64,000 nucleotides of DNA. It comes from Proteiniphilum propionicum (lineage in GTDB: Bacteria; Bacteroidota; Bacteroidia; Bacteroidales; Dysgonomonadaceae). The notes under the pieces were generated by a model. That model saw only the letters and a program-made list of their open reading frames with translations, ran no database searches and was not told where the DNA came from. The stretch spans positions 3,142,501 through 3,206,500 of the forward strand of contig NZ_CP073586.1 in assembly GCF_022267555.1 (NCBI RefSeq), read 5' to 3'. Shown here in pieces: positions 1 through 64,000 of this stretch. Numbering within the stretch: position 1 is the first letter of the stretch; the number at the start of each line of letters is the position of its first letter. The position numbers and the translations under genes are program-made.

Positions 1-21
1 TTTAGATTGAATTCCGCAAAT

Positions 22-573
22 ATGGAAATAAATAACGAGGAACGGCTACTGGAAGAGTTGCGCAACCCGCGCACAGCTCGTAAAGCGTTTGCCGGTATTG
101 TGTCTGAATACAGCGAAAGGCTTTACTGGCAGATACGAAAAATGGTTTTGTCTCACGATGATGCCAACGATATCCTTCAGGATGTGTTCATAAAAGCCTG
201 GACAAATCTTGATCATTTCAGGGGTGAGGCCAAGGTTAGTACCTGGTTATATCGTATTGCTATTAACGAAAGCATCACCTTTCTGAACAAAAAGAGAAGC
301 CAGAATAACGTTTCCATTGACGATGATGACTCTTTTCTGCTAAACACGATAGAAGGAGACGAATATTTTGACGGTGATAAAGCACAATTACTCCTGCAGA
401 AAGCCATCCTTACCCTTCCCGAAAAGCAACGACTTGTTTTTCAGATGAAATACTTTGACGAGATGAAATATGAAGATATGTCCGACATACTTGGTACTTC
501 AGTTGGCGCCCTGAAAGCATCTTACCATCATGCTGTAAAGAAAATTGAAAAATTTTTGGACAAAACACATTAA
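22..573 (+). CDS. ECF-type RNA polymerase sigma factor
   Basis: Sigma-70 family factor of the extracytoplasmic-function group, 183 residues, which directs RNA polymerase to a stress or envelope regulon. A sigma-2 region lies at about residues 25-90 (with DDANDILQDVFIKAW, the usual acidic -10-binding helix) and a sigma-4 HTH at about 130-180 (LPEKQRLVFQMKYFDEMKYEDM). The ATG at 22 is preferred over a TTG at 7, which would add only five residues. Two small genes follow on the same strand: a one-span membrane protein and a secreted helical protein. That layout is typical of Bacteroidota sigma/anti-sigma loci, so the next gene is a candidate regulator of this sigma factor. That link is inferred. 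Confidence 0.9.
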   Translation: MEINNEERLLEELRNPRTARKAFAGIVSEYSERLYWQIRKMVLSHDDANDILQDVFIKAWTNLDHFRGEAKVSTWLYRIAINESITFLNKKRSQNNVSIDDDDSFLLNTIEGDEYFDGDKAQLLLQKAILTLPEKQRLVFQMKYFDEMKYEDMSDILGTSVGALKASYHHAVKKIEKFLDKTH

Positions 574-626
574 ACCTTTTACCTATCGTTAAGTCTATTT
601 ATCAGTACAGCGAAAAAATAAAAGGT

Positions 627-1043
627 ATGGAAACCAAATTTAACAAATTAAAAGAAATAGATAAAACTAAAACTCCTTTTAAAGTACCCGAAAATTATTT
701 CGCACAATTTAATGAAGAAATAATAAATCGCCTGCCGGAGAGGGAGATTATAAAACCACAGGTTATTACCATGTGGGATAGGGTAAAACCCTGGGTTTAT
801 ATGGCTGCCATGTTCGTGGGTATGTATGTTGTCATAAATTTTTTGATTAAAGAAAAAAATAAGAGTAGCAATATTGCAGACTATCAGAATGTTCCGGAAC
901 AAACACTCACCGGATCGCCTCAAGTTGATAATTATTGGTCAACTGTTCAGATAACCGAAGAGGAATTCTATCAGTATCTGGAAGAACAAATGATAAATGA
1001 CGGCTACTTCGATTACATGTACAAACAATATTATTTAAACTAA
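627..1043 (+). CDS. small single-span membrane protein, possible anti-sigma factor
   Basis: 138 residues with no family I can name. The N-terminal ~53 residues are polar (KTPFKVPENYFAQFNEEI), a hydrophobic span sits at about 55-74, and the C-terminal part is acidic and rich in Tyr, Gln and Glu. The cytoplasm-membrane-periplasm layout and the position 53 bp after the sigma factor suggest it tethers or inhibits that factor. The 'VPENYFAQFNEEI' type N-terminus is common in uncharacterised Bacteroidales proteins found after ECF sigma genes. No zinc-binding HxxxCxxC anti-sigma motif is visible, so the anti-sigma role is inference only. Confidence 0.7.
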   Translation: METKFNKLKEIDKTKTPFKVPENYFAQFNEEIINRLPEREIIKPQVITMWDRVKPWVYMAAMFVGMYVVINFLIKEKNKSSNIADYQNVPEQTLTGSPQVDNYWSTVQITEEEFYQYLEEQMINDGYFDYMYKQYYLN

Positions 1044-1076
1044 TAATTATCATACATCTTTTAAAGGATTTTTGTT

Positions 1077-1538
1077 ATGAGAAAAAGTATTGTATTGCTT
1101 TTTTCGGTGCTGATGCTTCCGGTATTCTCCTTTACAATATCTGCCCAGAACAGAAAAATGAACATGGCTGATTACGAAAAGAGAAAAATGGAATATATAA
1201 AGAAGGAAGCCGGACTAACTCAGGAAGAGGCAAATAAATATTTCCCTCTGAACAATGAGTTGACACAAAAGAAGTTCGATCTGCATAAGCGCCACAGAGA
1301 TAAAATTGATCGTATTAAGGATAACAACAACATCTCAGAGGAAGAATACAGAAAGATGCTGGATGACGATGTGGATGTAAAGCTCAGAGAAGCAGCACTT
1401 GACAAAGAGTATTCTGCAAAATTCGAAAAGGTGCTTTCTCCCGAGAAGCTATATAGAGCTCAGCAAGCCGAGAGAAGCTTTATCCAGAAAGAGGTGACTA
1501 ACTTCAGAAGCGGACAGGGAAGCCGGGGAAATAAATAG
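1077..1538 (+). CDS. secreted helical protein, Spy/CpxP-like
   Basis: 153 residues. A signal peptide covers about 1-23 (hydrophobic core, then SFTISA before QN). The mature part is almost wholly charged and alpha-helical, with LTQEEANKYFPLNNEL near residue 47 and a basic C-terminus. This recalls the LTxxQ-type periplasmic proteins (Spy/CpxP) that sense or buffer envelope stress, but the identity is not certain. It starts 33 bp after the single-span membrane protein and probably shares the transcript of the sigma factor, which fits an envelope-stress unit. Confidence 0.7.
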   Translation: MRKSIVLLFSVLMLPVFSFTISAQNRKMNMADYEKRKMEYIKKEAGLTQEEANKYFPLNNELTQKKFDLHKRHRDKIDRIKDNNNISEEEYRKMLDDDVDVKLREAALDKEYSAKFEKVLSPEKLYRAQQAERSFIQKEVTNFRSGQGSRGNK

Positions 1539-1703
1539 ATGAAGATGAATTAATAAGAGAGCTTCACGACACCAAATCATGAAATTGGATAGGAGAAAAA
1601 CAAAACAGGTTTTCCTCCCATTTTATTTTACAGTATCTCAAACCACCGGTATCAACCAGTTCTTTGTATCGAGCTGTTCTACGAATACCATTTCCTGCAA
1701 CCG

Positions 1704-1752
1704 TTAAAAAATAATTGTCTATAAATGTCTGACAGACAATTCATAGACAATT
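1704..1752 (-). terminator. Rho-independent terminator of tmRNA
   Basis: A long, nearly perfect hairpin with arms at about 1713-1732 and 1733-1752. Its centre is TGTCTGACAGACA and the outer arms are AATTGTCTAT and ATAGACAATT. On the minus strand it is followed by ATTTTTTAA. It lies about 45 bp past the tmRNA 3' end. Confidence 0.8.
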
Positions 1753-1796
1753 AAACTACTCCAGCACGTTGATTATGTGCGACTTACCAAACCATG

Positions 1797-2195
1797 TGGA
1801 GTTGGAGGGATTCGAACCCTCGTCCAAACGAGGAAGCAATCTGCTTTCTACATGCTTATCTTCATTTTATTTGTCAGGAAAGAGCGCGACTGAAGCCATC
1901 ATACTCAATCCTTATCTTCTAATTTTTCGGAAAGGAGCCGAAGCCTCTCCAATCCTATCTCCGATTTGCCTGCACCACCTGATCGGAACGCTTCGAAGCC
2001 ACAGCTTCCGGGTGATGTCTTGTTCCGCCACCTTGTGGCAGAATTAAGCGATTAACCTACTGTACTTCGGTTACGCAGCAAGAGCGTAATTATTATTGCC
2101 AGTTAATTGTTTGACGTTTGAGATTAAAGTGCAAACCGACAACGCACTGCATGCTTACAAACCTCTTCTACCCGCTGTCAAAACCGGTCAACCCC
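1797..2195 (-). ncRNA. ssrA: tmRNA (transfer-messenger RNA)
   Basis: Rescues stalled ribosomes and tags the nascent peptide for ClpXP-type proteases. The 5' end GGGGTTG pairs with the 3' end CAACTCC (one G-T pair), followed by discriminator A. A T-arm motif GGGTTCGAATCCC sits beside the 3' end. The tag reading frame lies at 2071-2100 on the minus strand and reads GNNNYALAA then stop, with GGC as resume codon; this resembles the GxNNYALAA tags of Bacteroidales. CCA is not encoded, since the bases after the discriminator are CAT. ClpP and ClpX, which degrade tagged proteins, are also encoded in this window (56.3-58.2 kb). Confidence 0.95.
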
Positions 2196-2451
2196 ATTAA
2201 ATATTATAACACATAAATACCAGTAGCTTAATAACAGTTCACTTGCTGTTTTGCAACTATGGTTTTATGTTGATCTTTGAAACCCGGCCAGTAACTGAGA
2301 CACAAAATTAATCAAATAGTTTAATTCCTGCAACAGATTTATTCCGTAGAAATATTTTTCAGTTAAATACATTTCCATTAAAAAGATTTGTTATACTTTT
2401 ACCGGCAGAATAATTTATAAGATTAATTAAAAGATTTTTTAGGATTCAAAA

Positions 2452-3177
2452 ATGCTTATATCCGTTGTTACTGTTTGTTTTAATGCTCAGAAGATGATAG
2501 AAAAAACCATTCAGAGCGTGATAGATCAAAATTTTTCAGATAAAGAGTACATTGTAATAGATGGATCATCTTCCGATAGTACATTAGAAATTATAGAGAA
2601 ATATCGTGATTCAATAGATATTCTTGTTTCTGAGAAAGACGATGGCATTTATCATGCTATGAACAAAGCTGTAAATAAAGCATCGGGAGAGTGGGTCATT
2701 TTTATGAATGCAGGAGATATTTTCGCTAATGCCAATGTCCTTGAATATGTAAGCGGTTTCCTAAAAATGCCTGCAGATGTTTTTTATGGTAATATTTTGA
2801 CGGAAAGAGACGGCTCTCATATTTTAAAAGAGGCACCCTCCGAAATCAAAAACATTCACCGGATGCCGTTTTGCCATCAGGCTGTTTTTACCCGTACCTC
2901 ACAACTTAAAAAATATCCGTTTGATGAAAAGTACCGACTGTCGTCTGACTTTAAATTCTATAAAAAATTGATTTTGGACAAAGTTATCTTCAAAAAGATT
3001 GATATCCCCATTGTTGTTTACGATAAATCGGGACTATCACAGACTCAACGTGTAAATGGATTATCAGAGAATATAGCTATAGTGATGGAACTAGACGATT
3101 TTAAAACCAAATTAAAATTGCTTCCACGACTTTTTTTCGTAAAATACTGGAATCAGCTAAGAATAAAAAAACATTAG
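2452..3177 (+). CDS. family 2 glycosyltransferase
   Basis: 241 residues of GT-A fold. The N-terminus ISVVTVCFNAQKMIEKTIQSV is the classic GT2 nucleotide-sugar entry. An IDGSSSDST motif follows, and the DDGIYHAMNKAVNKASGEW block plus MNAGD near residue 90 are typical of WcaA/colanic-acid-like glycosyltransferases. It probably transfers a sugar from a nucleotide donor to a lipid-linked or surface glycan on the cytoplasmic face. It stands alone on the plus strand beside a minus-strand cluster of GT4, GT9 and DUF4254 genes, suggesting one glycan locus. Donor and acceptor cannot be read from the sequence. Confidence 0.88.
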   Translation: MLISVVTVCFNAQKMIEKTIQSVIDQNFSDKEYIVIDGSSSDSTLEIIEKYRDSIDILVSEKDDGIYHAMNKAVNKASGEWVIFMNAGDIFANANVLEYVSGFLKMPADVFYGNILTERDGSHILKEAPSEIKNIHRMPFCHQAVFTRTSQLKKYPFDEKYRLSSDFKFYKKLILDKVIFKKIDIPIVVYDKSGLSQTQRVNGLSENIAIVMELDDFKTKLKLLPRLFFVKYWNQLRIKKH

Positions 3178-3368
3178 CCCCCCTTCATGTTTGCTTGCAA
3201 TAAATGAGTAAATAGCCATATTAGCATAAAACAAGCTTGTTTGTTATAGGCAATAGCAAAACGAGCTGAACAAAGTTAAAAAAATAACTTCACTAATAGG
3301 TTCAGATGCAACTGTAATACATTAGAAAGTTTAATAAAATAGAGATCAGCTAACTTGAAATAGTTTTG

Positions 3369-4490
3369 TTAATGTTTAAGTAAATCATAGACCTCCATTA
3401 AAGATGATGCAATTCTATCATCCCTGAATTTTTCAGCATGTTCTTTTCCTTTTGCAATCATCCGGTTACGAACGATATTGTCCGTAAGGACACGCTCAAT
3501 TGCTTCTCCCAGTTCATCGGCATCCAAAGGATCCACGTAGATGGCTGCGTCTCCGCCGGTCTCCTCAAAACAACTTCCACGCGAGGTGATAACCGCGGTT
3601 CCAGTCGCTAAAGCCTCCAATACCGGAATACCAAATCCCTCAAAAAGAGAAGGGTAAATAAAAGCTGCGGAAGCACTATATATTGCAGGTAAGTCAGCTG
3701 TATCAACATTATGACGGAATATTACCTGTTGTTCCATTTTATAATCACTGATTATTTTCTTTAGTTCATCCATATAGTTGCTAGGTTTTCCCACAATCAG
3801 AAGTGGTATTTCCAGCGACTTGCGATGGAGTGCTTCAATAATGAGCCTCGCATTTTTACGTTTTTCTATAGCTCCCACATACAACAAAAAAGTGTTTGTC
3901 AACCGATAAGCTTTACGAACTGCCTGTTTCTTGTCATTATCAACTGAATTCCAAAAGATTGAGTTACAACCTTGATAAACTACAGATATTTTCTTTTCAT
4001 CTGCTCCAAAAAAATCAATAGCGTCACGCTTGCTTTGCTCACTAATGGCAATAATCCTGTCAGCATTACGACAAGAGTATTTATTTTTTTGTTCAAATAT
4101 TTTCCGATAGTAGTAAGGATAAAGCTCAGGATATCGAATAAAAATGGCATCATGGAAAGTAACAACCGATCTTGCACCGGTACGTTTAATACCTATAGGC
4201 AGCTCTTGGCTCAGGCCGTGAAAAATATCAATTTTATATTTTTTTATGTCACTGCAAATTTCCATACTGCGCCAAAAAGAGGGAATTGTTTTCCCTATAA
4301 GAGATTCAGGCCGCAATTCTCTGACATTTTTCAGCATAGAAACCGCAAATTTATGACTCTCTTTCGGATTAAAGAGCAAATATTCATTTTTCGGAAAATT
4401 TTCCGTCAGCAGCCTCAGGGTATCGCGACTGTAATTACCAAGACCGCGTGTGTTGTGGAAGAATCGCTTAGCATCAAACCCTATTCTCAT
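3369..4490 (-). CDS. family 4 glycosyltransferase
   Basis: 373 residues of GT-B fold. An N-terminal acceptor half begins MRIGFDAKRFFHNTRGLGNYSR. A C-terminal donor-binding half holds LLYVGAIEKRKN (about 205-216) and the EX7E-type signature PSLFEGFGIPVLEALATGTAV near residue 282. It is likely a retaining transferase building LPS core, O-antigen or capsule. Its ATG overlaps the stop of the upstream GT9 gene by 4 nt (ATGA), so the two are translationally coupled. Sugar specificity is unknown. Confidence 0.9.
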   Translation of the reverse strand: MRIGFDAKRFFHNTRGLGNYSRDTLRLLTENFPKNEYLLFNPKESHKFAVSMLKNVRELRPESLIGKTIPSFWRSMEICSDIKKYKIDIFHGLSQELPIGIKRTGARSVVTFHDAIFIRYPELYPYYYRKIFEQKNKYSCRNADRIIAISEQSKRDAIDFFGADEKKISVVYQGCNSIFWNSVDNDKKQAVRKAYRLTNTFLLYVGAIEKRKNARLIIEALHRKSLEIPLLIVGKPSNYMDELKKIISDYKMEQQVIFRHNVDTADLPAIYSASAAFIYPSLFEGFGIPVLEALATGTAVITSRGSCFEETGGDAAIYVDPLDADELGEAIERVLTDNIVRNRMIAKGKEHAEKFRDDRIASSLMEVYDLLKH

Positions 4491-5500
4491 ATTATTCTCA
4501 TAATTTTAGAATATATCAAGTTGGAGCTTATACTTTTAAGACATGCCAAATCTCCCCTGGCACATGTTTTGTTCCCATAAACCGAACAAGGACGGCACTC
4601 CAGATCTATCTGCACGGCATTTCCAGGAGATTGCTTAAATCCGTAAAAGCCAAAACAAGGGTGAGTTGCCCCCCAGACTGAAATCACCGGGATGCGCACG
4701 AGTGATGCCAGATGCATGTTTGCCGAATCCATGGAAATTAATACGTTTAGCCTCGACATCAGATATAGCTCCTGTTCGAGTGTCAGAATTTCTGTAACTG
4801 AAATTGTGTTGTACTTCTCATGCCATCCCGATAGCAACTCCATTTCCTGCTCATTTCCGAACAGGTAAATGTTAATATTATCCAGTGCTGACAGTCTGCT
4901 AATAAGCTGCTCCATCTGATCAAGTGGATACATTTTTGTGTTGTGTTTCGCAAAAGGGGCAATGCCTATATTTTTTAAAGCAGTATTAAAGGGAAAAGAA
5001 TCCGGTAAAGAGACTTGACTTGGCCTGTGGCTGAAAAAAGACTCAAATTGCATCTCTGCAGGATATCCCAACTTAGAAAAGACATCATGATATCTCTCTG
5101 TAGTATGTTTCAGAGGATGAATCGGGCTCTTGCGTGAGAGAATAGCTTTTTTTTCGCCTCTTCCCTTATCTATATGTTTCACTTTTATATTTCTGAGAAT
5201 AAAGATTACACGCAACAATTTGCTTCGTATCACATCGTGCACATCTGCTACCTTGTCAATATTTAATTTCACGAGATCCTTGGCGAGCCTGAAAATTCCA
5301 AAAACCCCTTTGTAGTCATTTAAATCAATTCCTATTGGCTCCAAATTACTTAATAATCCTTTGAAAAGGGGTTCGAAGCGCTTATTTGTAAGCACAAAAA
5401 AGTGATCACCCGGATAACTTCGTGCTACCGAATATGCTTCGGGAACAAGCATTGTTACATCTCCGAAGGCCGAAAAACGGATAATCAAAATATTTGCCAT
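4487..5500 (-). CDS. family 9 glycosyltransferase (heptosyltransferase-like)
   Basis: 337 residues. It starts ILIIRFSAFGDVTMLVPE, the GT9 signature seen in the WaaC/WaaF/RfaF group, and carries SMDSANMHLASLVRIPVISVWGATHP in the donor-binding half (about residues 255-280). These enzymes add heptose or related sugars to the LPS inner core. A cluster of cysteines (CRPCSVYGNKTC) lies near the C-terminus, as is common in this family. It is second in a run DUF4254-GT9-GT4, 5 nt after DUF4254 and overlapping GT4 by 4 nt, which suggests one operon for LPS core or a similar glycan. Confidence 0.9.
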   Translation of the reverse strand: MANILIIRFSAFGDVTMLVPEAYSVARSYPGDHFFVLTNKRFEPLFKGLLSNLEPIGIDLNDYKGVFGIFRLAKDLVKLNIDKVADVHDVIRSKLLRVIFILRNIKVKHIDKGRGEKKAILSRKSPIHPLKHTTERYHDVFSKLGYPAEMQFESFFSHRPSQVSLPDSFPFNTALKNIGIAPFAKHNTKMYPLDQMEQLISRLSALDNINIYLFGNEQEMELLSGWHEKYNTISVTEILTLEQELYLMSRLNVLISMDSANMHLASLVRIPVISVWGATHPCFGFYGFKQSPGNAVQIDLECRPCSVYGNKTCARGDLACLKSISSNLIYSKIMRII

Positions 5501-5505
5501 AAACT

Positions 5506-6129
5506 TTAAAGCTTTTTGACATTTTTAGCATATAGTACAGGATTAAGCGAAGGATCATTGTACATTTTCATCTGCCTGTAAACCTTCATATATTTTTTTC
5601 CTTGTTTAATCTCATCAAGAAGGTTATCGATTGCTGAAGAGAGATCAACCCGTTGTTCCAACAATACATCAAGTTTGCCGCGACAACTGTCCAGGTGATC
5701 AGGATCAGTATCGATACGAAGAGTCTGTTCGCGCATATGGTAAATCTTCACCGCCAGAATAGATAGGCGGTCTATTGCCCAAGCAGGACTCTCAGTGTTT
5801 ATTGAAGCATTAGGCAACGTTTTTACGCCGTTGTATAAATGATAAAAATATGTATCAATCTTCTCAACTAAATCTGTTCGCTCCTGATTAGAACGATCAA
5901 TCCATCTCTTTATCTCCAACGCCTTAACCGGGTCTATCTCCGGATCCCTAATTATATCCTCAAGATGCCATTGAACTACATCAATCCAATTCTTTTCATA
6001 TAGATAATTATCTATTGTTTCAGGTTGAAATGGATTGTTCATAACTGAAGTTACATCATTTTTAATATGATAATCCTCAGTGGCTCGATCAAAAATAAGA
6101 TTAGCGTTGTTGCAAAAATTTCTCTTCAT
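5506..6129 (-). CDS. DUF4254 family protein
   Basis: 207 residues from the ATG at 6129. DUF4254 is a helical family of unknown function, largely confined to Bacteroidota. Landmarks are the N-terminal FCNNANLIFDRATEDYH, then NPFQPETIDNYLYEKNWIDV and a repeated WHLEDIIRDPEID. An in-frame start at 6153 is less likely because a -7 box (TATCTTTG on the minus strand, 6151-6158) would then overlap the start codon. It is first in the DUF4254-GT9-GT4 operon; the association with GT9 genes suggests a role in LPS or glycan assembly. Confidence 0.85.
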   Translation of the reverse strand: MKRNFCNNANLIFDRATEDYHIKNDVTSVMNNPFQPETIDNYLYEKNWIDVVQWHLEDIIRDPEIDPVKALEIKRWIDRSNQERTDLVEKIDTYFYHLYNGVKTLPNASINTESPAWAIDRLSILAVKIYHMREQTLRIDTDPDHLDSCRGKLDVLLEQRVDLSSAIDNLLDEIKQGKKYMKVYRQMKMYNDPSLNPVLYAKNVKKL

Positions 6130-6150
6130 TGTCTTTAAATTTAGTATTCG

Positions 6151-6158
6151 CAAAGATA
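6151..6158 (-). promoter_or_regulatory. -7 box for the DUF4254-GT9-GT4 operon
   Basis: On the minus strand this reads TATCTTTG, matching the Bacteroidota TAnnTTTG consensus. No convincing -33 box is seen at the usual spacing. It places transcription start just upstream of the ATG at 6129. Confidence 0.5.
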
Positions 6159-6431
6159 ACTACCCTTTTTATAAAAAATATCTTTTTTGCAATTTCATAC
6201 GATTATTTAATTTCCTTTATGCTGTTTGAAATATGTGGTGTCGATTCGAGAGAATTCTTAACAGGTATTACAACATGTAATGGAATTAGTTTCAAATTCT
6301 AATAATTAATTACATTCAGAATCACAATAAGGTGACTTTTTCCACTGACAAAGTTATACAATATTTTTATCTTATGAAGCAGGGAGGATGTTTTAACTGT
6401 TTAATAATTACTTTAGATGATAAAAAAGTAG

Positions 6432-6439
6432 TATTTTTG
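6432..6439 (+). promoter_or_regulatory. -7 box for the nfn operon
   Basis: TATTTTTG matches TAnnTTTG, 39 bp before the nfnA start codon. No clear TTTG -33 element is found 17-22 bp upstream, so the promoter call rests on the -7 box and position. Confidence 0.5.
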
Positions 6440-6477
6440 CAAATGATTGTACACTTTATAAGGATTCCTCATAAATA

Positions 6478-7263
6478 ATGAATAAAATTGTAGCAAAAGA
6501 TAACCTCTCCGACAGAGTAGTTCGATTTGAGGTTGAGGCTCCGCTGATTGCGAAAAGCCGTAAACCAGGCCACTTTGTAATTGTACGTGTAGGTAAAAAA
6601 GGGGAACGCGTTCCTTATACCATTGCCTCGGCCGACCCTAAAAAAGGCACTATTACTCTTGTAGTACAAAGAGTAGGCAAATCGTCCGAAAAGCTTTGTC
6701 TACTAGAGTCAGGTGATTACATCACCGACATGGTGGGACCGTTAGGGAAAGCTACTCACATCGAGAACTTCGGCACGGTAGTCTGTGCTGGTGGAGGTGT
6801 TGGAGTAGCTCCAATGCTTCCCATAATTGAAGCTATGAAAAAAGCAGGGAACAGAGTCGTTTCCGTACTGGGAGCCCGTACCAGGGAGTTGATTATCCTT
6901 GAAGAACAGGTTCATGAGCATTCCGATGAAGTGGTAATTATGACCGACGATGGTTCTTATGGGGAGAAGGGACTGATTACCGCCGGAGTGGAGAAAGTAA
7001 TAAAACGAGAGAAGGTGGACCTGTGCGTAACCATCGGTCCCGCCATCATGATGAAGTTTGTGTCGGAACTGACAAAAAAATACAATATACCCACCGTGGC
7101 ATCACTCAACACAATTATGGTGGATGGCACCGGAATGTGCGGTGCATGCCGTGTAACTGTTGGTGGGCATACAAAATTTGTTTGTGTCGATGGTCCCGAG
7201 TTCGATGCACATCAGGTAGACTTCGACGAGATGCTTATGAGATTAAGAGCCTACGACAAATAA
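6478..7263 (+). CDS. nfnA: NfnA-like FAD/NAD-binding subunit (ferredoxin:NADP+ oxidoreductase alpha)
   Basis: 261 residues of the dihydroorotate dehydrogenase electron-transfer / sulfide dehydrogenase FAD-binding family. The flavin motif RVPYTIAS lies at 44-51, the NAD(P)-binding glycine loop CAGGGVGVAP at about 103-112, and a C-terminal [2Fe-2S] site DGTGMCGAC with Cys221, Cys224 and Cys236. With NfnB it forms the cytoplasmic complex that couples NADH and reduced ferredoxin to NADP+ reduction by flavin-based electron bifurcation. The nfnB homologue starts 53 bp downstream. In some annotations the pair is called sulfide dehydrogenase; NfnAB is the better-supported reading. Confidence 0.88.
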   Translation: MNKIVAKDNLSDRVVRFEVEAPLIAKSRKPGHFVIVRVGKKGERVPYTIASADPKKGTITLVVQRVGKSSEKLCLLESGDYITDMVGPLGKATHIENFGTVVCAGGGVGVAPMLPIIEAMKKAGNRVVSVLGARTRELIILEEQVHEHSDEVVIMTDDGSYGEKGLITAGVEKVIKREKVDLCVTIGPAIMMKFVSELTKKYNIPTVASLNTIMVDGTGMCGACRVTVGGHTKFVCVDGPEFDAHQVDFDEMLMRLRAYDK

Positions 7264-7316
7264 CTCAAACACTTGCATCTGTCTTTTTGAATCTTGAAAA
7301 GTGAGCAATAAAAAAT

Positions 7317-8786
7317 ATGAATGACTATTTAAAAAATGAGCGGTCGCAAGAGTGGCGTGAGACTTTGCGTAAGTCTATGAAGAACAAAGGCCGTACTGAC
7401 ATTCCTCGTGTGAAGATGCCTGAAGTGGATCCGGTGTTACGCAGTCGCACCTACGATGAGGTAAACTTGGGACTGACCAAAGTGATGGCTGTTAACGAAG
7501 CTCATCGTTGTCTTGATTGTATTGATCCCACCTGTATAACCGGATGTCCCGTTGAGATAAATATTCCCAAATTCATTAAAAATATTGAGCGTGGTGAATT
7601 TCTGGAAGCGGCCAAAGTGCTAAAGGAGACCAGTGCGCTTCCAGCAGTTTGCGGACGTGTATGCCCTCAGGAACGGCAGTGCGAAAGCAGATGTTTCTAC
7701 AATCTGAAGCTGAAAAAAGAGCCGGTAGCCATTGGTCATCTTGAGAGGTTTGCAGCCGACTACGAACGTATTAGCGGAAATATATCGATACCGGAAACAG
7801 CTCCAGCCAACGGTATAAGAATAGCGGTCGTGGGCTCCGGCCCTGCCGGGCTGGCTTTTGCCGGTGATATGGTTAAACTGGGGTACGACGTTACTGTCTT
7901 TGAGGCGCTCCATGAGCTGGGAGGCGTTCTGCGCTACGGAATCCCCGAATTCCGACTGCCAAACAATATTGTGGACATTGAGATTGACGGGCTTAAAAAG
8001 ATGGGAGTAAAGTTTGAGACAAACTGTATAGTTGGCAAAACTATCTCTCAGAAAGATCTCAAGCAGGAAGGGTTTAAAGGCATTTTCGTGGGAAGTGGTG
8101 CCGGATTGCCCAACTTTATGAATATTCCCGGTGAGAACCTTATTGGTGTAATGTCGTGTAACGAATACTTAACCCGGGTGAATCTCATGCAGGCAGCAGA
8201 CCCCGATAGCGACACACCTGTCTATCACGGAAAGAAGGTAGCCGTTATAGGCGGCGGCAATACCGCTATGGACGCCGTACGCACTGCACGGCGCCTGGGT
8301 GCCGAGAGAGCAATGATTATCTACCGCCGTTCTGAAGAGGAGATGCCGGCAAGGGTGGAAGAGATAAAACACGCAAAAGAAGAAGGCGTAGAGTTCTATA
8401 CATTGCACAATCCTCTTCGCTACGAAGGTGATGAACGCGGGCGTGTTCAGCGCATGCTGCTGCAACGGATGAAGCTGGGCGAACCCGATCAGTCGGGCCG
8501 TCGCCGCCCCATATCAATTGAAGGTGATACTGTATGGCAAGAGGTTGACGAGGTAATTGTGAGCGTGGGTGTTTCTCCAAATCCGCTTATTCCACAGTAC
8601 TTCTCGGGTATAGAGATTACTTCCCGGGGTACCATAATAGTAAACGAAACAACCTTGCAGACTGCCGATGAGATGATCTTTGCAGGCGGTGATATAGTCC
8701 GCGGCGGAGCCACAGTTATTCTTGCAATGGGCGATGGCAGAAAGGCAGCCACCGGAATGGATAAATATTTAAAAAGCCAGTTATGA
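7317..8786 (+). CDS. nfnB: NfnB / glutamate synthase small-subunit-like flavoprotein
   Basis: 489 residues, a homologue of the GltD/homotetrameric glutamate synthase family. The N-terminal ferredoxin-like domain has CLDCIDPTCITGCP (about residues 62-75) and CGRVCPQERQCESRC (about 107-121) for [4Fe-4S] clusters. Two Rossmann motifs follow: VVGSGPAGLAFAG near 170 and VIGGGNTAMDAVRTARRLG near 308. Next to nfnA it is the bifurcating FAD and NADPH site of the Nfn complex, and in this setting is unlikely to make glutamate alone. Its stop overlaps the pdxB start by 4 nt (ATGA). Confidence 0.88.
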   Translation: MNDYLKNERSQEWRETLRKSMKNKGRTDIPRVKMPEVDPVLRSRTYDEVNLGLTKVMAVNEAHRCLDCIDPTCITGCPVEINIPKFIKNIERGEFLEAAKVLKETSALPAVCGRVCPQERQCESRCFYNLKLKKEPVAIGHLERFAADYERISGNISIPETAPANGIRIAVVGSGPAGLAFAGDMVKLGYDVTVFEALHELGGVLRYGIPEFRLPNNIVDIEIDGLKKMGVKFETNCIVGKTISQKDLKQEGFKGIFVGSGAGLPNFMNIPGENLIGVMSCNEYLTRVNLMQAADPDSDTPVYHGKKVAVIGGGNTAMDAVRTARRLGAERAMIIYRRSEEEMPARVEEIKHAKEEGVEFYTLHNPLRYEGDERGRVQRMLLQRMKLGEPDQSGRRRPISIEGDTVWQEVDEVIVSVGVSPNPLIPQYFSGIEITSRGTIIVNETTLQTADEMIFAGGDIVRGGATVILAMGDGRKAATGMDKYLKSQL

Positions 8787-9901
8787 AAATAATGGCTGAT
8801 GCACATATCCCTTTTCTAAAGGAAGTTGCCGAACAGTTCGGCGAGGTGGAATACCTGCCTGGAAATCAATTCACCCGGGAGGCCATCAAAGACAAAGACG
8901 CACTTATTGTAAGAACTGTAACTCATTTCGGAGAAAAGATACTTTCAGGCACTAACGTAAAACTTATCTGTTCTGCTACCATCGGCTTCGATCATATCGA
9001 TACAGTATGGTGCGATACACACGGAATTGCGTGGCGAACAGCTCCCGGCTGCAATGCCAATTCAGTAGAACAATATTTAACAGCATCACTTCTGTATCTG
9101 GCCGGCAAGTATCAATTCGAACTTAAAGAAAAAACCATCGGCATTGTGGGTGTTGGAAATGTAGGGAGCAAAATAGAGTCAGCCTGCCGGAAACTAGGTA
9201 TGAATGTATTGCTGAACGATCCTCCAAGGGAAGAGCGTGAAGGCAGAGGCCTTTTTGTGGATATCGCAACTATCAGACAGGAGTCTGATATAATCACCTT
9301 TCATACCCCTTTGACCAAATCAGGCAAATATAAAACTTTTCATCTTGCTGATGAGCGCTTCTTTGAAACGGTAGCCAAAAAGCCATTTATAATAAACGCT
9401 GCACGTGGAGGTGTCACAGACAACATCGCGTTGAAAAAAGCTCTTTCTCAAGGAAATATTTCAGGTGTAGTAATCGATTGCTGGGAAAATGAGCCCGATA
9501 TTAATAAAGATCTCCTGCAGATGGCAGATATTGCCACGCCCCATATCGCAGGCTACAGCGCCGACGGCAAGTGGACAGCAACAAGGATGAGCCTTGAAAA
9601 TCTGAACAGCTTCTTCAATCTTGGAATAGAGCCTGACTATCAGAAGATTCCCTATCCTGCTAAACCAGTTATCAACCTGCAAGGAATTGCACCCGAAAAT
9701 CAACTAGCACACGCTGTATGGCACACATACAACCCTATGAACGAAACAGCAGCATTAAAAACCGAACCCGGGAAATTCTACCACTTCAGATCGAGCTACC
9801 CTTTACGAAGAGAGTACAATGCTTATAATTTTGTGAACGCAGCACCTACTGTGTCTGAAATATTGTTGAAAATGGGTTTTAAACATACAAATATGCCGTA
9901 A
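8783..9901 (+). CDS. pdxB: erythronate-4-phosphate dehydrogenase
   Basis: 372 residues of the D-isomer 2-hydroxyacid dehydrogenase family. It oxidises 4-phospho-D-erythronate in the DXP-dependent pathway to pyridoxal phosphate. The NAD-binding loop is GIVGVGNVGSKIE (about 116-128); active-site pieces include CSATIGFDHIDT and INAARGGVTD. The C-terminal dimerisation extension beyond the usual 2-hydroxyacid dehydrogenase core is present, as in PdxB. It overlaps nfnB by 4 nt and is cotranscribed. Dxs, which makes the DXP used later in the same vitamin pathway, is encoded at 60.8 kb. Confidence 0.92.
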   Translation: MKIMADAHIPFLKEVAEQFGEVEYLPGNQFTREAIKDKDALIVRTVTHFGEKILSGTNVKLICSATIGFDHIDTVWCDTHGIAWRTAPGCNANSVEQYLTASLLYLAGKYQFELKEKTIGIVGVGNVGSKIESACRKLGMNVLLNDPPREEREGRGLFVDIATIRQESDIITFHTPLTKSGKYKTFHLADERFFETVAKKPFIINAARGGVTDNIALKKALSQGNISGVVIDCWENEPDINKDLLQMADIATPHIAGYSADGKWTATRMSLENLNSFFNLGIEPDYQKIPYPAKPVINLQGIAPENQLAHAVWHTYNPMNETAALKTEPGKFYHFRSSYPLRREYNAYNFVNAAPTVSEILLKMGFKHTNMP

Positions 9902-10041
9902 TAGAAGATCAAAATCAATCCAATAATCAAAAGGTAACTAACAAAAAATAGATATACTTATTTTTTTTATTAACAAATAAAAAGTAAATTCGCTATTGAA
10001 ATAAAAAAGGAAGGAAGCTTAATTTATTAAATACTTACATC

Positions 10042-11742
10042 ATGCAAAAAAAATCTAGTTATTTGTCGCTTCTGCTTCTGCTTTCAGTGGCACTTTTTGC
10101 CATATCCTGCAGCAGCAAGCTCAAGCCACTCTCGCAAAACAATTTTAATGTTACCCCCTCTCCTCTCGAGACAGTGGGAAATCAGATTCCGGTAACCATC
10201 AACGGGACATTCCCTGAAAAATGGTTTAACAAGAATGCAACAGTAACCATTACTCCTGTTCTTAAGTACGGAAATGGTGAGATAACCGGTACACCATACA
10301 GTTATCAAGGAGAAAACATTTCAGGCAACAGGGTAACAATCCCTCAAAACCAGGGTGGTAACTTCACCATGAACAGTACATTTTCCTACATTCCCGAGAT
10401 GCAGTCATCGGAACTATTTCTCCGCTTTGACGGAAGAATTAAAAACAAACCAGCTAAATTGCCCGATCTGAAAATAGCTGATGGCGTTATTGCTACATCT
10501 GCCCTGGCTGATGTCAAGACAACCACTCCTTCTGTAGCTCCCGACGGGTTCCAGCGCATCATTAAGGAAGCTCAGGAAGCCAGTATCATGTTTGTGATTC
10601 AACAGGCAAACCTTAGACAGGGCGAACTTAACAAACGCGATATGGCTGATTGGAAACAACGGGTGGAACAGGCTTTCAAAGATCCCAGGCAAAATGTGAA
10701 TGTAGAAGTTTCGGCCTACGCATCACCTGACGGCGGATTTTCTTTAAACGAAAGACTGGCAGCACAACGTGAAAAAAACACATCGGAGTATCTTGAAAAA
10801 GAGTTGAACAAAAGAGATATCGATACTGATGTATATGCACACTATACCGCACAGGACTGGGAAGGATTCCGCAAGTTGGTATCTGCATCGAACCTGCAGG
10901 ATAAAGAACTTATACTGCGCGTACTGGAGATGTATCCCGATTCTGAAGCACGTGAAAAAGAGATAAAGAACATCTCTTACGTGTTTGAAGAGCTTGCAGA
11001 GACTATACTGCCGCAACTGCGTCGTTCGCGCATCATAGCAAATATTGAGATAGTTGGCAAGTCTGATGAAGAGATTATGACAACATGGAAAAACAACCCG
11101 AAGGAGTTGTCGGTAGAGGAGTTGCTTTATGGCTCAACATTAACCGCCGATGAAAAAGAAAAAGAGAAGATATATCAATATGTGACAGCCAATTTTTCGA
11201 ACGATTACAGGGGATGGAACAATATTGGAACAATGTTCTTCAAAAGGGGAGAATATGCAAAGGCAAAACAGTCATTCGACCGTGCAGCTCAGGTAAATCC
11301 GTCAGCCCCAGAAGTGAATATGAACAAAGCTCTGCTTGCAATTATGGACAACGACCTATCAACAGCGAACGAATATCTCGGCAGGTCTGCCGGTGCCAGT
11401 GGCCTCGATGAAGCAATGGGATTGATAAATTTGTTGCAGGGTAACTACAATCAGGCTGTTGGTGCTTACGGAAACGGCAAGTCCAACAATGCAGGCCTGG
11501 CACAGCTATTGGTCAGGGACTACAATAAGGCAAAACAGACATTGGAATCTGTTGAAAACCCGGATGCAACTACCGCCTATCTGCTTGCTATCATCGCATC
11601 AAGAACGAACAACTTCAATGAAGTTATCTCTAATCTCCGGACTGCAATCGGTCGCGACAGAACAATAGCTTCACAGGCACTTAAAGATCTGGAATTTGCG
11701 AAATATCGCACCAACCAGGAATTTATGTCGGTTGTCGGTTAA
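10042..11742 (+). CDS. TPR and OmpA-like lipoprotein
   Basis: 566 residues. A lipoprotein signal ends in LFAISC, so Cys23 is probably acylated and the protein outer-membrane anchored. Residues ~25-150 are beta-rich; ~170-345 contain an OmpA-like segment (NVEVSAYASPDGGFSLNERLAAQRE), which in OmpA proteins contacts peptidoglycan. From ~385 on there are TPR helices (RGWNNIGTMFFKRGEYAKAKQSFDRA). This architecture is widespread in Bacteroidales but its exact job is unknown; an envelope scaffold is plausible. It is a single gene followed by a strong terminator. Confidence 0.8.
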   Translation: MQKKSSYLSLLLLLSVALFAISCSSKLKPLSQNNFNVTPSPLETVGNQIPVTINGTFPEKWFNKNATVTITPVLKYGNGEITGTPYSYQGENISGNRVTIPQNQGGNFTMNSTFSYIPEMQSSELFLRFDGRIKNKPAKLPDLKIADGVIATSALADVKTTTPSVAPDGFQRIIKEAQEASIMFVIQQANLRQGELNKRDMADWKQRVEQAFKDPRQNVNVEVSAYASPDGGFSLNERLAAQREKNTSEYLEKELNKRDIDTDVYAHYTAQDWEGFRKLVSASNLQDKELILRVLEMYPDSEAREKEIKNISYVFEELAETILPQLRRSRIIANIEIVGKSDEEIMTTWKNNPKELSVEELLYGSTLTADEKEKEKIYQYVTANFSNDYRGWNNIGTMFFKRGEYAKAKQSFDRAAQVNPSAPEVNMNKALLAIMDNDLSTANEYLGRSAGASGLDEAMGLINLLQGNYNQAVGAYGNGKSNNAGLAQLLVRDYNKAKQTLESVENPDATTAYLLAIIASRTNNFNEVISNLRTAIGRDRTIASQALKDLEFAKYRTNQEFMSVVG

Positions 11743-11763
11743 GACAAATTCATCAATAATTAC

Positions 11764-11795
11764 AAAAAAGTGGGCTGGTTCAGCCCACTTTTTTT
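11764..11795 (+). terminator. Rho-independent terminator
   Basis: Arms AAAAAAGTGGGCTG and CAGCCCACTTTTTTT enclose a GTT loop. It serves the lipoprotein gene on the plus strand. The A-run on the left arm makes it usable also from the minus strand, facing the end of the PHP gene at 11856. Confidence 0.92.
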
Positions 11796-11855
11796 ATCTC
11801 AAAAACCTGTAATCGTTTATTCAGAAATGATCATAACCGCCAATACCAATAAAAC

Positions 11856-13004
11856 CTATTCCAGCGAAAAAGTCACGTTCAGATGTTTATCGCTTCTAAC
11901 ATAAGTTGAAGTAACATCATATGAGAGCGATTGCTGTCCTTCTGCAGCAGAGATAAGCTGCGTTGAACGGGGGTAAAGAGTAATACTCCGGGTGCCATTG
12001 CCCAATGTTAATTTAAGTTCGAAATAAAGATCGCTGTTATTTTTTAATTCGTAGAATATCGTTTTTTCACCATTTTTATTTTCCTGTATATAGTGCCCCG
12101 GCATTAGCTTAACACAGGCATTGAACAGACTTCTCACATTCTCCTCTTTTCCTGCCAGTATTTTGCTTGCCCAGGCAACGGTACGGCCTGAATTCAACGC
12201 TTCACGAATAGACTCGGGCGTTCTCTCTTTTGCCATCACCAATGTCATAGTTCTGTGCACATAATCTTTGCTTTTATCATAATCATGCCCTATCAGGTTG
12301 TGTGCATCAGTACTGCCCATCACTGTCAATCCTTTATCAACGCACCAATCGAGTGCTTTCATATGTAACCCAAAACCGTTGATAACCTCAATTCCGTGCA
12401 ATGCCCCACTTTTATAGAGATCTTCGATTAACGGGAGCCATTCATATGATCCTTCTATGCCTGGCTGCCAACCGGGATGGTTCCAGAAGATAAAAGCATC
12501 CTGCTCTGCCGCTTTCATCACAGCAGCCTTGTTATGCTCATTGCTTCTATCCTCTATAAAGGGTGATGAATCCTTAACATAAATTGCATTAAAGTGGCCC
12601 GGAGGAGTATTACGGGTTATTTCCGATCCATTTACCAAGATGATGTTATTTTTCGGGGCAACATCTTTAAGAAGCTCATACCCACGGTTGTGATCAGTTC
12701 TCACATCTGCTTTATGTGGCTGATACTCTATATGATCTGTCAGGGCAAATGCATCCAGACCCTCTTCCCATGCCTCCTGGTTACGGATAGTGGGCCACAC
12801 CTGTCCGTCGGAAAAAACCGAGTGCATATGGAAATCACATTTAAGTACTTCATACCCATTCACTTCGGGTATGATAATATTTTCACGATACACAGGCCGC
12901 CTATTTTCATCGAGGTACATCATTCCCTCAACAGTGCCTCGTTGTCCGAATATCAGCATAGACAACAGCAAAAATCCAATCAGTAAAATGTTTCTTTGTG
13001 TCAT
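11856..13004 (-). CDS. secreted PHP-domain phosphoesterase (Sb-PDE family)
   Basis: 382 residues. An N-terminal signal peptide ends around residue 20 (LLLSMLIFGQ). The PHP domain has metal-binding motifs in order: DFHMHSVFSDG (about 56-66), ALTDHIEY (about 92), NGSEITRN (about 126), FWNHPGW and STDAHN (about 230). These are the His/Asp sites of a polynuclear metal centre in PHP phosphoesterases. A beta-rich C-terminal domain follows. It is probably a periplasmic phosphodiesterase; the substrate is not predictable from sequence. It converges with the lipoprotein gene. Confidence 0.85.
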   Translation of the reverse strand: MTQRNILLIGFLLLSMLIFGQRGTVEGMMYLDENRRPVYRENIIIPEVNGYEVLKCDFHMHSVFSDGQVWPTIRNQEAWEEGLDAFALTDHIEYQPHKADVRTDHNRGYELLKDVAPKNNIILVNGSEITRNTPPGHFNAIYVKDSSPFIEDRSNEHNKAAVMKAAEQDAFIFWNHPGWQPGIEGSYEWLPLIEDLYKSGALHGIEVINGFGLHMKALDWCVDKGLTVMGSTDAHNLIGHDYDKSKDYVHRTMTLVMAKERTPESIREALNSGRTVAWASKILAGKEENVRSLFNACVKLMPGHYIQENKNGEKTIFYELKNNSDLYFELKLTLGNGTRSITLYPRSTQLISAAEGQQSLSYDVTSTYVRSDKHLNVTFSLE

Positions 13005-13723
13005 TATAAAAAATTGTTGGTTTTTATCTATAAGTCAGCACCGAAAACCTTGAACATAAACATAATACATTATATATCAATATTTATTTTAAACCAAATG
13101 CAATAAAAAAGACTTTCTGGCGGGGATTCATATTTAAAAACAGTTAGTAATTATCCTTATAATCAGTTGGTATTTCTCTGTAAAACAAGTTTGAATAAAC
13201 ATCTAGTATTTTTCCGTAAAAAAGTTGATTATTCTATACTTTGCCAAATTAGTTTATTATTTTATCTCTGCCAAATTAGTCAGGTACAAAAATCATCTGC
13301 AACCATATTATTCTTAACCTTCCTTAGAATTCATAAAGTTGTTACACTGTTTTATACGGAACATTTTAATTATAAACATTTAATTTAAAGTTGTGCCTCT
13401 GTCATCTGAAAATGCTTCGTTAAAACTTCATTTATAATACTGACAGTCAATAAGTTATACCGCACCCTCAAAAGGTGTCGTACTCTATTGATATTCAGTG
13501 AATTATAAGGACCATTTTAAAAGTATTACCGAAGTATTGATATGACAAAAGGTTCATAAAAAATAAAAAGCTCACAAAATGGGACAAACAGATAAAAAAC
13601 GATTAATTTTACAGCCTGATTGAGGTTGATTAAAGTATTGTAATTAGAAGCCGCTCAAAATTGCAAATAATCAGGAAGATATTTTGGCTTCTCCTGAAAA
13701 ACTGAAAATTTAACATAAGATTT
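13005..13723. other. 719-bp AT-rich intergenic region
   Basis: No credible gene is visible: the one longer reading frame (13167-13388) is a run of hydrophobic and aromatic codons expected by chance in AT-rich DNA. A short direct repeat, TGCCAAATTAGT, occurs at about 13242-13253 and 13269-13280. Divergent promoters for the PHP and trkH genes presumably lie here, but no complete consensus promoter was found. Confidence 0.5.
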
Positions 13724-15175
13724 ATGATACGGACAAGGGCTGTAATAAAATATTTAGGTTTCATTTTACTATTCAATTCGCTGTTTCTCTTCATTGCCGC
13801 TACAATTTCCTATGCATATAAAGAAGACTCCTTTAATGCTCTGTTATTCAGTGGCGTTTTTTGTGCCGCATCGGGAATCTTACCACAGCTTTTTATCAAA
13901 AAGATTGATGAGATTGTGTTTCATGAGGGATTGGCAATAAGTGTTCTGGGATGGATAATTACCTGTTTTGCCGGTATGATTCCGTACTGTTTTTGGGGAG
14001 GGGAGTTCACACTTGCAAATGCGCTGTTTGAAAGTGTATCCGGCTACACTACAACAGGAGCAAGCACTTTGAGTAATGTGGAAGCATTGCCTAAAGGGTT
14101 GCTTTTCTGGCGGGCATCCACCTCTTTCATTGGGGGAGTAGGAATTATCCTGTTTGTATTATTGATCCTTCCAGAAAAGAAAGGTGTTATATCCAGCTTT
14201 TATCGTTCAGAGGTATCAGATCTCTCCAGAATGAGTTTCAGAATAAGATCTAAGCATATTACCCGCATAGTTGTTTCGGTCTATTTAAGTCTTATTATCA
14301 CTCAAATAATTCTTTTGAAATTATTTGGCATGAGTCTTTTCGATGCTGTCTGCCACTCATTCTCCACGGTTGCCACATCGGGATTCTCTACAAAAAACTT
14401 AAGTATAGCTTCATACAACAACTTGGGAATTGAGATTGTTACAATGTTTTTCATGCTGGTAAGCAGTATGCATTTTGGATTGATCTATGCTACTTTGACA
14501 AGGAAAAAACTCAATATATTCACTTCCCATCCAACACAAATGTATATGCTCGTTATATTAATCGGGATTATATTGATAACACTTCAACTCACCCATGAGA
14601 AAATATTTGGATTTTGGGACTCCTTACGGCATGCAGCTTTTCAGGTGATCTCACTAACTAGTACTACAGGCCTGGTTACAGCTGATACTTCAGTTTGGCC
14701 TATTTTCTCAATCATCATATTATGCTATTTCTCTATTCAGTGTGGTATGGTAGGTTCTACCGCAGGAGGGATTAAATTCGACAGGGTTTACCTCTTCTTC
14801 TCCTCTGTAAAAAAACAGTTAAAACTAATTCTTCACCCAGAAGGAGTTTACGCCGTGAGAATGAACAAGATAGTCATTGTGCACGATCTGGAACTGCAAA
14901 TCATGGTGTTCATTATATTCTATATCCTTACTTTTTCAATTACCACTCTCATACTCTCTTTCATGGGGATAGACGGAATGACATCTTTTTCAGCATCAAT
15001 TGCCACTATAGGCAACGTTGGGCCGGGCTTTGGAGAGGTAGGGTCGGTCAGTAACTACGGACATCTGCCCAATGCTGCTAAATATGTTCTTTCTGCAAAT
15101 ATGTTTCTCGGTCGACTTGAAATAATGAATGTGTTTGCTCTGTTTTTAATGTTGGTTAAGAAAAAGGAAAGGTAA
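13724..15175 (+). CDS. trkH: Trk/Ktr-type potassium uptake channel subunit
   Basis: 483 residues, strongly hydrophobic with about ten or more membrane spans. The four pore-loop repeats with selectivity-filter glycines can be seen: SGYTTTGAST (about 107), CHSFSTVATSGFS (about 210), SLTSTTGLVTAD (about 312) and ATIGNVGPGFGEVG (about 430). It forms the K+-conducting membrane part and normally needs a cytoplasmic TrkA ring; a trkA gene starts at 62806. It ends about 60 bp before tyrS, and the two may be cotranscribed. Confidence 0.93.
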   Translation: MIRTRAVIKYLGFILLFNSLFLFIAATISYAYKEDSFNALLFSGVFCAASGILPQLFIKKIDEIVFHEGLAISVLGWIITCFAGMIPYCFWGGEFTLANALFESVSGYTTTGASTLSNVEALPKGLLFWRASTSFIGGVGIILFVLLILPEKKGVISSFYRSEVSDLSRMSFRIRSKHITRIVVSVYLSLIITQIILLKLFGMSLFDAVCHSFSTVATSGFSTKNLSIASYNNLGIEIVTMFFMLVSSMHFGLIYATLTRKKLNIFTSHPTQMYMLVILIGIILITLQLTHEKIFGFWDSLRHAAFQVISLTSTTGLVTADTSVWPIFSIIILCYFSIQCGMVGSTAGGIKFDRVYLFFSSVKKQLKLILHPEGVYAVRMNKIVIVHDLELQIMVFIIFYILTFSITTLILSFMGIDGMTSFSASIATIGNVGPGFGEVGSVSNYGHLPNAAKYVLSANMFLGRLEIMNVFALFLMLVKKKER

Positions 15176-15191
15176 AGAGCGGATAAATTAT

Positions 15192-15199
15192 TATCTTTG
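15192..15199 (+). promoter_or_regulatory. possible -7 box for tyrS
   Basis: TATCTTTG fits TAnnTTTG and lies 40 bp before the tyrS ATG. A TTTG -33 element is not present at the right distance. Confidence 0.4.
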
Positions 15200-15238
15200 C
15201 ATAATTTTTTGAATTCGATAAACAGACATACAAAGATT

Positions 15239-16531
15239 ATGAATTTTGTGGAAGAGCTCCGATGGCGCGGCATGATACAAGATATGATGCCAGGCACGGA
15301 AGAACAGTTACAAAAAGAGCAGACCGCAGGGTATCTTGGAATAGACCCCACAGCCGATTCACTGCATATAGGTCACCTGGTGGGTGTGATGATGCTAAAG
15401 CACTTGCAACGAGCCGGGCACAAGCCTATTGCTTTAATTGGCGGTGCCACAGGAATGATTGGCGACCCATCAATGAAGTCAGCAGAGAGAAAACTGCTCG
15501 ATGAAGATACGCTTCGACATAATCAGGAAGCAATAAAAAAACAATTATCCAAATTTCTTGACTTCGAGAGCGATATTCCCAATAGAGCTGTGCTGGTAAA
15601 TAATTACGATTGGATGAAAGATTACACTTTTCTCGCTTTCATACGTGACATCGGCAAACATATCACGGTAAACTATATGATGGCGAAAGACTCAGTAAAA
15701 AAACGTATCAGCGGCGAAGCGGGTGAAGGGATGTCGTTTACCGAATTCTCATATCAGCTGCTTCAGGGATATGATTATCTTTATCTTTTCCGGGAGATGG
15801 GGTGCCGGCTCCAACTGGGCGGATCTGACCAATGGGGAAATATTACAACCGGCACAGAACTCATTCGTCGTGTGGATAGCGGCGACGCATTCGGACTGGT
15901 ATGCCCTCTCATAACAAAAGCTGACGGTGGAAAATTCGGAAAAACAGAAAATGGTAACGTATGGCTCGACCGCCGCTATACATCACCTTATAAATTTTAC
16001 CAGTTCTGGATGAATGTGAGCGATGAGGATGCTGAAAAGTATATTAAAATATTTACCTCACTGTCGAGAGAAGAGATCGATGGATTAGTTTTGGAACAGA
16101 AATCATCACCTCACCTGCGTCCTTTGCAAAAGCGGCTGGCTGAAGAGCTGACAGTGATGGTGCACTCTCGTGAAGACTATGAGATGGCTTTTAACGCATC
16201 AGAGATCCTATTTGGCAAGTCCACCTCTCAGGCTCTGCGCTCTATTGATGAAGAGACTTTTCTTCAGGTATTTGAAGGAGTACCACAATTCTCAATCTCT
16301 CGCGGTAAACTAAACGAAGGAATAAGGGCGGTTGATCTTCTTACTGATGAAGCCAGCGTATTTCCTTCAAAGAGTGAGATGCGTAAGACAGTACAGTCTG
16401 GCGGAGTAATGATAAACAAAGAGAAGCTTGAAGCCTTTGATGAAGTAATCGGCGTTTCACATCTTATTGGAAATAAATATTTACTTGCACAGCGAGGAAA
16501 AAAGAATTATTTTCTACTTATTGCCGAATAG
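15239..16531 (+). CDS. tyrS: tyrosine--tRNA ligase
   Basis: 430 residues of a class I aminoacyl-tRNA synthetase. The catalytic HIGH-like motif is in [14 protein letters not shown] (about 35-48), the tyrosine pocket around [29 protein letters not shown] (about 172-200, described by its Tyr, Gln and Asp residues), and the KMSKS-like loop is [13 protein letters not shown] (about 232). An S4 RNA-binding domain forms the C-terminus. The ATG at 15239 matches the usual N-terminus ([15 protein letters not shown]); an upstream TTG at 15197 would add 14 atypical residues and overlap a -7 box. The tRNA-Gln gene follows. Confidence 0.95.
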
Positions 16532-16573
16532 TATACAAAACAGGACTATCTAATGTAAAATCAGATCAAAATA

Positions 16574-16605
16574 TTTGGAACGTTAAAATTAATATTATAC
16601 TTTTG
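16574..16605 (+). promoter_or_regulatory. promoter of tRNA-Gln
   Basis: A TTTG -33 box at 16574-16577 and a TACTTTTG -7 box at 16598-16605, separated by 20 bp, match the Bacteroidota primary-sigma consensus. The -7 box ends 28 bp before the tRNA. Confidence 0.7.
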
Positions 16606-16633
16606 CACTGCTTTTCACGAAGCACATAAGGAT

Positions 16634-16704
16634 TGTCCCATGGTGTAATGGTAGCACATCTGATTTTGGTTCAGCCAGTCTAGGTTCGAATCCTGGTGGG
16701 ACAA
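16634..16704 (+). tRNA. tRNA-Gln (anticodon TTG)
   Basis: A 71-nt cloverleaf. The acceptor arms TGTCCCA and TGGGACA pair fully, the discriminator is A, the anticodon TTG lies at 16666-16668, and the T-arm holds GGTTCGAATCC. CCA is not encoded. The gene is intact even though its 3' end forms the left attachment site of the integrated element that follows. Confidence 0.95.
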
Positions 16705-16708
16705 CAAC
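16693..16708. repeat. left attachment site of the integrated element (attL core)
   Basis: The 16-bp sequence CTGGTGGGACAACAAC covers the last 12 bases of tRNA-Gln plus four downstream bases. It recurs exactly at 22918-22933. Tyrosine recombinases commonly use a tRNA 3' end as attB, and the element rebuilds this end on insertion. Confidence 0.9.
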
Positions 16709-16710
16709 GT

Positions 16711-16751
16711 AAAGAGTGTAAAGGGTTTATAAACAACTACTTACACTCTTT
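16711..16751. terminator. hairpin beside attL, possible terminator
   Basis: Perfect 11-bp inverted arms AAAGAGTGTAA (16711-16721) and TTACACTCTTT (16741-16751) around a 19-nt loop. They lie immediately inside the element, 6 bp after the tRNA. It may end tRNA-Gln transcription or shield the element; a T-rich stretch follows (CTTTTTGCT). Confidence 0.5.
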
Positions 16752-16763
16752 CTTTTTGCTCTT

Positions 16764-16788
16764 ATAGCGGAATATATGGCGGAATATA
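16764..16788. repeat. left-end recombinase arm-site candidates
   Basis: Two copies of GCGGAATATA (16767-16776 and 16779-16788) spaced 12 bp, each preceded by ATA or ATG. The same decamer occurs at the other end of the element (22771-22780), with variants at 22783 and 22752. The layout resembles arm-type binding sites of tyrosine recombinases. Confidence 0.65.
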
Positions 16789-17239
16789 TTTTCAGCATAC
16801 ATATATTAACATTATGTCTATATATCAAAAATGAATGTTAACATAAACACCTGATGTACCATATATCATTACACTCTATTTAAGGGCATTTAGAGACGTT
16901 TTAAGCGACTTTCTCATTATGTGGCATACTCTTACTCATATCAAATGTTAAACGTGTCTTATATAGCCTTAAAATAGCTCACTACACTACCTTCATGTTA
17001 ACAATATAATAAGTACAATTATAACTGCATTAATATCTGGTATAGAACAAATTTTTAATAAATGAGTCAACTTCATTGCGTGTGGAGGTTGTAATGTTTT
17101 GACAAAAATAGGAAAAAATTTATGGGGAATAGTACTTATCATTCCACACCACCATATAGGGGGGTATACCCTATTAATCTGTAAAACATATATATAAATA
17201 CTATACTCTCGTACGTGATATATACAACATCTATTACAA
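16789..17239. other. non-coding left part of the element
   Basis: About 450 bp of AT-rich DNA between the arm-site repeats and a possible 30-aa gene. A hydrophobic reading frame on the minus strand (16993-17355) is judged spurious. I see no other repeats or known motifs. Confidence 0.4.
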
Positions 17240-17332
17240 ATGTCTGATATTTTTCCACCAAAAACCATCTGTGATAGCATTGTAGACAAAATGAATTTCG
17301 GTCGATTCCTCAACAACAAAAAGAAAGAGTAA
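17240..17332 (+). CDS. possible 30-residue peptide gene
   Basis: A short ATG-to-TAA frame whose product begins MSDIFPPKTICDSIVDKMN and ends with a basic NNKKKE tail. The balanced, hydrophilic, helix-compatible composition is unlike chance translation of the AT-rich surroundings, and it is the only candidate gene on the plus strand of the element. There is no recognisable family. Expression is unproven; it could also be coincidence. Confidence 0.35.
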   Translation: MSDIFPPKTICDSIVDKMNFGRFLNNKKKE

Positions 17333-17379
17333 GCATCACACCTACTCTCTCTCAAAAAACCTAATAAAAAAAGAATATC

Positions 17380-18030
17380 CTATTTACTCTTCAGTGTCAC
17401 GTGGTCTTGGGCAACTTCTGCAAATAACTCAGGTGTGAAACCTTCATCTATAAGCATCTGTAAACTGTAGCGATTTATATTCCTACCATTATTTCGTGTC
17501 AGCTCTCCATTTAGCACGTCAGGCAATCCATTCTTGGTTTGAAACTCTCTGAGTTCAGTCATAGCATCTATAATCTTCTTCACCTGTAAATAGTAGTCCG
17601 TCAGCTTCTTCACATTGATACGAATGGTAGCTTTTTTCTTGGATATGGACTCTATTTGATTATAATCAGCTATAATGGCATCTCCTTCTGCTAGTAATGG
17701 CAACCGCTCAGCCCTTATTCTTCTGAGTTTACTGACACTGTTTCTGAGTCGGTCGTGCAAGTCGCTATAGCTTTCAATGATTCTCATGCGTTCATCTACA
17801 GGCATAAACAAGTCCTTCATCTGGCGTTCCCTCAGCTTCGTTAAGTATGCTGAAAATGATTCGTCACTTTCTGTTATGGTCATGAAGAACTCCATAGTAG
17901 TAGGCAATCCTTCTTCTCTCAGAGCCTGTAAGCATAGCGGTAAATATTCTGCCAACTCGGTAAAACGACTCTTAGTGCTGTGATACAATGCGTAATCAAA
18001 CACTTCATTCTCAAATAATGTTTCTTTCAT
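17380..18030 (-). CDS. 216-residue protein of unknown function, element cargo
   Basis: No recognised family. The protein is soluble, highly charged and mostly helical: an N-terminal part with FTELAEYLPLCLQALREEG, a central coiled-coil-like stretch (about 75-165, with RLRNSVSKLRRIRAERLP), and a C-terminal NRYSLQMLIDEGFTPELFAEVAQDHV. It begins 2 nt after the stop of the 62-aa gene, so translation is probably coupled. As the last gene of the element's operon it is the best candidate for cargo or a host-interaction function. Confidence 0.75.
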   Translation of the reverse strand: MKETLFENEVFDYALYHSTKSRFTELAEYLPLCLQALREEGLPTTMEFFMTITESDESFSAYLTKLRERQMKDLFMPVDERMRIIESYSDLHDRLRNSVSKLRRIRAERLPLLAEGDAIIADYNQIESISKKKATIRINVKKLTDYYLQVKKIIDAMTELREFQTKNGLPDVLNGELTRNNGRNINRYSLQMLIDEGFTPELFAEVAQDHVTLKSK

Positions 18031-18032
18031 AT

Positions 18033-18221
18033 CTACTTGTTTTTATTATCTTTAAGTTGGATTGCATCCATATCAAGTAAATTTCTTAGCTTAGAAAAAT
18101 CATGTTTTTTTTCCTTTACTTCTGGAAAGGTTTTCTCTACTTTCTCTTTCATCTCATTTACGCTGTTTATCAACTCTTTTGCCCATTCTGGCACTTCATC
18201 AAAATTAGTCATGTCATTCAT
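18033..18221 (-). CDS. 62-residue small protein of the element
   Basis: A charged small protein containing VPEWAKELINSVNEMKEKVEK and ending in DNKNK; no family is recognised. The start context, ATG-AAY-GAY-ATG, resembles that of the DUF3987 gene in the same element (start at 20683), perhaps a copied translation-initiation region. It sits between the 47-aa gene (11 bp before) and the 216-aa gene (2 bp after), so it is almost certainly part of the operon. Confidence 0.65.
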   Translation of the reverse strand: MNDMTNFDEVPEWAKELINSVNEMKEKVEKTFPEVKEKKHDFSKLRNLLDMDAIQLKDNKNK

Positions 18222-18232
18222 AATTAAATAGT

Positions 18233-18376
18233 TTAGTTTTTTATTTTATACCTCACTTTACATTCTTTGGATACTCGGTTGTATATCAATACAATATCTT
18301 TATTTTCGTAAACTTCATTCCATTTCGTCTCGTGGCTGAAGTTCAGTCTCAGTAAATCAATTATTTTATTTTTCAT
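18233..18376 (-). CDS. 47-residue small protein overlapping the primase gene
   Basis: The ATG at 18376 lies inside the last codons of the upstream primase-like gene (overlap of 11 nt, different frame), and the frame ends TAA at 18233-18235. The product starts MKNKIIDLLRLNFSHETKWN and continues with VYENKDIVLIYNRVSKECKVRY. Composition is protein-like with alternating hydrophobic residues that could form beta-strands, and the overlap indicates coupled translation. No family is recognised. It is easy to miss because of its length. Confidence 0.6.
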   Translation of the reverse strand: MKNKIIDLLRLNFSHETKWNEVYENKDIVLIYNRVSKECKVRYKIKN

Positions 18377-19241
18377 TTTTCATTTGTTTTATAATGTAAT
18401 CTGCAATGTCGAGTCCATCTCTTCTTTCTTCATCTGTAGCTACCTGTTCAAGTAAATTTGAGACTTTAAAACCATATTTAGTTGCATATTTAGTCCAATC
18501 ATGATACGCTCCTAAATCAGGAAATAGTGTAACATCATGTCCTCTTAGTGCCTCTAAAAGTCGATAGTTCTGCTTACCACCTGTAGCAACCCATGTGTAC
18601 TCTGGTATTGTCAGACTCGCTATAATGGCACTCTTTTCGCTTTCTACTACGGCTAGAGGTGTGGTGGACTTCTTCACTAAATGCAACCCATACAGGCATT
18701 GTGATAGTTGATAAGGACTCTTAACGTGCCTATGCACCCAATCAAATGAGTTCTTCACATTCTTAGCCCGCTTACCTGTCACTGGGTCGTATAACATTAT
18801 CTTACCTGTCCTGATGCGGTCTTCTCGGTCTATTTGCCAATAGATTACCCTTCCTTCTTTGTGGTCTCCAATTCGGTATCTATCGATGGCTCTTGCAACG
18901 TCTATTAATGGAAAATATTTTGTCAAAAAGTGAATAAAGTTATTATCAGTATTTAGACTTCTCACCATCATTTCCTCAGGTATGTAGTCAGTAGGTGGTA
19001 GTGGTTTCGGCGCAACATGAATAGTAGGTGTATAGTCTATTCCTTTGTCTTTAAAGTACTCTGATGGTGTCAAATGATAACCGCATTTATCCTCTCTATT
19101 GCATCTGCCTACATTGTCAGATATATAATTACCTCTTTCATCTACATAACGTACAAATGATTGGTAGGTATGGCAGTGTGGGCACTCGTGCCTTGTGGTT
19201 CTGCCTTTGTATTTTTCCAACTTATATTTAAACTCTTTCAT
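18366..19241 (-). CDS. Zn-ribbon/toprim primase-like protein (DUF6371-type)
   Basis: 291 residues. The N-terminal zinc ribbon has Cys20, Cys23 (ECPHCHTYQSF), Cys47 and Cys53 (GRCNREDKCGYH). The C-terminal half has toprim-like motifs: VVESEKSAIIAS with the catalytic-type Glu, and LFPDLGAYHDW with acidic residues. This arrangement matches small primase-like proteins on Bacteroidales mobile elements, often listed as DUF6371. It probably primes or assists element DNA synthesis with the DUF3987 ATPase encoded upstream. A conserved repeat block (19257-19332) precedes its start. Confidence 0.75.
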   Translation of the reverse strand: MKEFKYKLEKYKGRTTRHECPHCHTYQSFVRYVDERGNYISDNVGRCNREDKCGYHLTPSEYFKDKGIDYTPTIHVAPKPLPPTDYIPEEMMVRSLNTDNNFIHFLTKYFPLIDVARAIDRYRIGDHKEGRVIYWQIDREDRIRTGKIMLYDPVTGKRAKNVKNSFDWVHRHVKSPYQLSQCLYGLHLVKKSTTPLAVVESEKSAIIASLTIPEYTWVATGGKQNYRLLEALRGHDVTLFPDLGAYHDWTKYATKYGFKVSNLLEQVATDEERRDGLDIADYIIKQMKNEK

Positions 19242-19256
19242 ATATAAATATTCCTT

Positions 19257-19332
19257 AGGTCACACATCACACATCACAATCACCTGAAACCATTTACGGG
19301 AAAGGTTTTGAACGTCTTTCAGGGTGTGACCT
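19257..19332. repeat. repeat block A: inverted AGGTCAC arms with conserved centre
   Basis: AGGTCAC (19257-19263) and its inverse GTGACCT (19326-19332) flank a 62-bp segment with tandem CACACAT/CACACAT-type units and a centre CTGAAACCATTTACGGG. Block B (21225-21306) shares TCACACATCACA, CTGAAA-C-TTTAC and GTGTGACCT in the same order. It may be an operator, a recombination site or part of an origin. Confidence 0.65.
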
Positions 19333-19381
19333 GTTGCTCTATTCATATCTATATCACTATCTCCTAACATCACACTTTAAA

Positions 19382-20683
19382 TTAGTTGAAACCTGCTTCT
19401 GTAGTGGGTTCTATTGCAGTGTGACCTGTGACCTGTGACCTGCACACTCTATTTACATATTCTCTTGAGACTCCAACCATCTCAGCTACTTTTGTCTGAT
19501 TGGCTTCGGGGTTTTCCGCAAATATTTGCAGTATCAAGTCTTTCTTGGTCGATACTTCTTCCCTTTGCTCTACTTTAAATTTATCAAGTGACTTAATGAA
19601 ATACTTCACCATTCCTACACCTGCCATCATATCCACGTCAGACACTGAAGTGTCGGGTACTTCAGATAGTCGTGCTATCTTAACGGTCAGTGCCAACCTG
19701 AGGACTTGGATTTGTGCCTTACTGAAAACTGCACTCCAAAAGTCATTTGCCTTAATACGTCTGCCCTCCATATCATTGTAGAACTGTTCGTATACGTCTT
19801 CGGCTTCGGCAGAAAGATGCATCTCGCCACCACCACCATACGACTCAATTCTATCTATCATATTGTCGAATGCTTCGGAGTCAGGTGTAGTCCCACCACG
19901 TTTATATTTTCGTATCGGAAATTCAGGATAAAGGAACATGAACCGTTGCGCAAAACCTGATTGTTCAAAGTTGTTTTTTGTCAATAATTCAGAAAGAACA
20001 CTTGGCTGTATAGTCCCATAAATATTCAGGAACGGTTCTTCAATTAATTGTGGTTGCTCTTTTTTTCTATTTATGCTGAATGTTTGATTGTCAAAGATAG
20101 AGAGGTAGTGTCCCACTTCACCACTCTTGTTATATCTACCGAAGTCTGAGAACCACCCGCTCAGCTCATCTCTATTAAGGGTTAGTCCATTCTCAGCGTA
20201 AGATAGTGCGTTAAACATAGCTTCGGGAGTAGTATCATTAATAAGCATCTGCGCCCAATGTGGTGGTGTGCCTTGCTTCTCCTCAGCTTCCCATTCCTTA
20301 TATTCCTCTTGGTATCTCAGGTATCTCTCAGCGTCAATCTCTGATATTCTCTTGAATGCGACTCTCCCTGCATCACTCTTTCCTGTTCCTGAAGAACCTA
20401 CCACAATTACCCACAATTGAGGGTAGTTTTTATAGTTCCCTACCGTCAAGTACATTCGCTTACCTGATGCTGTGGCAATGGCTGTCAGGAATGCAACCGC
20501 CCAAAGTTCTTCAGGCGTGCCATAACTCTCTGCGTGTTCTCTGATGGTCTCTTGCAACCATTCAGGGAGTAGGTCAGTCGGGAATGCAGTCTGCTCTTGG
20601 GTGGTCTCTGTGGCAGTGGCGGTCGGAATAATTACTCCCTCGCCGTTTTTTATTTTTTCTATAATATTTATCATATCGTTCAT
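19382..20683 (-). CDS. DUF3987-type P-loop ATPase / helicase-like replication protein
   Basis: 433 residues. A Walker A loop GSSGTGKS lies at 96-103, after WVIVV; acidic candidates for Walker B lie further on (LNRDELSGWFSDFG, about 165-180). DUF3987 proteins are common on Bacteroidota integrative elements beside primase-like genes and are thought to act in element replication. A C-terminal HTH (NQTKVAEMVGVSREYVNRV, about 395-415) suggests binding to element DNA. Its last codons themselves contain three tandem AGGTCAC heptamers (19421-19441). It follows the HTH gene by 23 bp. Confidence 0.8.
   Translation of the reverse strand: MNDMINIIEKIKNGEGVIIPTATATETTQEQTAFPTDLLPEWLQETIREHAESYGTPEELWAVAFLTAIATASGKRMYLTVGNYKNYPQLWVIVVGSSGTGKSDAGRVAFKRISEIDAERYLRYQEEYKEWEAEEKQGTPPHWAQMLINDTTPEAMFNALSYAENGLTLNRDELSGWFSDFGRYNKSGEVGHYLSIFDNQTFSINRKKEQPQLIEEPFLNIYGTIQPSVLSELLTKNNFEQSGFAQRFMFLYPEFPIRKYKRGGTTPDSEAFDNMIDRIESYGGGGEMHLSAEAEDVYEQFYNDMEGRRIKANDFWSAVFSKAQIQVLRLALTVKIARLSEVPDTSVSDVDMMAGVGMVKYFIKSLDKFKVEQREEVSTKKDLILQIFAENPEANQTKVAEMVGVSREYVNRVCRSQVTGHTAIEPTTEAGFN
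19421..19441. repeat. three tandem GTGACCT heptamers within the DUF3987 gene
   Basis: Exact 7-bp copies at 19421, 19428 and 19435. The same triple occurs at 21286-21306, and single copies flank block A. Iteron-like spacing suggests a protein-binding site, even though this copy is inside codons for SQVTGH. Confidence 0.75.
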
Positions 20684-20706
20684 ATAGTTATAAGTGAATA
20701 ACCTAA

Positions 20707-21015
20707 TTATGCTCTTCGGTACTTCATAGGTTGAACTGCATTCAGTGCATTCGCCACGTCTTCTTTCCGAAAACGTATTGTTTTCTCACCCACCCTGTGA
20801 GCGGTAAGATAACCTTTCTTAACATAACTATGGAGTGTAGGCAATGATACACCCAACATCTCTGCTGTCTCTTTGCGTGATAGATACTCTGGAGTTGTGT
20901 CCTTCGGTATTGTCTCAGAAATGGCTGTCAGTGCGTTTTTCACCTCTTCTGCAACTATACCTTTAATAGTTTCGCTTAACTCCTCAACTGAAATTCCTTG
21001 CAAAAATAACCCCAT
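20707..21015 (-). CDS. HTH DNA-binding protein, excisionase-like
   Basis: 102 residues. The C-terminal half is a MerR-like/HTH_17 winged helix (YLSRKETAEMLGVSLPTLHSYVKKG, described by positions ~43-67) ending in a basic tail. The N-terminal half is helical and acidic (VEELSETIKGIVAEEVKNAL) and may mediate oligomerisation. Such proteins next to tyrosine recombinases usually serve as recombination directionality factors or regulators. It is the first gene of the replication operon, 23 bp before DUF3987. Confidence 0.82.
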   Translation of the reverse strand: MGLFLQGISVEELSETIKGIVAEEVKNALTAISETIPKDTTPEYLSRKETAEMLGVSLPTLHSYVKKGYLTAHRVGEKTIRFRKEDVANALNAVQPMKYRRA

Positions 21016-21192
21016 GCTATAAAATTTTATTTGTTAATTAAAAAATCTGTTTTACTTAAAAAACATTAAACGAATTTAACATAATCTTTTATTATACGCA
21101 AGGGTTTTTAAGCGTTTTTTACTGGGGCAAGGGGAGTTGTTTGTTTTTAGCAGGTCTTTTTTTACTATAATCCTGAATAACAGGCAAATAAA

Positions 21193-21219
21193 AAACCCAT
21201 AGCGTTTAAACTACGGGTT
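21193..21219 (-). terminator. terminator of the recombinase gene
   Basis: On the minus strand AACCCGTAG pairs with CTATGGGTT (one G-T pair) around an 8-9 nt loop, followed by TTTTTATTTG. It lies past repeat block B, so the recombinase transcript would include that block. Confidence 0.7.
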
Positions 21220-21224
21220 CTCGG

Positions 21225-21306
21225 CAATCACACATCACACTTCACATCTGCTGAAATCGTTTACAGGATTAGGTTATATGGGAGTGTGACCTGTGACCTG
21301 TGACCT
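21225..21306. repeat. repeat block B: related to block A, with three GTGACCT heptamers
   Basis: TCACACATCACACTTCACAT begins the block, CTGAAATCGTTTACAGG forms the centre, and tandem heptamers at 21286, 21293 and 21300 end it. Order and orientation of parts match block A (19257-19332). Both blocks lie in gaps between element genes, at gene 3' ends. Confidence 0.7.
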
Positions 21307-21319
21307 TTGGGTGAAGTGG

Positions 21320-22705
21320 TCACATAGACTTTACTACGGTCAATTGATTAAAGAACTGATGGTGTGACATCTTTTTTGCACTTTCTTCTGCACTTATCCT
21401 TATATATTTGAGAAATGCTACTTCTGTCTTGTGTCCTGTCACCTTCATTATATCAAGCGTAGGAACGTCTGCTATATAGGCATTTGTCGCAAAACTTCTA
21501 CGTGCTGTGTGACTCGTTACAAGTTCATACTTCGGCAATGTAGTAGTGGTCAGCTTCCCTGCGGTCGTGTGGGTACGTGTCACTGGTGCAGTTATCCCTG
21601 CCATCTTTGCTATATCTTTGATGAATTGATTGTACTTCTGATTGCTGATAGGTTTCGGCAACTTATAATCATATTTTTTAAAGATACGCTTCACACGTGG
21701 AGTCACAGGCGCATAGATGGTCTTCCCTGTCTTCTGCGTCTGTATTTTAATAAGTCCTTCTTCTGTGATATTCTCGGCAGTCAAGCGTATCACGTCTGAG
21801 TATCGGAGTCCTGTGTCTGATGCAATGAGAAACATATCTCTGACTTTATCTAAAGACTTGGGTAGCAATACAAGTGCATCTATGGCATTCAGTTCGTCTA
21901 CGTTCAAATAAATGCTCTCAGTCTCTTCTGATGGCTTGGCAAAGGACTTCTTCCGGAAATCATCACTATACTTTACTCCCTTCTTTTCACTTGCGTAATT
22001 AAGAACGGTTTTCACTATCTTTATGCGTGTGCCTATGGTGTTTTTTGCCAACCCTTCGGCAGTCAGATACTTCACAAAGGAATGGTAGAAGTCCTCATCT
22101 GCGGTCAGTGGAGTCACGACCGTCTTATACTTGGTCTGATACTCTGCAATGTTCTTTCTTACCACTTTGTAGCTTTTTATCGTGGACTCCTTCAGGTTTG
22201 AGAGTGTTTCTATCATATGGTCTATGAACTGCACAAGGTTCATATCTGAGAAGTCCCTGTTCCCATCTACACTACTTTCTTCTATTCTGTCAGGATTGTA
22301 GATGCGGTCGAGTTCCACCTTTACACGCTCTCTGATTGGCAACCTACCATCTACGGTTAGATCATTAACGATGCGTTCAACGTGGAGTCGGAACTCCAAC
22401 AAATTAGAGTTCATTTCAGATTGATTCTTTTTAGCTGAGGATTTAATGGAACTGTATGTTCCCTCTATCTGTGCATCTACACTTGCCAACTGGTCGCCAT
22501 ACTCCACACGAACATCTTTAGCGTTCCATAGTGCCACAGGTACACTAACAGGGGTGGTGTACTTCAACTGAAGATACTTTCTATCCTTATTCTTACCTTT
22601 ACCCTTACCACGCTCTACAATGGTATATAGTCCATAATTTATTTCAGCATAAATGTTTGTTACATCTGCTTTTTTGTCTGTAAGTCGGAAATTCACTCGT
22701 ACCAT
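21320..22705 (-). CDS. tyrosine recombinase / integrase
   Basis: 461 residues. The N-terminal arm-binding and core-binding domains cover about 1-265. The catalytic domain holds Arg in SDTGLRYSDV (about 298), HTARRSF with His and Arg (about 403-406), the GH of VTGHKTEV, and nucleophile Tyr434 in FLKYIR. All catalytic residues are present, so it should be active. It is of the Bacteroidota transposon/ICE integrase type. It lies near the right end, transcribed toward the tRNA, with candidate arm sites 40-90 bp upstream of its start. It probably integrates and, with the HTH protein, excises the element. Confidence 0.92.
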   Translation of the reverse strand: MVRVNFRLTDKKADVTNIYAEINYGLYTIVERGKGKGKNKDRKYLQLKYTTPVSVPVALWNAKDVRVEYGDQLASVDAQIEGTYSSIKSSAKKNQSEMNSNLLEFRLHVERIVNDLTVDGRLPIRERVKVELDRIYNPDRIEESSVDGNRDFSDMNLVQFIDHMIETLSNLKESTIKSYKVVRKNIAEYQTKYKTVVTPLTADEDFYHSFVKYLTAEGLAKNTIGTRIKIVKTVLNYASEKKGVKYSDDFRKKSFAKPSEETESIYLNVDELNAIDALVLLPKSLDKVRDMFLIASDTGLRYSDVIRLTAENITEEGLIKIQTQKTGKTIYAPVTPRVKRIFKKYDYKLPKPISNQKYNQFIKDIAKMAGITAPVTRTHTTAGKLTTTTLPKYELVTSHTARRSFATNAYIADVPTLDIMKVTGHKTEVAFLKYIRISAEESAKKMSHHQFFNQLTVVKSM

Positions 22706-22745
22706 ATCTCAAAGATTAAGTTTGTTACTGATACAAATATAACTA

Positions 22746-22792
22746 TATATGGTGGAATAAAAAAGATATGGCGGAATATATGGCGGAATTTA
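22746..22792. repeat. right-end recombinase arm-site candidates
   Basis: GCGGAATATA (22771-22780) and GCGGAATTTA (22783-22792) are spaced 12 bp, with a diverged copy GTGGAATAAA at 22752-22761. Orientation and spacing match the pair at the left end (16767-16788). The position just upstream of the recombinase start would also let the protein repress its own gene. Confidence 0.65.
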
Positions 22793-22917
22793 ACTTAATC
22801 ACTTTACTTTATTCTTTATTGTGTTTAACTATAAGAATAGGTACACTCTCTATTTATCAACATTATACACGCTATTCTTTATCGTACAAATAATATAAAG
22901 TTAATAGTAGTGTTGTT

Positions 22918-22933
22918 CTGGTGGGACAACAAC
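22918..22933. repeat. right attachment site of the integrated element (attR core)
   Basis: An exact copy of CTGGTGGGACAACAAC found at the tRNA-Gln 3' end. The bases to the left (GTTGTT) no longer match the tRNA, which sets the boundary of the element. Confidence 0.9.
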
Positions 22934-23064
22934 AAAAACGCTATTACTCTGACAAAATAGATTAATAGCGTTTTTATTTTCCTAATATGCGAAACTCATA
23001 TTTTTTGTTCTACTTTTATGCATAAAAGTAACTCCGAAAAACATCGGAATCGGTGCCTTAAAAA

Positions 23065-24252
23065 TCAAGCCTTTTTATTGACAAACAGGAACATTATCAT
23101 TAGAGCTGCAGCAATAAGCGACATAACACTCCCAAAGTAGAAAGGAGCACCTGGGCTTACACGGTCGTAAAGATACCCGGCTATAACACTTGCCGGCAAC
23201 AACATTATTCCGAGCACAGCGTGATATAATCCGTAACCGGTTCCTTTCATCTCATTGGGTATCAGGTCGGAAACTAATGCTTTCTGGCAGGTATCGGTAA
23301 GGGCGCTGTATACACCGTACATGCCAAACATGGCAATATACACCAGAATCTGACTGGATGCACCAAACATAAAATATACAAACGAATAGACAATAAATCC
23401 AGCCGTAATGAGCTTCGCTCGCCCAATTTTATCTGATAGTTTTCCGAAAGGAATCGCCAAAAGAACAGAGACTGTATTGAAAAGCATGTATATTAGTGGT
23501 ACCAATGACGGACTAATTCCTGTCTCACTGGTCCTTACGATTAAGAGTGAATCGGTAGAATTACCTAGTGTAAAAACAGCAACAATAATAAGAAAGAAAG
23601 AATAATTCCTTGGTAATTGCTTCAGTGATATCTTACTTACGGTAAAACTCTTCTGTGATTTGGCCTCTTTCAAAAAAAAGATGATTGTTAGAACACCAAT
23701 CACAGCTGGTACCGTAGCTACCCAAAAGATGATTTTATATTGAAGAACTGGATTATCCTTAGGCAGGAAAAAAAGTATTCCCGATGCCATTAGAGGACCA
23801 ACAATAGCACCACTATTATCCATGGCTTTATGAAAACCGAAGCTTTTGCCGGTCTCTCCATTATTAACCGATCCAGATATAAGACTGTCACGCGGTGCAG
23901 TACGTATCCCCTTACCTACCCTTTCCAAAAACCGGTATGCCAGCACCTGCATTGGATTAACTACATATGCGTACAAAGGGGTTATTAATGCAGTAATAGT
24001 ATAACCAATAAACATAAAAGGTTTGTTCTTCCCTATTTTATCACTCCAGAAGCCAGAAACGGCTTTCAACAAGGAGGCAGTACTTTCTGCAATTCCCTCA
24101 ATAAGCGATATTTGTATTTTTGATGCACCAATAGACATGAGAAAAAGAGGCATTACACTATACACCATTTTAGATGATGTATCTGTAAAAAAGCTTGTCA
24201 ATCCGGTATAAAAGACGTTTTTCTCTAACCCAAAATAGCGCTTGAGTTTCAT
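23065..24252 (-). CDS. MFS transporter
   Basis: 395 residues with about eleven to twelve hydrophobic spans. MFS loop motifs are visible: a loop 2-3-type FWSDKIGKNKPFM (about 67-80), ERVGKGIRTAPRDSLISG (about 111-128) and the second-half equivalent GKLSDKIGRAKL (about 272). The GKGIRTAPRD motif is common in a subgroup of bacterial MFS exporters. Substrate is unknown. It lies just outside the element; a possible -7 box (TAAATTTG, minus strand, 24274-24281) precedes it. Confidence 0.88.
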   Translation of the reverse strand: MKLKRYFGLEKNVFYTGLTSFFTDTSSKMVYSVMPLFLMSIGASKIQISLIEGIAESTASLLKAVSGFWSDKIGKNKPFMFIGYTITALITPLYAYVVNPMQVLAYRFLERVGKGIRTAPRDSLISGSVNNGETGKSFGFHKAMDNSGAIVGPLMASGILFFLPKDNPVLQYKIIFWVATVPAVIGVLTIIFFLKEAKSQKSFTVSKISLKQLPRNYSFFLIIVAVFTLGNSTDSLLIVRTSETGISPSLVPLIYMLFNTVSVLLAIPFGKLSDKIGRAKLITAGFIVYSFVYFMFGASSQILVYIAMFGMYGVYSALTDTCQKALVSDLIPNEMKGTGYGLYHAVLGIMLLPASVIAGYLYDRVSPGAPFYFGSVMSLIAAALMIMFLFVNKKA

Positions 24253-24400
24253 CTGTAAATCTGTTTATAACGACAAATTTAGTGTTTTTCACGACAAGAA
24301 AAAACAAAAGTGTAAATCCTCTTGCGTTATCGGCAAGTGGTTTTGCTGTCGAAATCACTCACGGAGCATGGTTGACTGATGCTTTACTGAGGTATTACTA
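24253..24400. other. short intergenic stretch before the scar
   Basis: AT-rich DNA with the presumed MFS promoter; no gene is seen. Together with the remnants at 24401-24657 and the gap up to 24756 it makes a region of about 500 bp without an intact gene. Confidence 0.4.
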
Positions 24401-24537
24401 TTCCTTCTTTATCGAGAGTTTGTAACCCACACCATAAATACTTTTTAATTTTATGGATGGAAAATTCTTTAATATTTTTTTTATACGGGAAATGGACGTA
24501 TCCAGCGTGTTTTTCAAATGTGAACCGTCATCATTCA
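24401..24537 (-). pseudogene. C-terminal remnant of an OmpR-type response regulator
   Basis: On the minus strand the frame reads SLNDDGSHLKNTLDTSISR, then IKKILKNFPSIKLKSIYGVGYKLS, ending KKE and stop. The IxRxxK(I/L)L and YGVGYKL pieces match the recognition helix and C-terminal hairpin of winged-helix response regulators. No receiver domain or earlier winged-helix part remains: the sequence upstream belongs to an RND-like fragment on the other strand. Confidence 0.55.
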
Positions 24538-24657
24538 AAGAAGCGTTCTGGTTTCCGCTGGCGGCGGGAACGATTGGCGGGTTGGCAATGTCGATTGTGG
24601 GGATATTTGTGTTTTTGCCGTTGATGACGGTGAGAAGAGAAAACTATAAAAAAAGAT
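24538..24657 (+). pseudogene. C-terminal remnant of an RND-type efflux permease
   Basis: In the plus-strand frame the end reads AFWFPLAAGTIGGLAMSIVG, then IFVFLPLMT and a basic tail, followed by stop at 24655-24657. The PLAxGTIGGL...S...FLPL pattern is the last membrane helix of RND pumps (AcrB/CusA type). The rest of the roughly 1000-residue protein is absent. The join with the response-regulator tail, facing the opposite way, marks an inversion or deletion breakpoint near 24537. Confidence 0.55.
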
Positions 24658-24756
24658 AAAATGTAAAGGCCCACTTCGATGAATACTTCCAACAAAAAAA
24701 TCCCCGGCATATATTACATATACCAGGGGATAGTTAAACTCAATTAGATAGGTTTG

Positions 24757-25650
24757 TTATTTCGAATAACTCTCTTTTACAAAAGCTGCATTATTCAAAA
24801 AATCATAACTCTCCTTCACTCCTTCGAAAGGGGTTCCTGTATATCTTTCCACTTCCACAATCATATATTTTGCGCCCGATTTCTCTGCATTGTTGAAGAT
24901 ATTCTCAAAGTTCACTTTTCCACTTTTACCTAATTCGGTCTCATCTTTTACATGCAATTGTTCGAAGCGCCCGGGGAAGCTGTTGAAATAATCTACCGGG
25001 TCTTTACCGCCCTCACACACCCAGTAAACATCCATCTGGAAAAACACTTTGGAGGGATCGGTATTGTTCAACATATAGTCGTACATTAATTGACCTTCTA
25101 TTTCGTTGAACTCAAAACTGTGGTTATGATAGCCTAAACGAAGACCTGCAGCATTACATTTCTCACCTATCTGGTTATAATAATCACAATATACCTGAAG
25201 GTCGGATAGCGTTTCAGGGGTGGTCATCCAGGGAATGACAATGTATTTCATTCCTGCTTCCTTGTGAGCCTGAATAGCAGTATCCCACCAAGCCCAGGTC
25301 TCATCCCAGTTTGTTTCACCCGGTTTTTCGGCTAAAGGTCTTGAAGCATGTGAAGACAGTACTTCCATGCCTGCATCTTCGATCGATTTCTTAAAATCGA
25401 CAGGAGACATTCCATAAAACTGTCCGTCATTATATCCTGCTGCCTCTACTCCGGTATATCCTATTTCTGCGACTTTTGCAATGGTACCAGCGTAATCAGC
25501 CTTGATATCATCTCGTACTGAATATAGTTGAAGGTAAATCTCTTTTTTGGCTGATGCCTCCTCTTTCTGTTGTTTTCCCTGGTTGCATGCAGAGAAAAAG
25601 AACAAACCGCTTAATAATGCGGTACTTAACAAAATTGAACGTTTTTTCAT
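24757..25650 (-). CDS. sugar phosphate isomerase/epimerase-type TIM-barrel lipoprotein
   Basis: 297 residues. A lipoprotein signal (LFFFSAC) puts it in the periplasm or outer membrane. The body is an AP-endonuclease-2/xylose-isomerase-like TIM barrel: IYLQLYSVRDDI, GYTGVEAAGYNDGQ, YHNHSFEF, FQMDVYWVCEGG and YMIVEVERY supply the usual His, Glu and Asp metal ligands. It probably isomerises or cleaves an oxidised (keto) sugar. Downstream in the same minus-strand cluster as DUF1080 and two Gfo/Idh/MocA proteins, with a 66-bp gap, it fits periplasmic keto-glycoside processing. Confidence 0.85.
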   Translation of the reverse strand: MKKRSILLSTALLSGLFFFSACNQGKQQKEEASAKKEIYLQLYSVRDDIKADYAGTIAKVAEIGYTGVEAAGYNDGQFYGMSPVDFKKSIEDAGMEVLSSHASRPLAEKPGETNWDETWAWWDTAIQAHKEAGMKYIVIPWMTTPETLSDLQVYCDYYNQIGEKCNAAGLRLGYHNHSFEFNEIEGQLMYDYMLNNTDPSKVFFQMDVYWVCEGGKDPVDYFNSFPGRFEQLHVKDETELGKSGKVNFENIFNNAEKSGAKYMIVEVERYTGTPFEGVKESYDFLNNAAFVKESYSK

Positions 25651-25716
25651 TGTATAAGTTGTTTAAAAAAAGGATGTTCCCGTTTCAGATGAGAATATCC
25701 TTTCCCTTTGTTTAAA

Positions 25717-26493
25717 TTAATCCAATATTTTAATTTTTATATTTCTGTACCATACATCATCGCCGTGATCCTGTAAGCCTATATAACCTTCCTGATTTTC
25801 ACCTCCTGCATTCAGGAAGTCAGGCCAGTTTTTGAATTTGCTCCCGGCAACCATTTCTTTCCATGAGTCTGTCCACAGGTGATATTCTACAACATTTTCA
25901 CCATTCTGAGTATGAATAACGGTTCCTTTATACACCATAATGCCACCTGTATTCCATTCACCTGCAGGTTTTGAATTCTGTGGTACTGCAGGCACCAGAT
26001 CATACAAAGAAGCAGATTGGCGATTTCCGTCTTTTCCTAACTTGGCATCGGGATGTTTTGCATTATCAAGAATCTGATACTCGGGTGCCGATTCGTAAAT
26101 TTGTTTTCCTTCCAGCTCCTGAGCCAGATAGAACACACCACTATTTCCACCTTCAGATACTTTCCATTCGAAGGTAAGCTCGAAGTTTTTAAATTTCTGG
26201 TCGTAAATGATGTCTCCACCATCTTTTGCACCGGCTTCACCCATTCCCGATCCGTTTATCTTGATTGCACCATCTTCAATGGTCCAGGCCGAAGGCATAT
26301 CGGCACGGTTATAACCACGCCATCCTGTAAAATCTGTACCGTTGAAAAGTGTAATCCATCCTTCACCGGCTGCAGTCATCTCAACAGAGTCTGTTGCATC
26401 GGCTGTCTTAGATTGTTTGCTTGTGTTGGAACATGACATAAAAATCATTCCTGAAATAATAATTAGACTAAATACATTTAAAACATTTTTCAT
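25717..26493 (-). CDS. DUF1080 (3-keto-disaccharide hydrolase-type) lipoprotein
   Basis: 258 residues from the ATG at 26493; an in-frame start at 26547 would put 18 extra residues before a normal lipoprotein signal (MIFMSCSNTS). The DUF1080 jelly roll shows WITLFNGTDFTGWRGYN, FKNFELTFEWKVSEGGNSG (described as positions ~100-120), EYQILDNAKHPD and GYIGLQDHGDDVWYRNIKI. Members include hydrolases or lyases that act on 3-keto-glycosides produced by Gfo/Idh/MocA dehydrogenases, two of which are encoded just upstream. Confidence 0.88.
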   Translation of the reverse strand: MKNVLNVFSLIIISGMIFMSCSNTSKQSKTADATDSVEMTAAGEGWITLFNGTDFTGWRGYNRADMPSAWTIEDGAIKINGSGMGEAGAKDGGDIIYDQKFKNFELTFEWKVSEGGNSGVFYLAQELEGKQIYESAPEYQILDNAKHPDAKLGKDGNRQSASLYDLVPAVPQNSKPAGEWNTGGIMVYKGTVIHTQNGENVVEYHLWTDSWKEMVAGSKFKNWPDFLNAGGENQEGYIGLQDHGDDVWYRNIKIKILD

Positions 26494-26595
26494 AACTATT
26501 TTCTTTTTAATTAAACTGAAATTTAATTTTTTAAATACAGGGAACAACGACGAAAGAATCAGTCGTTGTCCCTTCTAACCATCAAAAGTGTAATA

Positions 26596-28065
26596 TTATG
26601 GCATATCAGGCAATTTCCATCCATTCTGATAGGAGTGCTTGATCATCTCATTTGCATATTCAATAGCATTTACCGGTTCTGTCCAAGTTTTGTTGAATGT
26701 CGGGTGTCCGTCGGTGATCTTAAATCCATCTTCAATAATGGTTTTGATAACAGCATCAGCAGGTATATTGGTGAATTGCATGTTTTCACCATCCCAGTGA
26801 AGCTCCTGGTTTAATCCTTGCAGTCTTACAGCAAGAACACCCATCACAACCATCTCATTGAAAGGGCCAGCTTCAGAGAAAGGAGACGCAGTTTCAACAC
26901 GATTTGCAGGAGATTCCTTACAAGCACGTACCCAGTCCATTTCATGCGACAAGGTAACCTCGCGCTGTGTTTTGGGCGAGTTGGGTTTGCGACCGGATAC
27001 CAGCCACGGGTTAACACCATAACAACCGCATATAAGCGTATCTTTAGATCCGTAGAAGATCACACCCCCACCCTGATCGTTCAGGTTCTTACCCGCAGGA
27101 ACACCTTCTGGACGCATTGGTTGTAAACCACCATCGTACCAGGTAACCTCAACTTCGGGCATGGCAACTTTAGGCAAGTTGTCGCGTTCAGGGAATACAT
27201 ATTTAACCATTTGAGCGTTGGGAGCACAATCTGTCAGCAACATTGTAGAAGAGCCCTGCACCTTGGTAGGATAGCCCAGATTTAATCCTTTAAACACCGG
27301 ATGTAAAATATGACAAGCCATATCACCTAATGCGCCGGTACCGAAATCCCACCATCCGCGCCAGTTCCATGGATGATAGATATTATTGAACGGACGTTTT
27401 TTTGCCGGTCCTATAAAAAGGTCCCAATTCAGTGTAGATGGAATCTTATCAGCCTGTTTAGGTGTCATCAAACCTTGCGGCCATATAGGCCTGTCAGTAA
27501 AAGCTTCAACTTTTCTCACTTCACCTATCTGACCATCTCTTATCCAGTCTATAACCTGGCGTACTCCGGGAGCTGAAGATCCCTGATTACCCATGCTTGT
27601 TGCTACTTTGTACTTTGCTGCAAGATTTGTTAACAAACGTGATTCATATACACTGTGAGTAAGTGGTTTCTGAACATACACATGTTTACCCATTGTCATA
27701 GCATCAGCGGCAATCATTGCGTGCGTATGGTCAGCCGTAGCTACAACAACAGCATCGATGCTCTTACCCAGTTCATCGTACATTTTTCTGTAATCGTAAT
27801 ACTTCTTAGCTTTCGGGTACTTATCAAACACACGCTGGCTGTACTTCCAGTCCACATCACAAAGTCCGATAATATTCTCGCTTTCAAGCCTGCTAAGGTT
27901 GGCGTTCCCCATTCCGCCAATACCTACTCCGGCAATATTCAGTTTATCACTTGGTGCAGTTTGTCCTACACTTTTCCCAAGTACCGATGAAGGTACAACG
28001 GTTAGTCCGGCAGCAGCTATTGCTCCGGTTTCTAAAAATTTTCTTCTTGTAATTTTTGATGACAT
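26596..28065 (-). CDS. Gfo/Idh/MocA oxidoreductase with Tat signal
   Basis: 489 residues. The N-terminus ITRRKFLETGAIAAAGLTVV is a twin-arginine signal, so export as a folded, cofactor-loaded protein is likely. The Rossmann start is IAGVGIGGMGNANLSRL; VVVATADHTHAMIAADAMTMG and the EKP-like motif VQKPLTHS (about 130-138) are family marks. C-terminal segments bind substrate. It is a likely periplasmic sugar dehydrogenase or keto-sugar enzyme using tightly bound NAD(H). It is 42 bp downstream of a second, divergent paralogue in the same operon. Confidence 0.9.
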   Translation of the reverse strand: MSSKITRRKFLETGAIAAAGLTVVPSSVLGKSVGQTAPSDKLNIAGVGIGGMGNANLSRLESENIIGLCDVDWKYSQRVFDKYPKAKKYYDYRKMYDELGKSIDAVVVATADHTHAMIAADAMTMGKHVYVQKPLTHSVYESRLLTNLAAKYKVATSMGNQGSSAPGVRQVIDWIRDGQIGEVRKVEAFTDRPIWPQGLMTPKQADKIPSTLNWDLFIGPAKKRPFNNIYHPWNWRGWWDFGTGALGDMACHILHPVFKGLNLGYPTKVQGSSTMLLTDCAPNAQMVKYVFPERDNLPKVAMPEVEVTWYDGGLQPMRPEGVPAGKNLNDQGGGVIFYGSKDTLICGCYGVNPWLVSGRKPNSPKTQREVTLSHEMDWVRACKESPANRVETASPFSEAGPFNEMVVMGVLAVRLQGLNQELHWDGENMQFTNIPADAVIKTIIEDGFKITDGHPTFNKTWTEPVNAIEYANEMIKHSYQNGWKLPDMP

Positions 28066-28106
28066 AAGTACTTTTTTTGGTTATTACTTGATATTAATTA
28101 TAGTTT

Positions 28107-29777
28107 TTATCCTCTTGTTATCTCTTCTTTTTCTTTATTCCAGTACATGGTTCGGCCTTCGAGATAGGCACGTGTTCCCATATGAGCCGTAATTGCCTCT
28201 TCAAAGCCCTGATCGATACCGCAGGAAGGTTGCTTTCCGTTTCTGATGCAGTCCAGCCACTCTTTAAGGTGCAGAAAGGTAGTGTTATATCGCTTTCCAC
28301 TTATAAATGAGAAGAGCAACCCGCGTTCTGCAAAATATTTTTCGGTAGCAGTTGACACAGCATCAACACTCTGTCCGGGTATATATGAGTAAAATGGTTC
28401 ACCGGGCTTTATGATTCCCTTGTCTATTTTATCACTATACTGCTCAGACCTGGGGTCTACGGTAACGGTAAGAGTGTTTCCAACCTCCATGGTAGCATCA
28501 TGGCCCATGATCTTACGGCTGCGATTAAACTGGTTGGCCAGTGTTGCTGAGTAGAGCATTGTCAGGTCCCTGTCTTTGTATTCGAATACCGTTTGCAATA
28601 CATCCGGTACGGTTCGTCCGTCCTTAAAGAAATAGACACCTCCCGAAGAGCTTGCAGATGAAGGTATACCCAGATTAAGTATCTGGTTCATTGCGTCATA
28701 CTCATGTGTTAAAAGATCTCCACTCAAACCTGTACTGTAATCCCACCAACAGCGCCATCGGAAAAATCTTTCAAGACTGAACTTTTCGCGGGGCTCTGGC
28801 CCTACATATTTTAGTAATCCTGCCGAAGTCATGTAATCCATGTACTCTTTTATACGGCCGGTATCTCCTTCAAATTGTTTCCAGTCAATATTTTTAGATG
28901 TAGCCTGTTCATGTATTGGGTATACCCATGCGCCATTAGGATCATTCCTGTTTGTACCGGTCTCTATCAAAGAAACTTTGCCCAACAACCCTTTTTCAAT
29001 GATCTGCCGTGCCCTCTCGTAGGCTTCAATCTGCCTGTTCTGGTGTCCTAACTGAAATACTAGCTGAGGGTTACTTTTCACAATCGAGCGGAGCTTGTAG
29101 GTCTCTGGTACGGTCCAGGTCATTGGCTTTTCAAGATAAACATGTTTGCCCGCCATTATGGCGTCCATAGCCATGGTACCATGCCAGTGATCGGGTGATG
29201 CAATTACTACAGCATCAACATCCGGTGCAGACAACAGTTCCTTATAATTAAGGTATCGCTTCGGTTCCGGGCCATGCTTCCCGTTCACCCCTTCCCTGTG
29301 TATATTTGCTCCTGCCTTTATAGCATCATTACCATAGACATCAAAAATATCACAAACAGCAGTAATTTCAACACGCAAGTCCTCCTGTTCCATAAAATCA
29401 CGGTAACGAGTATTGTCAGAGTCTGCTTTTGCCTGCTTAATAAGGTCTTCAACATAGCCGGGAGTAGCAAATCCCAGAGCTTGCATCAGCTGAGCACCTC
29501 TGATGCCGAAACCGACAATACCTATTTTAATAACCGGGGCATCCGATGGTATGGAAGCATAGGGTGCTACATCACTCTTGAATCGAAAAATCTCAGAAGC
29601 ATTTCTGTTTTTGTTTTCAATCTGTTTTTTTTTGTACACTCCGTATGCCATCGCCCCTAATACCGGGACAGAGGCCATCGCCTTGAGTACATCACGGCGC
29701 CCTTGAGATACTTCTTTGCCTGATGATTTTTCCCCTTCTCCATTATTGTTATTATATATCTTTTTATCTTCGTCCAT
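28107..29777 (-). CDS. Gfo/Idh/MocA oxidoreductase, large variant, Tat-type signal
   Basis: 556 residues from the ATG at 29777; a GTG at 29801 would add eight residues. A SQGRRDVLKAMASVPVLGAMAY segment near residue 25 looks like a twin-arginine signal behind an unusually long, Asn/Lys-rich N-terminus. The Rossmann motif KIGIVGFGIRGAQLM and the YLEKPMTWTVPE motif (EKP) are clear. Several insertions make it longer than the neighbouring paralogue. Together the two may oxidise and reduce sugar positions during keto-glycoside turnover. Confidence 0.88.
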   Translation of the reverse strand: MDEDKKIYNNNNGEGEKSSGKEVSQGRRDVLKAMASVPVLGAMAYGVYKKKQIENKNRNASEIFRFKSDVAPYASIPSDAPVIKIGIVGFGIRGAQLMQALGFATPGYVEDLIKQAKADSDNTRYRDFMEQEDLRVEITAVCDIFDVYGNDAIKAGANIHREGVNGKHGPEPKRYLNYKELLSAPDVDAVVIASPDHWHGTMAMDAIMAGKHVYLEKPMTWTVPETYKLRSIVKSNPQLVFQLGHQNRQIEAYERARQIIEKGLLGKVSLIETGTNRNDPNGAWVYPIHEQATSKNIDWKQFEGDTGRIKEYMDYMTSAGLLKYVGPEPREKFSLERFFRWRCWWDYSTGLSGDLLTHEYDAMNQILNLGIPSSASSSGGVYFFKDGRTVPDVLQTVFEYKDRDLTMLYSATLANQFNRSRKIMGHDATMEVGNTLTVTVDPRSEQYSDKIDKGIIKPGEPFYSYIPGQSVDAVSTATEKYFAERGLLFSFISGKRYNTTFLHLKEWLDCIRNGKQPSCGIDQGFEEAITAHMGTRAYLEGRTMYWNKEKEEITRG

Positions 29778-29987
29778 TAGATTAAAAATATTGATTTTCA
29801 CATGTATAGCTTGAACACGATTTAATCATCTGCTTGATTTAAATTAAATATCATGCTCGTCTCATACAAAATTGAAATAACAAAAAATCAGTTTTTTACA
29901 TTAAGATATATTTTAGAAAGCTATTTCTATTTCAGAATTTAGTATATCGCAAAAGTACCCGATAAAGCAAATGAACTGACTCTGCTT

Positions 29988-30467
29988 TCACTTTTTCCGG
30001 CGAAACAACAAACTGTCAAAACCAATTATTTTTGATGTTGGAAAAAGCATCAGTACCACTACTGCAGATATTATAATAAGATTTTTTTCTATCCACAAAT
30101 AAGATCCTCCAGCAGGCAATATATATTCTGCATTTAATAATGGAGGATGTGAAAGATAGTACAGAGTCAGAAAAAAAACAGCACCGTAATATCCAATATT
30201 TGAAAAAAGGCCCAATATCAACAGTAAGCCAATAAGAGTTAATCCCCATATATTTATAAAATTTGCGACAGACAGTAATATGTTATTTCCGGCAATATAC
30301 ATAAAAACAGGTGCAAAAACCCCTTGCGAGTCCATCATATAGCCATATGCAGACCAGTTTGGAGTGAATACCTTTGCCAGTCCCTCATACAAAAAATACC
30401 AACCTATTAAAATACGCAGCACAAACAGTGAGTATAATTGTAATTTGCTATAATGTATTGATTGCAT
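29988..30467 (-). CDS. DoxX-family membrane protein
   Basis: 159 residues with four hydrophobic spans. The N-terminal LFVLRILIGWYFLYEGLAKV is the DoxX signature. DoxX proteins are subunits or partners of membrane quinol/thiosulfate oxidoreductases in some species. Here the gene heads the keto-sugar cluster, about 210 bp from the large Gfo/Idh/MocA gene, and could pass electrons from periplasmic sugar oxidation to quinones; that is inference. Confidence 0.8.
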   Translation of the reverse strand: MQSIHYSKLQLYSLFVLRILIGWYFLYEGLAKVFTPNWSAYGYMMDSQGVFAPVFMYIAGNNILLSVANFINIWGLTLIGLLLILGLFSNIGYYGAVFFLTLYYLSHPPLLNAEYILPAGGSYLWIEKNLIIISAVVVLMLFPTSKIIGFDSLLFRRKK

Positions 30468-31111
30468 TTTTTTACGGCTTAAAAGATTGTCATCTTGCTT
30501 TTTTATGAAGCAAAATGCACCCGTAAAAGTAAGACAAATAATTTTGAAAATGAAATTTTATTGTTTTATTATCACAATCATGCAAGACAAATTGTCAATA
30601 TTGATGCTTTTCGACTGTTTTTACTGACAATGCTATATAAAAAACGTCATAATAAATTCGGATTTCTTTTATCACTTTATTCATCTTTCACTTATGTTTT
30701 GATTAGAGCTGAAAACAGTTTCGGGAAAGTTGTAAATTTGTTCATTCGTTTTTTTTTATCTACTTTTATGGTCTAAAAGTCTTGAAATATTAGTCACGGT
30801 AGCTGGCAATTCACTGCTCCCGGCAGATTATTTTCAATAAATAATCACTTTATCACTGTATTTACAGAGATAAGCAAGTTATTTATAAACAATTGAAATT
30901 ACGAATTGAAATAAACAATACACACGATAAATTGTTTTTTAATTTGTAAAGAGGTATGATTGTCCGGTTTTTTCGAAAATTACTTACAATTTACTGATTA
31001 TTGAATTGATTTGTACTTCGCATCGTGCAGTTGTCAATCGGTTTATTGCGTGAGTATTGGGTATATATTTGCCAGATTATTAAAGAGATGTAAAAAATAA
31101 AAAACAGAATA
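30468..31111. other. 644-bp AT-rich divergent intergenic region
   Basis: Lies between the leftward doxX cluster and the rightward acyl-CoA ligase. It holds a TATATTTG -7-like box at 31064-31071 for the ligase. A short frame at 30495-30776 has no protein-like features. Nothing else stands out. Confidence 0.5.
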
Positions 31112-32767
31112 ATGACCCAAAACACTTTTTTAGGCTCAATTGAGCAAAGTATTCGAAATCATTGGAATATGCCGGCCATGACCGATTTTAATGGCAAAAC
31201 CTTTTATTACAAAGACTTTGCCCTTGAAATAGATCGGCTGCACGACTTTTTTAAATCTGCTGGGATAGAACGTGGGGACAAAATCTCGGTGTGTGGTAGA
31301 AACTCCGCCAACTGGGCTATAGTCTTTTTTGCAACTCTCTCTTATGGCGCTGTCTCGGTAAGCATACTTCATGAATTCGATAAAGAGAGCGTACAGTTCA
31401 TAGTGAATCATTCCGATTCAAAAATGTTTTTCGTGGATGAGAATATCTGGGGCGAAGTTGACGAAACCACCATCCCCAAAGTGGAAACTGTTTTCTCTCT
31501 CGACAATTTCTCACTCATAAAAACTGCCTCAAAAGAATTTGAAGTGTTTGTGCAGAATGCACCTGCATTTTTCGAAAAAAAGTATGAGAAGGGTTTCTTT
31601 GTCAACGATATCTCTTTCCGTACCGATAAACCGGAGGAACTGGCTGTCATCAACTACACTTCGGGAACAACAAGTAGCCCTAAAGGTGTGATGATACCCT
31701 ACCGTAGCCTGTGGTCGAATACTAAATTTGCCAACGACAATCTGGAGTTTATTTTTTCGGGCGACAATATTGTATGTATGTTACCAATGGCACATACGTA
31801 TGGACTGGCTTTTGAAGTTCTCAATTCCATATCAATGGGTTGCCACATCCATTTTCTGGGGAAAACCCCTTCTCCGAAAATACTGCTCGAAACATTCGCG
31901 AAAGTTAAACCAAAGCTGATTCTTGCCGTTCCACTCATAATAGAGAAAATTGTTACCAGAAACGTTTTACCCAAGCTGAAACATGGAGCTGCCGGGACAC
32001 TAGTTAAAATACCGCTGCTAAACTACATAGTGCATGCGAAGGTACGAAAATTGATGATGGCATTTTTCGGCGGGAACCTGGTAGAGGTTGTTATTGGTGG
32101 TGCTGCACTCAACTCAGACGTGGAGAAGTTTCTCCGGAAAATCAGATTCCCATACACCGTTGGGTATGGTATGACTGAATGCGGTCCACTTATCTCCTAC
32201 TCCTTCTGGACTGAGTTCAAAGAGCGTTCATGTGGAAAAGTTGTGGACAGAATGCAGGTGAGAATTGACTCCGAAGATCCACAGAACGTTGTTGGAGAGA
32301 TTCTCACAAAGGGTGCAAATGTTATGCTGGGATATTATAAAAATGAAGAGGCAACAAAGAAGTCGTTCACAAAAGACGGATGGCTAAAGACTGGTGACCT
32401 GGGTACTCTGGACAAAGACAATTACGTCTTTATCAGGGGACGAAATAAAAACATGATACTGGGACCTTCGGGGCAAAATATCTATCCCGAAGAGATTGAA
32501 GAAAAAATTAACGCTTATACCTATGTTAGCGAGTCACTAGTGATTGAAGAAAATGAAAAACTTATTGCTCTTATTGTACCCGACAAAGATACATTACAGG
32601 AACATGGAGTTAATGAACCTAAAATAATACCCTTCTTAGAGCAACTGATAAACGAGGTTAATAGCAAACTGCCATCATACAGCAGGATAACCTCCATCCG
32701 CATTCAGGAAGAGGAGTTTGAGAAGACACCCAAACGAAGTATAAAGCGATTTAAATATCAGAAGTAA
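31112..32767 (+). CDS. long-chain acyl-CoA ligase / AMP-binding enzyme
   Basis: 551 residues of the ANL adenylate-forming superfamily. Motifs in order: the P-loop-like YTSGTTSSPKGVM (about 178-190), AHTYGLAFEVL, GYGMTECGPL (about 350-359), KTGDLG (about 428) and RGRNKNMILGPSGQNIYPEEIE (hinge, about 446). The final catalytic Lys lies in TPKRSIKRFKYQK. It activates a fatty acid or other carboxylate with ATP and CoA. Chain length is not readable. It is a single gene that converges with carB through a shared terminator. Confidence 0.9.
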   Translation: MTQNTFLGSIEQSIRNHWNMPAMTDFNGKTFYYKDFALEIDRLHDFFKSAGIERGDKISVCGRNSANWAIVFFATLSYGAVSVSILHEFDKESVQFIVNHSDSKMFFVDENIWGEVDETTIPKVETVFSLDNFSLIKTASKEFEVFVQNAPAFFEKKYEKGFFVNDISFRTDKPEELAVINYTSGTTSSPKGVMIPYRSLWSNTKFANDNLEFIFSGDNIVCMLPMAHTYGLAFEVLNSISMGCHIHFLGKTPSPKILLETFAKVKPKLILAVPLIIEKIVTRNVLPKLKHGAAGTLVKIPLLNYIVHAKVRKLMMAFFGGNLVEVVIGGAALNSDVEKFLRKIRFPYTVGYGMTECGPLISYSFWTEFKERSCGKVVDRMQVRIDSEDPQNVVGEILTKGANVMLGYYKNEEATKKSFTKDGWLKTGDLGTLDKDNYVFIRGRNKNMILGPSGQNIYPEEIEEKINAYTYVSESLVIEENEKLIALIVPDKDTLQEHGVNEPKIIPFLEQLINEVNSKLPSYSRITSIRIQEEEFEKTPKRSIKRFKYQK

Positions 32768-32800
32768 ATAATCAGTGAGATCATTCAAAATAGGAATATA

Positions 32801-32842
32801 AAAAAAGAGGGTGTCATAATGTGACTTTACCCTCTTCTTTTT
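32801..32842. terminator. bidirectional terminator between acyl-CoA ligase and carB
   Basis: AAAAAAGAGGGT at 32801-32812 pairs with ACCCTCTTCTTTTTT at 32828-32842. An inner GTCA/TGAC stem sits around TAATG. The A-run and T-run on either side suit termination from both strands. Confidence 0.85.
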
Positions 32843-32889
32843 TGGTAGATGTATCAATGTCTCTCTTTCACTTTATCAAACGGCCGTGG

Positions 32890-35800
32890 TCAATACTCAT
32901 CCCAGCTCTTTATCTCAATATCTTCAAGATCCTTCTTGCAGAAAGCGGTGATAAAAGCGCTAGCAAGCCTGGCGTTAGTAATGAGAGGAATATTGTAATC
33001 CACTGCAGCACGGCGAATAATGTAACCGTTTGTCAGCTCCCTGCGAGTTACGTTTTTGGGAATATTAATAATCAAGTCGAATTGTTTTTCTGAAATCATT
33101 TTCTTGATGTTATTATCACCATCTTCATCAGGCCAGTTGACATCGGTCGCCATAATGCCGTTATCTTCCAGAAACTTCTGCGTACCGTGGCTGGCATAGA
33201 GATCATACCCTCGCTCTCCAAGCAGCTTGCATGCCTCAAGCAGATCAACTTTAGACTTCATCTCACCCGAAGAGATAAGAATTCCCTTTTTAGGTATTCT
33301 GTACCCAACAGAGAGCATCGACTTAAGGATTGCCTCTGAAAAATCATCTCCTATACAGCCTACTTCACCGGTGGAAGCCATATCCACACCAAGCACCGGA
33401 TCGGCATTCTGCAGGCGAGAGAATGAGAACTGCGATGCTTTAACTCCAATATATTCCAGATCAAACACCGAGCTGTCGGGTTTGGTATAGGGAGCATCCA
33501 GCATGATGCGGGTTGCTGTCTCTATAAAATTGTGTTTAAGGACCTTAGATACAAACGGGAATGAACGCGATGCTCTCAGATTGCACTCTATTACTTTTAT
33601 ATCGTTATTTTTGGCGAGATACTGAATATTAAAAGGGCCACTGATATTAAGCTCTCTGGCAATCTGCTTCGATATCTTCTTAACGCGTCGCATGGTCTCA
33701 AAATAGATTTTTTGAGCAGGAAAAACAAGAGTGGCATCGCCTGAGTGAACACCTGCAAACTCCACATGTTCAGAGATAGCATATTCAACCACCTCACCCT
33801 CTCTGGCCACAGCATCAAACTCAATCTCCTTGGCATTTTGCATAAAGCAGGAGACAACTACGGGATATTCTTTCGATACGTTTGAAGCCATCTTCAAGAA
33901 GGTGTGCATCTGCTCCTTGTCATAACACACATTCATTGCAGCGCCTGAGAGCACGTAAGAGGGACGGATAAGCACCGGGAAACCCACCTCATCAATAAAT
34001 AAATCAATCTCTTCAAAGCTGCTCATCTCTTTCCATCGCGGCTGATCAATACGCAGCTCATCGAGCATAGCAGAGAACTTATGGCGATTTTCTGCCCGGT
34101 CTATGGAGAGTGGTGAAGTACCCAGGACAGGTACGTTTTGCCTGTGCAGCTTCATAGCTAAGTTGTTAGGAATCTGCCCCCCTACAGAGACAATCACCCC
34201 TTTAGGATGCTCAATATCTATAACATCCATAACACGTTCAAACGTAAGCTCATCGAAATAGAGCCTGTCGCACATATCATAATCGGTTGATACCGTTTCA
34301 GGATTGTAGTTTATCATCACCGATGCATAACCCAGATCACGGGCTGTTTGCACGGCGTTGACCGAACACCAGTCGAATTCCACTGACGAACCAATTCTAT
34401 ACGCACCTGATCCCAGAACTATAACAGCCTCCTTATCCTCTTTCACCGTGTGGCGACTATCACCTCTACCATAGGTGAAGTAGAGATAATTTGTTTTGTC
34501 TGGATGCTCCGAAGCAACGGTATTGATTCGTTGCACAGATGGTACAACCTGCAATTTTTTCCTGTGATTGCGCACCCTGATTAAATCATTTTCGAGGGTT
34601 CCCTGAGGATCTTCCACAAAACGGGCAATCTGGAAATCGGAAAAGCCAAGACGTTTTGCCTCTCTAAGTACATTTTCCGGTAGCTCTTCTATCTTATTGT
34701 ATGCAGAGAGTACCTTTGAATAGTTGTATATATTCTCCAGCTTCTCCAGGAACCAGCGATCTATCTTTGTCAGTTCCTCAATTTTTTCTACACTATACCC
34801 TTTATCCAACGCATCAGCGATGGCGAAGATACGCATATCGGTAGGTTTGTATAGTGCCTCTTCCACATCATCGAAAGTCATCTCCCTGTTTCCCACAAAA
34901 CCGTGCATTCCCTGCCCGATCATTCGTAGCCCTTTCTGGATAATTTCTTCAAACGATTTGCCAATAGACATTATCTCTCCAACCGACTTCATGGAAGAAC
35001 CAATCTCGTGACTCACACCATAGAACTTATTAAGGTCCCAACGAGGTATCTTCACAATCATATAATCTACCTCGGGTGCCACGTAAGCAGAATTTGGCGT
35101 TCCCATTTCACCTATCTGGTCCAGTGAATAGCCCAAGGCCAGCTTGGTAGCCACAAAAGCCAGAGGATACCCCGATGCTTTGGAGGCTAGAGCAGACGAA
35201 CGGCTCAGGCGAGCATTGATCTCTATTATTCGATAGTCGTTTGTTTCGGCATTAAATGCATACTGTATGTTGCACTCACCCACAATCCCAATATGTTTAA
35301 CTACCCTCCGGGCAACATCCTCAAGCAAGGCTACCTGTTTTTTGGCAAGGGTGATGATGGGGGCCACCACAATACTTTCGCCGGTGTGGATACCCAGCGG
35401 ATCAAAATTCTCCATAGGCACAACGGTAAAACAGTGGCCTTTCTTGTCACGTATAACCTCAAACTCAATCTCTTTCCAACCTTTGAGGCTCTCTTCCACA
35501 AGTATCTGATCTGAAAAAGAGAGGGCACTTTTGCAAAGTTCGATAAACTCCTCTTCGTTTTCGCAAATACCTGACCCTTGCCCTCCCAAGGCGTAAGCCG
35601 ATCGAACCATAATGGGAAAACCAATTTCACGGGCAGCTAGCAGTGCATCGTCAATACTCTCCACAGCATGTGAGTGGGGAGTCTTTGCTTCAATCTCATT
35701 CAACTTTTTCACAAAGAGATCACGATCCTCAGTAATCATAATAGCATCGACCGAAGTGCCCAGCACGCGAACCCCATATTTTTCAAGCGTACCGTTCAGG

Positions 35801-36102
35801 TACAATTCCGTTCCGCAGTTCAGCGCTGTCTGTCCGCCAAAAGCCAGTAGTATGCCATCTGGCTGTTCCTTGCAAATTACTTTCTCCACAAAATAGGGCG
35901 TAATGGGCAGGAAGTAAACTGTATCGGCTACTCCTTCAGAGGTTTGTATGGTTGCGATATTGGGGTTGATCAACACTGTTTCTATTCCCTCTTCACGCAT
36001 TGCTTTCAATGCCTGCGAGCCGGAGTAATCGAACTCCCCTGCCTGTCCGATCTTCAGGGCACCGGAACCCAGTAAAATAACTTTCTTGATTGATTTATCC
36101 AT
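32890..36102 (-). CDS. carB: carbamoyl-phosphate synthase large subunit
   Basis: 1070 residues, the normal full length. Two homologous ATP-grasp halves are evident: the first begins KVILLGSGALKIGQAGEFDYSG, the second near residue 560 with VIVLGSGAYRIGSSVEFDW. The C-terminal MGS-like allosteric domain contains KGILISSGEMKSKVDLL and ASHGTQKFLEDNG. It makes carbamoyl phosphate for pyrimidine and arginine synthesis. Normally ammonia comes through CarA; the only upstream carA-like gene here is a 150-residue remnant without the glutaminase domain, so the ammonia source is in question. Confidence 0.96.
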   Translation of the reverse strand: MDKSIKKVILLGSGALKIGQAGEFDYSGSQALKAMREEGIETVLINPNIATIQTSEGVADTVYFLPITPYFVEKVICKEQPDGILLAFGGQTALNCGTELYLNGTLEKYGVRVLGTSVDAIMITEDRDLFVKKLNEIEAKTPHSHAVESIDDALLAAREIGFPIMVRSAYALGGQGSGICENEEEFIELCKSALSFSDQILVEESLKGWKEIEFEVIRDKKGHCFTVVPMENFDPLGIHTGESIVVAPIITLAKKQVALLEDVARRVVKHIGIVGECNIQYAFNAETNDYRIIEINARLSRSSALASKASGYPLAFVATKLALGYSLDQIGEMGTPNSAYVAPEVDYMIVKIPRWDLNKFYGVSHEIGSSMKSVGEIMSIGKSFEEIIQKGLRMIGQGMHGFVGNREMTFDDVEEALYKPTDMRIFAIADALDKGYSVEKIEELTKIDRWFLEKLENIYNYSKVLSAYNKIEELPENVLREAKRLGFSDFQIARFVEDPQGTLENDLIRVRNHRKKLQVVPSVQRINTVASEHPDKTNYLYFTYGRGDSRHTVKEDKEAVIVLGSGAYRIGSSVEFDWCSVNAVQTARDLGYASVMINYNPETVSTDYDMCDRLYFDELTFERVMDVIDIEHPKGVIVSVGGQIPNNLAMKLHRQNVPVLGTSPLSIDRAENRHKFSAMLDELRIDQPRWKEMSSFEEIDLFIDEVGFPVLIRPSYVLSGAAMNVCYDKEQMHTFLKMASNVSKEYPVVVSCFMQNAKEIEFDAVAREGEVVEYAISEHVEFAGVHSGDATLVFPAQKIYFETMRRVKKISKQIARELNISGPFNIQYLAKNNDIKVIECNLRASRSFPFVSKVLKHNFIETATRIMLDAPYTKPDSSVFDLEYIGVKASQFSFSRLQNADPVLGVDMASTGEVGCIGDDFSEAILKSMLSVGYRIPKKGILISSGEMKSKVDLLEACKLLGERGYDLYASHGTQKFLEDNGIMATDVNWPDEDGDNNIKKMISEKQFDLIINIPKNVTRRELTNGYIIRRAAVDYNIPLITNARLASAFITAFCKKDLEDIEIKSWDEY

Positions 36103-36162
36103 TTATATTTACTTATATATATTGCTTAGTGTATTACTAAAATATTTAAAATATAGTTCTTA

Positions 36163-36615
36163 TTAATTGTACCCTCTCCAATGTTTTACAGCTATAATCT
36201 GGTTGCCGGCTTTACTGAGTGACCTAACAAAAGCATTCGTCAAACAGTTATTGGCAGAAAGCTGAGTATCATTAATAATTCGGTAGCCTGAAAATCCCAT
36301 TTCACTACTCAAATGCGAATACTCTCTGGAGTAGCACATTAGGATAAGGGGAGCCAAATGTAGATATCCGGGCCCAAAAAAATCGGAAATCACGTCTGTT
36401 TCGCTGTGCGCGGGAACTTCGTTATTTCCGATTATGTGATATATGAGTGTTAATATTTGGCCTTTACCAGAGGGATCCGTCAGGCTTTCCCGGTACCCTG
36501 TAGCAGCTGTATTGAAAATCACCTCTCCCGATGCTGCCTCTCGGGCTCCAAACGACCATCCGTGAAAAGCCGTACCGCTTACAAGGATCAATCGCACCGG
36601 TCTTTCTCTCTGCAT
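36163..36615 (-). pseudogene. carA: truncated carbamoyl-phosphate synthase small subunit (carA remnant)
   Basis: 150 residues against about 360-380 for CarA. Residues 1-70 match the CarA N-domain (SGEVIFNTAATGYRESLTDPS, GQILTLIYHIIGN); the match weakens after about residue 80, and the last 30 residues (FVRSLSKAGNQIIAVKHW) do not look like CarA. The class I amidotransferase domain with its Cys-His-Glu triad is missing, and the 60 bp before carB are too short to hold it. It is open and preceded by a good promoter, so it may be expressed as a leader or relic. Either a decayed gene or a minimal N-domain protein. Confidence 0.8.
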
Positions 36616-37361
36616 AGTGCGTACATTGTTATTTCGAGTTGATATATTATGATATTAGAATGCAAAGATAGAAAAAAAATCTGAGAACATTACAACTGAT
36701 AAACCGCAACTTTGAATAAATAATTACTTTAACAATACGGTAAATATATTATTAAAATTTACTTGTTAACAGATTACAGCTAAATGCACGACTTCCAATG
36801 TTTTGTAACCTGTTTCATATGATGGGTACTCTAAAATAGATATATAAGTCTCATATTTAGCTGCATGAGAAAGTAATAAACGCATGTGTTACGATGACAA
36901 GTAGATGGATAAGTAGAGTATTTTTATTAGGCGTACAGATCTTTTTCATTTGCTTTTTTCAAAATTTTTGCTTATATTCAGGGTGGAGAAAGCATGCTAA
37001 ATATTATGTAAACCACTACTAATCAGTAAGTAATAAACATTGTTGCGTATTTCAGGAAAGATTTAGCAATTCTCATACAGGTTTCGTATGTTTATTTTTC
37101 GGAATATGCTGAAAATCTTTACGGATTGAGGCATGAGTATGCTCGAAAATTCAAAATATCAAAAAATAATTATTTATAACGCATTGAATATCAATATCTG
37201 TTTTGACACGGTTGGAGTGAAAAAACTTTTCGGAGGTAACTCAGATATAAAGTAATTCAATTATCGTATGAGTTCCGGTTGAAGCTTAAACATTTAATGT
37301 ATTAAGATATGCATAGCATGGATATATACGAAAGTCAGTTAAAGTAATTTTTAGTTTAAAT
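36616..37361. other. 746-bp AT-rich divergent intergenic region
   Basis: It carries the carA-carB promoter near 36663-36695. The remaining ~650 bp up to the GT4 fusion gene show no gene, no clear repeat and no consensus promoter on the plus strand. Confidence 0.5.
36663..36695 (-). promoter_or_regulatory. promoter of the carA remnant-carB operon
   Basis: On the minus strand the -7 box is TATCTTTG (36663-36670) and a TTG -33 box lies at 36693-36695, spaced 22 bp. It sits about 50 bp upstream of the carA-remnant start. Confidence 0.55.
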
Positions 37362-39593
37362 ATGAATAAGATTGCAATAATTGGGAATTATCCTCCCCGT
37401 AGATGTGGCATTGCCACATTTACAAAAGACTTAAATGAAGGATTGAAGGCTAAAGGCGTATCCACCGGCGTGGTAGCCATGAACGACGGTTTAAACCGGT
37501 ACAATTATTCTGAAGATGTGGTGTTTGAGATTGAGCAGAATGTGATGGCATCCTACATCAACGCCGCTGAATATCTGAACTCGAATAATTTTGATGCAGT
37601 GATTGTGCAGCATGAGTTCGGAATTTATGGCGGCTTGAACGGCATACACATTCTCCAACTGCTGAAACGTTTACGGATCCCTGTAATTACCACGCTGCAC
37701 ACCGTGATCGATAATCCCACCGACAATCAGAGGAAGGTGATCAGTGAGCTTGCACGCGTCTCCCAAAAGCTGGTATGTATCTCCCAAAAAGGCATTGAAT
37801 TGCTGCGGACCGTGTACGGGATTCCCGCCTCCGGTTGTGTACACATTCACCATGGGGTTCATCATTACAAAACCAAAAACGTTTCCCATCTCAGGCAAAA
37901 GTTGGGAGTAGAAAACAAAAAGGTGTTGCTTACCTTCGGCCTTCTCTCCAGAAACAAATCTATTGAGGTGGTTATCAAAGCGTTGCCAAAAGTCGTGGAG
38001 AAATACCCGGATACTGTCTATATTGTGCTGGGCGCTACTCATCCCCATGTCGTGAAGCATGAGGGGGAAGATTATCGGCTCATGCTCATCAGACTCGTAA
38101 ACAAGTTAAAACTGGAAAAGCATGTGATCTTTATCAATCGGTTTGTCACCAATGAGGAGCTCTTCAGTTACCTGGAACTGTGCGATATCTATGTGATTCC
38201 TTATCTGGGTGAAAAACAGATCTCCTCGGGGACACTGATCTACACCATGGGAGCTGCTAAACCCATCATCTCTACCCCCTTCTGGTACGCCAAAGAGATG
38301 CTTGCCGAGGAGAGAGGCCTGTTGTTTGACTTTAACAACTCAGATCAGCTGACAGCGCACATCAACGATCTGCTGGAGAATGAGGACAAAAGGCAAACGA
38401 TTGCCCGGAATGCATTCAACCTGGCCAAAGAGTGTTATTGGCCCATGATTGGCAAACAGTATTATGAGCTTACTGACCAGATCATTGCGGAAGACAAAAT
38501 CAGAGCCATCACTGAGCCATCGCAGGTGATGGAATCAAAGTTTGTCCTTCCGCCCATCAAACTGGATCACCTCCGTGTCTTAACAGACTACACCGGTATT
38601 CTGCAACATGCCCGGTATAATGTGCCCGACCGAAACCACGGGTATTGTACGGATGATAACGCCAGGGCACTGCTCCTGTCGGTAATGCTGCAGAATGAGG
38701 TGCAGGATGTGGATGAAGTGACCCGGCTCACCGGCACCTATCTTTCATTCATCGATTACGCTTACAATCCTGCCATTTCGAAGTTTAGAAATTTGATGAA
38801 TTATGAAAGAAAATGGCTTGATGACCAAGGATCGGAAGACACTACGGGGAGAGTGGCGTGGGCACTTGGATACACGACGGCCTATACCGATGTATGCAAT
38901 TTCCATCATCACGCCAACTACCTGTTCGGGAAGGTGTGGAAATCGGTCGGAACGCTGACTCATCCCCGGGCGCTGTCATACGCTGCATTGGGATTGGCTT
39001 ATCACGCAAAAGCGCATGGGGAAGAAGCAGTGATTGAAAGGCTGAAGCATTGTGTAAAGAAACTGTGCGACCTGTTTGATCAACCCATCGGATCGGAATG
39101 GCGCTGGTTTGAAGAAAAGGTGAGCTATGCCAACAACCGCATCCCCCACGCATTGATCCATGCCGGGATGTTGTTGAATGATGAATCGGTGATTCAACGC
39201 GGATTGAAGGTGCTGGACTGGCTCATTGAAAAACAATTCCATGATGGCATCTTTTCCCCCATAGGCAACCACGGGTGGCTTACCCCGCATGGCAAGGCAG
39301 CGTTCGATCAGCAACCCCTCGAGGCCAACGGCATGATCGATGCTTGTCTTCAGGCAGAGGAGTTTGTAAAGGACGGCACCTATGCCGATTATGCACTGAA
39401 AGCATTTTACTGGTTCACGGGAGAAAATGATCGTGGAGAGTCTTTGTATGATTTTGCAACAGGCGGCTGTCGCGACGGACTGCAGGCAAATGGTGTGAAT
39501 CTCAACCAGGGGGCAGAGTCCACCATCTCATGGCTGATGTCTTTGATGAGCATCTCGTTTTTTCTGCGCAACAAGAATGATTTACTGGTATGA
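37362..39593 (+). CDS. GT4 glycosyltransferase fused to a C-terminal helical domain
   Basis: 743 residues. Residues ~1-375 are a GT-B glycosyltransferase: PPRRCGIATFTKDL at the start, HEFGIYGGLNG, HIHHGVHHY, LLTFGLLSRNKSIEVV and YLGEKQISSGTLIYTMGAAKPII in the donor site. Residues ~400-743 are alpha-helical and Trp/His-rich (YCTDDNARALLLSVML, WRWFEEKVSYANNRIPHALI, GGCRDGLQANGVN), resembling an (alpha/alpha)6-barrel of the glycoside hydrolase or epimerase type. With GH130 and another GT4 next door it probably belongs to mannoside metabolism. Its G+C is visibly higher than neighbouring genes. Confidence 0.82.
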   Translation: MNKIAIIGNYPPRRCGIATFTKDLNEGLKAKGVSTGVVAMNDGLNRYNYSEDVVFEIEQNVMASYINAAEYLNSNNFDAVIVQHEFGIYGGLNGIHILQLLKRLRIPVITTLHTVIDNPTDNQRKVISELARVSQKLVCISQKGIELLRTVYGIPASGCVHIHHGVHHYKTKNVSHLRQKLGVENKKVLLTFGLLSRNKSIEVVIKALPKVVEKYPDTVYIVLGATHPHVVKHEGEDYRLMLIRLVNKLKLEKHVIFINRFVTNEELFSYLELCDIYVIPYLGEKQISSGTLIYTMGAAKPIISTPFWYAKEMLAEERGLLFDFNNSDQLTAHINDLLENEDKRQTIARNAFNLAKECYWPMIGKQYYELTDQIIAEDKIRAITEPSQVMESKFVLPPIKLDHLRVLTDYTGILQHARYNVPDRNHGYCTDDNARALLLSVMLQNEVQDVDEVTRLTGTYLSFIDYAYNPAISKFRNLMNYERKWLDDQGSEDTTGRVAWALGYTTAYTDVCNFHHHANYLFGKVWKSVGTLTHPRALSYAALGLAYHAKAHGEEAVIERLKHCVKKLCDLFDQPIGSEWRWFEEKVSYANNRIPHALIHAGMLLNDESVIQRGLKVLDWLIEKQFHDGIFSPIGNHGWLTPHGKAAFDQQPLEANGMIDACLQAEEFVKDGTYADYALKAFYWFTGENDRGESLYDFATGGCRDGLQANGVNLNQGAESTISWLMSLMSISFFLRNKNDLLV

Positions 39594-39730
39594 CGCAAAA
39601 GCATCGTCTTCCCATCCATATTCTCCCTTCTTCGAGAAGTGTACACTGTTCCGGCCCTTAACTGCCCTCATCACGCATCTGACCGTTCTGCAAAACCACG
39701 AGCCGGAATCCTGGCTGTCGGAAGCATGCA

Positions 39731-41197
39731 TCAGGAGTTGAGAATCTTCCCAATCAGTTCCCTGATATCGATGGACATAAACCCGGCGCCCGTATCTGAC
39801 AATCCATATGGAACAATCAGGTGATTGTTGTGCAGGATGGATCCGCAGGAGTAGACTACGTTGGGGACATAACCCTCCCTCTCCTCCTCGTTGGGTGCGA
39901 GCAACGGTTCCTTCAGGCGGCCAATCTCTTTTGTCGGATCATACAGGTCCAGCAAAGCAGCACCCAGGCAATACTGTCTCATCGGCCCCACTCCATGCGT
40001 GATCACCAGCCATCCCTCAGGCGTCTCAATCGGGGCGCCGCAGTTTCCCGTCTGGATAAACTCCCACGGATACTTTGGCTCCTGTATTTTGACAGGTTGC
40101 TGCCAGAGATTGATGTTGTCGGAGAAGCCGATATAGCTGTTGATGCCATCGATGCGCGATAACATGGCATACTGGCCACGTATCTTCCTCGGAAACAGGG
40201 CAAGATTCTTGTTTTGTGTCCCTCTTCCGTGAAGCGGTTTCACCTCAAAAGAGTAAAAATTTTCCGTAACAATCATCTTCGGGAGAACCGTATATCCGTC
40301 GTAAGCGGTATAGGTAGCATAGTAGATAACCTTTCCGTCATCATCGGTAAAACGTACGAAACGTGCATCCTCAATGCCTCTTCGTTCCGTATAAGATATG
40401 GGGAAAATAACCCTTTCGGAAATATGGGTATCCCGTGAAAACTCTATGCGATAGTGCGAATCGGCCACCCAGACAATATGGTCAACATCTCTGCGTTCCT
40501 CCTCGCTCAACGAAGGGCGTGCCAGCACTTCCAGAGCTGAGCCCAGCAGCTCGCCATAAATGAACGTCTCTTTCAGAGGCTGCATCACCGCGCGGACAAT
40601 TTCTCCCTCCACACCCATCTCTCGCAGCTTGGTTTCAATCAAAGCCTTGTCGTAGGTATGTCTTTTCACTACTTCCGGCTCATCCACATAATGTCCTGTC
40701 TGCTCAAAACTGAGTGCTCCGTTTCGATCAATCACGCCGGTGTGAAACACGATACTGGAAATATGTCCCTCGCCTGTAGCGCGGAAACTGATAATCACAC
40801 GCTTCGAGCCCTCTTCAAGCCCCGTCTGGTCAGGCGATTCGACAATAGAAGGATTAAAAAATGCTGCAGAACTGATCGCATACTCCATCGAGAAATAGGA
40901 TCCGATCAGCAGTTTTTTATCCTCGCTTATCTCATCCAGTTCGGGGAGCGTTTCTCCAACAATCTTCAGAGCCTCCCGGTAATGATGTTTGAATTTTCGT
41001 GTGAGGTTTCGATGCCGCTTGGAAAACTCACGCAGGGTCTGCATCAATGTCTGACGTGCAATCACCTCATCCATCTCAATCACCTTTAACATCAAATCAC
41101 GGGTCCGTTGTGCCCCAAGATCGTGGAAACGAATGATCACCCTCTTAAAATCAGGATAAAACCTGTTTGGCAACCTGTTTACAGTTATTCTCATCAT
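39731..41197 (-). CDS. GH130 family mannoside phosphorylase or mannosidase
   Basis: 488 residues of five-bladed propeller type. Family GH130 acts on beta-mannosides by phosphorolysis or hydrolysis. Matching pieces are GIEDARFVRFTDDDGKVIYYATYTAYDG (positions ~265-290), NLALFPRKIRGQYAMLSRIDG, TGNCGAPIETPEGWLVITHGVG and a C-terminal YSCGSILHNNHLIVPYGLSDTG. The long helical N-terminus (about 110 residues) occurs in the GH130 subgroup with beta-1,2-mannosidases. It converges with the GT4 fusion gene and diverges from a second GT4. The substrate is inferred. Confidence 0.85.
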   Translation of the reverse strand: MMRITVNRLPNRFYPDFKRVIIRFHDLGAQRTRDLMLKVIEMDEVIARQTLMQTLREFSKRHRNLTRKFKHHYREALKIVGETLPELDEISEDKKLLIGSYFSMEYAISSAAFFNPSIVESPDQTGLEEGSKRVIISFRATGEGHISSIVFHTGVIDRNGALSFEQTGHYVDEPEVVKRHTYDKALIETKLREMGVEGEIVRAVMQPLKETFIYGELLGSALEVLARPSLSEEERRDVDHIVWVADSHYRIEFSRDTHISERVIFPISYTERRGIEDARFVRFTDDDGKVIYYATYTAYDGYTVLPKMIVTENFYSFEVKPLHGRGTQNKNLALFPRKIRGQYAMLSRIDGINSYIGFSDNINLWQQPVKIQEPKYPWEFIQTGNCGAPIETPEGWLVITHGVGPMRQYCLGAALLDLYDPTKEIGRLKEPLLAPNEEEREGYVPNVVYSCGSILHNNHLIVPYGLSDTGAGFMSIDIRELIGKILNS

Positions 41198-41233
41198 AAA
41201 AAAACAATTTTAAAAATTGCAGTGCATCAGTAA

Positions 41234-41241
41234 CAAAGATA
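41234..41241 (-). promoter_or_regulatory. -7 box for the GH130 gene
   Basis: Minus-strand TATCTTTG lies 37 bp upstream of the GH130 start. No TTTG -33 box is found at the expected distance. Confidence 0.45.
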
Positions 41242-41446
41242 ATATTTTTTGCGTTCATCTCCTCGGATTATCCCTTAAAAGTGGTTTTTCTGTTTGGTAT
41301 TCCATTCCTTTTTCCGGACTGGTGGAGACATTTCCATCCATCCGGAGAAAAACTGAGAAAAAAAATGTAATTTTGTCAGCATCCTTCCACCTTTGCCACT
41401 ATCAGCGGATATGGGTGCCGGAAGAGATGAAAAAACAAATCATCAT

Positions 41447-42460
41447 ATGAAAATTGCAATGCTTTCACCCATAGCCTGGCGAACGCCCCCTGTTCATTAC
41501 GGGCCCTGGGAACTTGTTACTTCTTTGCTTACAGAAGAGTTGGTAAAAAAAGGGATAGATGTAACTCTTTTTGCCACTGCCAATTCAATAACAGAAGCAA
41601 AGCTTAGATCAGTATGTCAAAGGGGGTACGAGGAGGATAAGAGCATAGATCCAAAGGTGTGGGAATGTCTTCACATATCGGAATGCTTTGAACATGCAGG
41701 GGAATTTGATATTATTCACAACCAGTTCGATTTTTTACCGTTAACTTATTCGGGATTGACAGATACACCCTTAATTACCACTATACACGGTTTCTCATCG
41801 CCTCGCATTATGCCGGTGTACAAAAAATACAACCGCAAAACACACTATGTTTCCATAAGCAATGCCGACCGTTCGCCCCTGCTGGACTATATTGCCACCG
41901 TTTATCATGGCATTGATACGGGTAATTTTACCTTCAATCCTAATCCGACAGGCGACTATCTGCTATATTACGGGAGGGTCCATCACGACAAGGGAACTAA
42001 AGAGGCGGTAGAGATTGCCCTGGCACTTGATATGCGGCTGATTATCGCCGGTATTATTCAGGATCAGTTGTATTTCGACACTTATGTTAAGCCTTTTCTA
42101 AAAGAGGGCAAAATTGAATATATAGGCAGCGTGGGCGCTAACAGGCGTGACGGGTTACTGGGAAATGCGCGACTGCTCTTGCATCCTATCAATTTTAATG
42201 AACCATTTGGCCTATCCATTGTGGAGGCTATGGCATGCGGAACACCTGTAGTAGCATTCAACAAAGGGAGCATGCCTGAGCTGATAACCGATGGGAAAAA
42301 CGGCTATCTTGCAGAGAACTCAGAAGATGCCATTGAGAAGATCAGGAAGGTGGATAAAATCAGCCGGCAATCTTGTAGAGAGGTTGTGGAAAAGCATTTC
42401 ACCAAGGAGGTCATGGCTCAGAGCTATATAAAAGTGTATGAAAATATTTTGAATAAATAA
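41447..42460 (+). CDS. family 4 glycosyltransferase
   Basis: 337 residues from the ATG at 41447, where a standard GT4 start (MKIAMLSPIAWRTPPVHYGP) is seen; an upstream in-frame start at 41393 adds 18 polar residues without homology. The donor half has LLYYGRVHHDKGTKEAV (about 188-204) and the EX7E motif PFGLSIVEAMACGTPVVAF (about 256-274). The HYGPWELVTSLL N-terminus is typical of small GT4 enzymes that glycosylate lipids or polysaccharides. It probably acts with the GT4 fusion and GH130 genes on one glycan. Confidence 0.9.
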   Translation: MKIAMLSPIAWRTPPVHYGPWELVTSLLTEELVKKGIDVTLFATANSITEAKLRSVCQRGYEEDKSIDPKVWECLHISECFEHAGEFDIIHNQFDFLPLTYSGLTDTPLITTIHGFSSPRIMPVYKKYNRKTHYVSISNADRSPLLDYIATVYHGIDTGNFTFNPNPTGDYLLYYGRVHHDKGTKEAVEIALALDMRLIIAGIIQDQLYFDTYVKPFLKEGKIEYIGSVGANRRDGLLGNARLLLHPINFNEPFGLSIVEAMACGTPVVAFNKGSMPELITDGKNGYLAENSEDAIEKIRKVDKISRQSCREVVEKHFTKEVMAQSYIKVYENILNK

Positions 42461-42696
42461 TTTTACTGTTACCCGGCTCTTTTCTTTTACGCTTCTTCTG
42501 TTCTCGTTATCCGTTTCCGGATTTACAAACTCGCCTAATGTCAATAAAGGGAGCAAGTGAAGGAAACAATAGGTTTTTTAAAACTATTTATCCGTTTAGT
42601 TGTTAAACATATAATAAAAACATGAAACGTGCGGGCATAATCATTCTCACTTAACAGTTATAGTGAGGTGCAAGTTCCGTAAAAAAACTTATAAAA

Positions 42697-43398
42697 ATGA
42701 AAAACTGGAGGATAGAATCATTGATTATTGCGGTGGGACTGACATTAATAGGTGTCATGATTAATACCGGTATCAGTAATTTTAAAAACAGAGACCGTGT
42801 AGTAACGGTAAAGGGACTTGCCGAGATGGAGGTCCCTGCAGATAAGGTTGTTTGGCCTTTGATGTACAAAGATTTAGGTAATGATTTATTAACGCTCTAC
42901 AACAATATTCAAACGAAGAACAAAACCATTGTGGAGTTTTTACAGGCAAACGACATATCAAGCGAAGAGATAAGCGTTGCTCCTCCTGAAATAATTGATA
43001 TGGAGGCAGAACGTTACTCCGCACAAACACCTCAATACCGGTACAATGCTACATCGGTAATCACCGTTACTTCCAAAGATGTGGAGAAAATAAGGAAACT
43101 AATCTCAGAGCAAACCGAACTGCTGAAGCAGGGTGTTGCCATTACGGGTGGCGATTACCGCTATAGCACCATCTACGAGTTCACCGGGTTGAATGATATT
43201 AAACCTCAAATGATAGAGGAGGCTACCAAAAACGCACGGCTTGCCGCCGAAAAATTCGCCATCGACTCCGGAAGCAAGCTCGGTAAGATACGCGATGCTT
43301 CACAGGGGCAGTTCTCCATTACCGATAGGGATGCCAACACGCCATACATTAAAAATATAAGGGTAGTAACCACGGTAAACTACTACCTGAAAAATTAA
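42697..43398 (+). CDS. SIMPL-domain (DUF541) membrane-anchored protein
   Basis: 233 residues. An N-terminal signal anchor (LIIAVGLTLIGVMINTGI, about 7-26) is followed by a SIMPL/DUF541 domain: RVVTVKGLAEMEVPADKVVWPL, SSEEISVAPPEIIDMEAE, and a C-terminal ARLAAEKFAIDSGSKLGKI. These periplasmic proteins are oligomeric and of unsettled function; some relate to oxidative stress. The neighbouring genes give no functional clue. Confidence 0.85.
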   Translation: MKNWRIESLIIAVGLTLIGVMINTGISNFKNRDRVVTVKGLAEMEVPADKVVWPLMYKDLGNDLLTLYNNIQTKNKTIVEFLQANDISSEEISVAPPEIIDMEAERYSAQTPQYRYNATSVITVTSKDVEKIRKLISEQTELLKQGVAITGGDYRYSTIYEFTGLNDIKPQMIEEATKNARLAAEKFAIDSGSKLGKIRDASQGQFSITDRDANTPYIKNIRVVTTVNYYLKN

Positions 43399-43458
43399 AA
43401 CGAACCAGCAACAGTCTGCAATATTTAGACCTAATAAATAACTAAGATTGCATATCGC

Positions 43459-44151
43459 TTACAAAGAGAAGCGTTTTCCAGTTTTAAGATAACTCTCATA
43501 TTTGTTTTGGTTGAATCTGTAATAAAAGGCTCCTCTGCGAGAGTTTTCCTTGTCTTTTATCTCCAGTTTATCCAACAGGTTCATCGAGCTGAGTTTCTTC
43601 CTAAAGTTACGTTTATCCACAGGCATTTGATAAATAGCTTCATAAAGATCCTGCAAAGCAGGAAGTGTAAACTTGTTATTAAAGAAGCGAAACATTAGAG
43701 GTTGCGTCGAAACTTTATACTGAAGAAGCTTTAGAGCATCGTTTACCATTAGGTTGTGGTCGAAAATAAGTTGCGGTAGTCTATTTATGTTTGTCCATTT
43801 GGCATCAAACTTTCGTGCCTGTGAGGTATTGAAATTTTCCGTTGGCACCAGTGCATAAAAGGCTACAGAAATAACCCGTCCCCCCGTATCACGGTCTATC
43901 TCTCCGTAAGCCTTTACCTGCTCCATGTAAATGTTTTTCTGTTTAGTGTACCGGTATAACACTTTTTCAGCTGCCTTATACAGGCTTTCATCTGCTTCCA
44001 TAAAACCTCCCATAAGAGACCATTTATTTTTTAAAGGTTCAACAGGCCGCCGGGTAAGCAGTACGTGAAGATCTTTTTTGCTAAAACCAAAAATAATGCA
44101 ATCCACTGCGATCAAAAATTGATCATTATTTTTGTAATATGTCTGTAACAT
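43459..44151 (-). CDS. Nudix-fold sugar regulator (NrtR/AraR-like)
   Basis: 230 residues. The N-terminal Nudix fold begins DQFLIAVDCIIFGFSKKDLHVLL. The Nudix box region (about 47-72, LMGGFMEADESLYKAAEKVL) lacks the REUXEE glutamates needed for hydrolysis. A winged-helix domain follows (about 145-225, FTLPALQDLYEAIYQMPVDKRNF). Such proteins regulate sugar catabolism genes in Bacteroidota, for example AraR of Bacteroides. It is last in the galM-transporter-galK run, 93 bp after galK, so it is a likely galactose regulator. Confidence 0.82.
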   Translation of the reverse strand: MLQTYYKNNDQFLIAVDCIIFGFSKKDLHVLLTRRPVEPLKNKWSLMGGFMEADESLYKAAEKVLYRYTKQKNIYMEQVKAYGEIDRDTGGRVISVAFYALVPTENFNTSQARKFDAKWTNINRLPQLIFDHNLMVNDALKLLQYKVSTQPLMFRFFNNKFTLPALQDLYEAIYQMPVDKRNFRKKLSSMNLLDKLEIKDKENSRRGAFYYRFNQNKYESYLKTGKRFSL

Positions 44152-44244
44152 AGTAATTATAAGGTAGTTAAAACGGTTAAAAAAACACAGAAGAGGGATA
44201 CTGTCGTATCCCTACTTCTCTATCATGGTTTGTGTTTACAGAGC

Positions 44245-45393
44245 TTAAAGTTTGCGTGCACCGTCGCTTATTACCACGTCGTACACCTTCGGCTCATGGC
44301 CAAAGCGCGCCTTAAATTTTTCTTTGGCATCGGCTACAAAACTGTCATGTAACTCATCTTTAACAAGGTTGATGGTACAACCTCCAAACCCTCCACCCAT
44401 AACACGTGAACCGGTAACCCCATGTTCACGTGCAATATCGTTCAAAAAATCGAGCTCATCGCAACTCACTTCGTACAACTTGCTCATACCATGATGAGTC
44501 TCATACATTTTCTCACCCACGGTTTTATAGTCGCCCCGTTCAAGGGCATCGCTCACATCTCTTACGCGTTGAGTCTCCTCAATAACATATTGTGCACGCA
44601 TAAAGTCCTCTTCTGAGATCTCATTCTTCACCTCCAGGAGCATCTCCATTGTTGCATCACGCAAAAATTCCATTTCAGGATGGCGTTTAGCAATGGTTCT
44701 TGCTGCGTGTTCACACGATTCGCGACGTTTATTATATGCTGATGATGCCAACTCATGCTTTACCACCGTATCAAGCAGTACCAGCTTATAACCCTGGGGA
44801 TCGAATGGGAAGTATTCATATTCCATTGTTTTTGTATCGAGGCGTATCAGATGTCCTTCCTTTCCGAATAGAGAGGCAAACTGATCCATGATACCGCATT
44901 TTACTCCTACATAGTTGTGCTCGGTACTCTGTCCCACACGGGCCAGTTCGAACTTGTCGATACCCAGTTTAAGCATATCATTCAGCGCAAAAGCATAGGT
45001 GCTTTCCAATGCAGCGGAAGAAGACATACCTGCGCCCAGTGGTACATCGCCCGAAAATACTGTATCGAAGGCTTTAATTGTACCTCCTCTTTTAATTATC
45101 TCACGGCATACGCCAAAAATATACTTCGCCCACCCCTCTTTAGGGAGATCCTCCTCGTTGAGCCCAAATTCGGAACTTTCGTCAAGATCAATTGCATAAG
45201 CTTTCACCTTATCGGCCCCGTTAAACCTGATGGCAGCAATCATCCCTTTGTCAATTGCTCCCGGAAAAACGAAACTACCATTATAGTCGGTATGCTCCCC
45301 GATTAGGTTTACACGCCCCGGGGAGGTATATACCTCAGGTGCTTCAGCACCGAATTTTTCATGAAAAATTTTAACTATTTGTTCTTTTGTCAT
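44245..45393 (-). CDS. galK: galactokinase
   Basis: 382 residues of the GHMP kinase family. The galactokinase signature SPGRVNLIGEHTDYNGSFVFP (positions ~24-43), the ATP-binding motif GDVPLGAGMSSSAALE (about 122-137) and the C-terminal GSRVMGGGFGGCTINLV (about 330-346) are all intact. It phosphorylates alpha-D-galactose at C1, the first committed step of the Leloir pathway. It follows the transporter gene by 62 bp; GalM, encoded upstream in the operon, supplies the alpha-anomer. Confidence 0.96.
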   Translation of the reverse strand: MTKEQIVKIFHEKFGAEAPEVYTSPGRVNLIGEHTDYNGSFVFPGAIDKGMIAAIRFNGADKVKAYAIDLDESSEFGLNEEDLPKEGWAKYIFGVCREIIKRGGTIKAFDTVFSGDVPLGAGMSSSAALESTYAFALNDMLKLGIDKFELARVGQSTEHNYVGVKCGIMDQFASLFGKEGHLIRLDTKTMEYEYFPFDPQGYKLVLLDTVVKHELASSAYNKRRESCEHAARTIAKRHPEMEFLRDATMEMLLEVKNEISEEDFMRAQYVIEETQRVRDVSDALERGDYKTVGEKMYETHHGMSKLYEVSCDELDFLNDIAREHGVTGSRVMGGGFGGCTINLVKDELHDSFVADAKEKFKARFGHEPKVYDVVISDGARKL

Positions 45394-45455
45394 TATTGTC
45401 TGATTAATAAATATGAATCACGTAAGAATAAGTTCTGTAAAGAGTACTTTTTGTC

Positions 45456-46739
45456 TTACTCCTCATGGTTTACAGGAATATTCTTGTTAACATTTTTTGA
45501 TCCGGCAAGTGCATAATATAACAAAAATGCCATACCTGCGATCACAAGCCAGTAACTACTGAGGAAGCCAGCTTTATCGGAAATTAATCCCTGCAGATAT
45601 GGAAGTATTCCACCACCGCAAACCATTACCATGAATATTCCGGATGCCATTTCAGTATATTTACCCAATCCTTCCACAGCAAGGTTAAAGATGCTTCCCC
45701 ACATGATGGAAGTGCACAAACCGCCTAAAACAAGGAAGAAAACTTTAATAGGCACAACAGCACCGAATAAATTAATCGAAAGTGCTGCAGGAATAAAGAT
45801 AGCTGTCAATATTAACAAGATACCCAATGATGATGTAAAGCTAAGCATGGACTTGCTTGATACTTTAGCACCAACCGAAGCACCTATTAAACGACCGGCA
45901 AGCATCAGCAACCAGTATAACCCAACAATTGAGCCTGCAACTCCTGCAGCTATGCCAAGGCCACCACCTTCAGCACCTGTTGTCATATAAAGGTTAGCAA
46001 TGTTGGGAATACCCACTTCAACACCCACATATATGAATATTGCGATAATACCCAGAACGAAGTGACGGAACGACAATGCACTGTGCTTGTCTTTTACTTT
46101 TTCTTTTTTAGGCTGGTTACGTGTTATCTCCAAACGTGGTTCGGGAATATTAACTGCCAAAATAACAATAAAAGCAAAGGCAAAAATACCCATTGCAAGA
46201 AACAATGCAGGATTGGCATCACTAATAGCAGCCCGTGCCACATCACCCATCAGGTAACCCACAAGTATGGGAACGATAGTTGCTCCAATGGAGTTGATTG
46301 CACCACCGAACTGAATCAACTGGTTTCCTTTATTTCCACCACCGCCTAAAGTGTTAAGCATAGGGTTGACCACGGTATTCAGCATACACATTGAGAAACC
46401 TGAGATAAAAGCACCTGTCAGATATACACCAAAACTAGCCACAGTTCCTGAAAGGAAGGTAATTGTCACTCCAATAAAACCAATAGCTACAGCCATCAGG
46501 GCAGTGAATTTATATCCTTTTCTTTCAAGGATTAATCCAGCCGGGATTCCCATAAAAGCATAGGCGATAAAGTTTGCCAGATTTCCAAGTTGAGACATGG
46601 CATTGCTTGCGCCGAACTGGTTTTTCACAATAACTCCCATCGGATTCTGCAAACCGGTAACGAAGGAGATCATAAAAAACAACATGAACATTACCGCGAT
46701 AGGCAATGCGTAATTCTTTTTCTGAGTTGTCGTATTCAT
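45456..46739 (-). CDS. FucP-family sugar:H+ symporter (glucose/galactose type)
   Basis: 427 residues, twelve predicted membrane spans, MFS. Family marks are LFFMISFVTGLQNPMGVIVKN (positions ~20-38), GRLIGASVGAKVSSK (about 262) and GGGILPYLQGLISDKAG near the C-terminus, as in FucP/GluP. Between galM and galK it is most probably the galactose importer of the inner membrane. Confidence 0.93.
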   Translation of the reverse strand: MNTTTQKKNYALPIAVMFMLFFMISFVTGLQNPMGVIVKNQFGASNAMSQLGNLANFIAYAFMGIPAGLILERKGYKFTALMAVAIGFIGVTITFLSGTVASFGVYLTGAFISGFSMCMLNTVVNPMLNTLGGGGNKGNQLIQFGGAINSIGATIVPILVGYLMGDVARAAISDANPALFLAMGIFAFAFIVILAVNIPEPRLEITRNQPKKEKVKDKHSALSFRHFVLGIIAIFIYVGVEVGIPNIANLYMTTGAEGGGLGIAAGVAGSIVGLYWLLMLAGRLIGASVGAKVSSKSMLSFTSSLGILLILTAIFIPAALSINLFGAVVPIKVFFLVLGGLCTSIMWGSIFNLAVEGLGKYTEMASGIFMVMVCGGGILPYLQGLISDKAGFLSSYWLVIAGMAFLLYYALAGSKNVNKNIPVNHEE

Positions 46740-46803
46740 ACTTTTTTATTGTTTAATAATTTCAATTATAGAATAATTTTACTTTATATTTCAAATATTT
46801 ATC

Positions 46804-47877
46804 TCACACAAAGAATCTGTAGGTAGTTCTGGAATTAAATATCTCAGCGGTACTCAAAATCACTGAAGGGTATTGCGGTTTATTAATACTATCCGGATAG
46901 TGCTGTGTCTCAAAGCATACGGCAGACCTCGATGGATAACGTTTACCGTTTTTTGCAACAAAGCTACCATTCATCCAGTTACCGGTATATACCTGAACTC
47001 CGGGCTCTGTAGTATAAATCTCCATTTTGATCCCTGTTTTGGGCGATTCACATAAACCTGCGAAAGAATATTCATTTACTGACTTTTTGTTCAATACAAA
47101 ATTATGATCGTAGCCACGGCCAATTTTAAGTTGCTCAAAATCATCATCTATACGTTCACCAATAGCATGCGGCCGGGTAAAATCGAACGGAGTTCCTTTC
47201 ACCGGTTCTGCATCGCCCAAGGGTATGGCTGTATTGTCTGTAGGCAGGTAGCTGGAGGCATTTAGCATAAGAATATGTTCACCAATATATTCATCGCCTT
47301 GTCCTGAAAGATTAAAATAGGAGTGATTGGTAAGATTAAGAATGGTAGTTTTGTCTGTTGTTGCCCTATAATTTATGTCCAGAGCATTGTCATCAGTTAA
47401 TGTGTATGTTACCGTTACAGACAGGCTGCCGGGGAAACCCTCTTCACCGTCGGCTGACAGATAAAACAGTTGAATGCTGTTGTCTGTCACTTTTTTCACC
47501 TCCCATACAACTGCGTTAAATCCCTTGATGCCACCATGCAGCGAGTTTGGTCCATTGTTTATGGCAAGATGATACTCCCTACCTTCCAGTTCAAACCGTC
47601 CTCCTGCAATCCTATTGGCTGTTCTGCCGCAGACAGCACCAAAATAGGGCTCTTCCGAGGTTAGGTACTCATCGATAGTGGGGTGTCCCAAAACTACGTC
47701 AGTTAATATTCCGTTTTTATCGGGAACCATTAACGATACAATTTTAGCTCCGTAATTAGTTACGGTGACTTCACTTCCAAATTTGTTTTTAAGAATGTAT
47801 AACCCGGTTTGCCTGCCATCCACTGTTTTGTCAAAAGCTTTGACAAGCAAACCGGATTCGCTATACAAATTGTTCAT
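46804..47877 (-). CDS. galM: aldose 1-epimerase (mutarotase)
   Basis: 357 residues from the ATG at 47877; the longer frame to 47949 has no family match before this point. GalM fold landmarks: VTVTNYGAKIVSLMVPDKNG near residue 30, CGRTANRIAGGRFELEG (about 81-97), NLTNHSYFNLSG with the catalytic His (about 180-191), GYDHNFVL and YTGNWM. The general-base Glu is in AVCFETQHYPDSIN. No signal peptide is seen, so it is cytoplasmic. It heads the galactose operon galM-transporter-galK-regulator. Confidence 0.93.
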   Translation of the reverse strand: MNNLYSESGLLVKAFDKTVDGRQTGLYILKNKFGSEVTVTNYGAKIVSLMVPDKNGILTDVVLGHPTIDEYLTSEEPYFGAVCGRTANRIAGGRFELEGREYHLAINNGPNSLHGGIKGFNAVVWEVKKVTDNSIQLFYLSADGEEGFPGSLSVTVTYTLTDDNALDINYRATTDKTTILNLTNHSYFNLSGQGDEYIGEHILMLNASSYLPTDNTAIPLGDAEPVKGTPFDFTRPHAIGERIDDDFEQLKIGRGYDHNFVLNKKSVNEYSFAGLCESPKTGIKMEIYTTEPGVQVYTGNWMNGSFVAKNGKRYPSRSAVCFETQHYPDSINKPQYPSVILSTAEIFNSRTTYRFFV

Positions 47878-48084
47878 GTAATTTCCTGGGTTTAAGAATA
47901 AGATATTGATGAAGATTGATTTTCTGTATAATTGGTGTAAAATTAACACAGTTTTTTGAAACGTCCTAATAAAAATTTGTGTTTAACAACATAAATTCAT
48001 TAATTAACATTTTAAACTATTAAATATAAACTGCATCAAACCTGCAAAAAACAACCTCCCTCATCTCTCATTATTTGTTATTAA

Positions 48085-49398
48085 TTATATTATTACTTCA
48101 TTTTCCGCCTTGAACCTTCTGGTAACCAGCACTTTGTCTATCTTGTTGCCATCTATATCTACTATCTCGAACATAAGATTATCATACTCAAATCTATCTC
48201 CTACGCCGGGAATTTTGTTAATACATTCAAATACAAAACCGGCGACTGTTGAATAGTCGATTTTATCAAAATCAACGATAAAATCCTCATCAAGCTGTGA
48301 TAATATTTCTATAGGGGCCTCCCCGCTTACCAGGGCAGAGTTATCATCCCTCATAAAAATGAGTGGTTCATAAGATTCATCTTCTGTCTCCTCCGGGATA
48401 GCACCTACAAGATTTTCAAAAATATCATGAATGGTGATTATTCCGTCGAGGCTGCCATACTCATCTACCACCATAGCCATAAATATATGATTTTTCCTGA
48501 AGTACTCAAGCACTTTTTGCGCCCGCAGGGTACTGGGTACGATAACAGGCTCCTTAATAAGCTCTTCAATTGTGAACTGTTCATTGTTATTCAGACGCAA
48601 TAGAAAATCCCTTATAGATATAGTTCCTGTAAAATCATCAATCTTTTTTCTGCATGCAAGAATAATGCTATGTTTTGTCCGAAGCAGATCCTCAATTATC
48701 TCCTCACGGCTTTTACTTATATCCACCCACTCCACATCCGTTCGGTGAGTCATCAGGTGAATTGCCTTTTTATCGGAGAAGTAAAATACCTGTTCGTGGA
48801 TAATATTCTCTTCAACATCAATAATACCTTCATGCGAAGCTGTCTTCAGCATTGCACGCAGTTCCATTTCCGAAACCACCTCATCTTTCGGTTTTAACCC
48901 TATAAGTTTATTTACAAAACTTGTTGATACAGAGAGAAGTTTCACGAAAGGATAAAAGATAAGACTCACCACGTGTATAGTAGGCGAGACAGCAATCGCC
49001 ATTTTTTCGGAATTGTTCAGTGCAACTGTTTTTGGTACAAGCTCACCTATAACAATTGATACATATGTGATAAGGAATACCACTACTATCAATGAAGCAG
49101 CGTCCGCAAAAGCACCTATAGCATTAAATTGTTTAAAGAAAGGTACCAGATAGACAGCAAACGCCTGCCCCCCGTACGCACCATTAACAATACCAATAAG
49201 AGTAATTCCCACCTGAACTGATGAGAGAAAATTATCGGGGTCGGCCTGCAACTTTCGTGCACGCGCGGCACCTTTACTTCCTTTCTTGCGTTCTGCTTCC
49301 AACTTGTTTTTCTTTGCCGAAACAATTGCAATCTCCGACAACGCGAAAAAACCGTTAAGAAGGATAAGAAGAAGTATAACGACAATATGTACCCACAT
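48085..49398 (-). CDS. CNNM/CorC-type hemolysin-family transport protein
   Basis: 437 residues. Four hydrophobic spans of the DUF21 (CNNM) domain occupy about 1-160, beginning VVILLLILLNGFFALSEIAIVSA. Tandem CBS domains follow (about 200-335) with MVVDEYGSLDGIITIHDI. A CorC/HlyC C-terminal domain (about 345-425) ends the protein. Such proteins are linked to Mg2+ or Co2+ efflux. It is a single gene; the next gene upstream, a nucleotidyltransferase, is 36 bp away on the same strand. Confidence 0.92.
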   Translation of the reverse strand: MWVHIVVILLLILLNGFFALSEIAIVSAKKNKLEAERKKGSKGAARARKLQADPDNFLSSVQVGITLIGIVNGAYGGQAFAVYLVPFFKQFNAIGAFADAASLIVVVFLITYVSIVIGELVPKTVALNNSEKMAIAVSPTIHVVSLIFYPFVKLLSVSTSFVNKLIGLKPKDEVVSEMELRAMLKTASHEGIIDVEENIIHEQVFYFSDKKAIHLMTHRTDVEWVDISKSREEIIEDLLRTKHSIILACRKKIDDFTGTISIRDFLLRLNNNEQFTIEELIKEPVIVPSTLRAQKVLEYFRKNHIFMAMVVDEYGSLDGIITIHDIFENLVGAIPEETEDESYEPLIFMRDDNSALVSGEAPIEILSQLDEDFIVDFDKIDYSTVAGFVFECINKIPGVGDRFEYDNLMFEIVDIDGNKIDKVLVTRRFKAENEVII

Positions 49399-49434
49399 AA
49401 TCAGCCTATCAGGTGAAGAAAAGTAATCATAAAA

Positions 49435-50337
49435 TTACCACAGCGGAGAGGGATAGGCCTTGTTAGCGGTAAGGCTTTTCAGCTTTGATACTACTTCGGG
49501 ACGATCATCGGCATAAGTCACACCAAACCACTTTGAAGGTGTATCCAATACTTTCACTGTAATATTACCATTCACAATCAGATGGTTTACCAGTAAAGGG
49601 ATAAAAAACTCAGCTCTGATATTCTCCGCGTTCTCATTAAGAAACTGCACGAAATAATCATCGGAATATTTGAAGTAATCTGGTGTGAAACCCCACATAT
49701 TCATAGATACTGGCGTATTGTCGTCAATAGCTATCCACTGATCTCTTTCATTCTTGTAGCTCACTTTTCCATCAATACGCATAACCTGTGTGCGCTCAAC
49801 CACTCCGGTGAGATTTCCATTTTTATCGGTCTCACATACTCCTCGCGCCACAGTACCGCTTTCTGACAATGTGTTGCCAACTCTATAACCAACCATACAA
49901 TATTTGTCATGACTGTATTCAAGAGTCTTTAGATAATCTGCCAACACCTGAAAGCTTTCACGCCCATAGAAGTCGTCGGCGTTGATCACGGCAAAAGGTT
50001 CGTGAATCACCTCTTTTCCCATCATTACGGCGTGGTTGGTACCCCACGGTTTTACTCTATCGGGATGGGGGGAAAAGCCTTCTGGAAGATTATCCAGCTC
50101 CTGGAATACCAGTTCAACCGGTATTTTCTTCTCATATTTTTTTACAATCTTTTCCCTGAAGTCATCTTCAAACGATTTGCGAATAACAAAAACCAGTTTT
50201 CCGAAGCCGGCGTTTACCGCATCATAAATAGAGTAATCCATTATGGTCTCACCTGCCGGGCCTACCCCGTCTAACTGTTTCAGTCCGCCATAGCGGCTGC
50301 CCATTCCTGCTGCCAATACAAATAATGTAGGTTTCAT
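49435..50337 (-). CDS. sugar nucleotidyltransferase-like protein
   Basis: 300 residues. The N-terminal signature LAAGMGSRYGGLKQLDGVGP with PAGETIMDYSIYDA is the nucleotidyltransferase/GlmU-RmlA fold. FAVINADDFYGRESFQVLADYL (about 100) provides the metal-binding Asp. The C-terminal half (WIAIDDNTPVSMNMWGFTPD) is typical of a Bacteroidota group annotated only as nucleotidyltransferase. It probably activates a sugar phosphate with NTP. A TACATTTG -7 box (minus strand, 50367-50374) precedes it. Confidence 0.88.
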   Translation of the reverse strand: MKPTLFVLAAGMGSRYGGLKQLDGVGPAGETIMDYSIYDAVNAGFGKLVFVIRKSFEDDFREKIVKKYEKKIPVELVFQELDNLPEGFSPHPDRVKPWGTNHAVMMGKEVIHEPFAVINADDFYGRESFQVLADYLKTLEYSHDKYCMVGYRVGNTLSESGTVARGVCETDKNGNLTGVVERTQVMRIDGKVSYKNERDQWIAIDDNTPVSMNMWGFTPDYFKYSDDYFVQFLNENAENIRAEFFIPLLVNHLIVNGNITVKVLDTPSKWFGVTYADDRPEVVSKLKSLTANKAYPSPLW

Positions 50338-50366
50338 CGTGAAAAATTAAAAATTTAGTTCGTCCA

Positions 50367-50374
50367 CAAATGTA
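50367..50374 (-). promoter_or_regulatory. -7 box for the nucleotidyltransferase-CNNM operon
   Basis: Minus-strand TACATTTG matches TAnnTTTG, about 30 bp upstream of the start codon. Confidence 0.45.
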
Positions 50375-50533
50375 AGATTTTTATCGAAAACGAGGAAAAG
50401 ATTATTGCTCAAATTGCTCTTCAGACCTGTTTTTTGGTTCTTCATTGGCACAATAGATCTATAAATAATTATTAAACCTGCTTGAGAAAAAGTTTTTATA
50501 CAAATAAGTTACCGCATTTCTGACGATTACGTT

Positions 50534-51199
50534 TTATACAAATGCTTTCCACAGATCATCTTCCGGAACAGGTGCAGTTACCGATATCTTCTTTTTTGAA
50601 ACAGGATGTATAAATGATATAGAACGCGCATGCAGGCTGATGCTGCCATCGGGATTGGAGCGCTCAGCCCCATATTTAAGATCGCCCTTGATGGGACACC
50701 CCGTTTCGGCCAGCTGGCAGCGGATCTGATGGTGTCTCCCGGTCTCCAAAGCGATCTCCAGCAAAAAATAATTTTTTGAAGCACCTACAAGTCTATAATG
50801 TAAGACAGCTTTTTTGGTATTTGGTTTCTCGTTATCGAAAGCAGTAGACTTATTTGTTTTTTCATTTTTCATCAGATAGTGCACCAAAGTGCCCTCTTCT
50901 TTTGGTGGGCGATTTTTTACTATAGCCCAATAGATCTTGCTTACTTCATCGTCACGAAACATTCTGTTCAGTCGCGCGAGCGCCTTGCTTGTCTTGGCAA
51001 ACACCAACACCCCGCTTGTGGGCCGGTCGAGCCGGTGCGTAACGCCACAAAACACGTTACCGGGCTTGTTATATTTAACTTTCAAAAATTCTTTCACCAT
51101 CTCCGACAATGGTTTGTCGCCCGTTTTATCGCCCTGCACAATTTCACCTGGTGCCTTGTTAACGATAATAATATGGTTGTCTTCGTAAAGAACTGTCAT
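50534..51199 (-). CDS. RluA-family pseudouridine synthase
   Basis: 221 residues. The catalytic motif HRLDRPTSGVLVFAKTSKAL (positions ~58-77) holds the Asp of the family, and ETGRHHQIRCQLAETGCPIKGDLKYG (about 155-180) is the second conserved block. There is no S4 domain, so it is a compact RluA-type enzyme that isomerises uridine in rRNA or tRNA. Target position is unknown. A 300-bp gap separates it from fabG. Confidence 0.9.
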   Translation of the reverse strand: MTVLYEDNHIIIVNKAPGEIVQGDKTGDKPLSEMVKEFLKVKYNKPGNVFCGVTHRLDRPTSGVLVFAKTSKALARLNRMFRDDEVSKIYWAIVKNRPPKEEGTLVHYLMKNEKTNKSTAFDNEKPNTKKAVLHYRLVGASKNYFLLEIALETGRHHQIRCQLAETGCPIKGDLKYGAERSNPDGSISLHARSISFIHPVSKKKISVTAPVPEDDLWKAFV

Positions 51200-51500
51200 C
51201 TGATATGTGACTTCCCTTTTGCCGGGAATAAATAGTGATAATTAAACTTGTGAGCCTACTTTTGAAACCCTTGAAATAAAAAAATGATTTCTAATGCATT
51301 AGATGTCAACATCATCCGTTTTGTCACGATTGCAATGAAAGAGGCTTTTAGAAATCCCTATGTTTGCAAAAGCAATAACATTAGGAGTATTGTTATTTAT
51401 TGAGGATTCACTGATGAAACAAAATATCAGAGACACAAAATTTATTCTGTATCCCTGATATAATCAGTATCCCTGTAATAAAGGCAAAAAGTGGTAATAA
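51200..51500. other. intergenic region between the RluA and fabG genes
   Basis: About 300 bp of AT-rich DNA. No consensus promoter, terminator or small gene could be supported on either strand. Confidence 0.4.
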
Positions 51501-52247
51501 TTATGCATTCATTCCCCCACAAACATTTATCACCTGCCCACTGACATACGAAGAGAGGTCTGAAGCAAGAAAAAGGGCTACATTCGCAACATCTTCGGGC
51601 GTACCTCCGCGACGAAGAGGAATTTGCTTTGCCCATTCTTTTCTTACCTCTTCAGACAATTGACCTGTCATATCGGTTATGATAAAACCCGGAGCAATGG
51701 CATTTGCACGGATACCACGTGACCCAAGCTCTTTTGCTATAGATTTTGCCAGGCCTATCATGCCTGCTTTTGAAGCCGAGTAGTTAGCCTGTCCCGCATT
51801 TCCTGAAACACCAACCACAGAACTCATATTCACAATGCTGCCCGATTTCTGTCGCATCATCACAGGTGTAACAGCATGGATAAAGTTGAATGCCGACTTC
51901 AGGTTCACATTAATTACCGCATCCCATTGCTGTTCGCTCATCCTCATCATCAATCCATCTTTAGTAATACCTGCATTATTGATAAGTATGTCGATACGGC
52001 CGAAATCCTTTATTATCTCATCAACTATTTTGTGAGTCTCCTCAAAATTAGCAGCATTGGATGCATATCCCTTGCACTTAACACCAAGCGAGGCAATTTC
52101 ACGCTCAGTGGCTGCCCCCACCTCATCTATAGTTAAATCTGTGAACGCGATGTTTGATCCTTCCGACGCAAACTTCAAAGCTATGGCTTTACCAATACCA
52201 CGTGCGGCGCCGGTTATTACCGCTGTTTTTCCTTCTAGTAACTTCAT
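51501..52247 (-). CDS. fabG: 3-oxoacyl-[ACP] reductase
   Basis: 248 residues, a short-chain dehydrogenase. The cofactor motif is TGAARGIGKAIA (about 12-23), NNAG lies at about 89, and the catalytic Ser-Tyr-Lys set sits in MSSVVGVSGNAGQANYSASK (about 139-158). C-terminal NVCGGMNA fits FabG tetramers. It reduces beta-ketoacyl-ACP in fatty acid elongation with NADPH. It starts 23 bp after the TetR gene and shares its transcript. Confidence 0.92.
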   Translation of the reverse strand: MKLLEGKTAVITGAARGIGKAIALKFASEGSNIAFTDLTIDEVGAATEREIASLGVKCKGYASNAANFEETHKIVDEIIKDFGRIDILINNAGITKDGLMMRMSEQQWDAVINVNLKSAFNFIHAVTPVMMRQKSGSIVNMSSVVGVSGNAGQANYSASKAGMIGLAKSIAKELGSRGIRANAIAPGFIITDMTGQLSEEVRKEWAKQIPLRRGGTPEDVANVALFLASDLSSYVSGQVINVCGGMNA

Positions 52248-52270
52248 TTGATTGATTATTATTAAAATAT

Positions 52271-52873
52271 CTATTTGGTATATAACCCATTTAAAACGAG
52301 GTTCGAGATAATATCCCTATCCTCTTTTTTGTTATATTCTAGTTTCATTACACCACGGATAACAGGCACCTCAAGACCTTTAAATGCATAGTGCAGAATT
52401 TCGGCTGTCTGCCTTACATCTTTAATCTGAAAGATAGCGCTGTCACACCCATCCTGCAAGATAGTCTCAAGATAATGAATCTCTTTCTTGTCGAACTCCT
52501 TGCGCACATTCTCCACCTGCCATATATCTCTGAAAAAATCGGCCCGGAGTGTACCGTTTCGTGTAACTACCTCTTTTATTGCATTTAGCCGCGTAAAAGC
52601 CAACAAAAGAAGTTTTTCATCGTTGGGCATATCACGCTCAACCACCTCTTCAAGCTTATTGTACAGTACTTTTAGCTCAGACTCTATAACTGCCTTGTAA
52701 ATATCGTTCTTGCTGCTGAAATAGGTGTACAATGTTCTCCTTCCTCTTTGAGAAGCCTCTGCAATATCGTTCATAGTCGTATTCTCGACACCCTTTTTCG
52801 CGAAAAGTTGCCGGGCTACGTCTATAAGATTATTCTTCGTTTTAGATATTGCTGCAGACACTTTACTTTGCAC
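52271..52873 (-). CDS. TetR/AcrR family regulator
   Basis: 200 residues. The N-terminal HTH spans about 10-58 (NLIDVARQLFAKKGVENTTMNDIA, then RRTLYTYFSSKNDIYKAVIESE). The C-terminal ligand domain is unclassified. Its position directly before fabG suggests control of fatty-acid genes, perhaps sensing acyl-CoA or acyl-ACP; that is inference. A -7 box TATTTTTG (minus strand, 52892-52899) lies 19 bp upstream, close enough for autoregulation. Confidence 0.88.
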   Translation of the reverse strand: MQSKVSAAISKTKNNLIDVARQLFAKKGVENTTMNDIAEASQRGRRTLYTYFSSKNDIYKAVIESELKVLYNKLEEVVERDMPNDEKLLLLAFTRLNAIKEVVTRNGTLRADFFRDIWQVENVRKEFDKKEIHYLETILQDGCDSAIFQIKDVRQTAEILHYAFKGLEVPVIRGVMKLEYNKKEDRDIISNLVLNGLYTK

Positions 52874-52891
52874 ATTTCATTTATTTATGTG

Positions 52892-52899
52892 CAAAAATA
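52892..52899 (-). promoter_or_regulatory. -7 box for the tetR-fabG operon
   Basis: Minus-strand TATTTTTG fits TAnnTTTG. The upstream -33 position reads TTTCG rather than TTTG, so confidence is moderate. Confidence 0.45.
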
Positions 52900-52998
52900 A
52901 AACAAAGATTTAATATTCCGAAAGTAAATGGGTAAAAAAAAGCGAAATAGTGCTTTCGGCTGGCTTAAGTAATCCAAAACAGGAGAAATTGACTGCTT

Positions 52999-53574
52999 TT
53001 AACAGTTTTCTTTAAACAGTTCTGCAGCCTTACACAGCTCGTTATACCAATCCTCACCAAATCTCCTTATCAACGGTTCTTTTAAAAACCGGTAAAGAGG
53101 TATCCCCTCTTTTTGTCCAAGATTAAGTGCAGGCTTGCAGAGATACCACCGCTGGTAATTGACAGCTGTAAAATTATTATACTCATTAAGCCGGATAGGG
53201 TATAAATGGCAAGATATTGGTTTTTGAACTGAAATCCTCCCCTCTCTGTATGCTTTGTCAATTGCGCACTTGCATACGCCATTCTCATCGAAATAGGTAA
53301 AAACACACTCCTTGCCTTCTATTATTGAGGTAACCAGTTCTCCATCATTATCTATATATGCTATTCCCTGATCATTGATCAATTCAATCGCTTTGGCGGA
53401 GAGCTCATCCCGGATATCCGGCAGAATTTCTTTTATTTGTTCAAACTCCTCTCTAGTAAGTGGCGCTCCCGACTCACCCTCAACGCAACATTGCCCTTTG
53501 CATTTACAGAGGTTACAGATAAATTGTTCTTCGAAAATATCGTCCGATATTAATGTATTCTGAATTTGTATCAT
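52999..53574 (-). CDS. DUF3109 family cysteine-rich protein
   Basis: 191 residues. The N-terminal CNLCKCKGQCCVEGESGAPL (positions ~20-39) and later CVFTYFDENGVCKCAIDKAY, ISCHLYPIRL and a final WYLCKP give a set of conserved cysteines able to bind a metal or Fe-S cluster. This matches the DUF3109/YkgJ-like CxxC group, whose function is unknown. It is a single gene between tetR and a CPBP protease, both also on the minus strand. Confidence 0.85.
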   Translation of the reverse strand: MIQIQNTLISDDIFEEQFICNLCKCKGQCCVEGESGAPLTREEFEQIKEILPDIRDELSAKAIELINDQGIAYIDNDGELVTSIIEGKECVFTYFDENGVCKCAIDKAYREGRISVQKPISCHLYPIRLNEYNNFTAVNYQRWYLCKPALNLGQKEGIPLYRFLKEPLIRRFGEDWYNELCKAAELFKENC

Positions 53575-53686
53575 TATTGTTCGTTACTTAACTTTCGCTT
53601 GTGTTAGTTGTTATCATTTACAGCTAAATATAAGACTTAGGATAGCTGTTTAGCTGTTACCGCAACACGTTAGAAAATTGAATTAG

Positions 53687-54586
53687 TCAGCAAGAATCAA
53701 CTTCAGTTTGTACTGAGGTTCTTAAATTTTTTTTGTATAACCAGAACAGTAGAATTGTCAGCAGCAAGCAAATTAGTGCCATAATTGCAAAGGGTGCAGT
53801 GATCTCACTGTTTTCAATATTGTACAACCATTCACTGTCTCTACAGAAATAGGCCAGCACAATAACTGTAGCGTTATTCACAAAGTGCATAAGTACAGGT
53901 ATCCACAGATTCTGTGTGTAGAGAAAAAGGTAGCCTAACAGGGCTCCCAACAACAATCTTGGAAAAAAGCCATAAAATTGAAAATGCACTACACTGAATA
54001 TCAATGCGCCAATCCACACAGCCATATGCCCATTTCTGAATTTCTCCTGTATAAGCTGTTGTAATGCGCCGCGAAAAAACATCTCTTCCGCAACAGCTGC
54101 AAGTCCGGCTATCATAAACAGGTTCATGAAAAGGCGCCCGATACCTTCACCGGATAACAGCAAATCGGTTGTTTCCTGTGCAGCATCCTCCATAGAACGC
54201 ATCCACTGTTCAGCAATCTGCATCGATTCTGGGAGTTCAATGCCTTTATTCCATTGTGTAAGGAGAAAAACCGGTATATAAGAAAGGAGAAAAACCATTA
54301 TTGCTAAAATAATTTTCCTCCCTGCATGCTCTTTGTCCACCATCTTCAGGTATTGCGCTGCCCCGGGAAAACTCCATCCGGTTACAAGATATGCAGGCAT
54401 AACGAATGCAAAAAAAGCCTGTAATCCCGAACTCAGATATATGATTGTTACCCCGCCCTCTTCAACGCCTGTAACAGCCGAGAAAGCAATCAATATGCTC
54501 CCGGCCAGAAGCAGACCGATAAACATGAGTAAAAAAAGATATACAATTTTTGTACCAGCAGTAACCGAAGTAAGAATTTGTCGCAT
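53687..54586 (-). CDS. CPBP-family intramembrane glutamic protease
   Basis: 299 residues from the ATG at 54586; a TTG at 54607 is excluded because a -7 box begins at 54605. It has about eight hydrophobic spans. The three CPBP/Abi motifs are intact: EEMFFRGALQQ (EExxxR, about 192), FSVVHFQFYGF (FxxxH, about 228) and VLMHFVNNATV (HxxxN, about 262). These enzymes cut membrane proteins or, in some bacteria, give bacteriocin immunity. The substrate is unknown. It diverges from tig. Confidence 0.88.
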   Translation of the reverse strand: MRQILTSVTAGTKIVYLFLLMFIGLLLAGSILIAFSAVTGVEEGGVTIIYLSSGLQAFFAFVMPAYLVTGWSFPGAAQYLKMVDKEHAGRKIILAIMVFLLSYIPVFLLTQWNKGIELPESMQIAEQWMRSMEDAAQETTDLLLSGEGIGRLFMNLFMIAGLAAVAEEMFFRGALQQLIQEKFRNGHMAVWIGALIFSVVHFQFYGFFPRLLLGALLGYLFLYTQNLWIPVLMHFVNNATVIVLAYFCRDSEWLYNIENSEITAPFAIMALICLLLTILLFWLYKKNLRTSVQTEVDSC

Positions 54587-54604
54587 CTTTTCTGTTTTGG
54601 AATG

Positions 54605-54633
54605 CAAAGATAACTAAATAATAATTCAGGCAA
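54605..54633 (-). promoter_or_regulatory. promoter of the CPBP gene
   Basis: On the minus strand TATCTTTG (54605-54612) is preceded by TTG (54631-54633) at 18 bp. The 19-bp distance to the ATG at 54586 supports that start. Confidence 0.55.
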
Positions 54634-54668
54634 CTCCTCTTGTAGTAAAACACGGATGTAAAATATTT

Positions 54669-54699
54669 TTTGCAAATTGGAAGAATAACACTAATTTTG
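54669..54699 (+). promoter_or_regulatory. promoter of tig
   Basis: A TTTG -33 box (54669-54672) and TAATTTTG -7 box (54692-54699), spaced 19 bp, match the Bacteroidota consensus. The start codon is 74 bp further on. Confidence 0.75.
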
Positions 54700-54772
54700 C
54701 AGTTTTATTTAAAAAATCATTTCAATCGGTTGAATTTTACCGACTTTCAACAAAAACTAATCACTCAGTATA

Positions 54773-56155
54773 ATGAAGTCAACACTGAATAAAACAGACG
54801 AAGTAAACGGAACTATTGTCATTGAGCTGGAAAAAGCAGATTATCAGGAAAATGTAGATAAGTCACTTAATCAATTCCGTCAAAGAGCCAATATTCCGGG
54901 ATTCCGCCAGGGCAAAGTGCCTAAAAGCCTGATACAGAAGCTATATGGCAAAGCTGTAAAGGCAGATGAGATCAATAAAATTGTGACAGATGAAGTTGGC
55001 AACTTCATTCGCGACAACAAACTGAAAATTCTGGGTGAACCTCTTCCCGATAATAGTGATGAGAAATTAGTTGATCTGGAGAATGACGAAATACTGAAAT
55101 TCTATTTCGATGTTGCCCTTACTCCCGAATTCGACCTTCTCCTGGATAAAAGTGTTGAACTGACCTGCCACAAGGTCCTTTTGGAAGAAAATCTCCTGGA
55201 TGAGCAGATGGATGCCTATAAGAAGAATTACGGCACTTATCTCTCTGTTGAAGATGAAGCAAAAGAAACAGACCTGATAAAGGGGACCCTCACCGAATTG
55301 AGCGACAGTGAAGATAAAGACAACCTGCAGGTGATAGAAAACGCTATTCTTATGCCTTCATATATTAAGGATGAAGAGATAAAAAGCAGCTTCACAGGTT
55401 CCAAAGCGGGCGACAAAGTGGTATTCAACCCAAAGAAAGCATATGATAATAATGAAGCAGAGATAGCATCACTGTTACAGACAACCAAAGATAAGGTAAA
55501 AGATATTGATTCCGATTTTTCCTTAGAGATTAAAGAGGTGACCCGTTATCAGGAGGCAGAAATGAACCAGGAGCTTTTCGACCGTGTACTTGGCGAAGGC
55601 GTGGTTACTACAGAAGAGGAGTTCAGGACAAGGATAAAGTCAGAGCTTGAAAAACAATTTAAGCCCAATGCCGACCATCTATTCATCCATGAAGCAAGAG
55701 ATATCATCGTAGAAAAGATGAAAGAGGTTAAGTTTCCCGATGAGTTTCTGAAACGGTGGTTGCTTGAAACAGGTGAAAACAGAACATCAGAGCAGGTGGA
55801 AGATGATTATCCGAAAATTCTGGAAGATCTTAAGTTCCACATTGCAAAACAGAAAATTGCGGAAGAAAATAATATCAGCGTCGAATTCGCTGATATTGAA
55901 GCGTTGGCAGCAGAGGTGGCAAAAGCCCAATTTGCACAATACGGAATGACCAATCTGCCAGCAGATGTGCTGCAGAACTACACAAAAAGCATGTTGGAGA
56001 AAGAGGAGACTGTTCAAAATCTTTACGACAAAGCTACAGAAGACAAGATTATTGACTGGTTAAAAGAGAATGTAACTGTCATTGAAAAAGAGATCTCTTC
56101 CAAAGAGTTCAATGATTTGATGAATGAACGCACTCGTTTGCAGGAAGAGAATTGA
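54773..56155 (+). CDS. tig: trigger factor
   Basis: 460 residues. The ribosome-binding N-domain has the signature-type FRQRANIPGFRQGKVPKSLIQKLYG (positions ~32-56). A divergent PPIase-like middle and a long helical C-domain (about 265-450) follow. It shields nascent chains at the ribosome exit. Next to clpP and clpX it completes the conserved tig-clpP-clpX neighbourhood. The middle domain lacks an obvious FKBP motif, as is usual for Bacteroidota trigger factors. Confidence 0.93.
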   Translation: MKSTLNKTDEVNGTIVIELEKADYQENVDKSLNQFRQRANIPGFRQGKVPKSLIQKLYGKAVKADEINKIVTDEVGNFIRDNKLKILGEPLPDNSDEKLVDLENDEILKFYFDVALTPEFDLLLDKSVELTCHKVLLEENLLDEQMDAYKKNYGTYLSVEDEAKETDLIKGTLTELSDSEDKDNLQVIENAILMPSYIKDEEIKSSFTGSKAGDKVVFNPKKAYDNNEAEIASLLQTTKDKVKDIDSDFSLEIKEVTRYQEAEMNQELFDRVLGEGVVTTEEEFRTRIKSELEKQFKPNADHLFIHEARDIIVEKMKEVKFPDEFLKRWLLETGENRTSEQVEDDYPKILEDLKFHIAKQKIAEENNISVEFADIEALAAEVAKAQFAQYGMTNLPADVLQNYTKSMLEKEETVQNLYDKATEDKIIDWLKENVTVIEKEISSKEFNDLMNERTRLQEEN

Positions 56156-56307
56156 TTGTTTTTCACTGTTTTATTTTGCATTTCAATTATTCTTTATAAT
56201 TTTGTTAGGTGAATGGAAAACATAAAACTGTTTTCCATGATATTCCGGTACTGTTTTTGCAACTGTTCATCTGACAACTTAAGTTGAACATTCCAAAAAA
56301 AAGATTT

Positions 56308-56985
56308 ATGAACAACGATTTTAGAAAATACGCGGTAAAACATTTGGGTATGAGCGGATCAAGGCTTGACAGTTATATGAATATAACAAGTCAGGGAGGG
56401 GGAGGCTATATCTCACCAACAATCATAGAGGAACGCCAGCTCAATGTTGCACAGATGGATGTTTTTTCCCGCCTGATGATGGACCGCATCATCTTTCTAG
56501 GGACCAGCATCGACGATTATACAGCCAACGTGATTCAGGCACAACTTCTTTATCTCGACTCCTCCGACCCGGGCAAGGATATCTCAATATACATCAACTC
56601 TCCCGGTGGATCGGTATACGCAGGATTAGGCATTTATGACACAATGCAGTTTATAACAAGTAACGTATCAACCATTTGCACCGGCATTGCCGCATCTATG
56701 GCTGCCGTTCTTCTGGTATCAGGCTCTGAAAAAAAACGTTTCGCTCTCACTCACTCCCGGGTAATGATACATCAGCCTATGGGAGGTGTTCAGGGACAGG
56801 CATCCGATATAGAGATCACTGCCCGTGAAATAGCTAAAATCAAACAGGAACTGTACACCATTATTTCCAATCACTCCGGTAAGCCTATCGATGATGTATC
56901 AAAAGACTCCGACCGTGATTTCTGGATGACCGCAACCGAAGCCAAAGAGTATGGCATGGTGGACGATGTTCTTATTAAAAAGTAA
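56308..56985 (+). CDS. clpP: ATP-dependent Clp protease proteolytic subunit
   Basis: 225 residues from the ATG at 56308; an upstream TTG at 56284 is less likely. The catalytic Ser sits in CTGIAASMAAVLL, the His in RVMIHQPMGG, and the Asp further on in the C-terminal region (DSDRDFWM). DRIIFLGTSIDDY and INSPGGSVYAGLGIYDTMQF are typical. An N-terminal extension of about 35 residues (LGMSGSRLDSYMNI) is seen in Bacteroidota ClpP. It forms the tetradecameric peptidase with ClpX, encoded 6 bp downstream. Confidence 0.95.
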   Translation: MNNDFRKYAVKHLGMSGSRLDSYMNITSQGGGGYISPTIIEERQLNVAQMDVFSRLMMDRIIFLGTSIDDYTANVIQAQLLYLDSSDPGKDISIYINSPGGSVYAGLGIYDTMQFITSNVSTICTGIAASMAAVLLVSGSEKKRFALTHSRVMIHQPMGGVQGQASDIEITAREIAKIKQELYTIISNHSGKPIDDVSKDSDRDFWMTATEAKEYGMVDDVLIKK

Positions 56986-56991
56986 TCAAGA

Positions 56992-58233
56992 ATGGCAAAA
57001 AAAGCTAACAGCAGCAATCATTGCAGTTTTTGCGGCAGAAGCGAACAGGAGGTAAACCTTCTTATTTCGGGGATGACTGGTTTTATTTGCGACATGTGTA
57101 CTGAGCAGGCACACGAGATTGTTAACGACTCGTTCAAGAGTACCGGCAAGACCGATTCAGGTATTTCACTGTCCTCACTCCCCAAACCTGCTCAGATCAA
57201 AGAGTTTCTTGATCAATATATCATCAAACAGGACAACGCAAAACGTTTTCTATCGGTTTCGGTTTACAACCACTACAAACGAATTTTACAGAAAAACGTG
57301 AAAGATGATGTTGAGATAGAAAAGTCCAACATAATTATGGTTGGCGCAACCGGTACAGGGAAAACGTTGCTGGCAAGAACCATAGCTAAAATGCTGCAGG
57401 TCCCTTTTACCATTGTTGATGCAACTGTCCTTACCGAAGCAGGTTACGTGGGAGAAGATATTGAAAGTATTCTCACCCGTCTGCTGCAGGTAGCCGATTA
57501 CGATGTAAATGCCGCTGAGAGAGGTATCGTCTTTATAGATGAAATAGATAAGATAGCACGGAAGAGCGACAATCCTTCCATTACCAGAGATGTCAGCGGC
57601 GAAGGTGTTCAGCAGGGATTACTTAAGCTGCTGGAAGGTTCGGTAGTTAATGTCCCCCCGCAGGGAGGCCGGAAACATCCTGAACAGCGAATGATTGCGG
57701 TAAACACCAAAAACATACTCTTTATTTGCGGTGGCGCTTTTGACGGAATAGAAAAGAAAATAGCCCAGCGGCTCAATACACGTGTGGTAGGATATGCCGC
57801 CAGCAATCAAAAGGCAACTATCGACAGGAACAATCTGATGAAATATATTACTCCGCTCGACCTGAAATCATTTGGGCTCATCCCCGAGATCATCGGGCGC
57901 CTTCCTATTCTCACCTACCTGGAGCCACTGGATAGAGACGCGCTGCTACGCATACTTGTGGAACCGAAAAACTCCATCATCAAACAATATCAGAAGTTGT
58001 TCGAGATGGATGGAGTAGCTCTCACTTTCGACCGGGATGCATTTGAATATATTGTGGACAAAGCTATTGAGTTCAAGCTTGGGGCACGCGGATTGCGTTC
58101 TATCGTTGAAGCAATAATGATTGATGCAATGTTCACTCTGCCTACTGATGATAAGAAGAAACTTCACGTAACGCGTAAATACGCTTCCGATCAACTGGAA
58201 AATTCAGATTTACACCAATTGAGAGTTGCCTGA
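56992..58233 (+). CDS. clpX: ATP-dependent Clp protease ATP-binding subunit ClpX
   Basis: 413 residues. The N-terminal zinc-binding domain has [11 protein letters not shown] and CDMCTEQA (Cys pairs at about 9-12 and 31-34). Walker A GATGTGKT is at about 118-125, Walker [10 protein letters not shown] at about 182-190, and the pore loop (GYVG) follows the first helices. It unfolds substrates, including tmRNA-tagged proteins, and feeds ClpP. It starts 6 bp after clpP and ends before a strong hairpin terminator. Confidence 0.96.
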
Positions 58234-58297
58234 AATATTCCCGATAATTTTCGGATAATCAATCCGCCGGTAGATGAAAATTCGCCGTGTGAAATAT

Positions 58298-58327
58298 AAA
58301 AAACGCATGTCCGGCTTGCGTTTTTTT
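58298..58327 (+). terminator. terminator of the tig-clpP-clpX region
   Basis: AAAAAACGCA pairs with TGCGTTTTTT around a 9-nt loop, followed by a T-run. It lies 65 bp past the clpX stop. Confidence 0.8.
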
Positions 58328-58471
58328 AATTGTGAAACGAACATTTTACAACAATTTCAAAGAAACTGATTATAATTGGGTTTTGTAAACTGCCTGCAAT
58401 AAGAAGAATATAAACACCAAAAAAAAAAGTAAAATTAAAGTGTTATTTTTTTCTCAATTTTGTTTTTATTG

Positions 58472-58501
58472 TTGGAAATATGAAATACTTTTTTAATTTT
58501 G
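58472..58501 (+). promoter_or_regulatory. promoter of recQ
   Basis: A TTG -33 element (58472-58474), 19-bp spacer and TAATTTTG -7 box (58494-58501) match the Bacteroidota consensus, 48 bp before the ATG. Confidence 0.65.
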
Positions 58502-58548
58502 TACATAACTTTTGATGACAATTTTTTTACATCAGTGTGATACGTGCA

Positions 58549-60750
58549 ATGGATAAAAAAGAGATACTTTACAAGGGTTTAAAGGAATATTTTGGGTTTG
58601 ATACATTCAAAGGCAATCAGGAAGCTATCATAAAAAGTGTCTTATCCGGAAAGGATACTTTTGTATTAATGCCCACTGGCGGAGGAAAATCGCTATGCTA
58701 CCAGCTACCGGCTCTGCTTATGGAGGGCACGGCAATTATTATATCACCGCTTATCGCACTTATGAAGAATCAGGTTGATGCCATGAGAAATTACAGCGAG
58801 GAGGATGGCGTTGCACACTTTTTAAACTCATCACTTAACAGGCAGGAGATTGAAGAGGTAAAAAAGGATATTCTTTCAGGTTTAACAAAAATGCTGTATG
58901 TGGCTCCCGAGTCGCTCACAAAAATAGAAAACGTTGAGTTCCTGCGAAATATTCAAATTTCGTTTTACGCGGTAGATGAAGCACACTGCATATCGGAGTG
59001 GGGACACGATTTCCGTCCTGAATACCGCCGTATCAGGCCAATCATCAGTGAAATATGCCCGAAACCAATCGTAGCCCTTACAGCAACGGCAACACCCAAG
59101 GTTCAGCACGACATTCAAAAAAACCTTGGCATGCATAATGCAGTGGTCTTTAAATCGTCTTTCAACCGTCCCAATCTCTATTACGAAGTCCGTAATAAAA
59201 CAGAACAGATAGACAAGGAGATTATCAAATATATTCTCTCGCAGGGGAGAAAATCGGGCATTGTATATTGCCTTAGCAGAAAAAAGGTGGACGATTTCGC
59301 CGAAATCCTGCAAGCAAACGATATAAGGGCATTACCTTACCACGCAGGGATGGATGCTGCCACACGCAGTTATAATCAGGATGCCTTCCTTATGGAGCAG
59401 GCAGATGTGATAGTGGCTACCATAGCATTTGGCATGGGCATAGATAAGCCTGACGTACGTTACGTGATACATTACGACATACCAAAAAGCCTGGAGGGTT
59501 ATTACCAGGAAACCGGCCGTGCCGGCCGCGATGGGGGCGAAGGGAAGTGTATTGCCTTCTACTCCCATAAAGACTTGCTTAAACTGGAACGTTTTATGCA
59601 GGGAAAACCAGTTTCCGAACAGGAGATAGGTAAACAGCTGCTGCTGGAAACAGCCGCCTACGCAGAGTCATCAGTATGCCGGAGAAGAGTGTTATTGCAC
59701 TACTTTGGCGAAAATTATAATGAAACTAATTGTAAAAATTGTGATAATTGTCTAAATCCAAAGAAGAAAGTGGAAGCAAAAGAGTTACTTATTACTGTAT
59801 TAGAAGCGATTATTGCTCTTAAAGAAAAACAAAAAGCCGATTATGTTGTCGATTTCCTCATAGGAAAAGAGTCGTCCGATATTGAAACCTACGGGCACAA
59901 CGAACTGGAAGAGTTCGGGACAGGTGCAGACGAAGAAGATAGTACCTGGGAGGTGCTTATCCGTCAGGCATTGCTGGACAACTACCTGAGAAAGGACATC
60001 GAAAACTACGGTATTCTAAAAATCACCAAAAAAGGAAAAGAGTTTTTAAAAAACCCCGTGTCTTTTAAGATAACTAAAGACGATGAAGATGAGGATGATA
60101 TGTCTGATCTTGAAAGTGAAGATTCAGATGCTTTAGCCTCGTCCGGGGCCAGTGGCGGTGCGGCCGATCCTGTACTTTTCTCTATGATGAAAGATCTGAG
60201 AAAGAAGCTGTCGAAAAAACTGAACGTGCCCCCCTATGTGATTTTTCAGCCCTCATCGTTAGAAGCAATGGCAACCTCCTACCCCATCACGCTGGAAGAA
60301 CTGCAAAATATACCGGGCGTGGGAGCAGGGAAAGCAAAACGATACGGTAAAGAATTTGTGGAGCTGATAAAAAAACATGTTGAGGAGAATGATATCACTC
60401 GTCCCGAAGACCTCCGAGTGAAGACAGTAGCCAACAAGTCGAAGCTAAAAGTATCTATAGTACAGGCCATTGACCGCAAAGTAGCACTTGACGACCTTGC
60501 AGAATCAAAAGGTATAGATTTCAATGAAATGCTTTCCGAAGTGGAAGCAATTGTTTATTCAGGTACCAAAATCAATATCGATTATTTTCTCGAAGAGGTT
60601 ATGGACCCGGATGTGATGCAGGATGTGTATGCCTATTTTAAGGAGGCGGAAACAGATGATCTCGACAGTGCACAGGAAGAGCTTTCAGAATATACGGAAA
60701 CGGAGATTCGCCTCGTTCGTATCAAGTTCTTTTCTGACATGGCCAATTAG
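58549..60750 (+). CDS. recQ: ATP-dependent DNA helicase RecQ
   Basis: 733 residues from the ATG at 58549 (a GTG at 58537 adds four). SF2 helicase motifs: FKGNQEAIIKSVLSG, Walker A MPTGGGKSLCYQLP, Walker B VDEAHCISEWGHDFRPEY, ALTATAT, and QETGRAGRDGGEG (motif VI). The RQC zinc site follows (CRRRVLLHYFGE, CKNCDNC), then an HRDC domain (about 545-620). It unwinds 3'-5' during recombination repair. The final ~110 residues are an extra C-terminal acidic domain found in Bacteroidota RecQ. Confidence 0.95.
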   Translation: MDKKEILYKGLKEYFGFDTFKGNQEAIIKSVLSGKDTFVLMPTGGGKSLCYQLPALLMEGTAIIISPLIALMKNQVDAMRNYSEEDGVAHFLNSSLNRQEIEEVKKDILSGLTKMLYVAPESLTKIENVEFLRNIQISFYAVDEAHCISEWGHDFRPEYRRIRPIISEICPKPIVALTATATPKVQHDIQKNLGMHNAVVFKSSFNRPNLYYEVRNKTEQIDKEIIKYILSQGRKSGIVYCLSRKKVDDFAEILQANDIRALPYHAGMDAATRSYNQDAFLMEQADVIVATIAFGMGIDKPDVRYVIHYDIPKSLEGYYQETGRAGRDGGEGKCIAFYSHKDLLKLERFMQGKPVSEQEIGKQLLLETAAYAESSVCRRRVLLHYFGENYNETNCKNCDNCLNPKKKVEAKELLITVLEAIIALKEKQKADYVVDFLIGKESSDIETYGHNELEEFGTGADEEDSTWEVLIRQALLDNYLRKDIENYGILKITKKGKEFLKNPVSFKITKDDEDEDDMSDLESEDSDALASSGASGGAADPVLFSMMKDLRKKLSKKLNVPPYVIFQPSSLEAMATSYPITLEELQNIPGVGAGKAKRYGKEFVELIKKHVEENDITRPEDLRVKTVANKSKLKVSIVQAIDRKVALDDLAESKGIDFNEMLSEVEAIVYSGTKINIDYFLEEVMDPDVMQDVYAYFKEAETDDLDSAQEELSEYTETEIRLVRIKFFSDMAN

Positions 60751-60815
60751 AGCTAAAAAAGAAAAATAAACTATTTTACACCTTCATCGTTATTATTAGG
60801 ATGGGTGTATGAAAT

Positions 60816-62786
60816 ATGAAATACTTACAAAAAATAAATAGTCCCGGTGATCTGAAAAAACTCAGTGTTGACGAACTGAAAACTGTTTGTGATGATCTGA
60901 GAGAATTCATCATTGAACAACTGTCGCACAACCCCGGGCATTTCGGATCGAGCCTGGGTACGGTGGAGTTGACAGTGGCACTCCATTATCTATACAATAC
61001 ACCTTACGACAGGCTCGTATGGGATGTAGGGCATCAGGCATACAGCCACAAAATACTTACCGGGCGGCGCGGACTCTTTTCAACCAACCGCAAACTGGGA
61101 GGACTTTCCGGATTCACTAATCCCAATGAAAGTGAATACGATACTTTCATTGCCGGACACGCATCAACCTCCATTTCGGCAGCGCTGGGAATGGCAGTTG
61201 CAGCTAACCTCAACAATGAAAACCGTCACATAGTTGCAATCATTGGCGATGGTGCAATGACGGGCGGCCTGGCATACGAGGGAATCAACAATGCCTGTTC
61301 ACAACCCAACAACCTGCTTATTATCCTTAACGACAACGATATGTCTATCGACAATAATGTTGGAGGAATTCAGGACTACCTGGTGAAACTGACTACATCG
61401 GCCAAATATAACAGGTTCCGTAACAACCTTTACCAGGGTTTCAAAAAACGGAAGCTAATCTCCGAGAAAGAAAAAAATCTGGTATTGCGATTCAACAACA
61501 GCGTAAAATCGCTTCTCACTAAAGAACAAAATATTTTTGAGGGATTCAACATACGCTATTTCGGTCCGGTTGACGGTCACGATCTGCCGGGACTTATCCG
61601 CATTCTAAGAAACATCAAAGATATGCAGGGTCCTAAACTGCTGCACATTAAAACGGTTAAAGGAAAAGGATTCAAGCCTGCAGAGAAATCGGCCACGGTA
61701 TGGCATGCTCCGGGACTTTTCAATAAAGAGACTGGTGAACGTATTCTAAAGGATAATAAGGATCAGCCACAACTATATCAGGATGTTTTCGGACATACAC
61801 TCGTTGAGATGGCAGAGAAAAACTGCAAGATTGTGGGTGTTACACCGGCAATGCCTACCGGCTGTTCCATGACCTATATGATGGATAGATTTCCCAACCG
61901 GGTTTTCGATGTAGGTATTGCCGAGGCGCATGCGGTAACCTTCTCTGCAGGTATGGCCAAAGAGGGGCTTATTCCTTTCTGCAACATCTACTCATCATTC
62001 ATGCAGCGTGCTTATGATCAGGTTATTCACGACGTTGCCCTTCAGAAGCTGAAAGTGGTTATGTGTCTCGACAGAGCCGGGCTGGTAGGTGCCGACGGCC
62101 CCACTCACCACGGTGTATTCGATCTGGCATACTTGCGGCCGATACCCAATCTGGTAATCTCAGCACCTTTTAATGAGCATGAGCTACGAAACCTGATGTA
62201 CACAGCTGTATATGGTAACGACGGGCCATTTGTGATTCGCTATCCACGGGGACAAGGTGAGATCACCAACTGGCAGAACGAACCTCAGATACTCACTATA
62301 GGAAAAGGACGAAAACTTAAACAAGGAAAAGAGATTGCCCTTCTCTCAATAGGAGCTATAGGCAACAACGCGTCTAAAGCAATTGCCGAGGCAGAGAAGT
62401 TAGGTATAAGTGTGGCACATTACGACATGGTTTTCTTGAAACCTGTAGATGAAGAGTTACTTGAAGAGGTTGCGAAAAAATACAAATATATTATAACTGT
62501 TGAAAACGGAGTTATTAAAGGTGGTTTGGGAAGTGCTGTACTTGAGTTTCTGGCAGAAAACGACTACAGTAACATTCATTTACACCGCATAGGCATCGGC
62601 GATGAATTTGTGACACACGGGTCGGTTAAAGAGCTTCAGCAACTAACCAAAATTGACGAGAACAGCATCCTGGAAAATATTATTAAGATAAATGATAAAC
62701 TAAATAACCGAAGCAGCGATATACTGCCTACAATAGAACCCATAGCCTCCACCAACATAATACACAATCGTTTCATAGTCAAATAA
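60816..62786 (+). CDS. dxs: 1-deoxy-D-xylulose-5-phosphate synthase
   Basis: 656 residues, a thiamine-diphosphate enzyme. It condenses pyruvate with glyceraldehyde 3-phosphate to DXP, used for isoprenoids, thiamine and pyridoxal phosphate. [20 protein letters not shown] is near residue 40. The ThDP/Mg motif [17 protein letters not shown] lies at about 148, and the pyrimidine-domain segment [21 protein letters not shown] (described, about 417-437) and RYPRG are intact. PdxB of the same vitamin B6 route is at 8.8 kb. trkA starts 19 bp downstream. Confidence 0.96.
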
Positions 62787-62805
62787 AATAATTGTAACAT
62801 AGTAA

Positions 62806-64000
62806 ATGAAAATCTTAATTGCCGGTGCAGGCGCCGTGGGAACTCACCTCGCGAAACTTCTGGGACAGGAGAATCACAATATAACACTGATGGACGACGA
62901 CAAAGACCGTCTATCTATGATAAACGACAATACAGATATATTGACATATATCGGCAACTGCACTTCACTTAAAGATCTCACTGACGCAGGTATTACCAAT
63001 TCCGATCTTTATATTGGCGTAACCACTGAGGAGTCAAGGAATATCACTTCATGTATGCTGGCATCCAACCTGGGAGCAAAAAAAACACTTGCCCGCATAG
63101 ATAATTACGAGTACCTGCTGCCTAAAAATACCGGATTCTTCGAAAAACTGGGAATCAATTCAATGATCTACCCTGAACTGATGGCCGCAAAGGAGATCGC
63201 AATGGCGCTTAAAACACCCTGGACACGCTTTTGGTGGGAGCTATGCAACGGAACAGTGATACTTTCTGCTGCAAAAGTAAGAGAGAATGCTCCCATAGTG
63301 AACAAATATCTGCATGAGCTTATGCAAAGCGTGAAACTGTTCCACCTGGTAGCCATCAAACGTGACTCTCACACCATTATACCCAAAGGAAGCGACCAGA
63401 TACTTCCTAACGACATTCTCTATTTCACCACTTTAAGAAAACACCTGGATTCACTTCCCGAGTTGCTGGGGAAAAAATCTTTCGAAACAAAAAGGATCAT
63501 TTTCATGGGAGGAAGCCGTATAACAATGCGTACAGTACAGCAACTCCCCCAGAATATCAATATAAAAATAATAGAACAGGACAGAGAACGTGCTGAGATG
63601 CTGGTCGAAACAGCTCCTCCAAATGTCACAGTTTTTGTAGAAGATGGGCGCAACACTGAGTTCCTTATACGCGAAGGTATCACCGAAACAGATGCATTCC
63701 TCGCTCTCACCGGGAACTCGGAAGCAAATATCCTGAGCTGTATGATGGCAAAACAGTATGGTGTAAAGAAAACTGTTGCAGAGGTTGAAAACATCGATTA
63801 TATATCGATGGCGGAACGGTTCGACATTGGAACAGTTATCAACAAAAAACTTATTGCAGCCAGTAAGATCTATGAACTGCTGTTGAAAGCCGATGCCTCG
63901 AATATAAAAAGCCTCACCATCGCCGATGCAAACGTAGGGGAGGTAATTGCCAAACCCAACTCGAAGGTGACAAAAAAACTTATTAAAAACCTTAACCTGC
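62806..64000 (+). CDS. trkA: Trk potassium uptake regulatory protein TrkA (3' end cut by the window)
   Basis: 398 residues are present, no stop before the window end; TrkA is about 450. The first RCK/TrkA-N Rossmann domain starts MKILIAGAGAVGTHLAKLLG; TrkA-C follows (about 140-220); a second Rossmann domain opens at about 225 (RIIFMGGSRITMRTV), with DAFLALTGNSEANIL. It binds nucleotides and gates TrkH, encoded at 13.7 kb. The start ATG lies 19 bp after dxs, so cotranscription is likely. Confidence 0.93.
   Translation, partial: MKILIAGAGAVGTHLAKLLGQENHNITLMDDDKDRLSMINDNTDILTYIGNCTSLKDLTDAGITNSDLYIGVTTEESRNITSCMLASNLGAKKTLARIDNYEYLLPKNTGFFEKLGINSMIYPELMAAKEIAMALKTPWTRFWWELCNGTVILSAAKVRENAPIVNKYLHELMQSVKLFHLVAIKRDSHTIIPKGSDQILPNDILYFTTLRKHLDSLPELLGKKSFETKRIIFMGGSRITMRTVQQLPQNINIKIIEQDRERAEMLVETAPPNVTVFVEDGRNTEFLIREGITETDAFLALTGNSEANILSCMMAKQYGVKKTVAEVENIDYISMAERFDIGTVINKKLIAASKIYELLLKADASNIKSLTIADANVGEVIAKPNSKVTKKLIKNLNL

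Follow-up and report, generated by a model that had tools for sequence, protein, structure and literature searches.

How does a small integrated element that encodes proteins for its own mobility and copying, but none for transfer, pass from cell to cell? The 64-kb stretch of DNA analyzed here (the window) holds such an element, for which the first-pass annotation had proposed a unit of about 6.2 kb defined by perfect 16-bp direct repeats, one of them the 3' end of a tRNA-Gln gene. These boundaries held up. The 16-mer CTGGTGGGACAACAAC has only two exact copies in the window, starting at 16693 and 22918, and they bound a unit of 6,225 bp, with the attL core at 16693 to 16708 and the attR core at 22918 to 22933, both on the plus strand. 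Apart from these two 16-mers, the longest exact match in the window to the 79-nt tRNA stretch is 10 nt. The integration target, a tRNA-Gln(TTG) gene at 16634 to 16705 on the plus strand, was recognized with both ARAGORN and the Rfam tRNA model. An open reading frame at 15197 to 16531, named tyrS by eye, lies immediately 5' of it.

The plus strand carries additional features at both ends. On the left, the element brings a hairpin with a perfect 11-bp stem and a T-run (16711 to 16751) that can serve as a possible terminator for the interrupted tRNA-Gln transcript. The terminator-like hairpin directly past the right repeat (22934 to 22975; 12-bp stem and T-run) probably terminated the tRNA-Gln transcript at the empty site and was displaced by the insertion. 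A repeat search found an end repeat resembling GGCGGAATATATGGCGGAAT at 16763 to 16797, with a right copy at 22767 to 22801 that is 83% identical to it, and these are candidate arm sites for the integrase or excisionase. Across the genus, the majority of the tRNA-Gln sites that could be scored look empty; the first-pass annotation had held that a lack of empty sites in close relatives would argue for a fixed remnant. An integrase, a core repeat at the tRNA 3' end, and empty-looking sites in relatives together mark this unit as an integrative element that targets a tRNA gene.

The seven supported genes are open, closely packed, and all on the minus strand. The integrase is a 461-aa tyrosine recombinase (21320 to 22705; PF00589, E = 1.6e-12; PF13102, E = 7.6e-11; phrog_1, E = 2.6e-32) in which R301, K325, H399, R402, H425, and Y434, which we take to be the catalytic motif positions, are all present, as had been claimed. 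Profile matches also bore out the three other named assignments. A 102-aa protein (20707 to 21015) belongs to the HTH_17/excisionase family of Xis/AlpA-like DNA-binding proteins (PF12728, E = 2e-10; TIGR01764, E = 4.7e-10; phrog_66, E = 2.6e-9). The DUF3987 replication ATPase/helicase (433 aa; 19382 to 20683; PF13148, E = 2.7e-50; phrog_2373 DNA helicase, E = 2.3e-33) has a Walker A motif at residues 96 to 103. The toprim-like primase (291 aa; 18366 to 19241) combines Zn_ribbon_16 and DUF6371 domains (PF21957, E = 4e-25; PF19898, E = 5.1e-48; phrog_47 DNA primase, E = 1.6e-5). Where the first-pass annotation had counted three to four small genes, three stand, for proteins of 47 aa (18233 to 18376), 62 aa (18033 to 18221), and 216 aa (17380 to 18030); an eighth open reading frame (16993 to 17355) found no support as a gene, and about 670 bp at the left end (16709 to 17379) is without supported genes. 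Profile scans of all eight open reading frames agreed with the earlier impression that relaxase, terminase, and capsid genes are absent: there was no relaxase, portal, or capsid match, no terminase match at the cutoff, and no tail gene was found. Two weak terminase matches (phrog_57, E = 0.013; PF06056, E = 0.045) fell on the excisionase HTH. No TerS or pac was recognized in the element.

A repeated motif points to where replication might begin. TGTGACC occurs nine times within the element and not at all in the rest of the 64-kb window; in 500 shuffles the mean was 0.65 copies and the maximum was 4. Three iteron modules lie on the plus strand: inverted TGTGA-type repeats around approximately 45 nt (19257 to 19334), a module overlapping the DUF3987 gene at its 3' end (19367 to 19441), and one between the excisionase and integrase genes (21228 to 21324). 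The first two together are a candidate replication origin. In the related element L022, the 3' end of the ATPase gene holds an iteron array of a different kind.

The 62-aa protein has a PEWAKELIN motif, and its gene adjoins that of the 216-aa protein; in relative L021, a 57-aa protein encoded beside a homolog of the 216-aa protein is 48% identical to it (E = 2e-16). The 216-aa protein is helical and represents a new family, with homologs in L021 (33% identity) and in L022 and L037 (30%), a distant one in L035 (E = 1.4e-9), and a doubtful one in L048 (E = 0.011). It had no match among 50,697 phage records and none in IMG/VR, and a fold search with its AF2 model (top pLDDT, 69) returned no match. 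It is a candidate hijacking, interference, or accessory protein. L021, the sole relative with both the 216- and 62-aa genes, has no recognized virion gene.

The 47-aa protein belongs to a family common to elements that bear phage genes. The family occurs at eight loci in 6 of 39 genus genomes and, among 393 genomes of the order, only in the genome that holds the window. The seven other genus loci answer the question of whether related elements exist elsewhere, and six of them have virion or packaging genes: a tape measure in L022; a minor head protein, TerS, and TerL in L122; TerS in L147; a head protease identical to that of L125 in L148; a protease, major head protein, and tape measure in L150, which has a tRNA target; and homologs of those three L150 proteins in L149. 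L036, which also has the 47-aa gene, carries BREX genes instead. The search model was built from the window, L021, L022, L036, L122, and IMG/VR loci that had been collected with a gene from a phage element. Because it thus drew partly on loci with phage genes, the four loci outside it are a cleaner test, and all four have virion or packaging genes, although not every one of them is independent of the model rows, the L147 excisionase being identical to that of L122.

Other components point the same way. L148 has an HTH_17 protein and an integrase of the window type (33% identical), and its attachment core matches at 14 of 16 bases, where the next best place in the contig matches at 11. The primase is closest to those of L022 (69% identity) and L036 (68%). 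The L022 element, 12.4 kb in size, has perfect 46-bp tRNA-Arg repeats and encodes, besides its tape measure, a 203-aa protein homologous to the 216-aa one; no capsid was found among its scanned proteins. Among other elements with DUF6371, L040 has TerL and L038 has TerS. On the other side, the likeness of genes in L022 and L035 to the terminase small subunit is weak (phrog_51, E = 0.018; profile comparison, E = 2e-4, probability 44). The element has genes for its own mobility and copying but no transfer genes, and most of its nearest relatives have virus particle genes; phage hijacking is therefore the most likely route of transfer. It is probably an intact, minimal integrative phage satellite, a reading that depends on its relatives, as it has no phage-specific gene of its own. 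Also counting against it are the lack of a recognized virion gene in L021, the BREX genes of L036, and the absence of matches to the 216-aa protein in phage records and IMG/VR, together with the relaxase-bearing elements and the helper search described below. The element is not a phage and has no full virion set, and a phage satellite in the broad sense is not a phage and encodes mechanisms or DNA signals for helper packaging (PMC11389934).

The first-pass annotation had left the choice between a satellite and a stripped-down mobilizable element. The satellite is favored because the 47-aa marker, the L148-type integrase and core, and the closest primase (L022) all occur in elements with virion or packaging genes. 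An integrative mobilizable element has a relaxase gene, or an oriT alone, and a relaxase-less version that excises and replicates itself and is conjugated through an oriT seen by another element's relaxase is unlikely here. We keep it in consideration because the same chassis occurs with relaxases. The core of integrase, excisionase, DUF3987 or AAA ATPase, and DUF6371 primase is also found in the mobilizable elements L134, L136 (PF03432 relaxase, E = 6e-9), L137 (PF01076 Mob_Pre, E = 2.5e-23), and L138 (CP103138.1; an annotated mobilization protein and cfxA), the L134 mobilization protein being 60% identical to that of L138. In those elements the mobilization gene lies downstream of the primase gene, the place taken here by the genes for the 47-, 62-, and 216-aa proteins. 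Mobilization proteins of the L134/L138 type escape the Pfam relaxase models, and thus a Pfam miss alone says little. Four reference mobilization proteins, which recovered the four positives, also had no match in the element or in 17 satellite-type loci, nor in L022 and L036, the loci with the nearest primases. Moreover, a search of four relaxase elements recovered no copy of the 47-aa marker. L138, which stands for Bacteroides mobilizable elements of the cfxA plasmid type (Tn4555), resembles the element in its integrase, excisionase, replication ATPase, and DUF6371 primase; its ATPase is of the AAA/RecA type, whereas that of the element is DUF3987.

A fixed or decaying remnant that has lost its transfer or virion genes would account for the absence of a transfer gene and for the gene-poor left end. 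We consider this quite improbable, since neither the repeats of the core and the ends nor the key motifs have lost their integrity, the genes are open and tightly packed, and relatives mostly have empty-looking sites where these could be scored. Least probable of all, and very unlikely, is a small defense or accessory island with an inherited replication core, in which the 62- and 216-aa proteins would be antiphage proteins. The BREX genes on the same chassis in L036 and the defense gene reported in PICMI115 (PMC10803314) speak for it, but PADLOC gave only weak matches (216-aa protein, E = 0.0066; 62-aa protein, E = 0.014); the top match obtained with a 216-aa homolog, to Csn2 (E = 1.3e-4), spanned 43 residues. 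A role as a defense island would be compatible with being a satellite.

Among known satellites, the nearest counterparts are the phage-inducible chromosomal minimalist islands (PICMIs) of Vibrionaceae, which are reported to integrate at fis and to be packaged as concatemers in helper capsids; PICMI115 has 6,110 bp with int, alpA, prim, and three small genes (PMC10803314). Both the element and the PICMIs are approximately 6.1 to 6.2 kb long, are bounded by direct repeats, and have a few small genes of no assigned role and no capsid remodeling genes. The element matches three of the four mandatory genes of these published 6-kb Vibrio satellites: the integrase (PF00589), an AlpA-type regulator (PF05930 or PF12728, here PF12728), and the primase (DUF3987 or DUF5906, read as alternatives; here DUF3987, with DUF5906 not among the matches). 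Unlike PICMIs, it resides in a Bacteroidales-type genome at tRNA-Gln rather than fis and has a separate DUF6371 primase, and its helper and packaging are putative. Within the genus, L149 and L150, presumably capsid-encoding satellites of the cf-PICI type, share with it the 47-aa family, the integrase, and, for L150, a tRNA target; unlike L150, it encodes no head protease, major head protein, or tape measure.

If the element is a phage satellite, infection or induction by a tailed phage would lead the HTH_17 protein and integrase to excise it via the 16-bp core and end repeats. The DUF3987 and DUF6371 proteins would replicate it from the iteron region, and the helper terminase and capsid would package it, perhaps as concatemers like PICMIs. 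After injection, the integrase would return it to tRNA-Gln. The 47-, 62-, and 216-aa proteins would fill a slot specific to the satellite, where they would most likely redirect or resist the helper. As a guess, hijacking is the leading possibility for this slot, with defense or exclusion and some other function each somewhat less likely. A plausible helper is the tailed prophage (portal, TerL, and capsid) of G026, in whose genome L148 and L149 also reside; it is 70% (protease), 49% (capsid), and 45% (tape measure) identical to L150. Searches of the element's own genome for Terminase_6N and Phage_portal revealed no helper prophage.

Proteobacteria and Firmicutes are the groups in which phage satellites are best known. 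No description of phage satellites, PICIs, or cf-PICIs in Bacteroidota or Bacteroidales was found in titles or abstract openings of a mainly open-access literature with few preprints. Tentatively, Bacteroidales may have a swappable chassis of integrase, HTH_17 protein, DUF3987 or AAA ATPase, DUF6371 primase, and iterons, with either a relaxase or a phage-hijacking module (TerS/TerL, protease and capsid, or tape measure) downstream; the element would then be its most reduced phage-riding form, with the new 62- and 216-aa proteins replacing all known packaging genes. If the satellite interpretation is true, the satellites of one Bacteroidales genus would range from 6 kb without a virion gene to 14 kb including capsid and tape measure genes, and a plausible helper prophage (in G026) would accompany them. 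One could then test by what steps packaging genes enter or leave a satellite lineage, and whether a single chassis alternates between conjugation and transfer by phage.

A tRNA-Gln(TTG) gene lies at positions 16634 to 16705 of the window. Its terminal bases form a perfect 16-bp repeat whose sole second copy within the 64-kb window is at 22918 to 22933; elsewhere in the window the tRNA stretch is matched exactly over 10 nt at most. The resulting 6,225-bp element has a G+C content of 0.384, versus 0.411 in the remaining window, and all seven of its genes are on the minus strand. Integrase, HTH_17/excisionase, and DUF3987 proteins were identified clearly with both Pfam and PHROGs, and catalytic motifs and Walker A are retained in the integrase/DUF3987 set. 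The primase-like protein comprises Zn_ribbon_16 and DUF6371 and weakly matches a PHROG primase. The 47-, 62-, and 216-aa proteins matched no curated family at that family's own cut-off. These results bear out the first-pass annotation, which had described a unit of ca. 6.2 kb with these genes between 16-bp repeats, one of them the tRNA-Gln 3' end. An open reading frame at 16993 to 17355 was considered as an eighth gene and dropped for lack of support.

The heptamer TGTGACC occurs nine times in the element and not once in the other 57.8 kb of the window (shuffled sequences: mean, 0.65; maximum, 4). The copies are grouped into three modules. Two of these sit where the DUF3987 and primase genes meet, and the third lies between the genes for excisionase and integrase. 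We infer that these iteron modules are a candidate replication origin and perhaps an operator as well. In L022, a relative in the same genus, the 3' end of the replication ATPase gene carries an iteron array unrelated to these, and another array lies near the left end of that element. Imperfect 35-bp repeats close to both ends of the element are candidate arm sites.

A tyrS-tRNA-Gln probe matched 35 of the 39 genus genomes, some via another tRNA-Gln only. Inspection of 29 fetched loci other than our own (L070 to L098) left 26 scorable, as L071 was masked and L091 and L095 had no tRNA motif. Empty sites in close relatives, the lack of which would by the first-pass annotation have counted toward a fixed remnant, appear to be present in 17 of the 26: there, a perfect-stem hairpin and T-run directly follow the tRNA, compared with 23 of 300 random window positions. 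By eye, five more (L077, L079, L082, L083, and L096) have an imperfect hairpin, L070 was ambiguous, and none was seen in L092 to L094. Those three genomes possibly hold another insert at tRNA-Gln, given the absent terminator-like hairpin. In the window, a hairpin of the empty-site kind sits past the right repeat, ending at 22975, and the element brings in a further hairpin of its own. Therefore, the element appears to have inserted between tRNA-Gln and the tRNA's terminator.

The first-pass annotation had left a choice between satellite and mobilizable element, classes that a review sets apart, whether mobilizable elements bear a relaxase or only an oriT (PMC11389934). Primase relatives were found at 33 genome loci, most of them scanned with 28 reference proteins only so that other cargo may be missed, and in 6 phage-collection records and 11 plasmids. 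The L022 primase is 69% identical to that of the element. Downstream of the primase relative lies a large terminase subunit gene (TerL) in L040 and a small one (TerS) in L038. In L036 (2010 to 10918), BrxA, BrxB, and BrxC come after a 68% identical primase and the 47-aa gene; there, BREX defense genes ride on the chassis of integrase, excisionase, ATPase, and primase. The main rival to a satellite, an oriT-only mobilizable element, gains from the chassis also being found in conjugation-riding elements: L136 and L137 encode Pfam relaxases, and L134 and L138 a mobilization protein matched by no Pfam relaxase model. Because it is common to phage-riding and conjugation-riding elements, the chassis alone is indecisive. 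A separate small element (L024, 7413 to 12721; tRNA-Asp at 7222 to 7296) has small genes, a 44% identical integrase relative, and a replication protein of the HUH type (REP_ORF2-G2P, E 6.3e-9); it could be an integrated single-stranded DNA phage.

The 47-aa family is common to the window, L021, L022, L036, and L122, and to five (L125, L127, and L129 to L131) of eight IMG/VR loci recruited by the 174-aa gene of L022. An alignment search found eight loci in 6 of the 39 genus genomes and, among 393 order genomes, our own locus only. The search model had included three of the seven other genus loci (L021, L022, and L122), and packaging or head genes are present in each of the four outside it. L147, a close relative of model row L122 with an identical excisionase, has TerS (phrog_51, 4.1e-38), and L148 has a head protease identical to that of L125 (phrog_80), inside whose gene the L148 contig stops. 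L150 encodes a protease, a major head protein, and a tape measure; L149, the weakest marker match (E 1.7e-7), encodes proteins homologous to the protease, capsid, and tape measure of L150. L148 is also the nearest relative in integration: its integrase is 33% identical, it has an HTH_17 gene, and 2 of the 16 core bases differ. The 47-aa marker, the L148 integrase and core, and the nearest primases tip the balance toward the phage-riding kind, and the element is most likely a phage satellite.

Members of the 216-aa family turned up in 3 of the 101 relatives and in 2 of the 393 genomes of the order, our own counted, and a structural model matched no known fold. In L021, of the same genus, the homolog adjoins a 57-aa protein homologous to the element's 62-aa one (48%, E 2e-16), in reversed order relative to the element; downstream is a 301-aa protein without a family match (9500 to 10405). 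The L022 homolog is placed between replication genes and phage cassette, and a distant copy in L035 (E 1.4e-9) adjoins a terminase-small-like gene. The terminase-small-like pair of L022 and L035 has modest likeness to clear TerS (E 2e-4; probability, 44).

L150 (132 to 14073), a complete element of 13.9 kb, has perfect 27-bp repeats at tRNA-Ser and also encodes an integrase, an AAA ATPase, a PriCT-type protein, and the 47-aa marker. Neither portal nor TerL was found among the subset of its proteins scanned (eight with PHROGs and two with Pfam), making it a candidate capsid-encoding satellite in Bacteroidales. L022 (4118 to 16594), also complete, is a 12.4-kb element at tRNA-Arg whose repeats are 46 bp long. 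It has a 1371-aa tape-measure-like protein and the weakly terminase-small-like gene; no capsid was seen among its scanned proteins. A second element in the L122 genome, G024 (L122, 9151 to 20000, and L123), has DnaB, a minor head protein, 174- and 87-aa genes, TerS, and TerL. Several of the IMG/VR loci L125 to L132 share parts of this cassette (80 to 100% identity) and differ in replication modules.

The genome holding both L148 and L149 (G026) has a tailed prophage (L152, 1336 to 20000, and L153) with portal (PF04860, 1.2e-90), TerL (PF20441 and PF03354), and TerS; its protease, capsid, and tape measure are all related to those of L150. This prophage is a plausible helper for L148 and L149. 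The element's own genome had no match to Terminase_6N or Phage_portal, the two families searched. By analogy with the phage-inducible chromosomal minimalist islands (PICMIs) of Vibrionaceae, whose helper can be a virulent phage (PMC10803314), the helper here may be virulent too.

According to the same paper, PICMI115 spans 6,110 bp, carries an integrase, AlpA, a primase, and three small genes, and is packaged as concatemers; PICMIs have no capsid remodeling genes (PMC10803314). The element resembles this plan on paper; however, it is not a PICMI, as its target is tRNA-Gln and its host belongs to another phylum. Within the genus, a set of such elements can be traced as far as capsid-encoding members, and this one most likely marks its reduced extreme. 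It is a complete minimal hitchhiker in Bacteroidales, ordinary in its parts and unusual as a whole.
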